Below, piece by piece: positions 1 through 64,000 of a stretch of 64,000 nucleotides of DNA. The notes beneath the pieces are model-generated. The model ran no database searches. It was not told where the DNA came from and saw nothing but the letters and a program-made list of their open reading frames with translations. Numbering within the stretch: position 1 is the stretch's first letter; each line of letters opens with the position of its first letter. This DNA comes from Thermoleophilia bacterium. Lineage in GTDB: Bacteria > Actinomycetota > Thermoleophilia > Solirubrobacterales > 70-9. The position numbers were made by a program, and so were the translations under genes. Where the stretch lies: NCBI GenBank assembly GCA_016650125.1, contig JAENWT010000001.1, positions 62,001 through 126,000 of the forward strand, in the 5' to 3' direction.

Positions 1-1
1 C

Positions 2-904
2 GTCGACACCCGCACCTTCCTCCGGGTTCATTCAGGAATCGACAACATCGTCACCGCAATGGACTACTCCGAGGCGGCCAAACAGATGACCTACCGTAAT
101 TCGCTGAACCCCGGCGGAGTCACGATTGACGGCATGACCGATACCGTCGTAGGGGGACAACTTTCGTGGGAACAGGTGACCGGCGGCCAGGGCTCGGCCA
201 CCCTGATCGCCCGCGTCTCGACTGACATCTCACCGATCACGGTCTCCTCCTTCTACCTGGACAGCGAAGACGTCAGCAACAGCTCGATGCGGTGCTCCGG
301 CGACACCGATGCCTTTGGTGCGAGCGGACCGAATGTGGTCGGCACGAACAACTTCAATACGGACCCGACGGGTGCCGGGCCGGTCAAGCATCTGACGGCG
401 ACCCGTTACACCTACATCGATCCTCCGGGTGCAACCAGGGAGAAGGCCATGCTGCGCTCGCAGCAGGTCGACTCGCCGCTGGTGATCTCGACCGGCGCCG
501 GCACCGATCCGACCGATCCGATCCCGGACCCGGACCCCGATCCGCCCGGAACTCCCGGCCGGACCAACTGGGTCGGCCTCAAGGTCAGCGTCAAGCCCGC
601 CAGGGTGAAGGCCGGGATCGGCGAGCGAAAGGTATTCCGGGTCAAGGTCCGCAACATCGGCGACCTGCCGGGCAAGCGCCTGAAGGTCTGTCCGCGGGGT
701 AGCGACCGGCTCGTACGAACCGGCGACTGCAGGAAGATGAAGAAACTGCGTCCCGGCAAGTCAGCCGGATTCAGGTTCCGCGCAACGCTCCGCCACGCCG
801 CCGCCGACAAGCCGAAGGTGAAAATCAGATTCCGCGCGAAGGCCAACAACAGCAAGGCACGGGGGTCCGCCGGCATCATGCTCACCATTCCGTCTGGTCG
901 TTGA
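2..904 (+). CDS. Secreted/surface hypothetical protein, 5' end outside window
   Basis: The frame is open from base 2, so the gene begins upstream of the window and only its last 300 residues are visible. I do not recognise the N-terminal part. A proline/aspartate-rich linker (DPTDPIPDPDPDPPGTPG, around visible residue 175) leads to a C-terminal beta-rich stretch of about 110 residues with the pattern 'VKVRNIGDLPGKRLKVC', which resembles the CARDB/DUF11-like adhesion modules that often end extracellular actinobacterial proteins. Two cysteines in that module (VCPRGSD and GDCRKM) could form a disulfide. No catalytic motif is seen. The internal ATG at 59 is an unlikely start because coding character continues upstream of it. 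Confidence 0.6.
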   Translation, partial: VDTRTFLRVHSGIDNIVTAMDYSEAAKQMTYRNSLNPGGVTIDGMTDTVVGGQLSWEQVTGGQGSATLIARVSTDISPITVSSFYLDSEDVSNSSMRCSGDTDAFGASGPNVVGTNNFNTDPTGAGPVKHLTATRYTYIDPPGATREKAMLRSQQVDSPLVISTGAGTDPTDPIPDPDPDPPGTPGRTNWVGLKVSVKPARVKAGIGERKVFRVKVRNIGDLPGKRLKVCPRGSDRLVRTGDCRKMKKLRPGKSAGFRFRATLRHAAADKPKVKIRFRAKANNSKARGSAGIMLTIPSGR

Positions 905-926
905 TCGGTCTTCCGCGTTGGCGGGC

Positions 927-1655
927 TTAAATCCAGCTCGACGGGAATGCGCCCTGGGGGACCAGGCCGTCGTATTCCGGGAAGTAGCGGCGGGCGATGC
1001 GCTCGGCCGAGGTTCCTTCGAGGCTCGAATGCAGGTCGCCCACGGTCATCAAGACCCTGATCGTCGACGCGATCTGGAGGTCGGCCGCGGTCGGATCCTC
1101 GCCGTCGATCAGGCCCTGGTCGGCGAACGTGCTGATCTGTTTGACCATCCCGGGGAAGGCCTTGAGGTCTTCGGCCAGCAGCTCACAGGTGATGCCGTGG
1201 TACTTCCAGGTCGAGCGGATGAACTTCATGGCGAAGTCGGTTCCGGCCGGGTCGAGCGGACCGGCACCGCCGAAGATGCCCATCGCTTCGGGCCGGAAGT
1301 AGAGGGCGCCCCAGGGCAGCCGCCGCCCGAGGTCCTGGAGGTGACCGTCCGCCCAGGCCTCCGCGGCGCGGACCTCATCGGCGATCCCGGCCGGGTATAG
1401 CGGGTTCTCCGGGACCAGCTCTTCGAGACGCTCGAGGATCGCGGTCGAGCCGTGGACGAGTTCGCCGTCGATCGTCATGCCGGGAACCGTGCGCCTGCCT
1501 TCGCCGTAGATCTCCTCGACCTGGTTGCCGTGCTTGCCCATGTCGAGGTCGACCACTTCATATTCGAGGCCCTTGAGCTCGAGTGCGGCCCGGGCGGTCA
1601 TGCAGGGGTGGGACGGCGGCAGGACGTGAAGGGTGATCGTTCCGGCTGTTGGCAT
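927..1655 (-). CDS. Glutathione S-transferase-like protein
   Basis: 242 residues. The N-terminus (residues 5-85) has the thioredoxin-like fold pattern of GST N-domains: a beta strand, then SHPCMTARAALELKGLEYE, then a conserved cis-proline region 'RRTVPGMTIDGELVHGSTAI' that binds the gamma-glutamyl group in the family. The rest is a helical C-domain ending in 'ADLQIASTIRVL', the N-capping-box region of GSTs. The SHPC motif places a cysteine where active-site Ser/Cys occurs. Actinomycetes generally lack glutathione, so the physiological thiol is uncertain. It is a single gene reading away from the thioesterase. The ATG at 1655 begins directly at the fold. Confidence 0.75.
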   Translation of the reverse strand: MPTAGTITLHVLPPSHPCMTARAALELKGLEYEVVDLDMGKHGNQVEEIYGEGRRTVPGMTIDGELVHGSTAILERLEELVPENPLYPAGIADEVRAAEAWADGHLQDLGRRLPWGALYFRPEAMGIFGGAGPLDPAGTDFAMKFIRSTWKYHGITCELLAEDLKAFPGMVKQISTFADQGLIDGEDPTAADLQIASTIRVLMTVGDLHSSLEGTSAERIARRYFPEYDGLVPQGAFPSSWI

Positions 1656-1755
1656 ACGGAAACCCTACCGCCCGTCTGACGGCAGGCAGATCGGGCCGAA
1701 CCGCTACCGTGACGGCATGAAGAACCAGCGCGCTTTGAACGGCTGAGGCCGGACC

Positions 1756-2577
1756 TTGGCCGCACCGGGTGAAGACTTGGTACCGGCAAGCCTGGCCGTG
1801 CCGAAGGGCGGCCAGAGCTACGAGCTGACCGGCATGTCACGCGGCCCGTGGCAGGCCGATGCCGCCCACGGCGGGCCCCCGGCCGCACTGCTCGTGCGGG
1901 AGGCCGAGAGGCATTGTGACGACGGGCAGCTGCGTCTGCTCTCGCTTTCGAGCACTTTCTACGGGCCGGTGATGCTCGGCGGGATCGAGATCACCTCCGA
2001 GGTGGTGAAGCCCGGCCAGCGCCAGAAGGTGGTCTCGCTGACCCTCTCTTCGAATGGTCGCACCGCAATCGAGGCGCGGGCCATCCTGATCAGGGTGGCC
2101 GACGTAGAGCTGCCGGACACGGTCGAGCCGATAGAGCCGGAGATGACCCCGATCGAAGAGGGCGCCGAGGTCGAGCGCGGCCTCTGGTTTCCGGGGGACG
2201 AGATCGCTTTCCACCGGACCGCGAACACGGTGAAAGTCGTCGAGGGCGGCCCCGAGACGGTCAACCACACCGGGGCGGCGTGGTTCCACCTCGACTGCCT
2301 GGTGGTTCCCGATGAGGTGGTGACCCCGGCCCAGCGCGCGGCCGCCGCAGCCGACTTCGGCAACGGGCTGGCCCACCCGGTGCCGTTCGGCGAGTACCTG
2401 TTCGTCAACTGCGATCTCAACGTCAATCTCCTGCGGGAACCGGCAGGGGAGTGGATCGGCCTCGTCTCGAGGACGGATGTCGACCGGATCGGGTCCGGAT
2501 TGACGGTGACCGAGCTCCATGACGTGGGCGGCCGCTTCGGCTCGGCGAGCCAGAGCCTCTACGTGGATCGCGCCTGA
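1756..2577 (+). CDS. Acyl-CoA thioesterase family protein (TesB/hotdog type)
   Basis: 273 residues with two hotdog-like halves. The first contains 'RGPWQADAAHGGPPAALLVREAE', the typical 'W...G...HGG' opening of TesB-like thioesterases; the second contains 'WFHLDCLVVPDE' and the terminal 'DRIGSGLTVTELHDVGGRFG', where a conserved DxGG-like segment lies. The family hydrolyses acyl-CoA esters in the cytoplasm. The start is a TTG at 1756 without a clear Shine-Dalgarno; a GTG at 1798, just before the conserved part, is an equally good alternative. It stands alone between the GST-like gene and the broken HAD gene. Confidence 0.7.
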   Translation: MAAPGEDLVPASLAVPKGGQSYELTGMSRGPWQADAAHGGPPAALLVREAERHCDDGQLRLLSLSSTFYGPVMLGGIEITSEVVKPGQRQKVVSLTLSSNGRTAIEARAILIRVADVELPDTVEPIEPEMTPIEEGAEVERGLWFPGDEIAFHRTANTVKVVEGGPETVNHTGAAWFHLDCLVVPDEVVTPAQRAAAAADFGNGLAHPVPFGEYLFVNCDLNVNLLREPAGEWIGLVSRTDVDRIGSGLTVTELHDVGGRFGSASQSLYVDRA

Positions 2578-2602
2578 CTTCAACTGATTTGTCCGTTCGT
2601 AC

Positions 2603-3069
2603 ATGGGCGGAACGGGGTACTGGGTCTACATTGGAACCATCACCTTTTCGCCCAAGAACCCCGGAGCCTTGCTGCTCGACATTGACGGTGTCCTCCACGT
2701 CGGCGACGAGCCGATTCCCGGCGCGGTCGAGGCGTGCAGGCAGCTGCGATCGGAGGTCGGAGCGATTCGCCTGGTCACCAATACGAGTTCGGTTTCGCGC
2801 CAGACGGTGATCGACCGGGTCATCGGATTCGGGTTCGAGGTCGAGCCGGAGGAAGTGCTCACGCCGGCCGCGATGGCCGTGCGTTACTGCCGGTCGAAGG
2901 GCTACGAAAAGGTGAACCTGCTGGTCGCCAAGTCGCTGCGCGCGGACCTCGAGGAGATCGACGTGGTCGGGACCGACGAACAGGCCGATGCGATCGTCCT
3001 CGGCGACCTCGGTTCGATGTTCAACGCGCAAACGCTCAACTTCGCCTTTCGACAGCTGTTGAACGGGGC
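2603..3069 (+). pseudogene. HAD-IIA (NagD/LHPP-like) phosphatase, 3' truncated
   Basis: The readable part has the HAD motif I 'LLLDIDGVLHVGDEPIPGA' (DxD nucleophile pair) and motif II 'VTNTSS', and follows the LHPP/NagD family up to 'LNFAFRQLLNGA'. A complete member is about 250-270 residues; here similarity stops after about 155 codons and the frame continues into arginine-rich nonsense, which is the antisense of the neighbouring HipA-like gene. The motif III lysine and motif IV aspartates that complete the active site are therefore missing. The product is unlikely to be an active phosphatase. The loss coincides exactly with the loss of the opposing gene's end, so this is a deletion or an assembly chimera. 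The true start is uncertain (ATG 2603, or a later codon nearer 'ALLLDIDG'). Confidence 0.7.
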
Positions 3070-3569
3070 TGCGAAAGCGGCAGGTCGCCGTGCTGGCGGA
3101 AGAAGGCGGCGCCGTGGTCGATCAGCCAGGTCTGACGGTGCCAGGTCAACAGGTTCGGATTGCGTGGGGTCCGGTCGATGTTGGTCACCAGGGCATCGAA
3201 CCAGACGATGTCGGCCGCCAGGTCAGGGTCGAAGGAGTCAGCCGGCAGGGTGAAGGGGAGGGAACCCGGCAGGAAGTCCATGCCGAGGTTCCCGCCGGGG
3301 CTGGCCTCGATCAGCTCCTGGATCTCCGGATCGGGCTCGGCGTGGCCGAGCTCAGGAGAGATCTCGATGCGCACCAGTTCCGGCACGGACAAGCCGATCA
3401 GTCGGCCGAGCTCGCCCGCGACGACCTCGGCGACGAGGGCTCCAGGGCCCTGGCCGGCACCACGAAACTTGACGACGTAGAGACCGTCGTCGTCGGCTTC
3501 GACCAGGCCGGGCAGGGAACCGCCTTCCCGGAGTGCGGTCACGTATCTGGTGGCGATCACCTCACGCAT
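3070..3569 (-). pseudogene. HipA-like kinase-fold protein, 3' truncated
   Basis: The reading from ATG 3569 begins 'MREVIATRYVT', then 'LPGLVEADDDGLYVVKFRGAGQGP' and 'LVANIDRT'-like 'WFDALVTNIDRTPRNPNLL' followed by 'WLIDHGAAFF'. This is the HipA-family kinase-like group that databases often mislabel as class I/II aminotransferase. The N-D-R and D-H motifs correspond to the catalytic and metal-binding loops of the HipA/PI-kinase fold. The family runs on about 60-100 residues beyond 'IDHGAA'; here that part is replaced by antisense HAD sequence. An alternative start at 3647 would add 26 residues. Function in this family is unknown; it is not a clear toxin-antitoxin pair. Confidence 0.65.
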
Positions 3570-3674
3570 CGCTTCAAGGTTCGCAGACAGATAGGCTTCG
3601 CCGGTCTCGAACCCATGATTCGCATGCTTCGGAAGTAACCACTTCACCCGTTACCTATTGAAAGGAATCACTTA

Positions 3675-4064
3675 GTGCTTCTAGCAACATACGAACTCGG
3701 TGACGCGCTGCTCACCGCCCTCGCGGTTTTCTTCTTCGTGATCTGGATCTGGGTGATCCTGGCGATCATCATGGACATCTTCCGCGACCACGAGTTGTCG
3801 GGCGGGGCCAAGGCCGTGTGGATCTTCTTCCTGTTCATCCTGGCGCCGTTAACTGCCCTCGTATACCTGGTCGTCCGCGGCTCAGGCATGCGTGAGCGGG
3901 CCATCAAGGAGCAGGCCGACCAGAAGAAACATTTTGATGCGTACGTCCGTGATACCGCCGCAACCTCGCCGGCCGACGAGCTGCACAAGCTCGATCAGCT
4001 CAGGCAGAGCGGCGGCGTGACCGAAGACGAGTACAACAAGATGAAGGCCAAGATCATCGGCTGA
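3675..4064 (+). CDS. Membrane protein with PLDc_N and SHOCT domains
   Basis: 129 residues. Two hydrophobic segments at about residues 12-32 and 47-68 flank a charged turn, matching the 'PLDc_N' membrane module found in phospholipase D-like and actinobacterial small proteins. The C-terminus 'ELHKLDQLRQSGGVTEDEYNKMKAKIIG' is a SHOCT domain, a short helical oligomerisation motif. The start is GTG 3675, preceded by AAAGGA at a good distance. A stable hairpin follows 29 bases after the stop. Role unknown; such proteins are usually thought to assemble at the membrane. Confidence 0.75.
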   Translation: MLLATYELGDALLTALAVFFFVIWIWVILAIIMDIFRDHELSGGAKAVWIFFLFILAPLTALVYLVVRGSGMRERAIKEQADQKKHFDAYVRDTAATSPADELHKLDQLRQSGGVTEDEYNKMKAKIIG

Positions 4065-4092
4065 ATCGAGCCGCTTGACCTGAGATTCACCG

Positions 4093-4120
4093 AAACGGCC
4101 ACCCAATCGCGTGGCCGTTT
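4093..4120 (+). terminator. Intrinsic terminator-like hairpin
   Basis: A perfect 10-bp stem (AAACGGCCAC / GTGGCCGTTT) with an 8-base loop lies just after the SHOCT gene and before the next GTG start. The T-rich 3' flank (TTTCACGTTTCGGTTT) is imperfect, as is common in high-GC genomes. Confidence 0.75.
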
Positions 4121-4166
4121 CACGTTTCGGTTTCATGACCGGCAGGGCGGGCTCTAGACTGCGCCG

Positions 4167-5291
4167 GTGAACAAAGTTCTGATCAGCCTTGTCGCCGTCA
4201 TCGCCCTGCTCGCCGCCGGGGCGATCGGATACTCACTCGGCAGCTCGAAGGACGACACCGCACCGCCGGCGGAAGAGGAGACGAGCGTGCCCGTGACCGG
4301 AACCTCCGGACCCACAGAAACCGGCGACACGGCCGAGCCCGAAACGACAACCGTGACCGCCGGCGATCCCTTCAACGGGCTCAACCTGACCGCGTACACA
4401 CCGGGTGGCTACGGAACCATGGAGGCGCGCCAGGACATCCAGCTGCTCAAGAACATCGGCAGCACCTCGGTCACGATCGTGCCCACTTGGTACGTGCAGA
4501 ACACCTCGGCCAACGAGATCAAGCCGAACGCCAAGAAGACTCCGACCGACGAAAGCCTGGGCAAGGTCATCTCCTGGGCCAAGCAGGCCGGCCTCAAGGT
4601 GATTTTCAAGCCCCATATCGACTCGATGGACCAGACCTTCCGCGGCGAGATCCAGCCCGCCGACCGGGCCGCCTGGTTCAGCTCTTACGGGAACTTCATC
4701 GGCCACTACGCCGGACTCGCGGCCAACAACGGCGTCGATGTATTCGCGGTCGGAACGGAACTCAAGTCGCTCTCCGGCGACACCGATCCCTGGAAGAAGA
4801 TGATCGAGGACGTGCGCGCCAAGTTCGGCGGCCAGCTGACTTACGCCGCCAACTGGGACGAGGTCGACCAGGTCCAGTTCTGGGACTCGCTCGACGTGAT
4901 CGGGGTCGATGCGTATTACCCGCTCGCGAGCGAGGGTCAGGTGCTCACCGAAGACGATCTGGTCAGCGCCTGGCAGACCCCGATCTCGAGTCTGGAAGCG
5001 ACCAACACCAAGTGGGGCAAGCCGATCATGTTCACCGAGATCGGCTACCCGTCACAGGCCGGCGCCGCTGCGCACCCTTACGAGGTCCGCCCGGACGATC
5101 CGCCCGACCAGGCTGCCCAGGCCGTCGCCTACCGCGCCGCTTTCGCCGCCTTCGCCGACAAGCCCTGGTTCCAGGGCATGAACTGGTGGAGCTGGCGGGC
5201 CGATCCCGGCAAAAACGAGAAGCTCAAGATCGACTACTCGCCGGAAGGCAAAGAGGCCGAACAGGTTCTGGCCGACAACCAGGCCGGATGA
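4167..5291 (+). CDS. GH113-like glycoside hydrolase-family protein, membrane anchored
   Basis: 374 residues. An N-terminal hydrophobic segment (residues 4-26) acts as signal or anchor and is followed by a Thr/Glu-rich linker to residue 70. The remainder is a TIM-barrel of the GH113 / 'GTA-like TIM barrel' type: '[15 protein letters not shown]', '[11 protein letters not shown]', '[12 protein letters not shown]', '[10 protein letters not shown]' (putative acid/base Glu after a beta strand), '[11 protein letters not shown]' and '[11 protein letters not shown]' (putative nucleophile Glu), ending in '[12 protein letters not shown]'. The family includes beta-mannanases. The product acts outside the membrane, presumably on a beta-linked glycan. 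Its stop overlaps the next ATG (ATGA), suggesting co-translation. Start GTG 4167 directly precedes the signal segment. Confidence 0.8.
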
Positions 5292-6298
5292 AACTCTCCG
5301 TGCTCGACCTCATCCCCGTGGTCGAAGGCTCGACCCCGGCCGTGGCCCTGGCCAACTCGACCGAACTGGTACAGCGGGCCGAGAGCCTGGGCTACACCCG
5401 TCACTGGGTCGCGGAGCACCACAACATGCCCGGCATCGCCAGTTCGGCCCCGGCGGTCGTGATCGCCCACCTGGCCGCGAATTCCGAGACGATCCGGGTG
5501 GGCTCCGGCGGCGTGATGCTGCCCAATCACCAGCCGCTGGTCATCGCCGAGCAGTTCGGAACCCTGGATGCGCTCCATCCGGGCCGGATCGACCTCGGCA
5601 TCGGCCGGGCACCGGGCACCGACCAGATGACCGCCGCAGCACTCCGCCGGTCGATGGACCCGATTTCCGACGAGGACCTGCCGAAGCAGCTCGGTGAACT
5701 TCTGGGTTTCTTCACCGGAGAGTGGGCCTCCGGTCATCCCTATTCGAACATCACCGCAGTCCCGGGTCGGGGCAATCAGCCCCAGATCTGGTTGCTCGGC
5801 TCGAGCGGCTACACGGCCCAGGTCGCCGGACTGATGGGCATGCCGTACTCCTTCGCTCACCATTTCAGCGCCCAGAACACTTTGCCGGCGGTCGAACTCT
5901 ATCGGAACCGGTTCACACCTTCCGAATATCTCCAGGAGCCGCAGGTGATGGTCGCGGTCGGCGTGATCTGCGCCGAGACCGATGAGCAGGCCCGCTGGCT
6001 GGCCGGGCCGTCACGCCTGGCGTTCTCCAGGCTGCGACAAGGAAGGCCGGGCCGGTTCCCTTCCCCGGAAGAGGCGGCGGCGCATGATTTCACCCCGGAT
6101 GAAGAGTCGGTCATATCCTCGATCGCAAAAGGACATATCTTCGGGTCTCCGGAAACCGTGCGTGAGCGTCTGAACGAGCTTGTCGAAGCAACCGGGGCGG
6201 ACGAATTGATGATTTCCACCATGGTCTTCGACCCCGCAGACCGGATTCGCTCGTTTGAACTGGTGGCTGAGGCCATGAGCCTCGTTCCGTCTGGCTGA
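5288..6298 (+). CDS. LLM-class (luciferase-like) flavin-dependent oxidoreductase
   Basis: 336 residues. The sequence shows the bacterial-luciferase-like TIM-barrel pattern: '[21 protein letters not shown]', '[26 protein letters not shown]', '[14 protein letters not shown]'. These are the hallmarks of the group typified by YhbW-like proteins, which use FMNH2 or F420H2. The substrate is not predictable. The ATG at 5288 overlaps the stop of the GH113-like gene by 4 bases, so the two are probably co-translated even though a functional link is not obvious. A longer open frame extends upstream but only as the shadow of the preceding gene. Confidence 0.85.
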
Positions 6299-6410
6299 AC
6301 GGCCAATTTCCTCTTTTTGCACGGTGTCTCCCATAAATCGGGAAAGGAAGAGGCCGGGAAGCCCGGCTCGCTACGGTGTTCTTTCGTCTGCCATCGGTGG
6401 ACGCTCTCAC

Positions 6411-7652
6411 ATGCCTAACCATTTCTCCAACATTCAAAGCGGCCGCGGTCGTCTGATGGCCGTCGCGCTTGCGCTGCTGGCCACGCTTATCTGCAGTTTT
6501 ATCGCCCTTCAGAGCGGTCGGGCCGATGCCGTGACGCCGCAGGAGAAGTACGACAACGCTCGTAACAAGCTCAATGACATCGCCAGCTCGGTCGATGGCC
6601 TCAAGGCACAGGTCGCCGAGGACAACCGCCAGATCGACAGCTTGCTCGGAGAACTCGCCGGGCTGACCGCGACGGCCGACGCCCTCGACGCGAAACTTGC
6701 CGCCAAACAGGCGAAGCTCGACAAGGTCGAAGCGGAGCTGGCCCGCGAGCGTGCCCATCTGAAGAAGGTCAAGGCGCACCTCCAGCGGGCCCTCGATGTC
6801 CTCCGTGAACAGCTTGTCGCCCTCTATATGTCGGGCACACCCGACGTCGCCGACATGGTGCTCGGTTCTTCGAGCTGGGACGAGATCGTCTCGCGCAGTG
6901 ATTACGCCGAGGCCATCCAGGACCGCGACGAAGCGGTCATCGGCCGGGTAACGGACCTGAGGAACGAAGTCACCGCGATCGTCGATCGTATGAGGACCCA
7001 GCAGGAACAGCTTGAGAAGGCCCGCGACGAGATTGCCGTCGAGGCAAAGGCCGCGGACGTTGCCCGTGACGCCGTTGCTTCCCAGAGGGCAGCGATCCAG
7101 GCCACGAGTGACTCACGCTCGGCCCGCATCGCCGCACTCCAGGAACAGGCCGGCGACATCGAAGGCAATCTGCCCGACCTCAGCGTCGACCCGGCCAGCA
7201 GCTCGGCCGGCCAGCAGCCCGCGCCGGTCAACGGCCAGACGGCCGTGCTCGGCTCCGATGGACTCGCCGCCGCACCCGCGGGCGCCCCGCAGGCCGTCAA
7301 GGACGTCATCGCCGCGGCCAACTCGATCGAGGATCTGCCGTATATCTGGGGCGGCGGCCACGGATCTTTTGAATCTTCCGGTTATGACTGTTCAGGTGCG
7401 GTCAGTTTCGCCCTGCACGGCGGAGGGCTGATCTCGTCTCCGCTCGACTCGACTGGACTCACCACATGGGGAGAACCGGGTGAAGGCAATTGGATCACCG
7501 TTTACGGCAACTCCGGGCACGTCTACGCCGTGATCGCCGGCCTCCGCTGGGACACATCCGGCACCGGAGGCTCGGGACCGGGCTGGTCGACCGACACTGT
7601 CTCGTTCCAGGACCCGTCGGCCTTTGTCGCGCGTCACCCCTCCGGGTTGTGA
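6411..7652 (+). CDS. Secreted coiled-coil NlpC/P60 peptidoglycan hydrolase
   Basis: 413 residues. A signal peptide covers residues 15-40 (GRLMAVALALLATLICSFIA), followed by a long coiled coil (residues 45-260) of the PcsB/CwlO N-terminal kind. A linker leads to a C-terminal NlpC/P60 domain: 'YIWGGGHG', catalytic Cys in 'YDCSGAVSFAL', and catalytic His in 'GNSGHVYAVI'. The family cleaves stem peptides (D-Glu-mDAP bonds) outside the cell, and the coiled coil normally keeps the enzyme inactive until an FtsEX-like partner activates it. The coiled coil is clearly paralogous to that of the M23 protein at 49.4 kb (shared 'QDRDE..(V/I)GRV..LR(N/D)E'). Start ATG 6411 chosen because it sits just before the signal peptide. 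Confidence 0.88.
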   Translation: MPNHFSNIQSGRGRLMAVALALLATLICSFIALQSGRADAVTPQEKYDNARNKLNDIASSVDGLKAQVAEDNRQIDSLLGELAGLTATADALDAKLAAKQAKLDKVEAELARERAHLKKVKAHLQRALDVLREQLVALYMSGTPDVADMVLGSSSWDEIVSRSDYAEAIQDRDEAVIGRVTDLRNEVTAIVDRMRTQQEQLEKARDEIAVEAKAADVARDAVASQRAAIQATSDSRSARIAALQEQAGDIEGNLPDLSVDPASSSAGQQPAPVNGQTAVLGSDGLAAAPAGAPQAVKDVIAAANSIEDLPYIWGGGHGSFESSGYDCSGAVSFALHGGGLISSPLDSTGLTTWGEPGEGNWITVYGNSGHVYAVIAGLRWDTSGTGGSGPGWSTDTVSFQDPSAFVARHPSGL

Positions 7653-7760
7653 GCGCCAGCCGGCGAGATGCCGGTAGGAGGGTTTGGACGGCGAAGCTGC
7701 CGCATGGACAAGGCGCAGTTTGGCAATCCGGGAGTCGAAGGTGGCGACTATCATTGCGAA

Positions 7761-7772
7761 GCTACTTGTAGC
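7761..7772 (+). promoter_or_regulatory. Palindrome upstream of the BlaI-type gene
   Basis: GCTACTTGTAGC, arms GCTAC and GTAGC around TT, lies 30 bases before the BlaI-family start. BlaI/MecI/CopY repressors bind TACA/TGTA-type dyads and autoregulate, so this is a candidate autoregulatory operator. Assignment is by position only. Confidence 0.4.
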
Positions 7773-7801
7773 CAGCAAGCCGGATCCGCTAAGGAGAACC
7801 C

Positions 7802-8197
7802 ATCCCGAAAAAGAGAAACAGTTCCGAGATCCGCGGTAACCTCCAGGCGGAGATCATGACCGCGGTCTGGAAGCTGGGTGAAGCGACCGTCGAACAGGTG
7901 CGCTCCGAACTTCCGGCAGGCAGTCGACCCGCCTACAACACGGTCCAAACCGTGCTCAACCGGCTGGAAGCCCGGAAGATGCTTGTCCGCGTCAAAGATG
8001 GGCGGGCGCACCTCTACAAGCCGTCCCTCGAGGAATCCGAATTCGTCACGAGATCGCTTGAAGAGCGCTTGGCCGAGGCTTCGCCGAAAGCCCGCCGGCT
8101 CGCCCTCCTCAACCTCGTCGATGAACTCGAGCCCGGCGAAGTGGACGAGATCGCCCAGCGGGCAAAACAGATCCAGGCTCGCCGTGGGGGTTCCTGA
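7802..8197 (+). CDS. blaI: BlaI/MecI/CopY-family transcriptional repressor
   Basis: 131 residues. The sequence 'EIRGNLQAEIMTAVWKLGEATVEQVRSEL' followed by 'PAYNTVQTVLNRLEARKML' is the winged-helix domain of the BlaI/MecI family; the C-terminal half provides dimerisation. These repressors are cleaved by a partner M56 metallopeptidase, and such a gene follows immediately with its ATG directly after this stop. The homology requires a start upstream of the ATG at 7856: the only position that fits is ATC 7802 (I/M-P-K-K-R-N-S-S), placed 5 bases after a perfect AAGGAG. ATC is a rare start; a base error for ATG is possible. Using ATG 7856 would remove the first recognition helix. Confidence 0.85.
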   Translation: MPKKRNSSEIRGNLQAEIMTAVWKLGEATVEQVRSELPAGSRPAYNTVQTVLNRLEARKMLVRVKDGRAHLYKPSLEESEFVTRSLEERLAEASPKARRLALLNLVDELEPGEVDEIAQRAKQIQARRGGS

Positions 8198-9151
8198 ATG
8201 CCAATCCTCGTCGTGGTCGCTGTTTTTTCGCTTTTGATGGTCGGCGCCACTCGTCTCCTTCCGCTGGATCGAGTCGCTCCCCCGATCGCCATCGCCTGCT
8301 GGCTTTGCGTGCTGGCCGTAGGCGCGATCACGACCGTCCTGGCTACCGGGCTGGTGGTCGTCTTTTTCCCCGAGACCGCGATCTACTCGTTGATTGCCGG
8401 GTGGTGCGTCCACGTCTCATTGCCGGTCTTTTCTCCTCACATTGGACTTTCGGGCCACTCGGTTCTTCACGCTGCGATGGTGGTGCCCGCGTCCGGTCTG
8501 CCGGCATCAATGTTTTGGTTGCTCTCCAGGCTCACAAACGGCTGGTGGGCACTCCGCAACCGTCTCCAGTCCTCGATCAAAACGAATCAAGGCTGGACCT
8601 TGATCGAGGATGAATCGATCGTCATGGGAGTGGCGCCGCTGGGCCGGAGTCGCATAGTGGTTTCTGACGCTGCGGTGAGGGCCATGGATCCAGACGAGCT
8701 CGAAGCCGGACTCTGCCATGAAACGGGTCACATCCGGCGGGGGCATCGTTCAATCCTGCTCACGTCGCGAGTCCTCGCAGCACTCGGGTTCGCCTTTCCT
8801 GGAACTCGACAGGCGCAGAGGGATCTTCATCAGGCCTTGGAGCGCGACGCCGACGATTACGCCGTACGACAGACCAAGGACCCGCTCGCACTCGCTAGCG
8901 CGATCTGCAAAGCCGCAACTGGTCCCCAGCCCGCCGGAGGTATCAGTCTCGGGGGAGGGCGAATCGGTCGACGCCTTGACTATCTCGAGGACGACCTGAC
9001 TCTGGTCGGTCCGTACATTCGCCGGGGGATGCGGCTGGTCGCCCTGACGTTCGTGGCCGGCACATTGATGTTTGCCGTATCAGCTTCGACCTGGGTAGCC
9101 GGATCCTCCGCCGGAGGTCATGCGTCTTCGATCAGCAGTAACGATTGTTGA
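8198..9151 (+). CDS. M56-family membrane metallopeptidase (BlaR1/MecR1-like)
   Basis: 317 residues. Three or four hydrophobic segments occur in the first 120 residues and one near residues 275-295. The zinc-protease motif is HETGH within 'AGLCHETGHIRRGH' (about residue 178), with a downstream 'ERDADDYAV' providing the third ligand, the M56/M48-like arrangement. There is no C-terminal penicillin-binding sensor domain, so it is a short BlaR1-type protease. Paired with the BlaI repressor it probably relays an envelope or metal signal by cleaving the repressor. Which signal is unknown; the copper island follows. Confidence 0.85.
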   Translation: MPILVVVAVFSLLMVGATRLLPLDRVAPPIAIACWLCVLAVGAITTVLATGLVVVFFPETAIYSLIAGWCVHVSLPVFSPHIGLSGHSVLHAAMVVPASGLPASMFWLLSRLTNGWWALRNRLQSSIKTNQGWTLIEDESIVMGVAPLGRSRIVVSDAAVRAMDPDELEAGLCHETGHIRRGHRSILLTSRVLAALGFAFPGTRQAQRDLHQALERDADDYAVRQTKDPLALASAICKAATGPQPAGGISLGGGRIGRRLDYLEDDLTLVGPYIRRGMRLVALTFVAGTLMFAVSASTWVAGSSAGGHASSISSNDC

Positions 9152-9207
9152 GGCCAGTGCATGATCTGAGTCGGCGCTCTTTTGCAGCGTTCCGTCGATG
9201 GTCGATA

Positions 9208-9239
9208 GCGCGGGGGCGGGCAGACTGCCCCGCCCGCGC
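9208..9239. terminator. Bidirectional GC-rich hairpin
   Basis: A strong GC-rich inverted repeat (GCGCGGGGGCGGGCA / TGCCCCGCCCGCGC, one bulge) lies between the convergent M56 and DUF305 genes. Its position suits a terminator for both strands, though neither flank has a long T run. Confidence 0.65.
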
Positions 9240-9254
9240 ATCAACCGAGCAGCC

Positions 9255-9884
9255 CTATTGATCCATGTGTCCCATCGAATCGCCGCTGGACGTTTCGTCG
9301 AGACCGGGGACGCCTCTAGCCGGTGAGGGCCCCCCGTACCACTCTGTCCGCCAGCGATTCATGTCCTCGATCTCGGCGGCCTGAGCATTGACGATCTGCA
9401 TGGCCAGATCCTTCAACTCCTGGTCTTCGCCGTCTTGAAGCTCGACACGTGCCATTCGGATGGCACCCTGGTGGTGAGGGATCATCTGATCGATGAACTC
9501 GCGGTCAAACGGTTTGGCCGTCCCCAGGGTTTCCATGTCCACGTTCATACCCATCATGGATTCATCCATACCGAGATCACCGGAATCTTCGTTCATCATC
9601 GAGTCACCGGAGAGTCGGTCGTGCATTCCATTGAGGCTCTCGACCTCGGAGCTCTGAGAGCCCACGATGTTGTTGGCGAGTTGAATTATTTCGGGATGTT
9701 GTCCCTTCTCTTTCGCCAGCTCCGCCATCTCGATCGCACTTTCGTGGTGGGGGATCATTTGAGACACGAAAGCGCCGTCCACGTCGGACGAAGAGTCGCC
9801 AGGGTCCATGCTCACCGCAAAGACGATACCCAAACCGATCAGGACTGCCGCCCCGACGATTGAAACTACCTTAGTTATTGACAT
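9255..9884 (-). CDS. DUF305 protein, copper-associated, exported
   Basis: 209 residues. An N-terminal hydrophobic segment (residues 4-24) is followed by the DUF305 signature in two halves, 'SQMIPHHESAIEMAELA' and 'DQMIPHHQGAIRMARVEL'. Between them is a methionine-rich loop (MMNEDSGDLGMDESMMGMN), and the C-terminus carries further Met/His. DUF305 proteins are exported ferritin-like four-helix proteins strongly associated with copper resistance, so Met/His residues probably bind copper outside the membrane. The start at 9884 is preceded by AAGGAG. It is the last gene of the csoR-lgt-membrane protein-DUF305 set. Confidence 0.88.
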   Translation of the reverse strand: MSITKVVSIVGAAVLIGLGIVFAVSMDPGDSSSDVDGAFVSQMIPHHESAIEMAELAKEKGQHPEIIQLANNIVGSQSSEVESLNGMHDRLSGDSMMNEDSGDLGMDESMMGMNVDMETLGTAKPFDREFIDQMIPHHQGAIRMARVELQDGEDQELKDLAMQIVNAQAAEIEDMNRWRTEWYGGPSPARGVPGLDETSSGDSMGHMDQ

Positions 9885-9957
9885 TGGATTGCTCCTTGAT
9901 TTGAGATTCTGAATGCAAATTTCAACGCGCAATACGTTGGTGGGCTCAACGTGAATC

Positions 9958-10305
9958 TCAATGTCGGAAGACCTGAAGAACCGAAGGGCCCTCACGAATA
10001 CGGTGCCCCGGATCAATCAAGTTTCGAATGGCTTTCGCAGCGAGCGAGCGACCGACGATCCGCGGTGCCCTAAGTCGGCGACGAATCATGAGCAATTGGC
10101 CAGCGAGCAGGAGCACACCGATCTGGAGGACGGCAAGACAGATCGACATCGCGTCGGACATACCCGCGCTATCGCCCTCCATGCCGTGCGCCGAGGGTTC
10201 GCTGTGGGCGGCGATAATTATCAGGCTTATGAGGAAGAGCGCGGCGATTGCCACAGCCGAGTCGAGACTTTTTCGTAGCTTCGTTCGAATTATGGTCAAA
10301 CACAT
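9958..10305 (-). CDS. Small two-TM membrane protein of the copper island
   Basis: 115 residues with two hydrophobic segments (about 16-33 and 54-73) separated by a short loop containing 'HGMEGDSAGMSDAM', which has His/Met residues like other exported copper-island loops. I do not recognise a family. Its ATG overlaps the end of lgt by 10 bases, which supports it being real and translated with lgt. The C-terminal half is basic and presumably cytoplasmic. A copper role is inferred from neighbours only. Confidence 0.65.
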   Translation of the reverse strand: MCLTIIRTKLRKSLDSAVAIAALFLISLIIIAAHSEPSAHGMEGDSAGMSDAMSICLAVLQIGVLLLAGQLLMIRRRLRAPRIVGRSLAAKAIRNLIDPGHRIREGPSVLQVFRH

Positions 10306-11285
10306 GTGCCACCTCGAGCAGGATGGCTGATCACCGGTGCAGGCGCCGCAATTGTGGGAGAGGACTTGACCGCGTTCTGGTTCGATTCGTATGTCAGTTG
10401 CTCACGGTTCCTTCCATCGCTTGAATAGCACCCGGCCAGTGAGCCGAGTCCTCCGCCCAGCAGGACGACCGCGAGGCCGGCGACAAAGATCTGGCGCTTG
10501 GAGCGTGGATGCCGCGCGACCCAGAAGGCGGCGAGTGAGATCGCAACCAAAACGAGACTGATCCATTGGGAGGTGGACATACCCAGGGCAAACGGTTCAC
10601 TGTCAACGCGATAGAAAAACATTGCAAAACGGCCGGCTCCGTAAAGTCCGACAACCGCCCAGAATAGATCTCCCGGGCGCCGGAGTCGATTTCGAAGTAG
10701 CCAGATAGCAGCTCCTATTCCCAGGGCCAGGACAACCTCGTATAAGCCACCGGGGTGATAGGCGATTACCGAGCTCGGGACCGGGGCTGCAGGGTGGGTG
10801 TATTCGATCGCCCAAGGAAGATGACTCGGCTGCCCGTAGTGCTCCCCGTTAATCAGGTCACCTATGCGCCCGATAGCCATTCCCACGGGAAAGGCGATCG
10901 CAATCGCGTCCAGATATCGGACGCTCATTCGTCGTCGCCAAATGAGGAAACCTGCGACGAGACCAGCGCCAATCATGCCGCCGTAAATCGAAAAGCCCTC
11001 GGACCCGACCCAAGCTCTTGGTTGGAGAAGGTCTCCCATGCTGTTCTCAAGCAGGAAAAGAAAGCGGGCACCGAACAGTCCTGCGACAGTCATCCAAGCT
11101 GCCAGCAAATATAGGGGCTCCGGATCGATATCCACCCGCCGTGCGTATCGGATGGAAACGTAAAGACCCGCAAGGATTCCCAACGCACTCATTAGTCCGT
11201 GCCAAGCTATGTCGAAAGGGCCAAGGTGGATGAGAGGGTCTAAGCCGATGCGAATTATGGATGCTGAAAATTCGATGGAATCCAT
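10296..11285 (-). CDS. lgt: Prolipoprotein diacylglyceryl transferase with lipobox-bearing tail
   Basis: 329 residues. Seven membrane segments and the Lgt signature 'GRIGDLINGEHYG' with the essential Arg and Asn identify the enzyme that transfers diacylglycerol from phosphatidylglycerol to the lipobox cysteine of prolipoproteins. Other conserved parts are 'HGLMSALGILAG' and 'GGLYEVVLALG'. After the normal end there is an extra segment: a basic stretch (ARHPRSKRQ), a hydrophobic run, and LAGC at about residue 284, then a 43-residue tail. That is the layout of a lipoprotein signal peptide attached to Lgt's C-terminus. The ATG abuts the 19-bp palindrome, so the transcript may be leaderless. This is a copper-island lgt, probably not the housekeeping copy. 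Confidence 0.88.
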   Translation of the reverse strand: MDSIEFSASIIRIGLDPLIHLGPFDIAWHGLMSALGILAGLYVSIRYARRVDIDPEPLYLLAAWMTVAGLFGARFLFLLENSMGDLLQPRAWVGSEGFSIYGGMIGAGLVAGFLIWRRRMSVRYLDAIAIAFPVGMAIGRIGDLINGEHYGQPSHLPWAIEYTHPAAPVPSSVIAYHPGGLYEVVLALGIGAAIWLLRNRLRRPGDLFWAVVGLYGAGRFAMFFYRVDSEPFALGMSTSQWISLVLVAISLAAFWVARHPRSKRQIFVAGLAVVLLGGGLGSLAGCYSSDGRNREQLTYESNQNAVKSSPTIAAPAPVISHPARGGTCV

Positions 11286-11304
11286 CTCCTACAACTTATA
11301 GGAG
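11286..11304 (-). promoter_or_regulatory. 19-bp palindromic operator abutting lgt
   Basis: CTCCTACAACTTATAGGAG ends directly at the lgt start codon. On the minus strand it contains TATAAG nine bases before the ATG, suitable as a -10 box for a leaderless transcript. The reverse complement of its 17-bp core recurs exactly at 15901-15917. Confidence 0.7.
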
Positions 11305-11351
11305 CTAGCCATCCGGCCCGGCGGTATGAGGTCGTGAATGCGCATGATGGC

Positions 11352-11645
11352 CTAGCCGTGCTTCAGCATCCTCCGGACTACACCCATGAGCTCCTGCGTG
11401 CGCTCCTCCTGTTTCTCGGGCTCCCCGCCGATCACGCAATGTTGGGTGTGGTCTTCAAGAAGGCCGAGGGCAACCTTGTCGAGGGCGGCCTGGATCGCGG
11501 AGATCTGGGTGACGATGTCGATGCAATAGCGGTCGTCGTCGACCATCCCCTGGACCCCCCTGACCTGTCCCTCGATCCGTCGGAGGCGCTTCTGGAGTCC
11601 TTCCTTGTCGGCTGTGTAGCCGTGGGTGTGAGTCAGATTTGTCAA
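11352..11645 (-). CDS. csoR: CsoR-family copper-sensing repressor
   Basis: 97 residues, all-helical DUF156/CsoR family. The Cu(I) ligands are in register: Cys41 (DRYCIDIV), His66 and Cys70 (EDHTQHC), i.e. C-x24-H-x3-C. The N-terminal 'KRLRRIEGQVRGVQGMV' is the family's DNA-contacting helix. Apo-CsoR represses copper genes and copper releases it. TTG 11645 is chosen because AAAGGA lies just upstream; a longer reading from TTG 11697-11699 is possible. The gene is divergent from copZ, with two matching operators between. Confidence 0.93.
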   Translation of the reverse strand: MTNLTHTHGYTADKEGLQKRLRRIEGQVRGVQGMVDDDRYCIDIVTQISAIQAALDKVALGLLEDHTQHCVIGGEPEKQEERTQELMGVVRRMLKHG

Positions 11646-11721
11646 TTCGGGGTCCTTTCGGGGTTTGGCCGAACCCCGATTCCTCCGCCCGAAGTCCAAC
11701 TCAGATGAACACTGTATCAGT

Positions 11722-11736
11722 TACCCCGGGGGGGTA
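11722..11736. promoter_or_regulatory. CsoR operator 1
   Basis: TACCCCGGGGGGGTA, a GC-tract dyad flanked by TA/TA as in known CsoR sites (TACCC...GGGTA), lies between csoR and copZ. Confidence 0.75.
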
Positions 11737-11755
11737 TGCTATGGTCTCCTTACAG

Positions 11756-11774
11756 ATACCCCCCCTGCGGGTAT
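11756..11774. promoter_or_regulatory. CsoR operator 2
   Basis: ATACCCCCCCTGCGGGTAT, a second dyad of the same type, 19 bp, centred about 30 bases before copZ. Two sites 35 bp apart would allow control of both divergent promoters. Confidence 0.8.
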
Positions 11775-11795
11775 TAACGAGATCAAGGAGAAGAC

Positions 11796-12014
11796 ATGAC
11801 CGCTACAGAAATTCGCAAATATAAAGTTCAGGGTATGTCGTGCGGGCACTGCCGGAGTTCGGTCGTCGAGGAAGTCGGCGAGATCGACGGCGTTGAGAAA
11901 GTTGACGTGGATCTTGGTACTGGAATTCTTGAGATTCAGGGTGCCGGGATCGAGAACGAACGGGTAGCTGCCGCCGTGGTAAGCGCCGGTTACCAGATCG
12001 GTCGAGTCGACTGA
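11796..12014 (+). CDS. copZ: CopZ-like copper chaperone (HMA domain)
   Basis: 72 residues, one heavy-metal-associated domain with the metal site 'GMSCGHC' (residues 14-20) and the expected beta-alpha-beta-beta-alpha-beta pattern ending 'AVVSAGYQIGRVD'. It binds Cu(I) in the cytoplasm and delivers it to the exporter CopA or to CsoR. AAGGAG precedes the ATG. The last base of its stop is the first base of the next ATG. Confidence 0.93.
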   Translation: MTATEIRKYKVQGMSCGHCRSSVVEEVGEIDGVEKVDVDLGTGILEIQGAGIENERVAAAVVSAGYQIGRVD

Positions 12015-12940
12015 TGGGTTCCGCGGCCCGACTCGCTTCGTTTGCCGGGCTCGTTGCCCTGGTTCTCGTAAGCGCGGCGTACGCCGGGTCGCGGATCGAC
12101 CCCTCGGTCGATGCCGAGCCAGGTCGCTCGAACGAAATGAAAGAGATGACGAGGGATTCGAACCCAGGTGAGGCGGCGTCACCCGGACACGTTGAAAACA
12201 CGATCCTTCCCGGACTTTCGGTGGCTGACCGGGGATACGACCTCCGCGTCGATCGCCCCAGCCTGAACGCCGGTCGGCCGGCGCGCCTTGTTTTCAGCAT
12301 CGAGACCGGTGGCTCGAACGTAACGGAATTCGACCTCACCCACGAACGTCGGATGCACCTGATCCTCGTGCGACGGGATTTTCAGGGTTTCCAGCATCTC
12401 CACCCAAATCAGAAAGCAAACGGATCGTGGTCGGTGACGAGCGCGGCCCTGGCACCCGGCGTCTACCGGATGTTCGCCGATTTCTCGGTCGGAGGCGAAT
12501 CTCTCACCCTCGCTACCGACCTATTTGTCGAGGGTGAATTCGTACCGAAGCCACTGGGGCCTGTCTCGCGGGTAGCTGATGCGGGTGATGGTTACGAGGT
12601 CGAGAGCGAGTCCGCGGTCGCGGCCGGCGGCGCGACGGTTCCCGCAGAGTTCACCGTGCGCCGCAACGGAAAGCCGGTGGACGACATCGAGCCTTACCTG
12701 GGGGCCGACGGTCACTTGGTGGCGCTCCGTGAGGGCGACCAGGCCTTCCTCCACACTCACCCCGAGGGCGCGCCAGGTGGATCTGGACCGATTCGCTTCC
12801 AGGTCGAGTACCCCACGGCTGGTCGCTACCGCCTCTACCTTCAGTTCAGGCATCGCGGATCGGTTCACACCGCCGAGTTCACTCAGATTGCGGGCGAGGC
12901 TGAAGGCGGCCCGGAAGTTCACGAAGTCGGTGATCACTGA
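12014..12940 (+). CDS. Secreted copper-island protein with duplicated HxHP domain
   Basis: 308 residues. A signal peptide or anchor at residues 5-24 precedes two similar beta-sandwich-like repeats. Repeat 1 (about 75-175) has '[20 protein letters not shown]' then '[13 protein letters not shown]'; repeat 2 (about 195-295) has '[19 protein letters not shown]' then '[14 protein letters not shown]'. Each carries H-L-(I/V)...F-x-H-(L/T)-H-P, so clustered histidines probably bind metal. The C-terminus is His/Glu rich. I do not know an experimentally defined function; position between copZ and copA suggests extracytoplasmic copper binding. It abuts copZ and its stop overlaps the copA ATG by one base. 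Confidence 0.8.
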
Positions 12941-15231
12941 TGGAAACGAAGATGGACTCAGTCAAACTCCCAGTTCACGGTATGACCTGCGCCTCTTGCG
13001 CGAACCGAATCGAGCGCAAGTTGAACAAGCTCGACGGCGTGAAGGCGAGTGTCAATTTCGCGACCGAACAGGCCGCGGTCGAGTTCGACAAAGATCTCGT
13101 CGATACCGATGAGCTGATCGGCGCCGTCGAGGCGGCCGGATACAAGGCCGAGTTGCCTGGCGCTACCGGAGACGGCCCCGAAGTGGGGGAGGCCGAGCGG
13201 GCCGACGCAGAACTTCAAAGTTGGCGCTGGCGTCTGATCGTCTCCGCCGTCCTTTCGGTGCCGATCTTCCTGATGGCGATGATCCCCGCCCTCCAGTTCG
13301 ATTACTGGCAATGGCTGAGCCTCCAGCTCGCGACACCCGTCGTCCTTTGGGGAGCATGGCCCTTCCACCGGGCTGCCTGGCAGAACCTGCGTCACGGCAC
13401 CGCCACCATGGACACCCTGATCTCCATCGGGACCCTGGCAGCCTACTTCTGGTCGGTTACCGCACTCTTCTTCCTCGGAGCGGGCGAACCGGGCATGACC
13501 ATGGCCTTCAAATTGATTCCCGAGCAGGGTGCCGGTAGCGCCGAGGTCTACTTCGAAGTGGCCGCGGTGGTCATCACCTTCATCCTGGCCGGACGCTACT
13601 TTGAGATCCGGGCGAAGCGGAATGCCGGTGCCGCCCTGCGGGCGCTGCTGGAGCTCGGGGCGAAAGAAGTGTCGGTGCTCGGCGAGGACGGGGATGAGCG
13701 TCGAATCCCGGTCGGCGAGCTCGAAGTCGGACAGATCTTCGTCGTGCGCCCAGGCGAGAAGATCGCCACCGACGGCGAGATAGTCGAGGGTCACTCGGCG
13801 ATCGACCGGTCGCTCCTGACCGGCGAATCCCTCCCGGTCGAGGTCGCGCCCGGCGACGATGTCACCGGCGCGACGATCAACTCAGGTGGCCGTCTCCTGG
13901 TCAAAGCGACACGAGTCGGCGACGAAACCGCATTGGCCCAGATTGCCCGCCTGGTGACCGACGCGCAGTCCGGCAAAGCGCCGGTTCAGCGTCTCGCCGA
14001 TCGCGTGTCCGGAATCTTCGTTCCCGTGGTGATCGTCCTTGCGGCGGCGACCCTCGGGTTCTGGCTCGGCGCCGACGTCAGTACCTCCTACGCGATCACC
14101 GCCGCGGTCGCGGTCCTGATCATCGCCTGCCCCTGCGCCTTGGGCCTGGCTACACCGACCGCACTTCTGGTCGGCACGGGTCGAGGAGCTCAGATCGGCT
14201 TGCTGATCAAGGGTCCAGAGGTCCTTGAGTCAACCCGTCGGGTGAACACGATCGTGCTCGACAAGACCGGCACGGTGACGACCGGCAAGATGAGCCTTCA
14301 AGAGGTGAGTGTCGCGCGGGGTGTCGATCGACTCGAAGCCCTGCGACTCGTCGGCGCCCTGGAAGACGCCTCCGAGCATCCGATCGCCCAGGCGATTGCC
14401 GCAGCCGCTCGTCACGAGCTGGGTGAATTGCCCGGCATTGAGTCGTTCGCCAATCGCGAGGGCCTCGGCGTCGAGGGGGTTGTCGATTCTCATGCCCTGA
14501 TCGTCGGCCGGCCGTCATTGCTGACGGACTGGGCTATGCATTTGCCGGTTGAGCTGGAGGCCGCCCGCATCGCCGCCGAGAGTGATGGCAAAACCGCCAT
14601 CGCCGCCGGCTGGGATGGGGAGGCGCGGGCCGTGTTCGTGGTTGCCGATACGGTCAAGGACTCGAGTCCTGAGGCCGTCAGTCGTCTAAAAGAGCTTGGA
14701 CTTCTACCCATCCTGCTCACTGGGGACAACGAATCGACAGCGCAGGCGGTGGCGGCCCAGGTCGGAATCGAGAGAGTCATCGCGGAGGTTCTGCCGGGCG
14801 ACAAGGCAGACGTTATCCAGGGGCTCCAGGAAGAAGGCGATGTAGTTGCGATGGTCGGCGACGGTGTGAACGACGCACCGGCGCTCGCCACGGCCGATCT
14901 CGGCCTCGCGATAGGCACCGGGACGGATGTGGCGATCGAAGCCTCGGACCTGACCCTGGTCTCCGGCGACCTTCGCGGAGCCGCCGACGCGATTCGCCTT
15001 TCCCGGAAGACCCTGGGGACGATCAAGGGCAATTTGTTCTGGGCTTTCGCCTACAACGTGATCCTCATCCCCGTGGCGATGGCCGGTTACCTCAACCCGC
15101 TGGTGGCGGGTGCGGCGATGGCTTTTTCCAGCATCTTCGTCGTCGGGAATTCGCTTCGACTGAAGCGGTTTCAGGTTCTGCGTTATCACCAAACAATGGC
15201 TTCGAAAGGTGCTACCGATGACCGACACTGA
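12940..15231 (+). CDS. copA: Copper-exporting P1B-type ATPase CopA
   Basis: 763 residues. In order: one HMA domain with 'GMTCASC' (residues 13-19), paired N-terminal membrane helices, actuator loop 'LTGESLPVE' (about 292), the Cu(I) channel motif '[16 protein letters not shown]' (about 396), the phosphorylation site '[10 protein letters not shown]' (about 440), 'SEHPIAQA' of the nucleotide-binding domain, and the hinge '[18 protein letters not shown]' (about 640). CPC plus downstream 'YN' and 'MAFSS' segments fit the P1B-1 copper group. It pumps Cu(I) out of the cytoplasm using ATP. Length is normal. It is translated in tandem with the preceding gene. Confidence 0.96.
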
Positions 15232-15865
15232 TCGCTACGTCCCGGCGGCTGGGCGGGCAGCATTCACACGCCTGTATGACCCGGTCATGGCCCTGAGCAT
15301 GCGTGAGAGCTCCTGGCGGCAGCCGTTCTCTGAGCGAGTTGGCCGAGACCTTCCAGAGGGCGGGGTTGTGGCAGATATCGGAGCCGGCACGGGAACATTC
15401 GCAATCGATCTGGCGAACAATCGGTGTGACGCGATCGTCATTGCCGTCGATGGAGACCCGCAATCGATTGGCCTTGCCCAAAGCAAGACAGGGTCGGAAC
15501 GGGTTCGCTGGACCAAGGGGCTGGCGACGAAGCTGCCCCTGTCAGATGCGAGTGTCGACGTGGTTTCCCTGTCGCTCTTGCTTCACCACTTGAGCTCCGA
15601 TGCAAAACGTCAGGCTCTGGCTGAGGCCCGAAGAATTCTTCGATCAGAGGGACACCTTCACGTCGCTGACTGGGGGAGACCGGATTCCGTCACGTTCGTC
15701 GGTTTTCAGTTCCTGCGACTGCTGGACGGCCTGGCCAACACAAGCGAGCATGCTCAGGGGTCGATCGCGATGCTCATCGATTCGGCGGGGTTCGAAGACG
15801 CAACGGTCTGGCGTCGCCTGAGGACTTTTTGGGGATCCACGGAGTTCATTGTTGCCCGGGTCTGA
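15218..15865 (+). CDS. Class I SAM-dependent methyltransferase
   Basis: 215 residues with the Rossmann methyltransferase motif I '[17 protein letters not shown]', an acidic motif II '[13 protein letters not shown]', and motif IV region '[20 protein letters not shown]', followed by '[17 protein letters not shown]', all typical of UbiE/Methyltransf_11-like enzymes. Substrate unknown. The ATG at 15218 lies inside the end of copA (14-base overlap) after AAAGG, so it belongs to the copper operon. Methyltransferases of this sort recur beside copper and metal efflux genes, but the reason is not established. Confidence 0.85.
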
Positions 15866-15899
15866 GCGGAAGCCTTGCCGAGTATGCGCAAATCTGGTG

Positions 15900-15918
15900 G
15901 TCCTATAAGTTGTAGGAC
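15900..15918 (+). promoter_or_regulatory. 19-bp palindromic operator before the ABC exporter genes
   Basis: GTCCTATAAGTTGTAGGAC. Its 17-bp core is the exact reverse complement of the core at 11287-11303, and the outermost base pair also matches as G-C. TATAAG sits nine bases before the ATG at 15919, the same geometry as at lgt. Confidence 0.75.
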
Positions 15919-16008
15919 ATGGCTGAACTACTGCCGTTGGAGGTGCCGGAAGCCTGCTGGAAAGGCTGGGCGCGCTTAGGAACCGAGAGGATGGGGTCTC
16001 CAGGATGA
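15919..16008 (+). CDS. 29-residue leader-type small ORF
   Basis: Starts one base after the palindrome and encodes MAELLPLEVPEACWKGWARL plus nine residues. Its stop overlaps the next ATG as GGATGA, which would couple translation of the 51-residue membrane protein. The lack of any Shine-Dalgarno and the -10-like TATAAG nine bases upstream suggest a leaderless transcript. The peptide has no recognised family; it may be only a translational lead-in. Confidence 0.45.
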   Translation: MAELLPLEVPEACWKGWARLGTERMGSPG

Positions 16009-16160
16009 AAAGCTGGCACATGCTGATCTGCCTTGCTCTGATCGCCGCAGGCATCGCCCTGGTCGCGTCCGGTGCCGGAGCCATTGCCCTCATTCCGGCG
16101 ATTGGCTGCGCGCTGATGATGGGCGCCATGGTCTGGATGATGAGGTCCGGCGGCGGATGA
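16005..16160 (+). CDS. 51-residue single/double-TM membrane protein
   Basis: Mostly hydrophobic, beginning MKSWHMLICLALIAAG and ending in a methionine-rich 'ALMMGAMVWMMRSGGG'. Small Met-rich membrane proteins of this kind (DUF2933-like) occur near copper export genes. ATG 16005 overlaps the preceding small ORF and its stop overlaps the ATPase start (ATGA at 16157), so it sits in a tightly coupled operon. Function unknown; copper relation inferred. Confidence 0.65.
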   Translation: MKSWHMLICLALIAAGIALVASGAGAIALIPAIGCALMMGAMVWMMRSGGG

Positions 16161-16831
16161 CCGTTCGTTCCGGCCGAGATGCATCGCCCCGGACGGCGAA
16201 GGAAGCGGTTCTTCGGGTCGAGGGGGTGACGAAGAGCTTTCGCGGTGGTTGGCTCCACCGTCGCCGGATAGAAGTACTCCGAGGTGTAAACCTTTCAGTC
16301 GAGCCCGGCGAGATGGTCGGTCTGGTCGGCGAGAACGGGTCCGGCAAGAGCGTGCTGATGAAAATCATCGTGGGTCTTCTCTCGCGCGACGGCGGCGAAA
16401 TACAGCTGAATGGCCGCCTCGGCTACTGCCCACAGGAGCCGCTTGTCTGGGACAAGCTCACAGTCGCAGAGCACTTCAAGCTGTTCGGGAAGGCCTACGA
16501 TCTTGGGGAATCGAAGACCCAGGAAGCAATGGGTCGCCTCCTCACGGAACTCAATTTCGAACGGTACGAGGATTACCGTGTCGAGGACCTCTCAGGGGGT
16601 ACGAGGCAGAAGTTGAATCTGTCGATCGCGCTCATGCATGAGCCTGCTCTCTTGCTTCTCGATGAGCCCTACAGCGGTTTCGACTGGGAGACCTATGTGC
16701 ACTTCTGGGAGATGGCGAAGGACCGTCGTGAACGCGGTATGGGAATTCTCGTTGTCTCTCACCTCCTCGCAGAGCGGGAACGCCTGGATCGAATCTATTC
16801 GCTTGTGAACGGCAAGATCGACACCGAATGA
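16157..16831 (+). CDS. ABC transporter ATP-binding protein (NosF/ABC-2 type)
   Basis: 224 residues. Walker A is 'GENGSGKS' (about residue 57), the Q-loop is in 'GYCPQEPLVW', the signature is 'LSGGTRQKL', and Walker B is 'ALLLLDEPYSGFDWE' followed by the switch His in 'VVSHLL'. The signature deviates at the fourth-fifth positions (GGT-R). It should power the two following ABC-2-type permeases. In the NosDFY family similar sets act in copper-centre assembly; here the location downstream of copA suggests metal or copper-stress export, but substrate is unknown. Confidence 0.85.
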   Translation: MTVRSGRDASPRTAKEAVLRVEGVTKSFRGGWLHRRRIEVLRGVNLSVEPGEMVGLVGENGSGKSVLMKIIVGLLSRDGGEIQLNGRLGYCPQEPLVWDKLTVAEHFKLFGKAYDLGESKTQEAMGRLLTELNFERYEDYRVEDLSGGTRQKLNLSIALMHEPALLLLDEPYSGFDWETYVHFWEMAKDRRERGMGILVVSHLLAERERLDRIYSLVNGKIDTE

Positions 16832-17541
16832 ACGCGCTCGCAGTCATCGGAGGTAGTTTCGTGCGGGAGCAGCTGAGAATTCCCCTGAACGTGGCGCTGC
16901 TTGTCTTGATTCCTGCCTTTTTCGTGTTGGTCTTCGCCAGCGTCTTGGGCGATTTCTCAAAGGCCCTGGGTGGGGATCTGGTCGAGCAGGCCGCGACGGC
17001 CATCAGTGCGGGGTGGGCAGCGGCGTTCCTGTGTGGCGCGCTCTCGTTCTTTCAGCTCAACTCTTCCCGGGGGGCGGACCGTCGTCTTGCCAGCGCCGGC
17101 CTGGGTGCCGGACGGGTATCACTCGCACGGATCGGATCCGCCCTGGTGCTTGGACTGCTGGTGAGCTTCGCCGCCTTCGTCACCCTGTTCCTGAGAACCG
17201 GAATCGAACATCCGGCTCAGGCATTACTCGCCATTTTTACATTCGCCGCGATCTACATTGGGATCGGCGCCTTGATAGGCGCCTTGGTCCGCGGCGCGCT
17301 GGAGGGATCACTCCTGGTCATCCTGGTGTTCTCGCTCGATGTGTTCTCCGGCCCGGCCATGACGAGCGGGGGAGGGCTCTCGGAATTCACACCCACCCGC
17401 GATGCCGCTTCACTTCTTGTCGCGGCGGGTGGCGGGCAAGTCTCCCCGACGAGTGACTGGCTGGGCGCTGCGGCGCTTGCTCTGGGCGCGCTTGTCGTCG
17501 CTTACGGGGCCTTTTGGTTTTCAGCGAGAAGTCGCGCTTGA
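16828..17541 (+). CDS. ABC-2 type permease subunit 1
   Basis: 237 residues with about six hydrophobic segments (22-45, 67-82, 105-130, 137-163, 170-185, 210-232), the ABC-2 permease layout. It overlaps the ATPase stop by 4 bases and its own stop shares a base with the next ATG. No solute-binding domain is present, consistent with an exporter. It presumably forms a heterodimer with the next gene product. Confidence 0.75.
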   Translation: MNALAVIGGSFVREQLRIPLNVALLVLIPAFFVLVFASVLGDFSKALGGDLVEQAATAISAGWAAAFLCGALSFFQLNSSRGADRRLASAGLGAGRVSLARIGSALVLGLLVSFAAFVTLFLRTGIEHPAQALLAIFTFAAIYIGIGALIGALVRGALEGSLLVILVFSLDVFSGPAMTSGGGLSEFTPTRDAASLLVAAGGGQVSPTSDWLGAAALALGALVVAYGAFWFSARSRA

Positions 17542-18308
17542 TGTCAAGGATCAGGACCGCAGCCGCGATGGCCTTGCGAGACGAGCAGCGGCGTCCCTTG
17601 CTACTCATTCTGCTGGTCGTCCTTCCGGTTTACGTAATTGCCCGGAGCGTTGCCATTACCGAGGCGACTCCTCAACCAGTTGTTCTTCCGGCAGGCGAGG
17701 TGATTGGCTCGACCATGCGCGACATTCACGGTGCCGTTATGGCGGGCAGCGTTATCGCCTTCGTCTGCGGACTGGTCGGAGTGTTTGTCATGCAGGCGGC
17801 GTTCCAGGCAGATCAGCGACTGGTGATTGCCGGCATGCGGCCGGGGCAGGTGATCGCAGCGCGCCTGGCCGTGGTGCTGGCGGCGAGCGTCCTGGTCGTC
17901 TCGGTTTCGGCGCTCGTCACAGCTGTCTACTTCGACCCACGCTCGTGGTTGCCTTTTCTAAGCGGCCTCGCTTTCGTCGGCCTGATCTACGCTGGCCTGG
18001 GCGCGCTGGCGGGTGCCGTTTTCGACAAGCTGGCCGCGACCTACCTGCTGCTCTTCCTGGCGATGACCGACCTCTTGATCGTTCAGAACCCGATGTTTGG
18101 TGACGGAGACCCAGCGAGCTGGGCCACGCTCTTACCCGGGTACGGCCCTACTCAGCTCATGATCGTGGGCGCATTCTCGAACAGCTTCAGAGCGACGGGG
18201 GAACTCATGCTCTCTTTGGGTTGGCTGACCGTGGTCACTGGCGCCGCGCTGTTCGTCCTCCGTCGCGCCGTCGCGCCAGAGCGCGAACATCTTGAAATCG
18301 AGCAGTAA
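17541..18308 (+). CDS. ABC-2 type permease subunit 2
   Basis: 255 residues, about six membrane segments in the same arrangement as the preceding permease (shared pattern 'ADQRL.(I/S)AG...G.V...R'), so the two are probably an old duplication. The first hydrophobic segment follows a basic N-terminus (MSRIRTAAAMALRDEQRR). The ATG at 17541 overlaps the previous TGA by one base. Last gene of the copper-island plus-strand run. Confidence 0.75.
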   Translation: MSRIRTAAAMALRDEQRRPLLLILLVVLPVYVIARSVAITEATPQPVVLPAGEVIGSTMRDIHGAVMAGSVIAFVCGLVGVFVMQAAFQADQRLVIAGMRPGQVIAARLAVVLAASVLVVSVSALVTAVYFDPRSWLPFLSGLAFVGLIYAGLGALAGAVFDKLAATYLLLFLAMTDLLIVQNPMFGDGDPASWATLLPGYGPTQLMIVGAFSNSFRATGELMLSLGWLTVVTGAALFVLRRAVAPEREHLEIEQ

Positions 18309-18444
18309 TCTGGTTCATATTTCGACGCGAGAGACCGCTGTGGACCTGCATCATCCGTCCTTCTGCCCTGGCGGTCTAGTTCTGATCAAAAGGTTTCTGG
18401 AGGCCGGATCGTTTTGTTGCCCCGCTATATGATCGCTTGCGTAG

Positions 18445-19704
18445 ATGCCAGAGCCGGGACCGAGCCAGATCAGTCTTGAACTCGATCGTCGGCATGTCTG
18501 GCATCCCTATGGGCCGATGCCGGCCGCCCGACCCGTCCTCCCGGTGGAATCTGCCGAAGGGGTCCGGCTGAAGCTCAGCGACGGGCGCGAGCTGGTCGAC
18601 GGAATGTCGTCCTGGTGGTCGGCGATCCACGGATACCGCCACCCGGCTCTCGATGCCGCCGCGAAGGGCCAAATCGAGCAGATGTCGCACGTGATGTTCG
18701 GCGGCCTCACCCATGCGCCGGCGATTCAACTGGCCGAGCGGCTGATCGAAATGACCCCGGAGCCCCTTCAGCACGTGTTTTTTGCGGACTCCGGTTCGGT
18801 CGCGGTCGAGGTCGCAATCAAGATGTGCCTTCAGGCCCGCCCGGGAAGAACCCGGATGCTGACCGTCAGGGGTGGCTACCACGGCGACACCTTCGGGGCG
18901 ATGGCACTCTGCGATCCGGTGGCAGGAATGCATTCCCTCTTTGCTGGCGCCCTCACGGAACATGTCTTCGCCCCGCGACCGCCGCGCGAACTGGACGATG
19001 ACTACGTGCGCGAGATCAAGGCCCTGGCGACAGCCCACGCCGACGAGCTGGCGGCTGTCGTAGTCGAACCGGTCGTTCAGGGTGCCGGTGGCATGTGGTT
19101 CTACGATCCTGCGCTGCTGCGGGTGCTTCGTGAGATCTGCGACCGCCACGACCTGCTCCTGGTGTTTGACGAGATCGCGACCGGCTTTGGCCGCACCGGT
19201 GAGCTGTTTGCCTGCGAACACGCGGGGGTCTCGCCGGACGTGATGTGCGTGGGTAAGGCACTCAGCGGCGGATACCTCACCCTCGCGGCAACCCTGTGCA
19301 CCTCCGAGGTCGCTTCTTCGATCGAAGGCGGGGCCCTGATGCATGGACCGACCTACATGGCCAATCCGCTGGCCTGCTCGGTCGCCCTGGCCTCCACCGG
19401 CCTCCTGCTCGACGGATCGTGGCGGGATGACGTGTCGAGGATCGAGTCGAACCTGAAGGCAGGGCTCGAGCCGGCCCGGGAACTCGAAGGAGTCAATGAC
19501 GTGAGAGTCCTCGGGGCGATCGGCGTGATTCAGCTTGAGCATCCGGTGGACATGGAGGCGGCCACAGAGGCTGCTGTTTCGCGCGGGGTCTGGCTTCGCC
19601 CGTTCCGCGACCTGATCTATACCATGCCCCCGTATGTAACCGGCGACGAGGATCTCGACCAGATCACCGCCGCGATGATCGCTGCCGCTTCGGAACCCGC
19701 ATGA
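18445..19704 (+). CDS. bioA: Adenosylmethionine-8-amino-7-oxononanoate aminotransferase
   Basis: 419 residues, class III PLP aminotransferase. The BioA-specific 'HVWHPYGPM' opening and '[15 protein letters not shown]' (substrate-side Trp-Trp pair) distinguish it from general omega-transaminases. PLP features: '[15 protein letters not shown]', '[11 protein letters not shown]', '[14 protein letters not shown]', and the Schiff-base lysine in '[13 protein letters not shown]' (about residue 270). It converts KAPA to DAPA with SAM as amino donor. First gene of the biotin operon; its stop overlaps bioD by 4 bases. Confidence 0.96.
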
Positions 19705-20375
19705 AGGCCCTGATCGTCGCCGGCACCGATACCGGGGTCGGCAAGACCATGGTCACGGCGGCATTCGCGAGCCAGGCGCAGAGGGCCGGGCGCCGGGTCG
19801 CCGTGCTCAAGCCGGCCCAGACCGGTCTGCCAGAGGGCGAATCTGGCGATGTCGACGAGGTCAAACGCCTGTCGGGGGTCGAGGACATCCACGAGATCGT
19901 CCGTCACCCCGAGCCCCTTGCCCCGGCCACCGCTGCTGCCCAGGTGGGAGACCCGGGGATCACGGTCGAGCAGATCGTCGATGTGATCGACGAGATCAAA
20001 GATCGCGACCTGATCATCATCGAAGGCGCGGGCGGCGTGCTGGTTCGCTTCGATGAACTCGGAGGCACCTTGATCGATCTGGCTGTTGCACTCGAAGCCC
20101 CGGTCGTCCTGGTGGCGCGGGCCGGACTCGGCACCCTGAATCACTCGGCCCTCTCGATCGAAGCCCTGCGTAACAGGGGAGCCGAATGCCCCGGCGTAGT
20201 CATCGGCGCCTGGCCAGAGGCACCGGACCTTGTGGCCCGCGCCAACGTGTCAGACTTGCCCTCTTATTGCGGCGCTCCGCTGCTCGGCCGGATCCCTGAT
20301 GGCGCGGCCAGGCTGGATCCCCTCGAATTTCAAACTCAAGCCCAAAGCTGGATCAACTCAGGAGGACTTCTATGA
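19701..20375 (+). CDS. bioD: Dethiobiotin synthetase
   Basis: 224 residues. The P-loop '[14 protein letters not shown]' (residues 8-21), 'LKPAQTG' with the carbamate-forming lysine, and '[14 protein letters not shown]' are the BioD signatures. It closes the ureido ring of dethiobiotin from DAPA, CO2 and ATP. ATGA overlaps at both ends place it between bioA and bioB in strict order of the pathway. Confidence 0.96.
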
Positions 20376-21367
20376 GCAACATTCTCGAAATCGCCCGCCG
20401 GCAGGTGCTGGAGGAAGGGCGCGGACTCAATGAAGCTCAGACGCTGGAAGTACTGCAGCTCCCTGATTCCGAAATCGAGGGTGCGCTCGCACTCGCACAC
20501 GAAGTTCGCATGAAGTGGTGTGGCCCCGAGGTCGAAGTTGAAGGAATCGTCAGCATCAAGACGGGCGGCTGCCCCGAGGATTGTCACTTCTGCTCACAAT
20601 CCGGCCAGTTTGAAACCCCGGTCCGCGCAACCAGGATCGACATCCCTTCACTGGTCGAAGCGGCCAAAGAAACCGCCGCGTCCGGCGCCAGCGAGTTCTG
20701 CATCGTCGCCGCGGTCCGAGGACCTGACCGTCGCCTCATGGACCAGGTCAGCGATGCGATCGACGCGATCACCGAAGCTGTCGACATCAACATCGCCTGC
20801 TCGCTGGGAATCCTCACCGTCGAACAGGCCGACGAGCTCGAGGCCGAAGGCGTTCATCGCTATAACCACAACCTCGAGACCGCCCGATCGCATTTCCCCG
20901 AGGTAGTAACCACCCATACCTGGGAGGAGCGGCGTGAGACGCTGGAGCTGATCCGCGAGCGCGGCATGGAAGTCTGCTGTGGCTGCCTGATCGGCATGGG
21001 CGAGTCTCTTGAGCAGCGGGCCGAGCTGGCCGCCCAGCTGGCTGAAGTCGAGCCCGACGAGGTGCCGATGAACTTCCTCGATCCGCGACCCGGCACGCCT
21101 TTCGCCGACTACGAAGTGATCGATGCGACCGATGCGCTGCGCACGATCGCCGCCTTCCGTCTCGCCCTGCCGCGCACCATCCTGCGTTTTGCCGGCGGCC
21201 GGGAGCTGACCCTTGGAGACCTGGGCGCCAAGCAGGGCATCCTCGGCGGGATGAACGCGATCATCGTAGGCAACTACCTGACGACGCTCGGTCGGGAGCC
21301 GCAGGAAGACTTCGACCTGCTCGACGAGCTGGCAATGCCGATCAAGGAGTTCTCGAACTCGATATGA
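20372..21367 (+). CDS. bioB: Biotin synthase
   Basis: 331 residues, radical-SAM enzyme. The 4Fe-4S cysteines are C67, C71 and C74 in '[13 protein letters not shown]'. Further conserved parts: '[21 protein letters not shown]', '[11 protein letters not shown]' and '[10 protein letters not shown]'. It inserts sulfur into dethiobiotin, with an auxiliary iron-sulfur cluster as donor. The neighbouring BsaP-like gene suggests it belongs to the mycobacterial-type enzymes that need an auxiliary protein. A good GGAGG site precedes the ATG inside bioD. Confidence 0.96.
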
Positions 21368-21552
21368 GCGAGGGTGCGGCGCGTTGCGACGGGTGTGGCA
21401 TTCCCGTAGACGAGGGTGACCACACCCGATGCCGCGAGCGGCGGGCTGCCACCGACCCGCCCCGTTTCTGCACCGAATGCGGACGCAAGCTGGTCGTCCA
21501 GGTCCTGCCCATGGGGTGGAAGGCTCATTGTCTGACCTGTTCACCACAGTGA
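21364..21552 (+). CDS. bsaP: BsaP-like biotin synthase auxiliary protein
   Basis: 62 residues with two cysteine pairs, 'CDGCGIP' near the N-terminus and 'FCTECGRKL...KAHCLTC' near the C-terminus, plus one more Cys in 'HTRC'. Small cysteine-rich proteins encoded next to bioB are known in mycobacteria as BsaP, required for BioB activity. Assignment rests on size, cysteine pattern and exact position between bioB and bioF with 4-bp overlaps on both sides. An unrelated zinc-ribbon protein is the alternative. Confidence 0.7.
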
Positions 21553-22730
21553 CCGACGTCGAGGCTTCGCTCCAGCAGGCCCGGGATGCCGGCCTTCTGC
21601 GCGAAATGCGTGAAGTCGAAACGGCGACCGGACCCCACATCCGGATCGACGGCAACGACGTTCTGCTGCTCTGCTCGAACGACTACCTCGGCCTGGCCGG
21701 CGATCCGCGGGTCCGGCAAGCGGCCGCGGAGGCGGCCGAGACGTGGGGCGCCGGCGCCGGGGCCTCGCGACTGGTCTCCGGCAACCTCTCGCCTCACGTT
21801 GAGCTCGAAGCGAGGCTCGCGGAGTTCAAGGGGACCGAGGCGGCGGTGCTGTTCGGCTCCGGCTTCCTGGCGAATATGGGCGTGGTCGCGGCCCTTGCCC
21901 GAAAGGGCGGAGTTGTTTTCTCGGACGAGCTCAACCATGCCTCGCTGGTCGACGGCTGCAGGCTGGCCGGCGCGGAGACCGTGATCTACCCGCATGCAGA
22001 TCTCGATGCCCTTGCCGCCGGGCTGGAAAGAACCGGCGACCGGCCAGCCACAATCGTCACCGACTCGGCCTTCTCGATGGACGGTGACCTGGCTCCGCTC
22101 GAGGGCATCGTGGACCTGGCCGAGCGGTATGGCGCGCGGCTGATCGTCGACGAGGCTCACGCGACCGGAACGATCGGTCCCGGCGGGCGCGGCCTGGTCA
22201 GTGAACTCGGGCTCGACGGTCGGGTCGACGTGATGGTCGGCACCCTTTCGAAAGCTCTGGGCAGCTATGGCGCCTACGCCTGCTGCTCGGAGACGATGGC
22301 CCAGTACCTCGTCAACCGGGCTCGCACCCTGATCTACTCGACCGCGCTGCCCCCGACTGCCGTCGCGGCAGCAGCCGAATCGCTTCGGATACTGAGTGAG
22401 GAATCCTCGTCCCCGGGCGAGCAGCCCGGAGTCGTCGCCACGCTGAGGTCCCGCGCGCGGACCTTCCGCGAAGCACTCGCTGCCGAAGGCTTCGACGTCG
22501 CGCAAAACGAAATACCGATAGTTCCGCTGGTAATCGGCGACCCCGAAGAGGCGACGGCAGTTTGTGAAGCGGCGCTCGAGAAGGGCGTTTTCGCCCAGGC
22601 GATCCGGCCACCCACGGTCCCCGAAGGAACCTCCCGCCTGCGGCTCACGGTAATGGCAACCCATTCCGAAGAGGACCTGCGCTCGGCCGCGAAGATTCTG
22701 GCCGAGGCAGGACACCGCGTTCAGGGATAG
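21549..22730 (+). CDS. bioF: 8-amino-7-oxononanoate synthase
   Basis: 393 residues, alpha-oxoamine synthase family. '[14 protein letters not shown]', '[11 protein letters not shown]' , '[15 protein letters not shown]', '[16 protein letters not shown]' and the PLP lysine in '[16 protein letters not shown]' are all present. It condenses pimeloyl-thioester with alanine to KAPA. GTG 21549 overlaps the bsaP stop (GTGA); upstream in-frame codons belong to bsaP's shadow. No bioC or bioH is visible, so pimeloyl supply comes from elsewhere. Ends convergently, overlapping the ferredoxin gene by 10 bases. Confidence 0.95.
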
Positions 22731-22930
22731 AGCTGCTCGCCGGTGTCTTCGACGATGCTGATTGCCGCCGCCGGGCAGGCTTCGGCCGCTTCGAGCAGAA
22801 GTTCGATCGGACCGTTGCCGATCACTTCAGCGATGTCATCGTCGCCGAGCCTGAAAATCTCAGGGGCTACTTCTACGCAGTCTCCGTGGCCGCTGCAGCT
22901 GTTCGGATCTATGAGTGCTCTACATGCCAT
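22721..22930 (-). CDS. 3Fe-4S type ferredoxin
   Basis: 69 residues. The cluster motif is C-x2-H-x2-C ('CSGHGDC') with a distant 'CPAAAI', i.e. three cysteines, as in the small 3Fe-4S ferredoxins of actinomycetes that serve cytochromes P450. No P450 gene lies in this window. The start overlaps the end of the downstream-encoded reductase gene (22920), so it is translated with its probable electron source. Confidence 0.88.
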   Translation of the reverse strand: MACRALIDPNSCSGHGDCVEVAPEIFRLGDDDIAEVIGNGPIELLLEAAEACPAAAISIVEDTGEQLYP

Positions 22931-24116
22931 TTTTGGTGCCTCTCTTTTCTGGTTCGGTTTCGTGGTGCTCTTCGATGGTTCGTCCTGCTGACGCGATCGT
23001 GCGCGGCTGGCCGATGGCCAGGACTCCGACGAGCCGGTCCTGACGCAGGTATCGGGCCGCGAAGGCGTCTCCGTCCTCGCTCTCTTCGACTTCGACACGG
23101 TCGGCAAGTTCTGCGTGCCCCACGAACTGGATCCGGTTCTCGTACTGGTCGCTCCAGAAGCTCGGCAGGGCCGGCTTTGGAGCAGGCATGCCGAGCATGG
23201 AGAGGGCGGCAGCGCGTCCCTGCCGCACCGCTGAATCCCAGTGCTCCGAGCGGGCCGGTATTCCGGTCCTGGGATCCAGAGACCGGGTCACGTCTCCGGC
23301 AGCAAAGACGTCAGGTACCGAGGTGCGGGCGCCGGTGTCGGTGAGGATGCCGTCGAGCTCCAGCCCGCTTCCTTCCAGCCAGTCCGTTGACGGCCGCACT
23401 CCGATTCCGACCACCACGGTGTCGCAGGTCACCCGCCTGCCGTCCGCCAGCAGCAGTTCCTCGACCCGGCCGTTGCCAATCGCGCTCTCGACCATCGCAT
23501 CAGTCATGAGGTCGACGCCGCGCTCCAGGTGGATCCGCCCGAGCCTGGTGCCTACATTGGGCCCGAGGATGTGTGCCAGGGGTGACTCCATCGCTTCGAC
23601 GATCGTTACCTGGTCGCCCAGCGTCCGAGCGGTCGCCGCAACTTCCTGGCCGATGAATCCGGACCCGATCACCGCCAGGTGCCCGCCCCTGCCGAGCTCG
23701 GCTCCGAGCCTCATTGAATCCGAGACCGTGCGAAGTGAATGGACATTCTCGAACCCCGCGAGCGCGGGCAGTTCCCTTGCCTGTGAGCCGGTTGCAATGA
23801 GCAGCTTGTCGTAGGTCAGTTGCGTGCCGTCATCCAGGTGGATCCGATGGCTATCGGAGTCGAGGCTCAAGGCCCTGCGCCCGAGGATCAGTTCGATGCT
23901 GTTTTCGTCGTACCAGGCGGTGGGCTTGAGCGATACGTCCTTGGCGCCCGAGCTTCCGGCAAGATTGCCCTTGGACAGCGGCGGGCGGTCGTACGGGGCC
24001 ACCGATTCCGCGCAGACAATCCTCACCGGATCCTCGAAGCCCTGCTTCCGCAGGGTTTGCGCGCATCGCTGTGCGGCGAGGCCGCCACCGACGATTACAA
24101 CTCCATTGCCGGTCAT
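22920..24116 (-). CDS. FAD-dependent ferredoxin/rubredoxin reductase
   Basis: 398 residues. Two dinucleotide folds: FAD-binding 'VVIVGGGLAAQRCAQTLRKQ' at the N-terminus and NAD(P)-binding 'LAVIGSGFIGQEVAATAR' near residue 150, with the FAD loop 'PDVFAAGDVTRS' near residue 270. The PYDRPPLSK motif and a reductase C-terminal domain ('SFWSDQYENRIQFVGHAE') match the phthalate/P450 ferredoxin reductase family. It should pass electrons from NAD(P)H to the adjacent ferredoxin. It overlaps both neighbours, indicating one operon. Confidence 0.9.
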   Translation of the reverse strand: MTGNGVVIVGGGLAAQRCAQTLRKQGFEDPVRIVCAESVAPYDRPPLSKGNLAGSSGAKDVSLKPTAWYDENSIELILGRRALSLDSDSHRIHLDDGTQLTYDKLLIATGSQARELPALAGFENVHSLRTVSDSMRLGAELGRGGHLAVIGSGFIGQEVAATARTLGDQVTIVEAMESPLAHILGPNVGTRLGRIHLERGVDLMTDAMVESAIGNGRVEELLLADGRRVTCDTVVVGIGVRPSTDWLEGSGLELDGILTDTGARTSVPDVFAAGDVTRSLDPRTGIPARSEHWDSAVRQGRAAALSMLGMPAPKPALPSFWSDQYENRIQFVGHAELADRVEVEESEDGDAFAARYLRQDRLVGVLAIGQPRTIASAGRTIEEHHETEPEKRGTKNGM

Positions 24117-24727
24117 CGGAACTCACCAGCCGGGATGGTGCCCGCTGACCGGGCAATTGGCCTACTCGTCGCCGGCTTCCTGAAGCGGGATGAAGCCACC
24201 CTGTAGATGAAGAGCATGACGATCGGAGGGGTGGTCACGATCAGCCACCACCTCATCCAGACGGTCGTCGCATCTGTGCCGGCGCCAAGGGTGTGGGCGA
24301 TGGCCAGGAAGTAGACGAGAATCGTCGCCCGATGGGCCTTCCGCCACATCTTCGTGCCGAAGCTTCGCCTGGCGTAGAAGCTGAGGCCGAGCAGCATGGC
24401 AAGCACGCCGGCGATAGTTCCCAGCCCGGTCCAGATGGGCCTGTAGTCCATGGTGAACGGGATGAGAACGCCGCTGGCTCCGGGGTGGAGCCAGGGATCG
24501 CCGATGAGGGTGATGCCATGGACAGCGATCGCCAGCAGGCCCGCCAGGGCGGTCTGTTCGTGAATCGCCGCAAGCTTCCTCGGCATTCCGGGTCGCCGGG
24601 CCAGCTTGCTGGCCATGGTCAGGCCGATGGCGACGGAGATCGTCACCAGGACCAGTGCTGCCAGCCCCGATGCGCGGCTCACCAGCCACCAGCCGTGGTC
24701 GGCAAATACGGTGTTGAGGCTGATCAC
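24113..24727 (-). CDS. Ferric reductase-like haem transmembrane protein
   Basis: 204 residues with six hydrophobic segments. Histidines spaced in membrane helices ('AIHEQTALAG', 'AIAVHGITLIGDP', 'WRKAHRATILVYFLAIAHTLGAG') match the ferric-reductase-like b-type haem domain. It likely carries electrons across the membrane. It overlaps the reductase gene and the apbE gene by 4 bases each, forming a membrane electron-transfer unit. No C-terminal flavin/NAD domain is fused, so the neighbour at 22920-24116 may fill that role. Confidence 0.8.
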   Translation of the reverse strand: MISLNTVFADHGWWLVSRASGLAALVLVTISVAIGLTMASKLARRPGMPRKLAAIHEQTALAGLLAIAVHGITLIGDPWLHPGASGVLIPFTMDYRPIWTGLGTIAGVLAMLLGLSFYARRSFGTKMWRKAHRATILVYFLAIAHTLGAGTDATTVWMRWWLIVTTPPIVMLFIYRVASSRFRKPATSRPIARSAGTIPAGEFR

Positions 24728-25713
24728 GCTGCCACCTTCCTTGTTTGGATTCCAATCTCGGGAATGCGAAATTTGACGCTGACGCGGCCGATGACTTCGA
24801 CCTCGCAGCTCTCGTGGACGATCAGGCCGCCGAAGTCAGCGAGGATCCTGCGGGCGCCTTCGGGGCCGGAAAGAAGAGCTGCTTTGGCCAGCGTCTCTGC
24901 TTCGAGCGCTGACCCAGCGAGCGCTGTCACACCGATCAGCCCCGACCAGCAGGACTTTCCGGTGGAGGGATCAATCAGGTGGTGTGCCGTACTTCCGTCT
25001 GACCTACGCCACGCCCGGACGTTGATGCCCGATGTCGCCACACCTCCCGAACTAAGGCGGAACAGGTGAGGCTTCCTGCCACTGACCGGATGCTCAACCA
25101 TGACGTCGAACGGCTCCTGGCGGGCGTAGCGGCCACCGATGCGGATATCGCCCCCACAACTGATCAGGAAACGTGAGTAACCCTCCAGGGACTTTGCGAC
25201 GAGGTCAGCGGCGAGTCCCTTTCCGGTGCCACCGGTGTCGAACCGGAGACCAGGCGGCCTGCATATGAGCCCGCGATCATCGTCGACCGAGAACTTCGAC
25301 CAGGTCTTGTCCCCGCTCGGCCTTCCGACCTGGCGCGCAGGCGCGTCATCGAGGGCGTCAACTACCGGGACACCCGTGAGGCCGGCCCTCGACTCGACGT
25401 ATCCGGCCGATTCAATCTCGTCCACCAGGGTCGGATCAACCAGGCCGCCTGTGCGCTCGGCGGCCCAGAGGCCCGCCTTCACCGCGGACCTCAGAAGTTC
25501 CGAAGCCGGCACGCCCGGCCGCGGATCCCGATTCAGGGAAGTGAGTTCACTTTCCGGCTTGAACCTCGAGAGCTTCTGATCGAACCCGAGGATGAACTCC
25601 CGGGCACGGCGCCCGGCTTCCTGGGGGGTTCCCAGACCCTCATCGGCCGGAGGGCCGATGAGGATCCTGATCTTTGAACCCATGGCATCGAATTGTTCGT
25701 CGTACTCAGGCAT
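24724..25713 (-). CDS. apbE: FAD:protein FMN transferase (ApbE family)
   Basis: 329 residues. ApbE features: 'FDQKLSRFKPESELTSLNRD', 'GGLVDPTLVDEIESAGY', 'RFDTGGTGKGLAADLVA', 'ISCGGDIRIGG', 'TSGINVRAWRRSDG' and 'HHLIDPSTGKSCWSGL' with the Mg-binding region. It attaches FMN from FAD to threonine of exported flavoproteins. There is no signal peptide, so it may act inside the membrane boundary or be exported otherwise. No FMN-binding-domain substrate is recognisable in the operon. Confidence 0.88.
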   Translation of the reverse strand: MPEYDEQFDAMGSKIRILIGPPADEGLGTPQEAGRRAREFILGFDQKLSRFKPESELTSLNRDPRPGVPASELLRSAVKAGLWAAERTGGLVDPTLVDEIESAGYVESRAGLTGVPVVDALDDAPARQVGRPSGDKTWSKFSVDDDRGLICRPPGLRFDTGGTGKGLAADLVAKSLEGYSRFLISCGGDIRIGGRYARQEPFDVMVEHPVSGRKPHLFRLSSGGVATSGINVRAWRRSDGSTAHHLIDPSTGKSCWSGLIGVTALAGSALEAETLAKAALLSGPEGARRILADFGGLIVHESCEVEVIGRVSVKFRIPEIGIQTRKVAA

Positions 25714-25721
25714 TGTTTCTC

Positions 25722-26066
25722 CTACGAACTCGCAGTCACAGGGGCCGGAGCGGGCGCGACTGCGACGGGTGCCGGCGCCGAATACGAGCTCGAAGGGGCC
25801 GAGCCACTCGAGACCGGCGTCGAAGTGGCAGCGGGGGCCGGAACCACTGTGGTGATTACGCGCCGCTTGATGATCCGCCTCACCGTCACTGCCGGCCGCT
25901 TCGGCTTCTGTACCGAAGCCACGCTGGCACCCAGGGCAGGATCATTGCCCTGGGCCAGCTGGTAGGACAGGAATCCGAGAGATCCCAGGAACAGCCCAGC
26001 CGTAGCGAGGAATACTCTCACCGGCGACGGCTTACGCCTCTTGACCGGTCGGGCCTGGTCAGTCAT
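25722..26066 (-). CDS. Small single-TM protein with Pro/Ala/Ser-rich tail
   Basis: 114 residues: basic N-terminus (KRRKPSPVR), one membrane helix (about residues 15-35), then a lysine/arginine stretch (RRIIKRRVITTVV) and a low-complexity Pro-Ala-Ser-Val tail. Looks like a membrane-anchored extracytoplasmic linker protein. It starts inside the end of the preceding secreted protein (8-base overlap) and is 8 bases before apbE, so it belongs to the operon. No family recognised. Confidence 0.65.
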   Translation of the reverse strand: MTDQARPVKRRKPSPVRVFLATAGLFLGSLGFLSYQLAQGNDPALGASVASVQKPKRPAVTVRRIIKRRVITTVVPAPAATSTPVSSGSAPSSSYSAPAPVAVAPAPAPVTASS

Positions 26067-26556
26067 CGTGACCGCCTTCGCCCCGTTCGGGCTTTTCTTT
26101 GCCGCTGCTATGGCCGCCACCGGACTCGTTGCCGTCGTCGGACGCGTAGCTTCCCTCGGACTCGGACTCGCCTTCGGACTCGGACTCGTAGCCACCGCCA
26201 CCTCCGTTGCCACCGCTGGGCCGGTAGCCGCCTCCGCCGCCATTGCCGCCGCCGGAAGAACCGCTCGACGACGTCACAGCGGAAGAGGGAGATGGTCCAC
26301 CGGAAGTGGCCGCATATGAAGCCGCCGGAGCGTATGAGGCTGCCGGCGCGCTGCCTGCCGCCGCGGCGGCTGCCGCCTTGGCCTTGCGGGTCTTGCGGAC
26401 GGTCTGGTGGACGACTTCGGTCCGGATCTTCGGCTTGAGGGCCGCGACCGGTTCGGTGCTCGCGTGTCCGGCCGTGGAGCTGACTGCTGCTCCGGCGAGT
26501 CCGCCCAGCGCGAGCAGTGTCACCGATACCGCTCCCTTCACTTTCACGTTCTCCAT
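26059..26556 (-). CDS. Secreted low-complexity Gly/Ser/Glu-rich protein
   Basis: 165 residues. A signal peptide (residues 5-30, cleavage near STAGHA) is followed by a basic 'RKTRKAKAAAA' region, Ala/Ser-Tyr repeats (APAASYAPAASYAA), a glycine-rich block and an acidic repeat (ESESEGESESEG) with a His/Asp-rich end. No fold recognised; composition suggests an unstructured wall- or matrix-associated protein, perhaps metal-binding through its acidic tail. First gene of the minus-strand electron-transfer operon; divergent from the response regulator. Confidence 0.65.
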   Translation of the reverse strand: MENVKVKGAVSVTLLALGGLAGAAVSSTAGHASTEPVAALKPKIRTEVVHQTVRKTRKAKAAAAAAAGSAPAASYAPAASYAATSGGPSPSSAVTSSSGSSGGGNGGGGGYRPSGGNGGGGGYESESEGESESEGSYASDDGNESGGGHSSGKEKPERGEGGHDD

Positions 26557-26698
26557 TCAGATCAACTCCTCGTTAGTTTCAGAAAAATGATTTGGTGAAG
26601 TGATTGTGCGAAGGGACCACCAAAGGCCGGCCAAGGCCCAGGTAAGGACTCGGCAAATCTTTTCCGGGGGGGTCGGGAGGCGGCTATACACTCGATCG

Positions 26699-27427
26699 AT
26701 GGAAACACCCGAGCGACCGGCTCCACGCGTCCTTTTCGTCGAGGACGAGGACTCGATCTCCGAGCCGTTCACACGGGCGCTTGAAAAAGCCGGGTTCGAG
26801 ACGCTGAACGCTAAGACGGCATCTTCGGCACTTGAACTTTTCGAGGAGACCAGCCCGGACTTCATCCTGCTTGACCTCAGCCTCCCAGACGGGGACGGGC
26901 GTGATGTCTGCGTCGAGATCAGAGGTCAATCCGACGTTCCGATCCTGATGCTGACCGCCAGTGGCACCGAAACGGACCGGGTGGTGGGACTGGAACTGGG
27001 CGCTGATGACTATGTGGTCAAGCCGTTCAGCTCACGTGAGGTCATTTCCCGGATTCGGGCGATTCTGAGGAGGGCCACTCCCCCTGCCCAGAAGCAGACA
27101 GCCGGTCCGATCGAGTTCCAGGATCTCGTTGTTGACCTCCCCGCCCGAAATGTGACGTTGGACGGGAGGGAACTCAGGTTCTCCCGCAAGGAGTTCGACC
27201 TGCTTGCCGAGCTCGTCCGTCACGCTGGAAGCGTGGTCACACGCGAGGACCTCATGGCCGAGGTCTGGGACATGAACTGGTTCGGTTCGACGAAAACACT
27301 GGATGTCCACATCCGGGCACTGCGTAAAGCCCTCGGCGACAGTGCGTCTGAGCCGCGATTCATACACACGGTGCGAGGCGTCGGGTTCAGGTTCGCCAAT
27401 CCGGAGACGATCAGCCGTAAGCCTTAG
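26699..27427 (+). CDS. OmpR/PhoB-family response regulator
   Basis: 242 residues. Receiver domain: acidic pair in 'VLFVEDEDS', phosphoacceptor Asp in 'DFILLDLSLPDGDG', 'MLTASG' and the lysine in 'YVVKPFSS'. The C-terminal winged helix has 'LRFSRKEFDLLAELVRHAGSVV', 'VWDMNWFGSTKTLDVHIRALRKAL' and 'IHTVRGVGFRF'. It likely controls the divergent electron-transfer operon. Start ATG 26699 is next to the receiver domain; a longer frame upstream has no coding character. Confidence 0.92.
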   Translation: METPERPAPRVLFVEDEDSISEPFTRALEKAGFETLNAKTASSALELFEETSPDFILLDLSLPDGDGRDVCVEIRGQSDVPILMLTASGTETDRVVGLELGADDYVVKPFSSREVISRIRAILRRATPPAQKQTAGPIEFQDLVVDLPARNVTLDGRELRFSRKEFDLLAELVRHAGSVVTREDLMAEVWDMNWFGSTKTLDVHIRALRKALGDSASEPRFIHTVRGVGFRFANPETISRKP

Positions 27428-27437
27428 ATCCCTTCTG

Positions 27438-28805
27438 TTGATCGCCTTTGCCTACGTCCTGATGCTGGCGTTGATAGCGCTCGGGCTGCCGCTGGCGCTC
27501 AGCTTGAAGGACCGGGTCAATACGGAAGTCCGCAGCCAGGCCCACAGTCAGGCCGAGATCGTGGCGACCGGTGCCAGCAACCTGATCGCCCCGACCGACG
27601 AAGATGCCCTTACCCGCCTGATCAACATCGCCGCCGGCACGGTCAGGGGCCGGGTGCTGGTCGTGGATAAGTCCGGCAAGGTGGTGGCCGACAGCGGAAA
27701 CCCGGGGAGCGTCGGCAGCAACTATTCCTCGAGACCGGAGATCGCCGCGGCCCTGGACGGGAAAAGTGATCAGCGCGAGAGAGCCAGCGACACCCTGGAT
27801 GCGGAAATCCTCGCCACCTCGGATCCGGTCTTCAGGGGCAATGGAGTCGTCGGGGCGGTCAGGATCACCCAGAGCGTCGAAGCGGTCCACTCTGCCGTCA
27901 GCCGGTCCCTGCTCGGACTGGGCCTGCTGGGTGCGCTGGTGCTCGCGTTCGCCCTGGTGAGCGGCGCGGTGATCGCCAACCAGATCGCACGGCCGATACG
28001 CCGGCTCGAAGTGACCGCCCGCCGGTTCGCCACCGGCGGCACCGAGGCCGAAGCCGAGGTGACCGGAAGTTCGGAGCAACGGTCTCTGGCGCGATCGTTC
28101 AACGAGATGACTGCCAGGGTCGGCAGACTCCTCCGGAGCCAGCGCGACTTCGTCGCCAACGCGTCGCACCAGCTCCGTACTCCCCTGACCGGCCTGCGGC
28201 TCAGGCTGGAGGGGCTCACCGAGGAGACGTCTGACCCGGGCAAGAAGGCAGAGCTGGAGGCGGGACTGTCTGAGGTCGACCGGCTCGCGCGGATGGTTGA
28301 CGAACTCCTGATCCTCAGCCGAGCCGGAGAGATCGACGTGCCCGGCGAGGACCTCGACCTGGGAGAACTCACCGGCGAAACTTATGAGAGGTGGCTGCCG
28401 GCGGTCGGAAAGAGGACGCTGGTGCTCGGCGATACGGGCGGTCGGGACATCGGGACCGTGTTCTGCGCGCGGGCTGATTTCGAGCGAGTCCTCGATGCCC
28501 TGGTCGAAAACGCCGTCAACTATTCGCCGCCGGAAAGCAGGATCACGATTGAGGCCTCGCCGGGCATGATCAGGATCCTCGATGAAGGTGAGGGCCTTGA
28601 CCCCGGGGAGGAAGAGACCGTCTTCGACCGCTTCGCGCGGGGGAGGTCCGGGCGGCAGGGGGTCAAGGGCACGGGTCTCGGGCTGGCGATCGCGCGGGAG
28701 CTGATCAGCCAGTGGGGCGGCTCGGTGACGATTTCATCGCGCGAGTCCGGGGGAGTGGAGGCAACAGTGAAGCTGCCGTTACGGATGGAGGCGAGCGAAA
28801 GGTGA
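27438..28805 (+). CDS. Sensor histidine kinase
   Basis: About 455 residues. First TM at the N-terminus, an extracytoplasmic sensing region of about 140 residues with a PAS/CACHE-like 'GRVLVVDKSGKVVADSG', second TM (about 175-200), HAMP ('ANQIARPIRRLEVTARRFA'), dimerisation H-box 'VANASHQLRTPLTGLRLRLE', N-box 'LVENAVNYSPPES' and G boxes 'ILDEGEGLDP' and 'GTGLGLAIARELI'. Homology extends upstream to 'SLRSLLLIAF', where the codon is GTA; TTG 27438 is the first standard start that avoids a long overlap, so the true start is uncertain. Pairs with the preceding regulator. Confidence 0.9.
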   Translation: MIAFAYVLMLALIALGLPLALSLKDRVNTEVRSQAHSQAEIVATGASNLIAPTDEDALTRLINIAAGTVRGRVLVVDKSGKVVADSGNPGSVGSNYSSRPEIAAALDGKSDQRERASDTLDAEILATSDPVFRGNGVVGAVRITQSVEAVHSAVSRSLLGLGLLGALVLAFALVSGAVIANQIARPIRRLEVTARRFATGGTEAEAEVTGSSEQRSLARSFNEMTARVGRLLRSQRDFVANASHQLRTPLTGLRLRLEGLTEETSDPGKKAELEAGLSEVDRLARMVDELLILSRAGEIDVPGEDLDLGELTGETYERWLPAVGKRTLVLGDTGGRDIGTVFCARADFERVLDALVENAVNYSPPESRITIEASPGMIRILDEGEGLDPGEEETVFDRFARGRSGRQGVKGTGLGLAIARELISQWGGSVTISSRESGGVEATVKLPLRMEASER

Positions 28806-28854
28806 TCCCGGATTTTTGCCTGTTACTAACCCAGGAGTTCGTACGCTTGAGTCG

Positions 28855-29289
28855 ATGAAGAATCGCGACGGACAGATATCCGGTGAGTGGGGCCTGGGAA
28901 GGTGGCTCCTGCTGGGAGTTTTCGGGATCGTCCTCGCGGTGGGCATCGCCATCGTCGCCGGCAGCCTCGCCAGTCAGCCGATCGGGCTTTCCGGTGAGCC
29001 GGTCTCCGCCGGGAGCGCCCTGGAGCCCGCTCAGGACACCTCGCCGGCGCCCGACGCCAAGTCGAAAAAGGGCGAACAGGGAAGCAAGCCGGATTCGGGC
29101 ACTTCATCGAATACCGGGACCGCCAGTCCGCCGGTCACGTCACCGCCGGTCACCGTTCCACCCGAGGCCACGCCCCCGGCGGCCGCCGGAACCCGGGACG
29201 ATTATTCGGGCACCGGCGCTGTCGTTCCGAAGTCTGAATCGGGCGAATCAGCGGGCGGCGAAGGCGGCGGTGGGGCCGACGACGACTGA
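28855..29289 (+). CDS. Hypothetical single-TM protein with Pro/Thr-rich tail
   Basis: 144 residues: short cytoplasmic start, one TM (about residues 15-37, RWLLLGVFGIVLAVGIAIVA), then a disordered Ser/Pro/Thr/Gly-rich exterior region ending in GGGGADDD. No family recognised. It follows the histidine kinase after 49 bases and its layout resembles the two low-complexity exported proteins of the divergent operon, so it may be part of the same regulon. Confidence 0.55.
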   Translation: MKNRDGQISGEWGLGRWLLLGVFGIVLAVGIAIVAGSLASQPIGLSGEPVSAGSALEPAQDTSPAPDAKSKKGEQGSKPDSGTSSNTGTASPPVTSPPVTVPPEATPPAAAGTRDDYSGTGAVVPKSESGESAGGEGGGGADDD

Positions 29290-29304
29290 AAGCAGCGCTG
29301 TGCG

Positions 29305-29465
29305 TCAGACGGAGCCGTCGGGGAACGGCTCGCAGACCGTGTGCTGGATGATGTCGCGGGTTCTGCCGTCGCTGCCGATGATTCCGAGCTCGTAACACTC
29401 GTTTCCGGTGCGCGGGACGTAGATGCGCCACTTCGAGCAGTTCTTCATGCCGCAGCCCGTGCTGA
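29305..29465 (-). pseudogene. Broken copy of the secreted protein gene at 44,278-44,667
   Basis: About 52 codons reading 'GCGMKNCSKWRIYVPRTGNE' and 'CYELGIIGS' to the end match the C-terminus of the protein at 44.3 kb almost residue for residue; the central 90 bases differ at only a few positions. The signal peptide and N-terminal domain are absent; sequence upstream of the match is unrelated. It is a truncated duplicate. Confidence 0.75.
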
Positions 29466-29636
29466 TCTTCCCCCGAAGGGGTTGACACGCAAGTCTGGAA
29501 TCCTCCGGCAACAAGGAGGATTCACATGGCCCCGAGATACCAACCAGAGCTGCGTCAGTAGGGGGAGAGATGAACCTCCAGAGTACCCCGAGTACCGGGA
29601 TTTGCTTATCGGCCCGACTGCCGCTTCAGTAGGGAA

Positions 29637-30010
29637 GATTCGACCAGTACGTGAATCTGCGACCGGTCAGGCTGCTGTCGGGGGTTGATTCGCCGTTGCG
29701 GGGCAAGGGCAGCGAAGACATCGATTTCATCTGTGTGCGTGAGAACTCCGAGGGCGAATACTCGGGGGTCGGCGGCCGGGTCCACGAAACGATGAGCCAC
29801 GAGGTAGCCCTGCAAGTGGACGTGTTCGCGCGCCGAGGTGTCGAACGGGTGGTGTGTTACGCGTTCGAGCTGGCCCGGTCGCGTAAGAAACGGCTGACCA
29901 GTGTTATTAAGTCGAACGCAGGTCGGCACGCATTCGTCTTTTGGGACGACAACGGGAACGGCGTAGCGCCCGACTATCCCGACGTGAGCGTGGACCACGT
30001 CCTGGTCGAC
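29637..30010 (+). pseudogene. Fragment of tartrate/isopropylmalate dehydrogenase family gene
   Basis: Reads 'FDQYVNLRPVRLLSGVDSPL', then 'DIDFICVRENSEGEYSGVGG' and 'RLTSVIKSNAGRHAFVFWDD', the central part of decarboxylating beta-hydroxyacid dehydrogenases of the tartrate dehydrogenase type. A stop lies just before the match, the N-terminal nucleotide-binding third and the C-terminal third are missing, and it ends in the opposing aldehyde dehydrogenase gene. A GTG 29651 frame of 135 codons remains open but is not a complete enzyme. Confidence 0.75.
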
Positions 30011-30044
30011 GGCGCGGGGCGGGATCTGTCCTCGGCCCGGCACT

Positions 30045-31514
30045 TCATTCGGCCATGACCACAAGCCGCTCTTCGGTCATCTCGCGCACCGCGTAGTACG
30101 GCCCTTCCTTCGAGTTGCCAGACGACTTGACGCCGCCATATGGCATCGCGTCCGCGCGGAAGCTGGGGGATTCGTTGATCAACACGGATCCGAATTCGAG
30201 GGCTTGTGCCGCCCTCTGGGCTTCGTCCAGGCGCGACGTGAAAACCGAAGCCTGAAGGCCGTAATCGGTGCCGTTGGCGATCTCGATCGCCTGTTCGAAC
30301 GACGATGTGGAGATGATGGCCAGCACAGGGCCGAATATCTCCCGGCATGAGAGCGGGGCGGTGGCGGCCACCCCGGTGATCACAGTTGGTTCGATCACGT
30401 TGCCGGTGGGCTCGACCCCACCGCATCGCAGCTCGCCGCCGGCCTCCACTGACGAAGCGATCGAATCCATGATGCGATCGCGGGCATCGGAATTGATGAC
30501 GGGCCCGACCATGGTGCTCTGGTCCCACGGGTCGCCGACAGCGAGTGCCTTGACCTTGCCCAGTAGCTTCTCGACGAATTCGTCATGGATGTTCTGATCA
30601 ACGATCACCCTCTGGGCCGAAACACAGGTCTGCCCGGCGAAGTTGAACGAACTCTGGGTGGCGAGCGTCGCGGCGCGATCCAGGTCCGCCGAAGAGGTGA
30701 CGATGATCGGGGTCGAGTTGCCCAGCTCGAGGACCACCCGAGTGCGCTCGGCCGCCCGGGCGATACTCCAGCCGACGGCGGCTGATCCGGTGAAGGTCAC
30801 CAGTCCCACCTCGCGCGCCGAAAGCAGAATCTCCGAGGTCTCGACCGGTTCGGCGAGGATCGTGTTCAGCCAGCCACCCGGCAGGCCGGCCTGCTCGAAG
30901 CATTCGGCCAGGGCGATGGCGGCGAGCGGGGTCTTGTCCGCCGGCTTGTGCACGATGGCGCAGCCCGCGGCGATCGCCGGCGCCAGTTTGTGTACCGAGA
31001 GATTGAGAGGAAAGTTGAACGGCGTGATCGCGGCAACCACCCCGACCGGCACTCGCATCGTAAAAGCGGAATGTCCGGCGCCGGCGGCTGTGCCCTGGAT
31101 CGGGACCACCTCGCCGACCAGCTGGCGGGCCACCTGGGCGGATTCGACGACGGTTGCTTCCGCCCGTGAGACCTCCAGGCGGGCGAGCGAGATCGGCTTG
31201 CCCGACTCGGCGGTGATCGTCTGCGCCAGGAACTCACTCCGCTCCCCGATGATACGCGCGACGTCAGCCAGGATGTCGGCGCGCTCAAACGGTTCGAGCG
31301 GTTGTTCTTTCATCGCGCGGGCCGCGTCGGCGACCGCTTTCGAGACCTCGGACGGAGCGGCCCACGCGACGCGGCCGGCGAGCGAATCGTCATAGGGCGA
31401 CCTGACCTCGAGCCATTCGCCGGTCTCGAACCAGTTCCCGCTCCGGAAGAGCGGATGGTCCTGCCCGGTGCTGAAGGTGCCGGTGCTTCGGTGTTCTTTC
31501 GTTTTCACATTCAT
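30045..31514 (-). CDS. Aldehyde dehydrogenase family protein (NAD(P)+)
   Basis: 489 residues. Catalytic Cys in 'FNFAGQTCVSAQRVIV', general-base Glu in 'LELGNSTP', NAD loop 'TFTGSAAVGW', and 'PFNFPLNLSVHKLAPAIAAG' (Asn of the active site). It is closest in pattern to the GAPN/succinate-semialdehyde group rather than to acylating enzymes. It would oxidise an aldehyde made by the upstream FAD oxidoreductase; both read in the same direction with a 33-base gap. Substrate uncertain. Confidence 0.9.
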   Translation of the reverse strand: MNVKTKEHRSTGTFSTGQDHPLFRSGNWFETGEWLEVRSPYDDSLAGRVAWAAPSEVSKAVADAARAMKEQPLEPFERADILADVARIIGERSEFLAQTITAESGKPISLARLEVSRAEATVVESAQVARQLVGEVVPIQGTAAGAGHSAFTMRVPVGVVAAITPFNFPLNLSVHKLAPAIAAGCAIVHKPADKTPLAAIALAECFEQAGLPGGWLNTILAEPVETSEILLSAREVGLVTFTGSAAVGWSIARAAERTRVVLELGNSTPIIVTSSADLDRAATLATQSSFNFAGQTCVSAQRVIVDQNIHDEFVEKLLGKVKALAVGDPWDQSTMVGPVINSDARDRIMDSIASSVEAGGELRCGGVEPTGNVIEPTVITGVAATAPLSCREIFGPVLAIISTSSFEQAIEIANGTDYGLQASVFTSRLDEAQRAAQALEFGSVLINESPSFRADAMPYGGVKSSGNSKEGPYYAVREMTEERLVVMAE

Positions 31515-31547
31515 CTTGCCTCCGACGTTGGTTCTAATCCCGGTGGC

Positions 31548-32969
31548 TTACCGGTGCGTTTTGCGAGCGGGCAGAGAGAAGCCCGTCAGGCGCCTGGCAA
31601 ATTTCCCGACCGGTCCGGGCGGATGGCCCAGCGCTTCCCGGTCCTCACTTCGCTGAACCACATTCCGCACGAGGGCTGCCCCGGTGAAACGGAAAGGTTC
31701 CGGCGGCAGGTATCCGGGCGGCCCGGAAACCAGCTTGGAGGTCGAGAGGTCGTCTTCGATCGACAGTGCCCGGCGGGCGAGGATCTGCCCGAGCAGATTG
31801 CTCGGACCAACGCCGTTGCCGGAGTAGCCGAGTCCGTAGTGGATGTTGCCGCTGCCGAGAGATCCGACGAACGGAAGGTGTCCCGGGGCCCGGTCCACGG
31901 CGCCGCCCCAGGCATGGGTGATCGCCACGTCGGCGAACTGAGGGAACCAGCGGCGAAAGTCCTCGGCGACCGTTGCGGCCGTGGCCGGGTCGACGAAATG
32001 CTTGGGGATCACCCGGCCGGCGGCGCTGATCGCGCCGCCTCCCCGGCCGAAAGCGATCCTCCGGTCGGGCGTCACCTGGGCGTAATGGACGAACATCCTG
32101 GCGTCACCGAAAAGGAGACCGTTGGTCCACAGAGCCCCGTCGAGCCGGTCACCGAGCGGTTCGGTCAGGACGATCTGGGCACCCACGATGAAGACCGACC
32201 TGCGCAACTCCCTTATCGCGGCGGACCAGACATTGGTCGCGAGTACGACCTGGTCCGCTTCGACGGTTCCCGAACTGGTTCTCACCCGGGCCGGCGACGT
32301 GCGGTCCATCGCGATCATCGGGCTGCCTTCATGGATGGTCACACCAAGTTTGAGCGCCACGCCCCGCAGGCCACGGGCCAGCTTCGCGGGCTGGACCGCC
32401 GCACCATCCGTGATCAGCAGTCCACCGCGGGAGACTTCCGAGCCGGTCATCTCGAAAACTTCGTCGGCGCCTACCCGCCGAATCAGGTCCGACCTTCCGA
32501 ACCGCTCACAGGTGGCGGCGACGTCTTCGATCGCGGCGTCGTGTGCCGGACTGGTCCCAACCCATAGCGATCCCTTCGGGCGGAAATCACAATTGAAACC
32601 GTGCTCCTCGGCGAGCTCGCCGATGTTCCTCACCGACTGGCTCGAACGATCGGCGAGATCCAGCCCGGCTTCGGGGCCGAACTTCTTGACGAGACTGTCC
32701 AGCTCGTCGAACCAGCTTGTCGCCCAGCCGCCGTTCCGGCCGCTCGCGCCGAAACCACAGGCATCCGCCTCGAGCAATACGACCGACGCCTCGGGATCGA
32801 GCTTCTTGATTTCGATGGCCGTCCAAAGACCGGTGTACCCGCCGCCGATGATGCAGACGTCGGCTTTCTCCGTGCCGGAGAGGGGAGGGCAGGCGCGCCC
32901 CTCGTCCTGCTCCATCGCCTGTTGAAGCCAATAGACCCCATGAGCCGGGGTGGGGTTGCGAGTCGCCAT
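31548..32969 (-). CDS. DAO-type FAD-dependent amine oxidoreductase
   Basis: 473 residues. The FAD motif is 'VCIIGGGYTGLWTAIEIKKL', followed by 'GFGASGRNGGWATSWFDELD' and a C-terminal 'HYGLGYSGNGVGPSNLLGQ', the pattern of gamma-glutamylputrescine oxidase-like (PuuB-like) members of the DAO family. They deaminate secondary or primary amines to aldehydes. The next gene is an aldehyde dehydrogenase. Divergent from the PucR regulator. Paralogous to the enzyme at 47.5 kb. ATG 32969 gives a normal N-terminus. Confidence 0.88.
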   Translation of the reverse strand: MATRNPTPAHGVYWLQQAMEQDEGRACPPLSGTEKADVCIIGGGYTGLWTAIEIKKLDPEASVVLLEADACGFGASGRNGGWATSWFDELDSLVKKFGPEAGLDLADRSSQSVRNIGELAEEHGFNCDFRPKGSLWVGTSPAHDAAIEDVAATCERFGRSDLIRRVGADEVFEMTGSEVSRGGLLITDGAAVQPAKLARGLRGVALKLGVTIHEGSPMIAMDRTSPARVRTSSGTVEADQVVLATNVWSAAIRELRRSVFIVGAQIVLTEPLGDRLDGALWTNGLLFGDARMFVHYAQVTPDRRIAFGRGGGAISAAGRVIPKHFVDPATAATVAEDFRRWFPQFADVAITHAWGGAVDRAPGHLPFVGSLGSGNIHYGLGYSGNGVGPSNLLGQILARRALSIEDDLSTSKLVSGPPGYLPPEPFRFTGAALVRNVVQRSEDREALGHPPGPVGKFARRLTGFSLPARKTHR

Positions 32970-33119
32970 GGTTCGTATCCTGTTCGTGCAGGGTTCCGCG
33001 GACAATGCTCGCACCGTCAAAACACGAGCTCTATTGGCTGACGGTCCGTATCTTGAGCGCCGCTCGGGAACACCAAATAATCGTGTTGGTCATTACGACC
33101 ATTGAAAGGCCTTCCCGCA

Positions 33120-34760
33120 GTGACGGACGAACTCAATAGGAATGATGGAGGTCTCACGGTCCGTGCCGTCCTGGACATGGACCTGATCAGGGGTGGTGCC
33201 CCCAAACTCGTTTCCGGCAAAACGAACCTCGACGTTCCAATTCGCTGGGCCCACGCCGGCGACTCTCCGAATCTTGCCGATCTGCTCCGGGGCGGTGAGC
33301 TCCTGCTTACGACGGGCCTCGGCTTCGGAAATGACACGAAAGCCCAGCGCCGTTTCATCTCCGAACTCGCCGAGAGGGGAGTGGCCGGACTCGTGCTCGA
33401 GCTGGGGCAGGTCTTCTCCCAGCCTCCCCCGGAACTCGTGAAGGCGGCAAAGGAGCGGGATTTCCCCGTGGTCATCCTCCACCGGGAGATCCCCTTCGTC
33501 GAGGTGACCGAGACGATCAACCGCGGGCTGCTCGACCACCGCCTTTTGGACGTCCGCAAGGCCGACGAACTTCAGCGCCAGTTCACCGGCCTCATGCTTG
33601 ACGGCGGTGGCATCCCCGAGGTCCTGGGCGCGCTGGCGGCCGCGATTGAGAACCCGATGATCCTCGAGCGGGAAGGGGGAGAGCTGCTTTACCACGCTCC
33701 ACATGTGCATGATTCCGCGAAAGTACTGTCCGCCTGGGATCTTGTGAACCGGGAACTGCCAGGTGCCCCCGAATCGGTCCACGTGGACGTTCCGGGAGCG
33801 GGAATCGATCCTCACTCGAAGCTGGTCGCGATATCTCTGGGCGGTCCGATCAAGGCGGTCGCACAGCCGGCGATGGAGCGGGCCGCCGACCTGCTTGCGC
33901 TGGTCACGGTGCAGTCGAGGCAGGAGGAGATCCTCATTGCGAGGGAACGGGGGAATCTGCTCGCACGGTTCCTCGAGACCGACTTGGCAGAATCGGAGAT
34001 TTCTCGTCAAGTCGACGCGATGGGCTTCCCCCGCAGGGTTCCCTATCTCATGCCCTGTGTGCTGGCGGCAACCGGGCCCGGCCGGGCGCCGAGAGCATCG
34101 GCCGCCGCTTTGTGGAGTTCTGTGTGGCGACATGTCAAGAAGGAGCTGGACGGGCGCAGGATCCCGGTACTCGGTGGTCTCATGCCGAGTGCGCATGAAC
34201 TCGGGATGGTCGTCGGCCTGGCGACCACGAAACAGCGCGACGAACGTGCCAATCTGCTCGCGGATCTTTGTGATTTCGCCCTTGAACGGGAAGTAGGTTC
34301 GAAGACCGCGGGACTTCTGTTCGTCGGCGATGCCTCGGGAAACTGGACCCGGGCAGTGTCCTCCTTGCGGGAGGTGGCCGAAGCCGCGCGGACGCCTCGT
34401 GTCGAAGCCGAGAAATGGTATGACGCGACCCGACCCGATCTTGAACGCCTCCTCTGGGCATTGCGCGACAGCCGCGAGGTGCAGTCGTTCATCCTGAGGC
34501 GCATCGGACCCCTCGTCGAGCACGACAAGGACAGGAACTCGACCCTCACATCCACCCTGGAGGTGTTCCTGGAGAACGGCGGCAACAAGACCGAGACCGC
34601 CCGAAAGCTACATCTGGAGCGCCAGTCCCTCTATCACCGGCTGGACCGGATCGAGAAACTTCTGGGCCAGAGCCTCGCTGATGAAGACGCCCGCCTCGGC
34701 CTTCACTTCGCCCTGCGGGCCCGTCGTCTCATCCCCGGAATCGAAGAGGACCTGGCCTGA
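33120..34760 (+). CDS. PucR-family transcriptional regulator
   Basis: 546 residues. N-terminal purine-catabolism (PucR) domain 'VPIRWAHAGDSPNLADLLRGGELLLTTGLG' and a C-terminal helix-turn-helix 'VFLENGGNKTETARKLHLERQSLYHRLDRIEKLLG'. PucR-like regulators sense small nitrogen compounds and activate catabolic genes. It sits between the divergent oxidase/dehydrogenase pair and the hydantoinase-transporter operon and so probably controls both. GTG 33120 after GAAAGG is preferred to TTG 33102. Confidence 0.9.
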   Translation: MTDELNRNDGGLTVRAVLDMDLIRGGAPKLVSGKTNLDVPIRWAHAGDSPNLADLLRGGELLLTTGLGFGNDTKAQRRFISELAERGVAGLVLELGQVFSQPPPELVKAAKERDFPVVILHREIPFVEVTETINRGLLDHRLLDVRKADELQRQFTGLMLDGGGIPEVLGALAAAIENPMILEREGGELLYHAPHVHDSAKVLSAWDLVNRELPGAPESVHVDVPGAGIDPHSKLVAISLGGPIKAVAQPAMERAADLLALVTVQSRQEEILIARERGNLLARFLETDLAESEISRQVDAMGFPRRVPYLMPCVLAATGPGRAPRASAAALWSSVWRHVKKELDGRRIPVLGGLMPSAHELGMVVGLATTKQRDERANLLADLCDFALEREVGSKTAGLLFVGDASGNWTRAVSSLREVAEAARTPRVEAEKWYDATRPDLERLLWALRDSREVQSFILRRIGPLVEHDKDRNSTLTSTLEVFLENGGNKTETARKLHLERQSLYHRLDRIEKLLGQSLADEDARLGLHFALRARRLIPGIEEDLA

Positions 34761-34895
34761 CCCGGCGCGGTCCGGACTGTGGACGCTTCGTAAAGCGGCG
34801 CACTCGATCGTTCGACAAAAGGGTCCTGTTGGTTGTTCCGAAGCGCCTCGACAATTCGGACTCACGATTGAATCAACGGAAGGACTTTCAGAACC

Positions 34896-36950
34896 TTGCG
34901 CCGGATCGGAGTTGACACAGGAGGAACATTTACGGACTGCGTACTCATTGAGTACGGAGATGACGGCGGCGAGATCACCATCGCCAAGGTGCCCTCTCAG
35001 CCGGGCAGTCCCCACGAGGCGATCCTGGGCGGCGTTGACGCCCTGCGCAAGGGCGGAGACGGCTCCGCCGAGTCACTGACTCATGGGACCACCATTGCCA
35101 CCAATGCTGTGATCACCAACGACTTCGCCAAAGTCGGCCTGATCACGACGACCGGGTTCCGCGACATCCTCGAGATCGGAACCCAGCAGCGTCCGCTGCT
35201 CTACGACCTGAGGCAGAAACCGCTGCCGGCCATGATCCCCCGCGAGCTCCGGAAGGAAGTGGCCGGGCGCATTTCGGCGACCGGCGGAGAGATTGACCCG
35301 GTAAATGAGAACGAGGTCGCCGAGGTCGCGGACTGGCTCGTCGAACAGGGAGTAGAGGCGATCGCCGTCGCCTGCCTGTTCTCGTTCGTGAACCCCGAGC
35401 ACGAAGAGAAGATCAGCCGGATCGTTCAGGAGCGCCATCCGGAGATCTACGTCGGCTGCTCGTCCCATGTGAGCCTCGAACCCCGCGAATATCCCAGGTT
35501 TGCCACTGCCGCCGTGAACGCCGGCCTCGCCCCGAAGATCGACCCTTACGTGCGGGAACTCGAATCCCGCCTGAGCGCCGGCGACGCCTCCGACCGCCTT
35601 TTCATCATGCAGAGCAACGGCGGCATCGGAACGGCGGACCGGTGCGTCGGCGAGAACGTTCACCAGTTGATCCTCTCCGGCCCGGCTGCTGGTGTGATCG
35701 GCGGAGCCGACGAAGCCGCCCGCTGCGGCTTCAACCGCTGCGTCACGTTCGACGTGGGTGGCACCAGCGCCGACATCGGCGTGGTTGACCAGAACGAGCC
35801 ACGCACCGAGTACGAGATGAAACTGCCGAACGGGGTTCCCTGCAAGCTTCCTCATCTCGAAGTGATGACGATTGGCGCGGGAGGCGGAAGCATCGCGAGG
35901 GTGGATGCCGGCGGCGCGCTCACGGTCGGACCCGAGAGTGCCGGAGCCGACCCCGGCCCGGCCTGTTACGGCCTCACCGGAACCGAGCCGACGGTGACCG
36001 ACGCACACCTCCACCTCGGGCGGCTCGCTCCGGCTGGACTCGCCGGCGGGGAGATCACCCTGGATCCGGAACTGGCCGAGAAGTCGATCGCGGATTACCT
36101 CGGCACGAGGATCGACAAATCGAACGATGAACTCGCGCTCGGGCTGCTCACTGTCCTCGAGGCGAACATGGCCGGTGCCGTTCGTCAGGCAGCGGCCAAG
36201 CACGGCGATGACTTGCGTGACTTTGCCTTTGTGGCCGGTGGAGGTGCGGGACCGCTGCATGCGGCCAACCTGATCGGCCTGCTCGGAATGCCGGCCGCCG
36301 TGATCCCCGGACGTCCGGGACTGCTCAGTGCCATCGGTCTCCTCGGGGCGGACCTGCGCCACGACCTGATGACACCCGTCTACCGGGACGAGAAGTCGAT
36401 CGACACTCCGGACATCGAAGTGATGTTCAGCGACCTGGAGAAGACCGCATCGGCGGCGTTGATCGGTGACGGCATCCCGGAGAGCGATCACGTCTACGAA
36501 CGCAGCCTCGACATCCGCTACTTCGGCCAGGAATACTCACTAGCCGTCGCGACCACCTTCGGTGAAGATCTGAGCGAGGCCATCTCCCGGTTCCACGTAA
36601 GGCACGAACACACCTTCGGTCACGCGTCGAGCGACGTACTCTCCGAAGTCGTGGCGGTCCGCCTTCTCGCCCGGGGGACCCGGGCGCTACCCCTGCCGTC
36701 TCCACGTCTGGTGGACACACCGGGCGAACCCAAAGCGACACGGCCCGTCCTTTTCACGAGCGAGGGCGGGCGGGTCGAGACCGCGATCTATGACCGCGAA
36801 ACGCTCTCGGTCGGTCAGGTAATAGCCGGCCCGGCGATCATCGAGCAGCTGGACACGACGACCGTTCTGCAGCCCGGCTTCGAGGCCGCGGTGCATGAAA
36901 CCGGCTCCCTGATCATCACCGAGAAAAAGGAGGGTGACGATGTCCAGTAG
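34896..36950 (+). CDS. hyuA: Hydantoinase/oxoprolinase subunit A
   Basis: 684 residues. The ATP-binding actin-like fold is visible in 'RIGVDTGGTFTDC', 'LTHGTTIATNAVI', 'VTFDVGGTSADIGVV' and 'FVAGGGAGPLHAANL'. With HyuB it makes an ATP-dependent enzyme that opens cyclic amides such as hydantoins, N-methylhydantoin or 5-oxoproline. Start TTG 34896 lies two codons before the conserved IGVDTGG. It overlaps hyuB by 11 bases. Confidence 0.93.
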   Translation: MRRIGVDTGGTFTDCVLIEYGDDGGEITIAKVPSQPGSPHEAILGGVDALRKGGDGSAESLTHGTTIATNAVITNDFAKVGLITTTGFRDILEIGTQQRPLLYDLRQKPLPAMIPRELRKEVAGRISATGGEIDPVNENEVAEVADWLVEQGVEAIAVACLFSFVNPEHEEKISRIVQERHPEIYVGCSSHVSLEPREYPRFATAAVNAGLAPKIDPYVRELESRLSAGDASDRLFIMQSNGGIGTADRCVGENVHQLILSGPAAGVIGGADEAARCGFNRCVTFDVGGTSADIGVVDQNEPRTEYEMKLPNGVPCKLPHLEVMTIGAGGGSIARVDAGGALTVGPESAGADPGPACYGLTGTEPTVTDAHLHLGRLAPAGLAGGEITLDPELAEKSIADYLGTRIDKSNDELALGLLTVLEANMAGAVRQAAAKHGDDLRDFAFVAGGGAGPLHAANLIGLLGMPAAVIPGRPGLLSAIGLLGADLRHDLMTPVYRDEKSIDTPDIEVMFSDLEKTASAALIGDGIPESDHVYERSLDIRYFGQEYSLAVATTFGEDLSEAISRFHVRHEHTFGHASSDVLSEVVAVRLLARGTRALPLPSPRLVDTPGEPKATRPVLFTSEGGRVETAIYDRETLSVGQVIAGPAIIEQLDTTTVLQPGFEAAVHETGSLIITEKKEGDDVQ

Positions 36951-38661
36951 TCCTGACCCGATCACGGTCGCAGTCATTTCGAGCGCGCTCAAGGCGACCT
37001 CGTCCGAGATGTCGGAAGCCCTGAGGCGCAGTTCGCACTCACCGATCATCCGGGAGATGCTGGATTACTCGTGCGCTCTGTTCACCGGCGAGGGCGAGAC
37101 GGTCGCCCAGGATGATCTGATCCCGGCATTCCTCGGGACGATGGCTTCGACCTTGCCATGGGTCATCGGTTCGGTTGAGCCCGGCGACATCAATGAAGGG
37201 GACGCGTTCATGGCGAACGACCCTTACATGGGTGGAACCCATACCCCTGACATCCAGGTCCACGTGCCGGTGGTGATGGACGGTCGGGTCGTCGCCTGGA
37301 GCGGGAACATCGCCCATCACAGCGACGTCGGCGGAACCAACCCGGGCACCGAGGGTTTCGCCAACCAGTCGATCTTCGAAGAAGGTCTTCGCATCCCGCC
37401 GATCCGCCTGATGAAGGACGGGGTCGTCAATGACGACGTGCTCAACCTGATCAAGAACAACATCCGTGACCCCGAATCGACCGCAGGCGACCTCAGGGCA
37501 CAGCTCGCCTCGGCCCGCCTCGGCCAGCGCCGGATGATCGAACTGATCGAGAGTTATGGGGTCGACCTCGTCGCCGCCGCGATGGAAACTTCTCTCGACC
37601 AGTCGGAGGCCCGCATCCGTGCGGCGATCTCGGAGGCGGCGGACGGATCGGCTTCAGCCGAAGGCTGGCTAGACGATGACGGCCTGGGTTCCGATCCGGT
37701 CAAGATCGCCGTGAAAGTCGACGTCGCCGGCGATGGCGTCAAGGTCGATCTGACCGGCACCGATGACCAGATGGCGGGCGGACTCAACATGGCCGAAACC
37801 GCGTCGCGTGCGGCGATCATCTTCGCCGTCAAGGCAATCTTCGATCCATCCGGTCCGCACGACGGCGGTGTGATCCGTGCGGTCGAGGCGTACCTGCCCA
37901 AGGGTTCGATGGTCAATCCGGAGTTCCCGGCGGCACTCAGCCTGCGGCATCTCGGCGTACAGCGCCTGGCCGACACCCTGATCAACGCTTTCGGAAAGAT
38001 GTACCCGGACCAGGCCACGGCGGGATCATTCGTCGGATTCACCAGTCTCGCGGCGGCTCTTCGTCATCCGCGGGTCGGCACCGAGGTGATCATCCAGGAC
38101 GACCTCGGCGGTGGTATGGGCGGCCATTCCGAGGGGGACGGCCTTGACGCCGTTGACGTCTACCTGGGCAATGTCCAGATGCTCCCGGCCGAGATCTGCG
38201 AACTCCAGTACCCGGTCCGGATCGTCGCGACCGAACTCGTTTCCGACTCGGGCGGCCCGGGACAGTTTCGTGGCGGCCTCGGCCTGAGGCGGGTCTACGA
38301 ATTCCTGGACGACGCCGACGGGGTCTTCTACTCGGAACAGACCCGCGACCAGTTCGCTCCGTTTGGTATTGGCGGGGGCGAGCCCGGCACAGCCGCGACA
38401 CTCGTCGTGGAACGGGTCAACGGCAAGGTCGAATCGCTCAGCAAACAGCGGCTGCAGCTCGTCGCTGGCGACCGGATCATCAGCACGACCTCGGGCGGAG
38501 GCGGTTACGGCGACCCGCGCCGCCGCGAACGCTCGGCGGTTTCCCGCGATCTGCGGGAAGGCAAGATCACTGCCCGTGTCGCGCGGGACGTTTACGGATT
38601 GGATCTGTCTTCGGCAGGCCGGAAGTCCGGCTCTCCGAGCGGAATCAGGGCCAATGCCTGA
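36940..38661 (+). CDS. hyuB: Hydantoinase/oxoprolinase subunit B
   Basis: 573 residues. Typical HyuB features are 'HSPIIREMLDYSCALF', 'ANDPYMGGTHTPDIQVH', 'NIAHHSDVGGTNPG' with clustered histidines that hold the metal site, and 'GGGGYGDPRRR' near the end. It provides the hydrolytic half of the ATP-dependent cyclic-amide hydrolase with HyuA. ATG 36940 follows AAGGAGGG inside hyuA. Confidence 0.93.
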   Translation: MSSSPDPITVAVISSALKATSSEMSEALRRSSHSPIIREMLDYSCALFTGEGETVAQDDLIPAFLGTMASTLPWVIGSVEPGDINEGDAFMANDPYMGGTHTPDIQVHVPVVMDGRVVAWSGNIAHHSDVGGTNPGTEGFANQSIFEEGLRIPPIRLMKDGVVNDDVLNLIKNNIRDPESTAGDLRAQLASARLGQRRMIELIESYGVDLVAAAMETSLDQSEARIRAAISEAADGSASAEGWLDDDGLGSDPVKIAVKVDVAGDGVKVDLTGTDDQMAGGLNMAETASRAAIIFAVKAIFDPSGPHDGGVIRAVEAYLPKGSMVNPEFPAALSLRHLGVQRLADTLINAFGKMYPDQATAGSFVGFTSLAAALRHPRVGTEVIIQDDLGGGMGGHSEGDGLDAVDVYLGNVQMLPAEICELQYPVRIVATELVSDSGGPGQFRGGLGLRRVYEFLDDADGVFYSEQTRDQFAPFGIGGGEPGTAATLVVERVNGKVESLSKQRLQLVAGDRIISTTSGGGGYGDPRRRERSAVSRDLREGKITARVARDVYGLDLSSAGRKSGSPSGIRANA

Positions 38662-38769
38662 ACACGACTTGTCGCCTAAACCAAAACAACGTATGTCGCT
38701 TTGTCAATTGATCGAAGACTTCAGGTCGTCGAAAGTGAATTCTGGAAATCGGACAGAAAAGAGGTTTGC

Positions 38770-39993
38770 ATGAAGGGTCCACTCAAGCAAGACCAGTCCC
38801 ACCCGTTCGCCGCTGATCCAGGCATCAGTCGCGCGCAGGCAATGACCCGCAGCATGTTCCTGAAGCGGGCGGCACTTCTCGGAGTTTCGGTTTCTGCCGC
38901 AGGCTCCCTGATCGCGGCGTGCGGGGGCAGTGACTCGAACGGGTCGTCCGAGTCGACGTCGGGAACGTCCCTGGCCGAACTCGGAGAACTCGGCGGCGCA
39001 ATCCAGATCCTCACCTATGCCGGCTACGAGGGCGGAGACACGATCAAGCCCTTCCTATCGAAGAACGGGATCGATGCCAAGACGACGTTCATCAACAACC
39101 AGGATGACGTCACCACCCGCTTGCGTTCGCCTGCCGGAAGTACGGCCGATGCCGCTCAGTTGGGTGGCGCACAGGTCGACATCTACCGCAACCTCGGCGC
39201 CTTCAAGCCGCTGCAGCCGGACTGGTTCTCGAACTACGATACGGTTGAGCCGCGGTTCACCAAGCTCTTCAAGAACAAGGACGGCAGCCTGGTCTCGATG
39301 CCGTTCGTCTGGGGAAGCCTCGGCTGGAATTACAGGCCGGACCTCACCGACCCGATCGAGAGCTGGTCAGAACTCACCGAGTCCAAGTTCAAGGGCAAGA
39401 TCGCCATGATCGACGACCCGGTGTCATCCATCCAGACCGGTGCGCTCGCAATCGGTGTCGAGGAGCCGGGAAGGATGACCAAGGACGAACTCGCCAAGAC
39501 CCAGGAGTTCCTGACGAAAGTCAAAGCCAATGCCCGCACCGTCGCGGCGGGATACGGCGACATCGCCGATCTGCTGGTCGCCGGAGATGTCTGGTGCAGC
39601 TTCCAGGGCTGGAATGCCGTCCAGGCTTTCGCGGCGGACAAGGGCGGCGAAGTCCTCACCGGCTACCCCAAGGAGAAGTCGGTCGGTTTCATCGACTCGT
39701 TCGGAATTCCGAGCGAGTCCGACAATCCCCGCACGGGTACCGCGTTCATCGACGAGATGATCGGCAAGAAGATGCAGGCCTATGTCGGAAACGATCTGGT
39801 GTCAGGCGTTGTCAGGCTGGATGTCGTTCCCCAGATCAAGGGGCTCGGTGCCGAGGTGTTCGACTACAACGACTTCGACAATATTTTCGACAACCAGCTC
39901 AACTTCGCTCTCGACGCGCCGATTGAGCCAGACGGTGACATCGCCACGCACGAAGAGTGGGTCACCGCATGGGAAGACGTGAAGGCGTCCTGA
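38770..39993 (+). CDS. Polyamine-type ABC substrate-binding protein, Tat/lipoprotein
   Basis: 407 residues. The leader has 'MTRSMFLKRAALLGVSVSAAGSLIAACGG': a Tat-like start without a strict RR pair, a hydrophobic core and lipobox 'IAAC' (Cys about residue 51). The mature part follows the PotD/spermidine-binding fold: 'IQILTYAGYEGGDTI', 'MPFVWGSLGWNYRPD', 'WCSFQGWNAVQAF'. It captures a small cationic or nitrogenous compound outside the membrane. Its 3' end overlaps the first permease by 25 bases. Confidence 0.88.
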   Translation: MKGPLKQDQSHPFAADPGISRAQAMTRSMFLKRAALLGVSVSAAGSLIAACGGSDSNGSSESTSGTSLAELGELGGAIQILTYAGYEGGDTIKPFLSKNGIDAKTTFINNQDDVTTRLRSPAGSTADAAQLGGAQVDIYRNLGAFKPLQPDWFSNYDTVEPRFTKLFKNKDGSLVSMPFVWGSLGWNYRPDLTDPIESWSELTESKFKGKIAMIDDPVSSIQTGALAIGVEEPGRMTKDELAKTQEFLTKVKANARTVAAGYGDIADLLVAGDVWCSFQGWNAVQAFAADKGGEVLTGYPKEKSVGFIDSFGIPSESDNPRTGTAFIDEMIGKKMQAYVGNDLVSGVVRLDVVPQIKGLGAEVFDYNDFDNIFDNQLNFALDAPIEPDGDIATHEEWVTAWEDVKAS

Positions 39994-40862
39994 CCGCGGA
40001 CATCCGATCGCGCTTCTCGGCCATCGGGCTGGCCGCGCCGCTGGGACTGGTGCTGCTTTTTTTGCTCGTGATCCCGTTGGGAATCGGACTGTGGTACTCG
40101 TTCCGGTCCGGTTCCCTTTACGGGGTGAGCAGTTCGCTCACCACCCAGAACTACGCCGATGTCCTTGCCCGGGATACCTTCTGGAAAGCAGTCCGGACAT
40201 CGGTCGTCTTCGGTCTGGCGACCGCCGGCATCTCGGTTTTCGTCGGATTCACGATCGCGCGTTACATCCGCTTCGAGCATCGGTCGTGGGTGCGAATCGC
40301 GGTTCCCGTCGTGATGCTCGCTGTCCTCGGCGGGTACCTGGTTCGGATCTATGCCTGGCGGACGATCCTCGGCGACACCGGTGTGATCAACTCGGCCCTA
40401 ACCACGTCCGGCATCAGCGATGAGCCGCTCGGCTGGCTGCTTTTCTCGCCGACTGCCGTGATCCTGACCCTCGGCAGCATCTACGCACCGTACGCGACCC
40501 TGATCATCCTCTCGGGACTCGAAAGCGTCCGCGACGACGAAGTCGAGGCTTCACGTGATCTGGGTGCTACCCCGTTCGGGGTCTACAGGAAGGTGATCCT
40601 GCCCCTGGTGGGTCGCTCCATCCTGTTGTCGTTCTGCCTGATCTTCCTTCTTTCCGCGGCCGACTACGTGATCCCGCCGCTCGTCGGCGGACCCGATACG
40701 CAGATGGTCGGCGTGCTGATCGCCAACCAGTTCCTGGCCACCGGTGACGTGCCGATGGGTGCTGCCTACGGTTTCGTCACGCTGCTACTTCTCATCTTCG
40801 TGACCAGTCTCGTCTGGGCCGCGATGAAGATCTCCAGGCTCCTGCCGAAGGTGGCTCGCTGA
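39969..40862 (+). CDS. ABC permease, PotB-like
   Basis: 297 residues, six membrane segments, and the EAA loop 'DDEVEASRDLGATPFGVYRKVILPL' that docks on the ATPase. Matches PotB-type inner membrane subunits. ATG 39969 is inside the binding-protein gene. The next permease starts at the last base of this stop. Confidence 0.88.
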   Translation: MGRREGVLTADIRSRFSAIGLAAPLGLVLLFLLVIPLGIGLWYSFRSGSLYGVSSSLTTQNYADVLARDTFWKAVRTSVVFGLATAGISVFVGFTIARYIRFEHRSWVRIAVPVVMLAVLGGYLVRIYAWRTILGDTGVINSALTTSGISDEPLGWLLFSPTAVILTLGSIYAPYATLIILSGLESVRDDEVEASRDLGATPFGVYRKVILPLVGRSILLSFCLIFLLSAADYVIPPLVGGPDTQMVGVLIANQFLATGDVPMGAAYGFVTLLLLIFVTSLVWAAMKISRLLPKVAR

Positions 40863-41719
40863 TGGCCGTGATCGGGAGGCTCAGCGGTCGGACGATCTTT
40901 GTCGCATGCCTCTTTTACCTGATCCTGCCGGTGGTGGTCGTGATCGTTTTTTCGTTCCAGGACGCGAGCCGGACCGGACTGCCATTCGAGGGTCCTTCGC
41001 TCCGCTGGTTCGAACTCATCCTCAAAGATTCGGCCTTCCGGTCGGCCCTCACGGCCACCCTGCTCGTCGCCGCGACCTCGGCGATCACCTCCTCCGTCAT
41101 CGCGTTCCTTGGTGCGCTCGCCGCATCACGGGGAAAGTTGCCCTACCCCGGATTTCTCCGCGGTGCGGGGTTGCTTCCCCTCATAGTGCCGCCGGTCTTC
41201 ATCGGCTTCGCTCTACTTCTGACTTTTGGTGAGATCGGGCTGACCCCTTCCCTTTTTACGGTGTACCTCGCGCACGTCCTCGTCACGGTGCCCCTGGCCT
41301 GGGCGGTCATGCTGGCCCGGTTCAGCGGATTCGACTTTTCTGTGGAGGAGGCGGCAAGGGATCTCGGTGCCGGTCGGCTCAAGGTCCTCAGTCGGGTGAC
41401 GCTGCCGTTGACCTGGCGGTCGATCATGGGAGCGACCCTCATCTCATTCGCCTTCTCTGTGGACGAGTTCGTAGTCACTAACTTCGTCGTCGGCGCCGAC
41501 AACACGCTGCCCGTGATGATCTTCAGTCGCCTTCGTCGCAGCATCGATCCGTCGATCAACGCGATCGCGACCCTCCTCCTCCTGACCGCGGTCCTCGCGG
41601 GAATCATCGCCTGGCTTCTGCTTCGGAATGATCCCGGGAAAGGTGCCGCCGATCCAGACATCGAGGTGCCGGCGATTGCCGGAATAGCCCATACAGCCCC
41701 AGGCAAGGAGCAGCGTTGA
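40862..41719 (+). CDS. ABC permease, PotC-like
   Basis: 285 residues with six membrane segments and the EAA loop 'SVEEAARDLGAGRLKVLSRVTLPL'-type sequence near residue 160. The motif 'ISFAFSVDEFVVTNFVVG' is characteristic of PotC. It pairs with the preceding permease and its stop overlaps the ATPase start (TTGA). Confidence 0.88.
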   Translation: MAVIGRLSGRTIFVACLFYLILPVVVVIVFSFQDASRTGLPFEGPSLRWFELILKDSAFRSALTATLLVAATSAITSSVIAFLGALAASRGKLPYPGFLRGAGLLPLIVPPVFIGFALLLTFGEIGLTPSLFTVYLAHVLVTVPLAWAVMLARFSGFDFSVEEAARDLGAGRLKVLSRVTLPLTWRSIMGATLISFAFSVDEFVVTNFVVGADNTLPVMIFSRLRRSIDPSINAIATLLLLTAVLAGIIAWLLLRNDPGKGAADPDIEVPAIAGIAHTAPGKEQR

Positions 41720-42795
41720 CCGAGAAGACCTCAGGCGAACCGATCGTCAGACTCGAGGGAATCCACCGATCCTTCGGTGGTGTGAAGGCAGTGGACGGAG
41801 TGGACCTCGACGTCGCCCGTGGTGAGTTTCTCGCCTTTCTCGGTCCGAGCGGCTGCGGTAAGACGACACTTCTCCGGATCATCGCCGGTTTTGAGTCTGC
41901 CGACCAGGGTCGGGTGGTCGTTGCCGGCGAGGACGTCAGCAAGCTCCCCCCGGAGCGGAGACCGCTCAACATGGTCTTCCAGCGATACGCGCTATTCCCC
42001 CACCTTGCGGTGGAGGAGAATGTCGCCTTCGGCCTGAAGCTCGCGAAGCGGCCGAAAGCGGAGATTCGGAACCGTGTCGCGGAGCTACTTGAACTCGTCC
42101 AGCTGAGCCACTGCGCCAAGCGCCGTCCGCAGCAGATAAGTGGTGGCCAAGCCCAGCGGGTCGCCCTCGCCCGCGCCCTTGCCCGGGCGCCGGAAGTGCT
42201 GCTCCTCGATGAACCGCTGACCGCGCTTGACCGTGCCGTCAGGAAAGATCTCCAGGAACAGCTGAAGACGATCCAGCGTGAGGTCGGGACGACCTTCATT
42301 TATGTGACCCATGATCAGGAAGAGGCGATGGCCATGTCGACCCGTATCGCTCTCATGAATGAAGGGCGCATAGATCAGCTTGCCGCCCCCAACGAGCTTT
42401 ATCGGCAGCCGTCGTCGAGTTTCGCGGCTTCGTTCGTGGGCGACGCCAACATCCTCACATGCGCCGTAACGCGGAACGGCTCCGATCCCGGTTTCCGGTG
42501 GAAGGAAATGTCACTGGAGGGACCGGTGATCAGCCCTTCGGATTCTCGAACGGCGATCGGCCTGATGGTCCGGCCTGAGGATGTGACACTTTCGCCGGCG
42601 GACCCCGGTTCGGTCCGGGCGATTACAGGCACGGTAACTTCGAGCACCTTCCACGGCTTCTACTGGATGCATGAACTGGACATCGAGGGCGAGCCTCTCG
42701 TCGCCCGTGAAATCTCGGAGATCCCTGGCGTCGACATCGGACAGGTGGTCGAAGTGACGATCGATGCGCGCCGGGCCGCCCTGCTACCCGACTGA
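41716..42795 (+). CDS. ABC importer ATPase, PotA-like
   Basis: 359 residues. Walker A 'GPSGCGKTTLLR', Q-loop 'VFQRYALFPHL', signature 'ISGGQAQRVALARAL', Walker B 'VLLLDEPLTALD', switch His in 'YVTHDQEEAM', then a TOBE regulatory domain with 'LMVRPEDVTLSP'. It energises the two preceding permeases. Start TTG 41716 overlaps the permease stop. In place of the usual GGQxQR the family consensus holds. Confidence 0.92.
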   Translation: MTEKTSGEPIVRLEGIHRSFGGVKAVDGVDLDVARGEFLAFLGPSGCGKTTLLRIIAGFESADQGRVVVAGEDVSKLPPERRPLNMVFQRYALFPHLAVEENVAFGLKLAKRPKAEIRNRVAELLELVQLSHCAKRRPQQISGGQAQRVALARALARAPEVLLLDEPLTALDRAVRKDLQEQLKTIQREVGTTFIYVTHDQEEAMAMSTRIALMNEGRIDQLAAPNELYRQPSSSFAASFVGDANILTCAVTRNGSDPGFRWKEMSLEGPVISPSDSRTAIGLMVRPEDVTLSPADPGSVRAITGTVTSSTFHGFYWMHELDIEGEPLVAREISEIPGVDIGQVVEVTIDARRAALLPD

Positions 42796-42815
42796 TCTGG
42801 AAAGGAAAGAACACC

Positions 42816-44036
42816 ATGAATGACAAGAACCTCTTTGAAATCCTCGAGGCGAAAGGCATTGAGAAGGAGCTGGCTTTTCCGGCCGAGGTGTATTTCCAGC
42901 GGATGGCGAACGTTCAGGAGCGGATGGCTCAGGACGGAATCGATGTGCTTTGTTGTTTCAACATCGCGAGTTCGTGTTACCTCACCGGTTACGACTCCCA
43001 CATGGCCCCCACATATCAGGTGACCCTTTTGCCGGCGAAGGGCAAGCCGATCTTCACCTGTGCCGAGCTTGAGGCCCCGGTCGTGAATCTTCATTCGGTA
43101 ACCGAGGACGTTCGGGTGTTCGATTGGACGAAAGCGTCCGATTCCGCAACGTCGCTCGGTGAACTTTTGATCGATCTCGGGTATGCGAACGACCGGATCG
43201 CGCTCGAGCTGAAAAACGATGAGAACTTCGCGATCGGCAGGGCTTGCGACGCGTTCACCTACATTCGTTTGAAGGAGCTGCTGCCCGGGGCCGAGTTTGT
43301 TGACGGGACCCGGCTCGTCCTCGAAGAACGCCTGATCAAAACCGAACAGGAACTCGGCTACATGCGCGAAGCGGGCAAGATGACTCAGGCCGCCCTGAAA
43401 GCGTCGATGGATGCCTGCCATGACGGGGTGAACGAGAACGAAATCGCGGCCGCGGCTTACAGCGCAGGAGCTACTGCCGGATCGGAGCTTATGTCGATCG
43501 ACCCGATGCTCATGACCGGACCGCGGACCGGACTTGCTCCCCACATCCCTTATCGCCGTCACGACGTGAACAGCGGCGACATCGCCTACATCGAACTGAC
43601 CGGGACCTACTGGCGCTACAACGCTCCGTCAATGCGCTCGGCGGTCATCGGCGACCCCAGCGACCGTCAGCGGGGGCTGGCCGACGCCAACCTCGAGGTC
43701 CTCGAAACCTTGATTCAGGAAGCACGACCGGGCCGCACCGGGGACGATGTGGCCCGGGTGGCCGCCCAGGTGTGGGATAAGGTCCCCGGCGTTTGGTTCC
43801 ATGGCGGATACGGCTACGCGATTGGAATGGCCTTTCAGCCGAGCTGGACCGAGCAAGCCGTCTACATCGCCGAAGGGGCGGAACGTGAGCTGGAACCGGG
43901 AATGTGTTTTCACCTGCCGATAATTTCGATGTATCCCGGAGACTTCGGCATCGGGTTCAGCGAAAGCATCGTCATCACTGAGCACGGCTGCGAATTGCTC
44001 ACCCCCGGACTCAATCGAGAACTGGCAGTCCGTTGA
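42816..44036 (+). CDS. M24-fold hydrolase, ectoine hydrolase (DoeA/EutD)-like
   Basis: 406 residues: creatinase-type N-domain (to about 165) and pita-bread C-domain. Key pieces are 'APHIPYRRHDVNSGDIAYIE', 'TYWRYNAPSMRSAVIGDP', 'YGYAIGMAFQPSWTEQ' and 'LEPGMCFHLPI', 'FGIGFSESIVITEHG'. This follows ectoine hydrolase DoeA/EutD more than metal-dependent Xaa-Pro peptidases: the paired Asp ligands of classical M24 enzymes are not present (IELTG and YNAPS instead). Such enzymes open cyclic amidines or cleave C-N bonds. Genes for the remaining ectoine pathway are absent, so the substrate may differ. AAAGGA precedes the ATG; last gene of the operon. Confidence 0.8.
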   Translation: MNDKNLFEILEAKGIEKELAFPAEVYFQRMANVQERMAQDGIDVLCCFNIASSCYLTGYDSHMAPTYQVTLLPAKGKPIFTCAELEAPVVNLHSVTEDVRVFDWTKASDSATSLGELLIDLGYANDRIALELKNDENFAIGRACDAFTYIRLKELLPGAEFVDGTRLVLEERLIKTEQELGYMREAGKMTQAALKASMDACHDGVNENEIAAAAYSAGATAGSELMSIDPMLMTGPRTGLAPHIPYRRHDVNSGDIAYIELTGTYWRYNAPSMRSAVIGDPSDRQRGLADANLEVLETLIQEARPGRTGDDVARVAAQVWDKVPGVWFHGGYGYAIGMAFQPSWTEQAVYIAEGAERELEPGMCFHLPIISMYPGDFGIGFSESIVITEHGCELLTPGLNRELAVR

Positions 44037-44086
44037 ACCTGATTTCCGAACTCCACCAAGCGGCTGTGGCCGCATGAAAGGAATGC

Positions 44087-44317
44087 ATGCCCAACATCGG
44101 ACCACTTGAAATAGCGATTGTGCTGATCATTGCCCTGGTTGTCTTTGGGCCCAAAAAACTTCCGTCTCTAGGCAGGTCAGTAGGGGAGGGACTGCGTGAA
44201 TTCAGGAGTTCGGTCTCGAGCGTGAGCCCGCAGGAGACGGCTATATCGAAATCTGACCCGTCGAATCGGTCAGAAGGTCAAACTTCGCCGCCGCGGAAGG
44301 GCTCACAGACCGTATGA
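44087..44317 (+). CDS. tatA: Twin-arginine translocase subunit TatA/E
   Basis: 76 residues: 'GPLEIAIVLIIALVVFGPKKLPSLGRSVGEGLREF', the single TM, FGPKKLP hinge and amphipathic helix of TatA, then a polar tail. AAAGGAATGC precedes the ATG. It forms the pore of the Tat system that exports folded proteins. Its 3' end overlaps the opposing secreted-protein gene by 40 bases. No tatC nearby. Confidence 0.9.
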   Translation: MPNIGPLEIAIVLIIALVVFGPKKLPSLGRSVGEGLREFRSSVSSVSPQETAISKSDPSNRSEGQTSPPRKGSQTV

Positions 44318-44667
44318 CGGACGATCGCCCGTCTTCCGTTGTCCTGGCTGCCGATGATTCCGAGCTCGTAACACTCGTTTCCGGTGCGTGGGACGTAGAT
44401 GCGCCACTTCGAGCAGTTCTTCTTGCCGCAGCCCGTGCCGTATCTTTTGGCCTTGTGACGCGGTCCCGGCTTCTGGTCGACCCGGATCGAGACGCTTCTC
44501 ACGTGTTTTGCGTAGACCGAGATCCTCACGAAATCGCCGCTCTTGGTCGGAATTGCCCTGGCGGTCTTGTAAACGACGGGTGGATTGGCCCCGGAAGCGG
44601 AAACTGAAGCGCTCAGAGCGCCCGTAAGCATTAAACCGGCAATTAGCACTGCGAAAACCCGCTTCAT
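44278..44667 (-). CDS. Secreted Cys-rich basic hypothetical protein
   Basis: 129 residues. A signal peptide (residues 1-25, MKRVFAVLIAGLMLTGALSA) precedes a small domain with four cysteines: 'GTGCGKKNCSKWRIYVPRTGN', 'ECYELGIIG' and 'HTVCEPF', presumably two disulfides. No family recognised. A truncated second copy of the C-terminal half lies at 29.3 kb. GGGAG precedes the ATG at 44667. Convergent with tatA, sharing 40 bases. Confidence 0.75.
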   Translation of the reverse strand: MKRVFAVLIAGLMLTGALSASVSASGANPPVVYKTARAIPTKSGDFVRISVYAKHVRSVSIRVDQKPGPRHKAKRYGTGCGKKNCSKWRIYVPRTGNECYELGIIGSQDNGRRAIVRHTVCEPFRGGEV

Positions 44668-44719
44668 TTCACTCCCCGCTCCTTTGAACCCGATGGATTC
44701 GTCCTGGACGCGGGCAATC

Positions 44720-45469
44720 CTAGCGGGAATCGTCGCTGGCACCGGGGGGAGTCACGCCGAGGAAGCGGTGGGCGATCGCGCCGGTCAGCAGGGCGATGAA
44801 GGAGACCCCGACCAGCAGGATCGCGATCGCGGTGATCTGGGCACCGACGGTGGTCGGTTGGTACTCGGAACCGAGGGTGGTCATCGTGGTGATCGCCCAG
44901 TAGACACTCTGCCATTCGTCGAGGTGCTGGTGACCCTTCTCGAAGGCCCTGAAGATGGTTCCACCCGCGACCGCGATCAGCAGAGTCATTAGCGCGGCGT
45001 ACCCCAGACCCTTGTCAGAGAAGGCCCGGCCTGAAAGCTGCGCGAGCTTCAGCAGCCTCAGCAGCCTCAGCAGGCGGATCGCCCGGAATGCCTGAAGGCT
45101 CGCCGGCAGCACCGGGGGAGTCAGGAAGACCACGATCAGCTCAACTGGATGATGTTTCAGGTACTTCTTACGGTCGGGTACGAAGATCAGCATCAGAACC
45201 AGTTCCAGAGCGAAAACGAGATATGTGCCCCAGTTGAGGATCTGGGCGATGACCTCGAGCGTGCCGCCGACGTGGGCCTCGGTCAGCGCGACACTGGGCA
45301 GCGTCAGCGCGGCAGCAATCATCAAAGGCGTGTTCAGGAGCTGTTCAGCCCTGATCGCGCGCGGGCCTTCAACGCCGTTCTCGGGAACGGTACCTCCGGT
45401 TATCTCGGAGTGGAATTCCTCGCGGAAGGGGTGTTCCTTCGGATGCTCATCGGGGGTTTCGTCGGCCAT
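44720..45469 (-). CDS. Voltage-gated-like ion channel with atypical filter
   Basis: 249 residues: cytoplasmic N-terminus, S1-S3 hydrophobic segments, an arginine-rich S4 'RAIRLLRLLRLLKLAQL', S5, pore helix and S6. The filter reads 'TTMTTLGSEYQPTT', where K+ channels have TVGYGD; the glycine is kept but Y-G-D is replaced by S-E-Y. Ion selectivity is thus uncertain. The C-terminus is short with no regulatory RCK domain. Start ATG 45469 is preferred to a longer reading. Confidence 0.82.
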   Translation of the reverse strand: MADETPDEHPKEHPFREEFHSEITGGTVPENGVEGPRAIRAEQLLNTPLMIAAALTLPSVALTEAHVGGTLEVIAQILNWGTYLVFALELVLMLIFVPDRKKYLKHHPVELIVVFLTPPVLPASLQAFRAIRLLRLLRLLKLAQLSGRAFSDKGLGYAALMTLLIAVAGGTIFRAFEKGHQHLDEWQSVYWAITTMTTLGSEYQPTTVGAQITAIAILLVGVSFIALLTGAIAHRFLGVTPPGASDDSR

Positions 45470-45614
45470 CCAGCAGACTTTCGACGCCAACCCGCGGGAG
45501 CCTGTCGCCGCAACGCAGCCACCACCGACGTTCTGGGTCGGTTTCACTTCGAAGGTGAGATCGAAACCGACCCAGAATGGAATTCCTGTCTGATTGGACT
45601 AATGATAAGTAATT

Positions 45615-45631
45615 TGCTAAACTAATTAGCA
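45615..45631. promoter_or_regulatory. MarR-type operator dyad
   Basis: TGCTAA-ACTAA-TTAGCA, a 6-bp inverted repeat directly against and including the first base of the MarR start codon, in an AT-rich patch. A likely autoregulatory site. Confidence 0.55.
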
Positions 45632-46224
45632 TGAGTAACTACTTCTTCAGGAAAAAGGACGCTAGCGCGGCTGACACACTTGGCAAGACCGGCCTCGCCG
45701 GTCCGGATCAATTCACAGAGCCGGAAACGACTAGTCAGGCAGATAGTCAGACGATACGTCAGACAACTGAGGAATCAGTTATCCATGCGGGTAACGAGGG
45801 TTCTGCTGTTGTCCTGCGTCTGGCAATCACCAGAACCGCCAGAAGGCTGCGCCAAGAGGTCGGAAGTGACCTTTCCCCGACCGCTTTGGCCGCTCTTGCG
45901 TCGATCGAGCGGCACGCGCCGCTGACTCCGACCGGACTGGCCGAAATCGAAGGCGTTAAACGCCCCACGGCCACCCGTGTGATCAATCATCTGATCGAGC
46001 GCGAGCTGATCGAGCGCCTGCCGGACCCGAATGACGGCCGCAGCTGCCATCTGACCCTGACCACGGCCGGATCCGATTATCTGGCCGAGGCCCGGTCACG
46101 CAAGAGCGCTTACCTGGCCCGCCTGCTCAACTCCCTGCCGGCCGATGACGTCGCGACCCTGGAACGGGCCGCAATCATCCTCGAAGACGCGCTGGAGGAC
46201 TCGGACCGGGGGCAAAACCGTTGA
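45631..46224 (+). CDS. MarR-family transcriptional regulator
   Basis: 197 residues. The winged-helix core starts near residue 60: 'VLRLAITRTARRLRQEV', 'LSPTALAALASIERHAPLTPTGLAEIEGVKRPTATRVINHLIERELIERLPDPNDGR'. The first 55 residues are a polar, Thr/Ser/Gln-rich extension not usual in MarR. It overlaps the MFS gene by 4 bases and probably represses it, with release by a drug-like ligand. Confidence 0.85.
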   Translation: MSNYFFRKKDASAADTLGKTGLAGPDQFTEPETTSQADSQTIRQTTEESVIHAGNEGSAVVLRLAITRTARRLRQEVGSDLSPTALAALASIERHAPLTPTGLAEIEGVKRPTATRVINHLIERELIERLPDPNDGRSCHLTLTTAGSDYLAEARSRKSAYLARLLNSLPADDVATLERAAIILEDALEDSDRGQNR

Positions 46225-47462
46225 CGGCGGCGCTCAAGAGGTCATTCGACTCGCTTCAAGTCCCGAACTACCGCCGGTACTTCACCGGTCAGGTCGTCTC
46301 GCTGTCCGGCAACTGGATGCAGACGGTGGCCGAAGTCTGGCTGATCCTCAGCCTGACCGGCAGCGGCTTCGCGGTCGGCGTCACGACCGCGCTCCAGTTC
46401 CTGCCGATCCTGCTGGCCGGAGCGTGGGGCGGTGCCCTGGCAGACCGCTTCTCCAAGCGGCTGCTGCTGCTTTTCACCCAGGCGGCGATGATGGTTCCGC
46501 CGCTGATCCTCTTCGCGGTGACCACCACTGGCGCGGTCCAGCCCTGGATGGTCTTCGCGCTTGTCTTTATCCGCGGATCCCTGATCGCAATTGACAATCC
46601 GGCCCGTCAGGCCTTCGTCATGGAGATCGTCGGCAGGGACCGCATCGTCAACGCGGTCAGCCTCAACAGCGTGATCGTCCACTCGGCCCGGGTGGTCGGG
46701 CCGGCCCTCGCCGGAACCCTGATCGCGACCGTGGGTGTCGCTCCATGTTTCGGCCTCAACGCCGCCACCTTCGTCGTGATGATCTGGGCCCTGTGGAGCA
46801 TCGACGGCCGGTCCGTCAACGTCGCGCCGCGAGCCGCCCGCGACGATCGCGGGGTGATGGATGCGGTCCGGTACGTCCGCGCGACCCCCGAACTCGGCGT
46901 GCCGCTGCTGCTGATGGCGATCGTCGGAACCCTCGGCCTGAACTTCCACGTCGTCCTGCCGCTGCTGGCCAAGCTGACCTTTGCCGGCGGCGCGACCTCT
47001 TACGCCATCCTGGTGTCGGCGATGGGCGTGGGCTCGGTGATCGGAGCCCTGGTGATTGGTGCGCGCGGAAAGACCGGCCTCGGGGTCATCGCCTTCTCCG
47101 CCCTGAGCTTCGGCACACTGGCCCTGCTCGCGGCATTGATGCCCAGCATGGCCACGGAGATCCCCGTCCTGGCGCTGCTCGGCGCCGCGGCAGTCACTTT
47201 CGCCGCCGCGATCAACTCGACCCTCCAGCTGGTCGTGTCGCCCGAGATGCGCGGCCGGGTGATGGCGCTCTACACCGTGGTCTTCCTCGGGACGACACCG
47301 ATCGGCGGTCCGCTGGTCGGCTGGATCTCCGAGGCTTATGACCCGCGTTACGCGCTGGCGATGGCCGCGTTCTCCGGCCTGCTGGCGGCGGCCTCGGCCT
47401 TCTGGATCCGCGGACACACCGCTTTCGGGCGCGCGCAGGGCGTCGACCGACCCGCACTCTGA
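46221..47462 (+). CDS. MFS transporter (DHA3/EntS-like exporter)
   Basis: 413 residues, about 12 membrane segments. N-terminal 'NYRRYFTGQVVSLSGNWMQTVAEVWLI' and loop 2-3 'GGALADRFSKRLLLLFTQ' are the EntS/MacAB-like DHA3 pattern. 'RDRIVNAVSLNSVIVHSARVVGPALAG' is the typical TM4-5 region. Likely exports small lipophilic or siderophore-like compounds. Start TTG 46221 overlaps the MarR stop. Confidence 0.88.
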   Translation: MTAALKRSFDSLQVPNYRRYFTGQVVSLSGNWMQTVAEVWLILSLTGSGFAVGVTTALQFLPILLAGAWGGALADRFSKRLLLLFTQAAMMVPPLILFAVTTTGAVQPWMVFALVFIRGSLIAIDNPARQAFVMEIVGRDRIVNAVSLNSVIVHSARVVGPALAGTLIATVGVAPCFGLNAATFVVMIWALWSIDGRSVNVAPRAARDDRGVMDAVRYVRATPELGVPLLLMAIVGTLGLNFHVVLPLLAKLTFAGGATSYAILVSAMGVGSVIGALVIGARGKTGLGVIAFSALSFGTLALLAALMPSMATEIPVLALLGAAAVTFAAAINSTLQLVVSPEMRGRVMALYTVVFLGTTPIGGPLVGWISEAYDPRYALAMAAFSGLLAAASAFWIRGHTAFGRAQGVDRPAL

Positions 47463-47498
47463 GCCCCGCCGCGCGCCATCGTCTAGCCTCCGCCTGAG

Positions 47499-48902
47499 GT
47501 GCTCCATACCGCTCACGGATACTGGATCGCAGAGGCCGGGCCCCCGGACGTTCTGCCCCCGCTCGACGACGACATCGAAACCGACGTGCTGGTTGTCGGT
47601 GGCGGCTTCACCGGCATGTGGTCCGCCTGGCACCTGAAGCAGCTGGACCCCGGCTGCCGGGTCACCCTGGTCGATTCGGACCGGATCGTCCACGGTCCGA
47701 GCGGCCGGAACGGCGGCTTCGTCGACTCGATGTGGGTCAGCTTCTCGCGACTCGAGGAGCGGTACGGAACGGCGGCCGCAATCGAAATCGCCGAGGCTTC
47801 GGAGGATTCGGTCAAGCAGATCGGAGAGTTCTGCGAGGAGCAGGACGTTGACGCCTGGTTCCGGCACCAGGGATATCTGAACGTCTCGACGACTTCCGCC
47901 CAGGACGGCGCCTGGAAGCGGAACCTGGACGCGATGACGAGGGCCGGGGTCGCGCATGAAGCCGAGGTCCTGGGGCCGGAAGCCGTGGCCGACGTCTGCC
48001 GTTCGCCGCGCTTTCGTGGCGGCATCAAGTACGGCGCCGCGGCGACCGTCCAGCCGGCCCGTCTCGGGTTCGGCATCAGGCGGGCGCTGGAAGGCGCGGG
48101 CGTCGTCCTCCACGAGAACTGCCCGGTCATCTCGGTCGATGACGGACCATCAGGCGTGCTCGCGAAGACGGCCAACGGCAGCGTCAGGGCGGAGCGGGTC
48201 ATTCTCGCCATTGGTCCTTCACTGGCCGGCTACGGCTCGCCGATCCGGCAAAGCACCACCGTCGCGTCGAGCCACATGGTGATCACCGAACCGGTGCCGG
48301 AACTGATCGAGGAGATCGGCTGGACCGGGGGCGAGGCGATCAGCGACTGTCGGGCACTGCTCACCTACTTCCGCACGACTCCCGACGGCCGCATCGCGTT
48401 CGGCTGGGGCGGTGGACGGATTGCCGCCGCCGGACGCCGGCACGGCCGGGCCGAGCTCGACCCCGAAGTGGTCGGACAGGTGGGACGGAACCTGCTCGAA
48501 TATTTCCCCGGCCTCGCGGGCCGGCAACTCGAGTACGCCTGGGGCGGGCCGATCGACGCATCCGCGACGCACCTGCCGCATGCCGTCGCCCTGCCGTCGG
48601 GCCGGGCCTTCGCCGCCTTCGGGTACACCGGCAACGGGGTCGGGCCCTCCCAGATGATCGGCCGCTGCCTCGCCGCCCAGGCGCTCGGGCGTGAGGACCG
48701 GTACTCCTCGCTCGCCCTGGTTGAACCGGCCTCCGCGCTGACCAGGGTGCCGCCGGAGCCTTTTCGCTGGCTCGGCGGAACCGTGATCCGCGAGGCGATC
48801 GGCCGCAAGGAGTCGGCCGAGGCCGAGGGCCGCCGGCCGGGCCCGGTCACCTCATTGATCGCCGCGATTCCGGGGCTGATCGGGTTCCACATCGGCCGCT
48901 GA
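47499..48902 (+). CDS. DAO-type FAD-dependent oxidoreductase (paralogue)
   Basis: 467 residues. FAD motif 'VLVVGGGFTGMWSAWHLKQL', 'GPSGRNGGFVDSMWVSFSRLEE', and C-terminal 'AAFGYTGNGVGPSQMIGRC' align with the enzyme at 31,548-32,969, a clear paralogue of PuuB-like amine oxidases. A GTG start at 47499 opens directly in 'HGYWIAEAG', similar to the 'HGVYWLQQA' of its paralogue. Stand-alone after the MFS gene. Substrate unknown. Confidence 0.85.
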   Translation: MLHTAHGYWIAEAGPPDVLPPLDDDIETDVLVVGGGFTGMWSAWHLKQLDPGCRVTLVDSDRIVHGPSGRNGGFVDSMWVSFSRLEERYGTAAAIEIAEASEDSVKQIGEFCEEQDVDAWFRHQGYLNVSTTSAQDGAWKRNLDAMTRAGVAHEAEVLGPEAVADVCRSPRFRGGIKYGAAATVQPARLGFGIRRALEGAGVVLHENCPVISVDDGPSGVLAKTANGSVRAERVILAIGPSLAGYGSPIRQSTTVASSHMVITEPVPELIEEIGWTGGEAISDCRALLTYFRTTPDGRIAFGWGGGRIAAAGRRHGRAELDPEVVGQVGRNLLEYFPGLAGRQLEYAWGGPIDASATHLPHAVALPSGRAFAAFGYTGNGVGPSQMIGRCLAAQALGREDRYSSLALVEPASALTRVPPEPFRWLGGTVIREAIGRKESAEAEGRRPGPVTSLIAAIPGLIGFHIGR

Positions 48903-48963
48903 TCGTTTGGCCGGCGAACCCGGGTGGGTAGGTTGAAGCCAAACCCAAACTTGGAGGTTTCCC

Positions 48964-49362
48964 ATGGCTCAGATCCCCGATGCAGCAACCCATCTCCTCG
49001 AAGGCAAGCATTTCGCCCACGTCGCGACCCTCATGGAAGATGGTTCACCCCAGGTCACCCCGGTCTGGATCGGCCGTGAGGGTGATCTCGTCACCTTCAA
49101 CACCGCCAACGGCCGGCTCAAGGAGAAGAACCTCAAGCGCGATCCGCGCGTGGCGATCTCGATCGTCGATGCCGACAACCCGTACGTGCCTCTGGTGATC
49201 CAGGGCACGGTTGTCGAGATGACCGAGGAGGGTGCCGACGATGACATCGACGCGCTCGCCAAGCGCTATCTGGACGTGGACAGCTATCCGTTCCGCACTC
49301 CGGACGAACAGCGCGTCATCGTCAAGATCGAGCCGGACAAGGCCACCTACCACAACGGCTGA
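48964..49362 (+). CDS. PPOX-class F420-dependent oxidoreductase
   Basis: 132 residues, split-barrel flavin/F420-binding fold: 'HVATLMEDGSPQVTPVWIGREGDLVTFNT', 'GRLKEKNLKRDPRVAISIVD', 'PYVPLVIQGTVVEM'. The family (TIGR03618-like) uses coenzyme F420, which fits an actinomycete. Substrate unknown. A GGAGG site precedes the ATG. Confidence 0.87.
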   Translation: MAQIPDAATHLLEGKHFAHVATLMEDGSPQVTPVWIGREGDLVTFNTANGRLKEKNLKRDPRVAISIVDADNPYVPLVIQGTVVEMTEEGADDDIDALAKRYLDVDSYPFRTPDEQRVIVKIEPDKATYHNG

Positions 49363-49445
49363 GGTGGTCCGCAGTTCCGCGTCGCCGCTCTTGACCGAAG
49401 GGTGAGGCAAGGTCTCGTGCAGTCCGGTGTTGACGGTTGCACTTT

Positions 49446-50696
49446 ATGTGCATGCGCTTACACTTCCGCGGAGTGCACTCATTCAATTCCCTCATTTCCG
49501 GACCCGCCAGGGTCCGTTTCTTCATCGCCCTTGCTTTCGTCGTGGTCGCCGGATCCGCCTGGACCGGACAGCCTGCTTCGGCTGCGGATGAACAGGCGAA
49601 GCTGGACGAGACCCAGGGGAAGATCGATTCGGCCAACCAGAAGAAGGGCGTGCTTTCCGAAGAAATCGCGGGCCTCAGCAGCCAGATCGACGCCTACGAG
49701 ACCCAGGTTGCGGCACTGCGAGCGCAGGAACGTGATGTCGAGATCCGCCTTGAGGCCAAGCAGGAAGAACTTGACCTGGCCCAGGCCGAGGTCGACAGCG
49801 CCTACAAAGAACTGAAGATCCTCGCCGCGCGGCTGAAGCGCTCGCTTGAGGTCCTGAAGAAGCGGCTGGTCGCCATTTACCAGTCGGGCAACACCGACAT
49901 GGCCGAGATCGTGTTGACCTCCAAGGATTACGGCGACCTGCTCCAGCGATCCGAGTACCTCCAGCAGATCCAGGACCGCGACGAGACCATTGTCGGCCGC
50001 GTCCGTGGCCTGCGCGACGAGCAGCAGGCCATCTTCGTCCGCCTGAAGAAGGCCAAGGACACGATCAAGAGCTCGCGGGACGAGATCGCGGCCGAGGAGC
50101 AGAACCTCGCGACCGCCCGCCAGGCCGTCGAGTCCCAGCAGAACAAGCTCAAGTCGGCCCGCGGCGAACGCAGTGCCGCGGTCGACAAGATCGACAGCCA
50201 CGTCGACCACCTCTCGGAGATCGAATCCGACCTTCAGGCGAAGATCCAGGAACAGATCGCCGCGGCCTCCGGACTGGGCACGCTGCCGGTCGGACCGATG
50301 AGTGCGCCCAGTGCCGCCGGCTTGATCTGGCCTGTAAGCGGCACGATTACTTCCGGCTTCGGGGGGCGTTCTTCACCCGGCGGCGTTGGAACGACGTACC
50401 ACGAGGGCCTTGACATCGCGGTACCGGAGGGCACACCGATCCGCGCCGCTCAGGGAGGCACGGTTATCGCCGCGTCTTACAACGGCGGCTACGGCAACTA
50501 CACCTGTATCGACCACGGCAACGCCCTTTCCACTTGTTACGGCCACCAGTCCCAGCTCGGCGTCACGACCGGTCAGAGCGTCGACCAGGGGCAGGTCATC
50601 GGGTATTCCGGCAATACCGGAGCCAGTACAGGTCCGCACGTTCATTTCGAGGTCCGCATCAACGGGGTTGCCCAAGACCCCTTGGGTTACCTGTAG
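49446..50696 (+). CDS. Secreted coiled-coil M23 (LytM) peptidoglycan hydrolase/activator
   Basis: About 416 residues. A signal peptide (around residues 22-45) precedes a long coiled coil of the EnvC/CwlO type (45-270), then an M23 domain: 'YHEGLDIAVPEGTPIRAAQGG', 'GHQSQLGVTTGQ' and 'GPHVHFEVRINGVAQDPLGYL'. All zinc ligands (H-x3-D, H-x-H) are present, so it may be an active endopeptidase. The coiled coil is paralogous to that of the NlpC/P60 protein at 6.4 kb. Several starts fit (TTG 49437, ATG 49446, ATG 49452, GTG 49473). Confidence 0.88.
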   Translation: MCMRLHFRGVHSFNSLISGPARVRFFIALAFVVVAGSAWTGQPASAADEQAKLDETQGKIDSANQKKGVLSEEIAGLSSQIDAYETQVAALRAQERDVEIRLEAKQEELDLAQAEVDSAYKELKILAARLKRSLEVLKKRLVAIYQSGNTDMAEIVLTSKDYGDLLQRSEYLQQIQDRDETIVGRVRGLRDEQQAIFVRLKKAKDTIKSSRDEIAAEEQNLATARQAVESQQNKLKSARGERSAAVDKIDSHVDHLSEIESDLQAKIQEQIAAASGLGTLPVGPMSAPSAAGLIWPVSGTITSGFGGRSSPGGVGTTYHEGLDIAVPEGTPIRAAQGGTVIAASYNGGYGNYTCIDHGNALSTCYGHQSQLGVTTGQSVDQGQVIGYSGNTGASTGPHVHFEVRINGVAQDPLGYL

Positions 50697-50924
50697 TCGG
50701 TCTATCGCGGGGGCGGGCAAAACTGGCAACCCGTGGGCCTTGGTTACTCCGGGTTCTGTGCCGCGTAATGGTCCTATATGCACCGAACGCGGCAAAGAAA
50801 GGTGTTGTTCGTCCCTAACGGGGTCAGCTGGAGTGGGTGGCGCCAAATTCTCTCGGAATACCGGACCGAAGGGAGGATTTCCGAGGAAGATTTGGTGACA
50901 GGACCCGCGAATACAGGGGCCGGT
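50697..50924. other. Convergent intergenic gap, 228 bp
   Basis: Lies between the M23 gene and the amidohydrolase, which converge. No gene, clear hairpin terminator or repeat is seen. Confidence 0.5.
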
Positions 50925-52193
50925 CTACGCGAGTCCGAGGCGTTTGGCCCGTTCCCGGGCCTTCGCCACGATCTCATCCGCTCCTTCGACCTGCCGGTCT
51001 TTCATCAGGACCTTTCCGTCCACCACTGTTGTTTTGACGACCGATCCCGTAGCTGTGTAGACCAGATTTGACGTGAGGTCGCCGAGGGCGAGCTCATGGC
51101 TGTCCGCGTCGAGCAGCAGGAAGTCGGCCGGTTTGCCGACGGCCAGAGGGTCGGGGTCGCCGATAAGTGGAGAGCGTTGGCCGGTGGCAATCGCCCAGGC
51201 TTCTTCGACCGGGATCGCCCCGGCGCTGCCGGCCTCGTGGCGCTGGATCAGCGCGAATTGTTTGAGGTCGGCCAGCAGGTCGAGCGAATTGTTCGATCCG
51301 GCGCCATCGGTACCGAGTGCCATGTTCACGCCGGCCCGGGCCGCAGCGGGGTAAGGGAAGGCCCCTCCGACCGCGAGCTTCATGTTGGCGACCGGATTGG
51401 TGGTGACCGTGGCGCCGCGCTCGCTGACCAGTTCGAGCTCGTCCTGGTCGAGCCAGACCCCGTGGGCCAGCACGGTCCGCGGGGTCAGCAGGCCGAGGCT
51501 GTCGAGGTAGAAAGCCGGGCGGACGCCGTACTCGGAAAGGCAGTCCTCGACTTCGGGCCCGGTCTCGGACAGGTGGATGTGGATGGGCAGGTCACGTTCC
51601 GCGGCGGTGCTGATCGCGAACTCGAGGCTGGCTGCCTTGACCGTGTAGATCGAGTGTGGCGCGACCGCGGCGCTGATCCGGGGATGGAGGCCCTTCAAGG
51701 CGTCGAGGTCCTCGACCAGCGACTCGTTTCGCCCCTTCAGGTCGCTGTCCGAATTCGGATCGATCATCGGCGGGCCGATCGTTGCCCTGATGCCGGCATC
51801 GATCACGGCTTCGGCCACCGACCGCGGCTGCCAGTACATGTCCCAGAAGCGGGTGGTGCCGGTCCGGATCATCTCGAGACAGGCGAGCCGGGTGCCCCAG
51901 TAAACATCTTGCGCTCCTAACTTCGCCTCGACCGGCCAGATCGTCTCCTGGAGCCAGCGCATGAGCGGCAGGTCGTCACCGTGGCCGCGGAAGAGGGTCA
52001 TCGCGGCGTGGGTGTGGCCGTTGATCAGCGGCGGACTCAGGATCGCCCCGCCGGCGTCGAGCACCTCGTCACCGTCCCGCGGCTCGATCTCCGGTCCGAT
52101 CCCGCTGATCAGCCCGTTTTCGGCCCGCAAAGCCACCCGCTCGCCCTCGAGCCGGGCGTCGGTCAGGCAGAGGCTTCCGGCGGTCTCAGTCAT
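50925..52193 (-). CDS. Amidohydrolase/deaminase (TRZ/ATZ, MtaD-like)
   Basis: 422 residues. Metal-binding motif 'INGHTHAAM', then 'IHIHLSETGPEVEDC', 'VLAHGVWLD' and 'LGTDGAGSNNSLDLLADLKQ', the order of S-adenosylhomocysteine / methylthioadenosine / 5'-deoxyadenosine deaminases. Likely deaminates an adenosine-type nucleoside in the cytoplasm; other amidohydrolase substrates cannot be ruled out. It overlaps the DUF3817 gene by 4 bases. Confidence 0.88.
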   Translation of the reverse strand: MTETAGSLCLTDARLEGERVALRAENGLISGIGPEIEPRDGDEVLDAGGAILSPPLINGHTHAAMTLFRGHGDDLPLMRWLQETIWPVEAKLGAQDVYWGTRLACLEMIRTGTTRFWDMYWQPRSVAEAVIDAGIRATIGPPMIDPNSDSDLKGRNESLVEDLDALKGLHPRISAAVAPHSIYTVKAASLEFAISTAAERDLPIHIHLSETGPEVEDCLSEYGVRPAFYLDSLGLLTPRTVLAHGVWLDQDELELVSERGATVTTNPVANMKLAVGGAFPYPAAARAGVNMALGTDGAGSNNSLDLLADLKQFALIQRHEAGSAGAIPVEEAWAIATGQRSPLIGDPDPLAVGKPADFLLLDADSHELALGDLTSNLVYTATGSVVKTTVVDGKVLMKDRQVEGADEIVAKARERAKRLGLA

Positions 52194-52564
52194 GCGGCGG
52201 CCGCCTTCCGTCGGCTCTGAAGGATGAACTCGAGCGAACCGAAGAACGGGGCGACGCAGCCGAGCAGCGTGATCGCGACCGCCAGGCGCATGTTGATCAC
52301 CTTGTAGTGGAGGGCCAGCAGGCTCGTGATCGACATGCCGATCCAGAGCAGGCCGTGCGCCAGGCCGAGGATGAAGGTGATTGGCTCCGGGCCACCGAGC
52401 CCGAAGGCGCAGATCAGGAGGCTGGTGTAAACGACCGAATGAAAAAGGCTGACACCTTCCATCCTTCGGAAGGTGACAGCCCGGGTGAAACTCTTGCCGA
52501 ACCAGCTCTCAGGAAGTGTGGCCGGCGATGCGCTTCGGGTGGGAGGTTGTTGAACGGGGGTCAC
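52190..52564 (-). CDS. DUF3817 integral membrane protein
   Basis: 124 residues with three membrane segments: 'MEGVSLFHSVVYTSLLICAFG', 'FILGLAHGLLWIGMSITSLLAL' and 'AVAITLLGCVAPFFGSLEFIL'. The R-R-M-E-G opening and the 'GLAHG' motif are typical of DUF3817. Function unknown. GTG 52564 overlaps the upstream small gene; ATGA overlap with the amidohydrolase. Confidence 0.82.
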   Translation of the reverse strand: MTPVQQPPTRSASPATLPESWFGKSFTRAVTFRRMEGVSLFHSVVYTSLLICAFGLGGPEPITFILGLAHGLLWIGMSITSLLALHYKVINMRLAVAITLLGCVAPFFGSLEFILQSRRKAAAA

Positions 52565-52760
52565 CTGAACGGAAGCTTTTCACGCTCAGGAGGGACCGCG
52601 TCACTTCGGCTGCGGCATAAGCCGCGGTAGTGAGCCCGAGGGCTTCGATGTTGTCGGCACCTGCGACCAGGCTTCCGGTGAGAACGCCAACTCCGACTGA
52701 CTTCGTAATCCAGCCGCTGGTAACGCCCTTCGTCACCTGATTCTTCTTTGTCTTTTCCAT
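52509..52760 (-). CDS. Small hypothetical protein
   Basis: 83 residues: basic N-terminus (MEKTKKNQVTKG), a moderately hydrophobic centre (SVGVGVLTGSLVAGADN, AAYAAAEVTRSL) and a basic tail. No family recognised. It begins with an ATG in a plausible position upstream of DUF3817 but overlaps it by 56 bases, so it may be shorter or not a gene. Confidence 0.4.
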   Translation of the reverse strand: MEKTKKNQVTKGVTSGWITKSVGVGVLTGSLVAGADNIEALGLTTAAYAAAEVTRSLLSVKSFRSGDPRSTTSHPKRIAGHTS

Positions 52761-52864
52761 GGCACAAGAGTAGGACCGGACCCCCGCCGTGAAGTTGCGA
52801 TTCTGTGAATATCGACGTTGCGATTATGTGAACGAAGCCGGAACGACGATGGAAGCCGAAAAGC

Positions 52865-53707
52865 TCAGTCAGTGGCGCCGGTAGTGGTCGCCGCGGCGCC
52901 CGCGCCACGGGCCGTCGCGGCCTCGCCGCGGGTCAGGCGGGTGGCCAGATAGACCGGGATCATCGAGAGGATGATCGCGATCACGGCGACCGCGTAAACC
53001 TTGCCCGGCTGGTTCGGCCGGAACAGAGTTTCGAAGATGTAGATCGGCAGGGTTTTTTCTCCGACACCGATCGTGAAGTTGGTCACCACGATTTCATCGA
53101 ACGAAAGCGCGAAGGCGAGGAGACCACCGGCCACGAGGGCGGATCGCATGTTCGGCAGGGTCACCCGCCTGAAAGTCGTCCAGGGGGTGGCGCCGAGGTC
53201 GGCCGAAGCATCCTCGAGCGATGTCGACATGCGTCTCAGACGAGCGGCCGCGTTGTTGAAGACGATCACGATGCAGAAGGTGGCGTGGGCGACGATCACC
53301 GTGAAAAGCGTGAGCTTCAGTCCGAGCACCTGGGTGAAGGTCGCGTTCAGCGCGATACCGGTGACGATGCCGGGCAGGGCGATCGGGATAAGCACGAGGA
53401 AGGTGATCGACTCGCGGCCGAAGAACTTGTGACGGGCGACGGCCAATGAAGCGAGCGTGCCGAGGATCAGAGCGAAAGCGGTTGCGACAACACCGACCTT
53501 GAGCGAGTTGAGCAGGGCGTCGCGGGCTGCCTGGTCCTGGATCGCCTTGGGGAACCATTCGAGGGTGAGGCTGTCCGGTGGCCAGGCGAGGGTCTGGGCC
53601 GGATTCATCGCGTAGAGCAGGATGATGAAGAGCGGGATGTAGATGAACGCCAGGGTGATGCCGACGGCGAGCCGCAGCAGGTTTCTTGAAACGGGGGAGA
53701 GTCTCAT
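52865..53707 (-). CDS. ABC permease, PotC-like (second system)
   Basis: 280 residues, six membrane segments; EAA loop 'LEDASADLGATPWTTFRRVTLP' and the PotC-like 'LAFALSFDEIVVTNFTIG'. The C-terminus is Ala/Thr rich. Last gene of the second polyamine-type importer operon, 9 bases after the preceding permease. Confidence 0.88.
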   Translation of the reverse strand: MRLSPVSRNLLRLAVGITLAFIYIPLFIILLYAMNPAQTLAWPPDSLTLEWFPKAIQDQAARDALLNSLKVGVVATAFALILGTLASLAVARHKFFGRESITFLVLIPIALPGIVTGIALNATFTQVLGLKLTLFTVIVAHATFCIVIVFNNAAARLRRMSTSLEDASADLGATPWTTFRRVTLPNMRSALVAGGLLAFALSFDEIVVTNFTIGVGEKTLPIYIFETLFRPNQPGKVYAVAVIAIILSMIPVYLATRLTRGEAATARGAGAAATTTGATD

Positions 53708-53716
53708 CGGCGGGCC

Positions 53717-54628
53717 TCACACATGCTCGAACGCTCCGAGCTTCCGGGCGACCAGGAGGTAGATGACCATGACCACGATCGGAATGGTCGTGATTGCCGC
53801 GGCCAGCGGCAGGTTGGAGACGAAGTTGCTGTAGACGAGGTTGCCGATGAACTGTTTCGTCCCGACATTGGCCGGCGTGATGTAGTCGCCGAGGGTCAGC
53901 GAGAAAGTGAAGATCGAACCGGCAACCACGGCCGGGAAGGTCAGCGGCAGGATGACCTTGCGGAAGGTCCGCAGGGGCTTCGCACCGAGGTCTTCCGACG
54001 CGTTCAGGACGGAGTCGGGGATGCGTTCCATACCCGCGTAGATCGGGATGATCATGTACGGGAGCCAGATGTAGGCCATCACCAGCCAGACAGCCGTCGT
54101 GCCGAACCCAGGACCGTGGAGGCCGAACGGTTCGAGCGCCCAGTTGATGGCCCCGTCTTCGGACAGCATCAGCCGCCACGCGCCGACTTTGACGAGGTAA
54201 CTCGACCAGAGCGGCAGCAGCACCGCGACCACGAGGACCGAACGCATGCTCGGCTTAGCGATCTTGGCCATGTAGAAGGCGATCGGGAAAGCGAGGATCG
54301 CGTCGGTCACCGTGACCAGTGCGGCGATCCCGATCGTCCGGAGCGCGATCGTCCGGTAGACGTCGTCGCTGAAGAGCTGGGAATAGTTCTCGAAGCTGAA
54401 GCCCTGCTGGACCTCGCCGCTCAGCTCGTTGAGGTGCCAGAACGAAGCGATGAGCATGACTCCCAGGGAACCCAGGTAGCCGATGACCAGCCATCCCAGC
54501 GGCGCGGCGAGAAGCGCCGCAACCGTGAGGCGGGGCCGCCCCTGAAAGAGGTCGGCGAGCTTCTTGCCCGCCGACCTCCGGGGTGCTGGAACTGTGGCTT
54601 CAGCAGCCACCGGCTCCAGCCGTTTCAA
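53717..54628 (-). CDS. ABC permease, PotB-like (second system)
   Basis: 303 residues with six membrane segments, cytoplasmic N-terminus rich in Pro/Arg, and EAA loop 'PDSVLNASEDLGAKPLRTFRKVILPL'-type sequence. 'LGDYITPANVG' is the PotB-like end of TM5. Works with the PotC-like partner in import. Confidence 0.88.
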   Translation of the reverse strand: MKRLEPVAAEATVPAPRRSAGKKLADLFQGRPRLTVAALLAAPLGWLVIGYLGSLGVMLIASFWHLNELSGEVQQGFSFENYSQLFSDDVYRTIALRTIGIAALVTVTDAILAFPIAFYMAKIAKPSMRSVLVVAVLLPLWSSYLVKVGAWRLMLSEDGAINWALEPFGLHGPGFGTTAVWLVMAYIWLPYMIIPIYAGMERIPDSVLNASEDLGAKPLRTFRKVILPLTFPAVVAGSIFTFSLTLGDYITPANVGTKQFIGNLVYSNFVSNLPLAAAITTIPIVVMVIYLLVARKLGAFEHV

Positions 54629-54646
54629 TCAGGTTGATCCCTTTGA

Positions 54647-55849
54647 TCAACCCTTGATTTCCGTCCAGGCCTGGACCCAGTCGTCGTACGTCTTGCAGTC
54701 GCTTCCGCCACCGCTTCCACCGTCGTCACCACATTCGCTGACCGGCGTCTGCCAGAAAGCGATCTTGTCGTAGTAGGCGGTGTCATCTGCGTGGTACGTA
54801 TCGCAGTTGGCCTTGGAGGCCTTGTCGACGTCGCAGGCCTTGAGGTTCGCCGGCGCTTCGCCGAACCAGCCGGCAACCTGTGACTGCGTTTCGGGTGAAG
54901 CCATCCAGTTCATCCACTCGAGCATGCAGTTCGGATTGGTTGCTTCCGAGCTCAGCATCCAGGTGTCGGACCAGCCGGTGGTGCCTTCTTCCGGCAAGGT
55001 TGAACTGACGGGCTGACCGTCCGCTTCCAGCGTGCTGGTCTGGTACTGCCAGCTCGAACCGATCACCGAGTCACCGTTGGTGTAGGACGAGATGTTCTTG
55101 GTCGCGTCCGGCCAGTACTCGCCGATGTTCGCGTTCTGCGCCTTGAGCAGGTCCACGGCCGCATTGAACTGCTCTTCGTTGAGCTCGTACGGGTTGTCGA
55201 TGCCGAGATCTGGCTGGTGCGTCTTCAGGTACACGGCCGCGTCAGCGATGTAGATCGGATTGTCCGGAGCCGTGATCTTGCCCTTGTACTTCGCGGCCTC
55301 CTTCTCGTCGAAGACCGAGCTCCATGACGTCGGTGCCGGGCTGACATCGTCCGTGTTGAAGAGCAGGACGTTGGCGCCCCAGCCGTGCGGCATCCCGTAA
55401 TTCTTGCCGTCGGAAGTGTTGTAGGGCTGATCCTTCAGGCTCGGATTGATGTCCGCATAGTTGGAGAGGATGCTCATGTCGACGGCATCGACGTCGCCGC
55501 CCGCCATCAGGCGTACCGAGGCGTCGCCGGAAGCGGACACACCGTCGTACTGACCGGTCCGCATCAGCTGGACCATCTCATCCGACGTGCTGGCCGTCTT
55601 GGTCTTGACCTGGCAGCCGGTCTGCTTCTCGAAACCGGAGACCCAGTCGTAGGCCGGGTCGGTGGACCCGTCTTCGGCGTAACCAGCCCAGGCGATCAGA
55701 TTCAGCGCACCTTCGGTCTTGCCGATCGACGTGACTTCGTCGGAACTTTCACTGTCGCTGCTGCTCCCACAGCCGGCGACGAGCAGGACCGCAAACAGTC
55801 CAAGCACGCAGAGCCATGCGACTCGCAGCGGGTTTTGAGTTGTACTCAT
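54647..55849 (-). CDS. Polyamine-type ABC substrate-binding lipoprotein (second system)
   Basis: 400 residues. Lipoprotein signal 'CVLGLFAVLLVAGCGSSS' with lipobox VAGC (Cys about residue 26). PotD-like features: 'LNLIAWAGYAEDGSTDP', 'GYDG'-equivalent 'RTGQYDGVSASGDASVRL', 'GMPHGWGANVLLFNTD', and 'IGSSWQYQTSTL'. Six cysteines in the mature part, several near the C-terminus, may form disulfides. Start ATG 55849 overlaps the ATPase stop by 4 bases. Confidence 0.9.
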   Translation of the reverse strand: MSTTQNPLRVAWLCVLGLFAVLLVAGCGSSSDSESSDEVTSIGKTEGALNLIAWAGYAEDGSTDPAYDWVSGFEKQTGCQVKTKTASTSDEMVQLMRTGQYDGVSASGDASVRLMAGGDVDAVDMSILSNYADINPSLKDQPYNTSDGKNYGMPHGWGANVLLFNTDDVSPAPTSWSSVFDEKEAAKYKGKITAPDNPIYIADAAVYLKTHQPDLGIDNPYELNEEQFNAAVDLLKAQNANIGEYWPDATKNISSYTNGDSVIGSSWQYQTSTLEADGQPVSSTLPEEGTTGWSDTWMLSSEATNPNCMLEWMNWMASPETQSQVAGWFGEAPANLKACDVDKASKANCDTYHADDTAYYDKIAFWQTPVSECGDDGGSGGGSDCKTYDDWVQAWTEIKG

Positions 55850-56868
55850 GAGCTTTTCTCCTCCGATGATTCGTTTTGAATTTGCGGCTGGATCGGGACG
55901 ATGTGATCCGGTCGCCAACCAACAGTCACTTCGCTGTTGATCGCTTCGTTTTTGCTAGAAGATTCGGCTTCGATGTTCTGGCGGGCGAGCTGGATCGTTC
56001 CGCCGCTGTCGAGCGCCACTCCGATCCGGGTGACCATGCCGACGTAGGCGATCTCGGAAATCCGGCCGGACTCGGTGTCGAGCCCGTCGGTGGACTCGTC
56101 TGCGCCGAGCAGACGGATCTTCTCCGGGCGGATCGTGAACCGCTTTCCGTTGCGGTCGAGCGCGTTCGAGATGCCGACGAAATCGGCGACGAACTCGTTG
56201 ACCGGGTGTTCGTAGAGATCGCGCGGAGCGCTGACCTGTTCGATCCGTCCCTGGTTGAAGACCGCGATCCGGTCGCTCATCGTCAGGGCTTCGTCCTGGT
56301 CGTGGGTGACGTATACGAAAGTGATGTCGACATCACTCTGGATCTGCTTCAACTCGACCTGCATCTGCTCGCGCAGTTTGAGGTCGAGCGCTCCGAGCGG
56401 TTCGTCGAGCAGCAGCACCCGGGGCCGGTTGACGATCGCCCTGGCCAGGGCTACCCGCTGGCGCTGACCACCGGAGAGTTCGGAGGGCTTGCGATCGTCG
56501 TGATCGGTGAGACGGACCATTTCGAGCGCCCTGCTGACGCGCTGCTTGCGCTCGCCCTTGGCCACTTTCGCAACTTCGAGGCCGTACTCGATGTTCTCGG
56601 CGACGCTCATGTGGGGAAAGAGCGCGTAGTCCTGGAAGACCGTGTTGACCTCACGGTCGTAAGGGGCGAGGCCGCCGACGTCGCGCCCGGCCAGTTCGAC
56701 CGTGCCGGAATCGGGCTCCTCGAACCCGGCGATCATCTTCAGGGTCGTGGTCTTGCCGGATCCGGAAGGGCCCAGCAGGGTGAAGAACTCGCCCGGCTGG
56801 ATTTCGAGGTCGATCGCATCGACCGCGGAGAAGTCTCCATAGCGCTTCGTCAGGCCGGTCAGGCGCAC
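55846..56868 (-). CDS. ABC importer ATPase, PotA-like (second system)
   Basis: 340 residues. Walker A 'GPSGSGKTTTLK', Q-loop 'VFQDYALFPHM', signature 'LSGGQRQRVALARAI', Walker B 'VLLLDEPLGALD', switch 'YVTHDQDEAL', then TOBE region 'FTIRPEKIRLLG' and 'VGWRPDHIVPIQP'. GTG 56868 starts at the fold without a clear ribosome site; open frame continues about 25 codons further upstream as Ser/Pro-rich sequence after an AAGGA, but with no standard start. First gene of the operon ATPase-SBP-PotB-PotC. Confidence 0.9.
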   Translation of the reverse strand: MRLTGLTKRYGDFSAVDAIDLEIQPGEFFTLLGPSGSGKTTTLKMIAGFEEPDSGTVELAGRDVGGLAPYDREVNTVFQDYALFPHMSVAENIEYGLEVAKVAKGERKQRVSRALEMVRLTDHDDRKPSELSGGQRQRVALARAIVNRPRVLLLDEPLGALDLKLREQMQVELKQIQSDVDITFVYVTHDQDEALTMSDRIAVFNQGRIEQVSAPRDLYEHPVNEFVADFVGISNALDRNGKRFTIRPEKIRLLGADESTDGLDTESGRISEIAYVGMVTRIGVALDSGGTIQLARQNIEAESSSKNEAINSEVTVGWRPDHIVPIQPQIQNESSEEKSS

Positions 56869-57069
56869 ATCTGGAACCGAAGTGCCCTCGGTCGAAGCTG
56901 ACTCGGACGAGCTTTGAGGTGGGGCCGGACGGGACGTTTTATTTTCCTTCGGTCGGATGCTGGGACGTGCAGCCTGCGACTTGACTAAAGAAGCGATCTG
57001 ACACCGCTACCCGGATCGTCTGCGATCGTAGCCTAAGAGTCAATGTCGGGCGAAAATCAATGTCGCGGG

Positions 57070-58455
57070 TCAGCCGAGACGGTTGTCGAGGTCGTCGATC
57101 GAGAGCTCGAGATCGGACATAAGGCCGTATGGCAGGCCGGTGCCCGAGAGATGGGCGATGTCGTCCCGCCACGATGAAGCCCTCCGGTCGACCGCCATAT
57201 CGGTGACGTCAGCACCGTCGTCGATCATGATCGACATCTGCCGTATTCCGTCGAGCCGGTCGCAGGCGTAAACCAGCCGGGCCCTTTCACTGCTCTCGAT
57301 CGCCCGTCGCCGGCGGTCGAGCCGGTTGGCGTCCTCGTCGGCGATCGCCGGATCCTCGCTGAGGTCGATGACCAGATCGCGGATCTCGTCGCCGAAGGCA
57401 CGGTCGAGCTCGTCGGCTGTGACGCTGGACTTTTCGATCGTGTCGTGGAGGTAGGCGACCGCGACGGAAACGTCGTCTCCGTACCTGGCGACCTCGTCGG
57501 CTACCGCCGCCGGGTGCCTGATGAAAGGAGAATCGCCACCGAACTTGCCCGGAGTCTCCCGGTGGGCCTTTGCTGCGAAGGCGTAGGCCTTGGCCGGAAG
57601 GTGGAGCGGCTGCGATCCGGCCTGGCGATCGGGGTGGTCGCGCTGGACGAAGCGCTCGGCGCCGAGCTTCATCTCGGGGTCTCCCATCAGGCGATTGAAG
57701 CATTCGGCCTCGAGTTCGAGGCCTTCTTCGAGCGGCCGCCCAAAGCCACGCGCCGCAGCTTCGAGGTCGGTCCGGAGGGCCGGCTGGGGCAGGGCGGCGA
57801 TTTCACGCGCCCAGGCCAGCGCTTCTTCGACACAGGTCCCGCTCGGCACGATCCGGTTGACCAGTCCGATCCGGGCGGCCTCCTCGGCGCCGATGACCCT
57901 TCCGGTGATGATCAGGTCGAGAGCCGGCCCGAGGCCGACGAGGCGGGGGAGCCGCTGGGTGCCGCCATCGCCGAGTCCGACGTTCCAGCGGCGACAGGTG
58001 ACACCGAAGGAGGCGTGCCGGTCGGCGACCCTGAGGTGGGCGAAGCAGGCCCATTCGAGCCCGCCGGCGTAAGCGGCACCATTGACCGCGGCGATGACCG
58101 GCTTGTGGATGTCGGCCCAGCGGGTCGGGCCGATGTTGCCTTCGGCCGGGATCGGGTGGTTGTCGAGCCCGTCCGAGATGTCGAAGAGCGGCTCGACCTC
58201 AGGCACGTCCTCGTACATGGCGGCGACGGAATGGAGGTCGGCCCCGGCACAGAAGGCGTCCGGACCGGCGCCGGTGATGACCAGTACCCGGGCCGAGTCG
58301 TCGTCCCGGAACCTCGCCATCGCTTCGAACAGACCGCGCGATTCGACCGGCCCGATCGCGTTCATACGATCCGGGCGGTTGATGGTCAGCAGCTGGACTC
58401 CGGACACCTCAATGTCCTCGAGCCGGATGGTTTCGGGCAGTTCTGCCGGGCTCAC
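57070..58455 (-). CDS. Crotonase (enoyl-CoA hydratase-like) fused to RelA/SpoT-type HD domain
   Basis: 461 residues. Residues 1-275 are a crotonase: 'LTINRPDRMNAIGP', oxyanion-hole 'AFCAGADLHS', 'GAAYAGGLEWACFAHLRVAD' (Glu equivalent to rat Glu144) and 'FGVTCRRWNVGLGDGGTQRL', where the second catalytic Glu is Cys. Residues 285-461 match single-domain ppGpp hydrolases (MESH1/SAH): 'AYAFAAKAHRETPGKFGG', 'FIRHPAAVADEVARYG', 'VAYLHDTIEKSSVTADEL', 'FGDEIRDLVIDLSEDP' and 'LVYACDRLDGIRQM', giving H...HD...D. No stop or frame break separates the parts. Its stop-side neighbour is a promoter gap; its start overlaps the following gene by 4 bases. Confidence 0.82.
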   Translation of the reverse strand: MSPAELPETIRLEDIEVSGVQLLTINRPDRMNAIGPVESRGLFEAMARFRDDDSARVLVITGAGPDAFCAGADLHSVAAMYEDVPEVEPLFDISDGLDNHPIPAEGNIGPTRWADIHKPVIAAVNGAAYAGGLEWACFAHLRVADRHASFGVTCRRWNVGLGDGGTQRLPRLVGLGPALDLIITGRVIGAEEAARIGLVNRIVPSGTCVEEALAWAREIAALPQPALRTDLEAAARGFGRPLEEGLELEAECFNRLMGDPEMKLGAERFVQRDHPDRQAGSQPLHLPAKAYAFAAKAHRETPGKFGGDSPFIRHPAAVADEVARYGDDVSVAVAYLHDTIEKSSVTADELDRAFGDEIRDLVIDLSEDPAIADEDANRLDRRRRAIESSERARLVYACDRLDGIRQMSIMIDDGADVTDMAVDRRASSWRDDIAHLSGTGLPYGLMSDLELSIDDLDNRLG

Positions 58456-58904
58456 TCGGCCGGAACGGTCGGGATGACCGGAGTGGTCGTGCCGGTGACG
58501 CCGCTGGGGGTGACGCCTGTGTCGGGCAAGGTGGTTCCCGTGTTCGGCACTCCGGTCTCGGGCACGGTGGTTTCCGGCAGAAGCTCTCCGGTGGTGGCCC
58601 CGGTAGCGGCTTCGAGGGCTTCGACCCTGGTCTCGAGGGCGTTGATCCGATCGCTGTCGCTGTTCTTGGTGACCGAGATGTAGATCGCTGCGGCGCCGAC
58701 ACCAACGGCCAGGCAGGTCAGAACGAGAGCGATGATCGAACGTTTCTTGAGCGAGCGGTCGATCTCGTTCAGCCAGCCGCGCTGGCCGTCAAGCCTCGTC
58801 GCCAGGTCGGCCGGCGGGCGCGGCTGGGCCGGCGGCTGAGTGCGTGGCCGCGGGGTCTGCTGCGGGCGTGGCGGTACGGCACCTGGTCTCGGCGGATTAG
58901 TCAT
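58452..58904 (-). CDS. Single-TM protein with coiled coil and Thr/Pro-rich tail
   Basis: 150 residues: Pro/Arg/Gln-rich cytoplasmic start, TM at about 55-78 (KKRSIIALVLTCLAVGVGAAA), a short coiled coil 'DRINALETRVEALEAA', then a Thr/Pro-rich tail with PETG/NTG/PDTG repeats. The LPDTG within it resembles a sortase motif but is not followed by a hydrophobic segment. No family recognised. Overlaps the crotonase-HD start by 4 bases, so probably co-translated. Confidence 0.65.
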   Translation of the reverse strand: MTNPPRPGAVPPRPQQTPRPRTQPPAQPRPPADLATRLDGQRGWLNEIDRSLKKRSIIALVLTCLAVGVGAAAIYISVTKNSDSDRINALETRVEALEAATGATTGELLPETTVPETGVPNTGTTLPDTGVTPSGVTGTTTPVIPTVPAE

Positions 58905-59025
58905 TCAGGGCAATGTACCCGGCCCGTAGCTCTCAAGTTCAATAACTTTCCCTATTACAAGAATCGGCCCGAGTCTCCGCCCGAGACCTATCCCCGGCCG
59001 AAATCGAACCAAGGAGAACCTCCGA

Positions 59026-60204
59026 ATGCCTGAAGCAGTGATCGTGGACACCGTCCGCACCCCGATCGGCCGCGCCTTCAAGGGCTCGCTTTCCCCGCTC
59101 CGTCCCGACGACACCGGCGCCTTCGTCATCGACCAGCTTCTCGAGCGCAACCCTGGCGTCGATCCGGCCACCGTTGAAGAAGTCTTTTGTGGTGTCGGCA
59201 TGCCGCAGGGCAAGCAGGCCTACAACCTGGCCCGCATTCTCGTCCTGCTCTCGAACAAGCTGACGCAGGCCACAACCGGCGTCACCATGTCGCGTTACTG
59301 CGCCTCGAGCCTCGACGCCATCCGTCACGCCTCGAACGCTGTCAAGAACGGCGAGGGTGACATCTACATCGCCGCGGGAGTCGAGTTCGTCAGCTCGTTC
59401 AACGAGCGCAGCGAGATCGCCGGATCCCGCGCCGCCGGACAGGAAGACCAGAGCGAGTACCTGATCGGCACCGACGGCACCCCCAACGCGTACATCGACA
59501 TGGGCATCACCGCGGTCAACGTCGCCAACAAGTATGGCGTCAGCCGCGACGCGATGGACGACTACGCCCTGCGCTCGCAGCACCTCGCCGTGGCTTCACA
59601 GGAGAGCGGCTTCTTCGATCGCGAGATCATTCCGGTCACCCTGCCCGACGGCACCGTTGTCGCCAAGGACGACGGCCCCCGTGCCGACGGTGGCGAGATG
59701 CGTGAGAAGCTCGGCAGCCTGCCGGAAGCTTTCGGCGGCGGTGGAGTCACTGCCGGTAACTCATGCCCCCTGAACGACGGCGCCGCTGCCGTTCTGATCA
59801 TGAGCGACACCAAGGCCAAGGAACTCGGCCTCACCCCGCGAGCGAAGATCATCACCGCGGCCACGGCCGGCAACGAGCCCGAGATGATGGGCGTCGCCCC
59901 GATCGAAGCCGTCAAGAAGCTCCTGAAGCGCGCCAACATGTCGATTGACGACATCGGCACGGTCGAGCTGAACGAAGCATTCGCCGCCCAGGTGATCCCG
60001 ATCTCGGAAGAGGTCGGCATCCCGATGGACAAGCTCAACACCCACGGCGGAGCGATCGCCCTCGGACATCCCTTCGGAATGACCGGAGCCCGCATCATGG
60101 GAACCCTCCTGAACGTCATGGAGACCGATGACCACCAGTTCGGCATCGAGACGATGTGTGTAGCGGGCGGTCAGGGTGAAGCCATGCTGGTCGAACGGGT
60201 TTAG
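59026..60204 (+). CDS. Acetyl-CoA acyltransferase (thiolase)
   Basis: 392 residues. Nucleophile Cys in 'SRYCASSLDAIRHA' (about residue 90), 'NEAFAAQVIP', catalytic His in 'GGAIALGHPFGMTGAR' and second Cys in 'MCVAGGQGEAML'. This is the degradative FadA-like pattern: thiolysis of 3-ketoacyl-CoA, the final step of beta-oxidation. AAGGAG precedes the ATG. A strong terminator follows. Confidence 0.94.
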   Translation: MPEAVIVDTVRTPIGRAFKGSLSPLRPDDTGAFVIDQLLERNPGVDPATVEEVFCGVGMPQGKQAYNLARILVLLSNKLTQATTGVTMSRYCASSLDAIRHASNAVKNGEGDIYIAAGVEFVSSFNERSEIAGSRAAGQEDQSEYLIGTDGTPNAYIDMGITAVNVANKYGVSRDAMDDYALRSQHLAVASQESGFFDREIIPVTLPDGTVVAKDDGPRADGGEMREKLGSLPEAFGGGGVTAGNSCPLNDGAAAVLIMSDTKAKELGLTPRAKIITAATAGNEPEMMGVAPIEAVKKLLKRANMSIDDIGTVELNEAFAAQVIPISEEVGIPMDKLNTHGGAIALGHPFGMTGARIMGTLLNVMETDDHQFGIETMCVAGGQGEAMLVERV

Positions 60205-60234
60205 TTGTGCTGACTCACTGATTTACGCTACGTC

Positions 60235-60262
60235 GAAAGGGCGGCCAGTTGGCCGCCCTTTC
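60235..60262 (+). terminator. Intrinsic terminator after the thiolase gene
   Basis: Perfect 12-bp stem GAAAGGGCGGCC / GGCCGCCCTTTC with loop AGTT, 30 bases after the stop; the 3' arm ends CCCTTTCTCGTT. Confidence 0.9.
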
Positions 60263-60459
60263 TCGTTGAGTCGTGGCAGGCGGGCGGGCCCGGGAACGAC
60301 CTGGGCGCGCCTGGACTTCGTCGACGCTCGCCCGGCTTGCTCAGACACGTGAGTGAAATCGCGTCGCCGGCTCGCTTACTCCTCGCCAGCCGTGCCCAGG
60401 ACCGTCCCCGTGCACCACCCTCATCGGTGGAACTACAGAGCACCGGCTGCCCCCGGCCG

Positions 60460-60510
60460 GGAAGTGACCGAATTAAGGGCGTCAGGACCGCCCTTATTCC
60501 GGTCACTTCC
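60460..60510. repeat. Large inverted repeat (22-bp stem)
   Basis: Arms 60460-60481 and 60489-60510 pair at 20 of 22 positions around a 7-base loop (TCAGGAC). Outer GC-rich flanks (CCCGGCC, ACCGGGAG) may extend it. Confidence 0.8.
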
Positions 60511-60544
60511 ACCGGGAGCCGAAGACGGCCGAGCACTGACTGCC

Positions 60545-60602
60545 CTCAAAGGCGACCTGGCGGAGCACTGGCTGCTCTCAAAGGCGACCTGGCGGAGCAC
60601 TG
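60545..60602. repeat. Tandem 26-bp direct repeat, 32-bp period
   Basis: Two exact copies of a 26-base unit starting CTCAAAGGCGACCTGGCGGA at 60545-60570 and 60577-60602. A partial third copy (GAGCACTGACTGCC) precedes them near 60531. Confidence 0.85.
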
Positions 60603-60813
60603 ACGGCTCTCTGAGGGAGCACCCGGACTCGCTCGCTTCGCTCCCGCGCTTCGCACGGTTTGGCGTGTGTTGGTCTTGCGTTAACTTGGGGCTCTTAGGG
60701 GGAACTGGCAAGGATTTCCGCTCGCATAGACGTAAAATCCTTTCCAGAAGTGGGGGGGGGTTCAGACCTTCTAGGGCCAATTGCTCCCCTTGTATTCCAA
60801 GGCTGTCGTGTAA

Positions 60814-60944
60814 GCAAACGTCGTAATTTCCCAGGTGCGATGTCGCAAAGACCTGACACTGCAGCAAACGCCGTGATTTCCCAGGTGCGATGTCGATGCG
60901 GCAGCCCACTGCAGCAAACGCCGTGATTTCCCAGTTGGGAAATC
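60814..60944. repeat. Triple direct repeat with exact 50-bp period
   Basis: Copies start at 60814, 60864 and 60914. Each has GCAAACG(C/T)CGT(G/A)ATTTC followed by CCAG; the first two continue GTGCGATGTCG (32 bases), the third turns into a 9-bp-stem palindrome GATTTCCCA/TGGGAAATC at 60925-60944. The 18 bases between units differ, but copies 2 and 3 are both preceded by CACTGCA. Confidence 0.85.
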
Positions 60945-60997
60945 CGGCGCCTGATGCAAAGCTGTGAAGTCGGAGGGAGGGCGAAACCTTCCGGCTT

Positions 60998-61113
60998 TTC
61001 CCTGATCCGGGTTCGCCCGCCACCCGCGGTAGACCGACTCGTCCCTCACAGGGCGGAACCACCCTTCTTCCCTGATCCGGGTCCGTCCGCCATGACGGTA
61101 GACCGACTACCCG
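60998..61113. repeat. Direct repeat pair, 70-bp period
   Basis: Two copies of about 45 bases start TTCCCTGATCCGGG at 60998 and 61068 and both end CGGTAGACCGACT, with a few substitutions and a 2-base length difference inside. Confidence 0.8.
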
Positions 61114-61232
61114 GCCCTTTGCCCCCGGCCTCCTGGGCCGGGGCGCTCGTTCCGCGACCCACACTGACCAGGTCCCGGACAGGGGTGCCCGTTCCGCGCC
61201 CCAGGGTGAAGGGCATCTTGGACAGGGGTGAA

Positions 61233-62459
61233 CTAGACGGGAGACTCGGCTTCCAGCTCGTCGACCACCAGGCGGGCCAGGGCTAGGGATGAGGTTGCGG
61301 CCGGGGAGGGGGCGTTCCTTACGTGGATCGCGTTTTCGGTTCTCTCGGTCAGGAAGTCCTCGATCAGGGTCCCGTCGCGACCGAGGGCCTGGGCGCGGAC
61401 GCCGGCCGGTCCGGGCTCGACGTCCTCGAGGCGGAGACCCGGCAGGAGCCGCCGGGCCTCTTTGACAAGGGAGCGGGCGCTGACCGAATGGTGGATCTCC
61501 TGGACGGCTGCTCGAGGCTGGCGGGCGATCAGGCGCCAGGTGCCCGGCCAGCTGGCTGTCTCCCAGATGTCCCAGCGGCTGAGGCGGGTCAGGCGGTAGG
61601 CATCCCGGGCGCCCGCCAGCATCGCGGTTGGTCCGATCAGCAGCGACCCGTCGGCGGTGCGGGTTAGGTGGGCTCCGAGAAAGGGAAGGTCGGGGTCGGG
61701 CAAGGGGTAGAGGTTGCCCCTGACCAGATCCTGCCGGTCGGCCTTCACCTTCAGGTACCCGCCGCGGATCGGCACGATTCGCGGCTCGACTTCGCCGCCG
61801 GCCATCCGGGCGAGCCGGTCCGACTGGAGTCCGCCGCAGAAGACCGCCCGCCCGGCACGCACGCCGCCCTTTCCGGTCCAGAGGTCAAGCCCGGCGGCAG
61901 AGGGTTTTACATCGAGCACCGTTGCACCGAGGTGGATCGATCCACCGGCCGTTTCGATGTCATCGGCAAGAGCTGCGGCGACGAGGCCAAATTCGACTAC
62001 GGCCGTGGTCGGGGAATGAAGGGCGGAAAGGCCACGGGCATTCGGCTCGACCGAGGTGATCTCGTCTTCGGAAAGCCTGGACAGACCGGCGACCCCGTTC
62101 TCCCTCGCCCGGACTTCCAGCCGGTCGAGCCGGTCGATTTCGTCCTCAGCGGTAGCGACGATCAGCTTGCCGTTCATCGACCAGGGGACGGACCGTTCGT
62201 CGCAGTAGGCGGTCAGTTCCGCCGCACCTTCAACGCAGAGCTTCGCCCGGAGGGACCCGGGCTCATAGTAGACGCCGGCGTGGATCACGCCGCTCGAGTG
62301 CGACGTCTGGTGGGCGGCTATCTCGTCTTCGGCTTCGAGGACGGCCAGCGTGGCGCCTGCGTGCCGCTTGAGGACCTCGCGGGCGACCGCCAGGCCGAGG
62401 ATGCCGCCGCCCACCACCGCAAAATCAACCTGCGGTGGTGGGGGAGCATCGCGACTCAT
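61233..62459 (-). CDS. lhgO: L-2-hydroxyglutarate oxidase-like FAD enzyme
   Basis: 408 residues. FAD motif 'FAVVGGGILGLAVAREVLKR' and the LhgO signature 'QTSHSSGVIHAGVYYEPGSL' and 'RAKLCVEG'; C-terminal 'GVRAQALGRDG' matches 'GIRAQ' of the family. It oxidises L-2-hydroxyglutarate to 2-oxoglutarate, passing electrons to the membrane quinone pool in known members. Length is normal. Monocistronic, start ATG 62459. Confidence 0.9.
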   Translation of the reverse strand: MSRDAPPPPQVDFAVVGGGILGLAVAREVLKRHAGATLAVLEAEDEIAAHQTSHSSGVIHAGVYYEPGSLRAKLCVEGAAELTAYCDERSVPWSMNGKLIVATAEDEIDRLDRLEVRARENGVAGLSRLSEDEITSVEPNARGLSALHSPTTAVVEFGLVAAALADDIETAGGSIHLGATVLDVKPSAAGLDLWTGKGGVRAGRAVFCGGLQSDRLARMAGGEVEPRIVPIRGGYLKVKADRQDLVRGNLYPLPDPDLPFLGAHLTRTADGSLLIGPTAMLAGARDAYRLTRLSRWDIWETASWPGTWRLIARQPRAAVQEIHHSVSARSLVKEARRLLPGLRLEDVEPGPAGVRAQALGRDGTLIEDFLTERTENAIHVRNAPSPAATSSLALARLVVDELEAESPV

Positions 62460-62497
62460 GACCGGAGTATCCCCCGGTCGGGTGCCGATGCGACGTT

Positions 62498-63070
62498 TCA
62501 GGCAGCCAGCTCTTCGAGCTTCGCCTGATTGACTTCACCGGTGAGTTCTTCGAGCTCGGCCAGGATCGAGGTGATGTCATCGCGGGTCGCCTGGTCGGTG
62601 ATCGTTCCGTCTTCGCCCAGCCTCTCATCGATCTTTCCGATCGCCAGTTCGCGCTCGACGGTCGGGGTGCCGGTGATCGTGAATGACTTTCGAACCTGCT
62701 GGTTCGCCCAGATCGCGCCGAAGGGCATCGGGCTGTTCGAAATGATCGCTGCGGGTCGGCCCTGAAGGGAAGAATCACCGTGTGGACGCGAGGCCCAGTC
62801 GATCGCGTTCCTGAGCGCACCCGGCACGCTGGCGTTGTATTCCGGTGTGACGATCAGGATCGCGTCGCTGGCTTCCATCTTTTCGCGCAGGTCCTCGACT
62901 CCGGCGGGAATGCGATCGGGCTCGAGGTCCTGGTTGTAGTTGGGGACCGAATCGAGACCGTCGTAGAGCTCGACCTCGACCCCCTCGGGGGCGAGATCGG
63001 CCGCGGCGGCCGCGAGGCGCCTGGAGAACGAATCCGCTCTCAGGCTGCCGTGGATTGCGAGGACCTTCAT
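62498..63070 (-). CDS. NAD(P)H-dependent FMN reductase family protein
   Basis: 190 residues, flavodoxin-like fold: 'LAIHGSLRADSFSRRLAAAA' (phosphate loop), 'AILIVTPEYNASVPGALRNAIDWASR' (FMN-binding PEYN motif). The family reduces FMN, quinones or chromate. It lies 2 bases after the YceI gene, so the two form an operon. Confidence 0.92.
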   Translation of the reverse strand: MKVLAIHGSLRADSFSRRLAAAAADLAPEGVEVELYDGLDSVPNYNQDLEPDRIPAGVEDLREKMEASDAILIVTPEYNASVPGALRNAIDWASRPHGDSSLQGRPAAIISNSPMPFGAIWANQQVRKSFTITGTPTVERELAIGKIDERLGEDGTITDQATRDDITSILAELEELTGEVNQAKLEELAA

Positions 63071-63072
63071 GA

Positions 63073-63630
63073 CTACTCCGACGCCTTGACTGCTTCGACG
63101 TTGATCACGAGGTTGACCTTCTCGCCGACGACCGCGGCACCGCTGTCCAGGGTCGCGCCCCAGGAGATTCCGTAGTCGTTGCGGTTGATGACGCCACCGG
63201 CCTTGAGGCTGAGGACGGAGCTGCCATCCATGCCGATGCCGGCGCCTTCGACTTCGAGTTCGACTTCGGCCGGCTTGGTCACGCCGCGGAGGGTGAGGTC
63301 GCCGGTCACGCGGTAGGTCTCGCCGTCGACGGCTTCGATGCTGGTCGACTTGAACGTGCCCTGTGGGTTGCTCTCGGCGTCGAAGAAGTCCGGGCTGAGG
63401 AGGTGTCCGATGAGCTGCTCTTCGGGAACCTTGACGCTGGCTACTTCGATTGAGCCGTCGATGGCCTCGATGCCGTTTTCTCCGACCGTGACCGTTCCGG
63501 CGAATCCGCCGAAGCTGCCGCGGAAGGTGGAGATGCCGAGGTGCTTGACCTCGAAACCGACCTGCGAGTGAACGGTGTCGACGTTGTAGCTACCGGTCTC
63601 GATGCGTACTGCCTGTTCGGTGGTGCTCAT
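63073..63630 (-). CDS. YceI-family protein
   Basis: 185 residues, lipocalin-like barrel: 'YNVDTVHSQVGFEVKHLGISTFRGSFGGF', 'SPDFFDAESNPQGTFKST', 'VTGDLTLRGVTKPAEVELE', 'INRNDYGISW'. YceI proteins bind isoprenoid-type lipids and are induced by stress. No signal peptide, so cytoplasmic here. Divergent from a MarR regulator with two matching operators between; a YceI/MarR pair is a recurring arrangement. Confidence 0.92.
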   Translation of the reverse strand: MSTTEQAVRIETGSYNVDTVHSQVGFEVKHLGISTFRGSFGGFAGTVTVGENGIEAIDGSIEVASVKVPEEQLIGHLLSPDFFDAESNPQGTFKSTSIEAVDGETYRVTGDLTLRGVTKPAEVELEVEGAGIGMDGSSVLSLKAGGVINRNDYGISWGATLDSGAAVVGEKVNLVINVEAVKASE

Positions 63631-63663
63631 GATGGTCCTTTCAGAAAACGTTGTCTAAGAAAT

Positions 63664-63679
63664 AGTTGCGCAAGCAACT
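63664..63679. promoter_or_regulatory. MarR operator 1 (AGTTG-N6-CAACT)
   Basis: AGTTGCGCAAGCAACT, an inverted repeat between the yceI and marR starts, 34 bases before the yceI start codon. Confidence 0.7.
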
Positions 63680-63704
63680 GTTGTAAAAGGAACCATAGCA
63701 AAAG

Positions 63705-63722
63705 TAGTTGTTTTGTCAACTA
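63705..63722. promoter_or_regulatory. MarR operator 2 (AGTTG-N6-CAACT)
   Basis: TAGTTGTTTTGTCAACTA, same arms and the same 6-base gap as operator 1, 20 bases before the MarR start. Pairing of identical half-sites supports one regulator acting on both divergent promoters. Confidence 0.75.
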
Positions 63723-63742
63723 TATGCGTTACAATGTCTCCT

Positions 63743-64000
63743 ATGGCACAAGCAGCCCCCGCAACCACGAAGACCTCGAAGGTCGACGATCCGGCTTACG
63801 CAGCCGCATGGCAGGCCATTCGCAACTCCCACTTGACGGTGGTCGAGCGCATCGAGTCCGAGCTCTCGGATTCCGGACTGCCCGACCTTGCGTGGTACGA
63901 CGTGCTCGTGAAACTGGAGGTTTCAGCGGCTCCGGTACGGCCCAAGGACATGCTTTGTCAGGTCAGCGTCACCAAGTCCGGGCTGACCCGCCTGCTTGAC
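63743..64000 (+). CDS. MarR-family regulator, 3' end outside window
   Basis: The first 86 codons are visible: a short polar N-terminus, then 'AAWQAIRNSHLTVVERIESEL', 'LPDLAWYDVLVKLEVSAAPV' and 'VSVTKSGLTRLLD', the start of a MarR winged helix with its recognition helix. Start ATG 63743 or 63734, in the same frame. It probably represses itself and the divergent yceI-reductase operon via the two AGTTG-N6-CAACT sites. Confidence 0.85.
   Translation, partial: MAQAAPATTKTSKVDDPAYAAAWQAIRNSHLTVVERIESELSDSGLPDLAWYDVLVKLEVSAAPVRPKDMLCQVSVTKSGLTRLLD

What the first reader, a model, noticed from the sequence alone, without database searches (positions are those of the whole stretch)
57070..58455. Crotonase fused to a ppGpp-hydrolase-like HD domain in one polypeptide
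Seen: a continuous 461-codon frame with complete crotonase motifs followed by H...HD...D motifs aligned with MESH1/SAH small alarmone hydrolases. Such a fusion would link acyl-CoA metabolism to alarmone or NADPH turnover (MESH1 also hydrolyses NADPH). The second crotonase Glu is Cys. I know of no described enzyme with this architecture.
Basis: partly seen in the sequence, partly recalled or inferred. Interest (0 to 1): 0.75.

Follow-up and report, generated by a model that had tools for sequence, protein, structure and literature searches.

The report
Crotonase fused to alarmone-hydrolase-like HD domain
In one genus of uncultured actinobacteria, an acyl-CoA-binding enzyme is joined in one protein to a relative of the enzyme that destroys the bacterial alarm signal ppGpp; the joined domain has kept its metal centre but lost the parts that recognise ppGpp, so it probably acts on something else, and coenzyme A itself is a good candidate.

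Summary
Window 57070-58455 (minus strand) is one 461-codon frame holding an EchA5-like crotonase (ECH_1, 148 bits) and a MESH1-like HD_4 domain (43 bits). It is no artefact: 12 other assemblies of the same genus carry the full-length fusion at 54-67% identity, at the same locus beside a thiolase, with purifying selection over both domains and the linker and no conserved internal start. I found it in no other genus (232 order, 399 class and 397 phylum genomes searched). Two genus members have HD alone at the same locus; trees suggest secondary loss of the crotonase.

The four metal ligands and catalytic Glu are invariant, but the ppGpp-recognising Arg and Asn (RelSeq R44, N148) and the second catalytic acid (MESH1 D66) are replaced in every member; free relatives of the order all keep the Arg, and the nearest sit among polyphosphate/alarmone genes. 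So it is probably not an ordinary (p)ppGpp hydrolase. Because MESH1 was shown in 2026 to remove the 3'-phosphate of CoA, I favour an (acyl-)CoA or related 3'-phosphohydrolase (unproven); a catalytically dead ligand sensor is the main rival.

The parts
57070..58455 (-). Fusion gene, 461 codons, GTG start, TGA stop
   Evidence: full-length relatives
57631..58404 (-). Crotonase (ECH_1) domain, residues 18-275, EchA5-like; E134 kept, second Glu = C154
57589..57630 (-). Linker, residues 276-289, conserved across the genus, no conserved start codon
57235..57588 (-). HD_4 domain, residues 290-407, MESH1-like
57073..57234 (-). C-terminal helices, residues 408-461, less conserved (invariant R425, W429, L445)
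57514..57516 (-). Metal ligand H314 (MESH1 H35)
57442..57447 (-). Metal ligands H337-D338 (MESH1 H61-D62)
57430..57435 (-). E341 (MESH1 E65, kept) and K342 (MESH1 D66, replaced)
   Evidence: D66K inactive: PMC9894426
57259..57261 (-). Metal ligand D399 (MESH1 D122)
57547..57549 (-). G303 in place of MESH1 R24 / RelSeq R44 (guanine recognition, needed for hydrolysis)
   Evidence: PMC13299517
57247..57249 (-). G403 in place of MESH1 N126 / RelSeq N148 (guanine recognition)
   Evidence: PMC13299517
58452..58904 (-). Upstream gene of the same operon (4-base overlap): 150-aa protein, proline-rich ends, one hydrophobic helix, likely coiled coil; no Pfam family; conserved at the locus
59026..60204 (+). 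Divergent acetyl-CoA C-acetyltransferase (thiolase), conserved neighbour
52865..56868 (-). Polyamine-type ABC transporter operon, downstream in this and some other genus members only
52190..52564 (-). Small membrane-type protein conserved downstream of the fusion in the genus
50925..52193 (-). Amidohydrolase (nucleoside-deaminase-like family), conserved downstream in the genus

Best explanation
It is a genuine two-domain protein of one Solirubrobacterales genus: an EchA5-like crotonase that binds acyl-CoA, joined by a short conserved linker to an HD phosphohydrolase descended from small alarmone hydrolases. The HD has kept its single-metal centre and catalytic Glu but lost the residues that read guanine, so it most likely no longer serves (p)ppGpp. 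I propose that it hydrolyses the 3'-phosphate of CoA, or of the acyl-CoA handled by the crotonase (giving dephospho-CoA, which CoaE can rephosphorylate), or a closely similar adenine nucleotide, tying acyl-CoA turnover to CoA supply. Shown: architecture, conservation, residue losses, locus, single origin of the fusion, presence of CoaE. Inferred: catalysis, substrate, coupling of the two sites.
For: One frame with both domains; 13 genus genomes carry it full-length at one locus beside a thiolase; dN/dS medians 0.21 crotonase, 0.20 linker, 0.37 HD (59); fused crotonases form one clade, 98/98 (57). Metal ligands H, HD, D and the Glu are invariant in 14/14 while R44 and N148 equivalents are lost in 14/14; free relatives keep the Arg in 14/14 (58, 84). 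Nearest free relatives lie among PPK, Ppx/GppA, PhoU-like and CHAD genes; the same cluster in the window's own genome has no HD gene, so the HD of this genus sits in an acyl-CoA context instead of a polyphosphate/alarmone one. No small alarmone synthetase in the genome, one intact Rel. MESH1, the closest solved relative, dephosphorylates CoA and all acyl-CoAs tested at the 3' position, kcat/Km 3.3 per s per mM for CoA, and its authors suggest the same for bacterial SAH/SpoT (PMC13221220; 16, 17, 47). CoaE present. Both domains model with confidence: mean pLDDT 91, pTM 0.82.
Against: No activity shown. K342 matches the inactivating MESH1 D66K change (26), although 8 of 14 free relatives also lack this Asp (84). 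The HD survives without the crotonase in G007 and G016 (37, 54, 56), so its function does not need the crotonase in cis. The crotonase lacks the second catalytic Glu, so its own reaction is unknown. Residues that bind CoA in MESH1 are not given in the papers I could read, so CoA recognition could not be tested. The relative placement of the two active sites was not available from the model output.
Confidence: 0.35

Rival explanations
1. The HD domain is a catalytically dead ligand-binding or dimerising module: it binds a nucleotide (alarmone, NADPH or CoA) and regulates the crotonase.
For: Lys at the MESH1 D66 position, which as D66K makes MESH1 inactive yet still able to bind NADPH in the crystal; the HD evolves faster than the crotonase; a RelA hydrolase domain acting as a switch is reported (title cited in PMC9965611).
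Against: All metal ligands and the catalytic Glu are invariant in 14/14, unusual for a dead site; free relatives near polyphosphate/alarmone genes also have Lys or Gln there; the HD is kept alone after loss of the crotonase, so it is not only a regulator in cis.
Confidence: 0.3
2. One reading: a (p)ppGpp (or ppApp) hydrolase fused to a crotonase, linking acyl-CoA metabolism to alarmone turnover.
For: HD_4 family hit and MESH1/Rel similarity; metal centre and Glu intact; relatedness to SAH-like proteins of the order.
Against: The R44 equivalent, whose R44Q change abolishes RelSeq hydrolysis, and the N148 equivalent are both lost in every member; D66 replaced; a full Rel hydrolase is present elsewhere and there is no small synthetase to counter. 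ppApp is less excluded than ppGpp, because the lost residues contact guanine.
Confidence: 0.17
3. The HD domain is an NADPH (2'-phosphate) phosphatase, shifting the NADPH/NADH balance next to beta-oxidation genes.
For: MESH1 and a Xanthomonas SAH do this (PMC9894426, PMC9765508).
Against: Nothing in the locus or residues points to NADPH in particular; crotonases use no nicotinamide cofactor.
Confidence: 0.12
4. Assembly artefact, frameshift-made fusion, or two genes read as one.
For: All genomes of the genus seen here are drafts.
Against: 13 assemblies with the same junction at 54-67% protein identity, linker under purifying selection, no internal start conserved.
Confidence: 0.01

Closest known systems
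MESH1 / HDDC3 (PDB 3nr1, 5vxa), small alarmone hydrolase
   Same: Same HD_4 family, best PDB sequence match (E 1.6e-14); same H, HD, E, D metal/catalytic set
   Different: MESH1 is a single domain with R24, N126 and D66; here Gly/Asp, Gly/Ser and Lys/His, and a crotonase is fused in front
Bacterial SAHs such as XccSAH (Mesh1-L) and Rel/SpoT hydrolase domains
   Same: Hydrolase core and metal ligands
   Different: References checked keep the base-recognition Arg and Asn; small RSHs are described as generally single-domain (PMC3153485); no crotonase partner described
EchA5-type crotonases (PDB 4z0m, 3qka, 4qfe)
   Same: Same subfamily, about 41-44% identity, Cys at the second Glu position (FGVFCRRW versus FGVTCRRW)
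   Different: EchA5 is free-standing; no PDB chain listed aligns with the HD part as well
Multifunctional beta-oxidation enzymes (FadB, peroxisomal bifunctional enzyme)
   Same: Crotonase at the N terminus of a longer polypeptide (own knowledge; 3zwb is among the hits)
   Different: Their partner is a 3-hydroxyacyl-CoA dehydrogenase, not an HD phosphohydrolase

Membership tests
Small alarmone hydrolase (SAH/Mesh1) | HD_4 (PF13328) domain above curated cut-off | tested here: met
   43.0 bits versus 27.2
Small alarmone hydrolase (SAH/Mesh1) | Metal ligands H35, H61-D62, D122 and catalytic E65 (MESH1 numbering) | tested here: met
   14/14 members of the locus
Small alarmone hydrolase (SAH/Mesh1) | Second acid D66 | tested here: not met
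   K in 13, H in 1 of 14; also variable in free relatives of the order
Small alarmone hydrolase (SAH/Mesh1) | Base-recognition Arg (RelSeq R44 / MESH1 R24) and Asn (N148 / N126) | tested here: not met
   G/D and G/S in 14/14; roles from PMC13299517
Small alarmone hydrolase (SAH/Mesh1) | HD-only, single-domain protein | tested here: not met
   fused to a crotonase in 13 genus genomes; HD-only in G007 and G016
Small alarmone hydrolase (SAH/Mesh1) | Hydrolysis of (p)ppGpp/(p)ppApp | not testable with these tools
   needs purified protein
Crotonase superfamily, EchA5-like | ECH_1 domain, AGAD and GGLE motifs | tested here: met
   147.8 bits; motifs invariant; model matches EchA5-type structures with TM up to 0.94 on the target
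Crotonase superfamily, EchA5-like | Cys at the second Glu position, as in EchA5 | tested here: met
   C154 invariant in fusions and in the three nearest free crotonases
Classical enoyl-CoA hydratase | Both catalytic Glu residues (rat E144 and E164) | tested here: not met
   E134 present, second is C154
Antitoxin-type SAH of a toxSAS pair | Paired small alarmone synthetase | tested here: not met
   only one RelA_SpoT domain in the genome, in the long Rel
CoA 3'-phosphatase (MESH1-like activity) | Release of the CoA 3'-phosphate | not testable with these tools
   proposed by analogy with PMC13221220

The most novel reading that the evidence does not exclude
A bacterial acyl-CoA enzyme with a built-in CoA 3'-phosphatase evolved from an alarmone hydrolase: a new type of bifunctional CoA-turnover enzyme and a first bacterial case of the CoA phosphatase activity recently found in MESH1.
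Probability: 0.22. Interest if true: 0.85.

Novelty: new variant of a known kind. Interest (0 to 1): 0.58.

Why it matters
Whether bacterial SpoT/SAH-type HD domains act on CoA is an open question stated by the authors who found MESH1 to be a CoA phosphatase (PMC13221220). This fusion couples such a domain to an acyl-CoA-binding partner and comes with natural controls: HD-only orthologues at the same locus, free crotonase relatives, and free alarmone-type relatives that kept the guanine-reading residues. It makes the question directly testable with one protein and a phosphate-release assay, and suggests how a short alarmone-hydrolase domain can change its role.

Tried and rejected
Assembly artefact or two genes (rejected). 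Toxin-antitoxin or small-synthetase partner (rejected). HD-only as the ancestral state at the locus (less likely: HD and thiolase trees put G007/G016 beside the fusion-bearing G005, 98/92 and 91/88, while fused crotonases are one clade). Fusion-specific meaning of K342 (rejected: K, Q and R also occur in free relatives). Fusion-specific meaning of C154 (rejected: shared with EchA5). The first structure model was poor in the crotonase because the alignment was shallow; a deeper alignment fixed it. Domain geometry could not be read because coordinates are not returned. The 2026 CoA paper gave no residue-level account of CoA binding; the MESH1 NADPH structure paper is not held. A small extra phylum search added only Rel-type matches and one or two short frames, not followed.

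Full report
OBSERVATION. The frame at 57070-58455 on the minus strand is open for 461 codons with a GTG start. Its GTGA overlaps the stop of an upstream gene (58452-58904), so the two are probably translated together. Pfam finds ECH_1 at residues 18-275 (147.8 bits) and HD_4 at 290-407 (43.0 bits, curated cut-off 27.2), besides a second crotonase model over the same stretch. By sequence the HD half is closest among solved proteins to MESH1 (E 1.6e-14), then Rel proteins and SAHs; the crotonase half is closest to mycobacterial EchA5. AlphaFold2 on a 54-row alignment models both domains with confidence (mean pLDDT 91.4, pTM 0.82, nothing below 50); Foldseek lists EchA5 first, and no listed PDB chain aligns with both domains.

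IT IS NOT AN ARTEFACT. None has a stop inside. In 12 aligned sequences the junction residues HPDR, PL and a following P are invariant. Median pairwise dN/dS (Nei-Gojobori, pairs with dS under 1.5) is 0.21 for the crotonase, 0.20 for the linker, 0.37 for the HD and 0.52 for the last 48 residues; close pairs give about 0.07-0.13, 0.06-0.24, 0.14-0.24 and 0.09-0.35. No start codon is conserved near the junction.

DISTRIBUTION AND LOCUS. Of 18 genus genomes, 13 have the full fusion (G000, 001, 002, 004, 005, 006, 008, 009, 010, 012, 013, 014, 017), G015 has the end of an HD of this type at a contig edge, G007 and G016 have the HD alone, and in G003 and G011 neither was found. Searches of 232 genomes of the order with an HD profile, 399 of the class with the whole protein and 397 of the phylum with the fusion profile showed no other genome whose listed match covers both domains; the others are crotonase-only, or HD-only. 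The locus is conserved: divergent thiolase, small membrane-type protein, fusion, second small membrane-type protein, amidohydrolase; in the window and a few others a polyamine-type ABC operon lies directly after the fusion. In G007 and G016 the same order is kept with only the HD after the first small protein (G016's contig ends in the HD). The fused crotonases form one clade (98/98) whose sisters are free crotonases of three genera of other families (95/91), all with the same FGVTCRRW motif. The HD tree puts G007/G016 beside the fused G005 (98/92) and so does the thiolase tree (91/88). The simplest history is one fusion in the ancestor of the genus and one later loss of the crotonase. That the HD is kept alone suggests that it has a function of its own.

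WHAT THE HD DOMAIN CAN AND CANNOT DO. Mapped on MESH1, the metal ligands H35, H61, D62, D122 and the catalytic E65 are invariant in all 14 members of this locus, in 14 free relatives of the order, in 24 proteins from other phyla and in the references. But R24 (RelSeq R44) is Gly or Asp in 14/14 locus members and Arg in 14/14 free relatives of the order and 21/24 elsewhere; N126 (RelSeq N148) is Gly or Ser in 14/14 locus members, Asn in 10/14 free relatives (Lys in 4) and Asn in 24/24 elsewhere. These two residues contact the guanine, and R44Q abolishes hydrolysis in RelSeq (PMC13299517). D66 is Lys in 13 and His in 1; in MESH1 the D66K change makes the enzyme inactive but still able to bind NADPH (PMC9894426). 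Since 8/14 free relatives also lack this Asp, that alone does not prove inactivity. The same genome has one long Rel with all these residues and no small synthetase, so neither alarmone clearance nor antitoxin duty calls for the fusion.

A CHANGE OF CONTEXT. In sister genera the free HD protein lies next to polyphosphate kinase, PhoU-like, CHAD and Ppx/GppA genes, a phosphate/alarmone setting, and keeps Arg and Asn. In the window's own genome that cluster is present but the HD gene is absent; a frame that reads as a PiT-type phosphate transporter lies between its former neighbours (the transporter name is my reading of the sequence). So the HD of this genus sits instead at a thiolase locus, joined to a crotonase, with its guanine-reading residues gone. 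Whether it is the same gene moved or a different copy cannot be said.

MECHANISM (inference). MESH1 removes the 3'-pyrophosphate of ppGpp, the 2'-phosphate of NADPH and, as reported in 2026, the 3'-phosphate of CoA and of every acyl-CoA tested; its authors suggest that bacterial SAH/SpoT may do the same (PMC13221220). CoA carries a 3'-phosphate on an adenosine and is what a crotonase binds. A CoA or acyl-CoA 3'-phosphohydrolase is therefore the reading that best joins the two halves; CoaE, which would put the phosphate back, is encoded. I put this at about 0.22 for CoA itself and 0.35 with close adenine-nucleotide substrates. A dead, ligand-sensing HD is nearly as likely (0.3). A true alarmone hydrolase is less likely (0.17) and an NADPH phosphatase less again (0.12). 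The crotonase lacks the second catalytic Glu, as EchA5 does, so it too may not be a simple hydratase.

NOVELTY. No paper found joins crotonase and HD domain, and the main survey of the RSH superfamily describes small RSHs as generally single-domain, with DUF429-actRel as the exception (PMC3153485). The library holds open-licence papers only, so this is not proof of absence. Both domains belong to known families; the architecture and the combination of residue losses are new, hence 'new variant of a known kind'.

Noticed in passing
L115, L116, L117 (sister genera G019, G024, G026): A free SAH-like HD_4 gene sits in a conserved cluster with polyphosphate kinase, PhoU-like, CHAD and Ppx/GppA genes: a possible link of alarmone hydrolysis to polyphosphate metabolism.
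   Followed up: partly
L173 (G000:C22:22000-39117): The same polyphosphate cluster in the window's own genome lacks the HD gene and has what reads as a phosphate transporter gene in its place.
   Followed up: partly
L112 (G007) 10958-11530 and L113 (G016) 7243-7740: HD-only orthologues of the fusion at the same locus, apparently after loss of the crotonase part.
   Followed up: yes
L118 (G055) 7465-8270: The free crotonase closest in sequence to the fused one looks frameshifted or interrupted between query residues 74 and 106.
   Followed up: no
window 58452-58904: Conserved operon partner with no known family: proline-rich ends, one membrane helix and a likely coiled coil.
   Followed up: no
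window 52865-56868: A polyamine-type ABC transporter operon lies between the fusion and its usual downstream neighbours in some genus members (G000, G006; also adjoining in G010 and G015) but not in others.
   Followed up: no
window 60230-61170: The stretch between thiolase and L-2-hydroxyglutarate oxidase shows only spurious-looking frames with recurring peptides (TSHLGN), suggesting repeated DNA.
   Followed up: no
free HD_4 proteins of Solirubrobacterales (L085-L099): The HDxxED motif often reads HDxxEK, EQ or ER in otherwise intact SAH-like proteins, so the second acid may be dispensable in this group, unlike in MESH1.
   Followed up: partly
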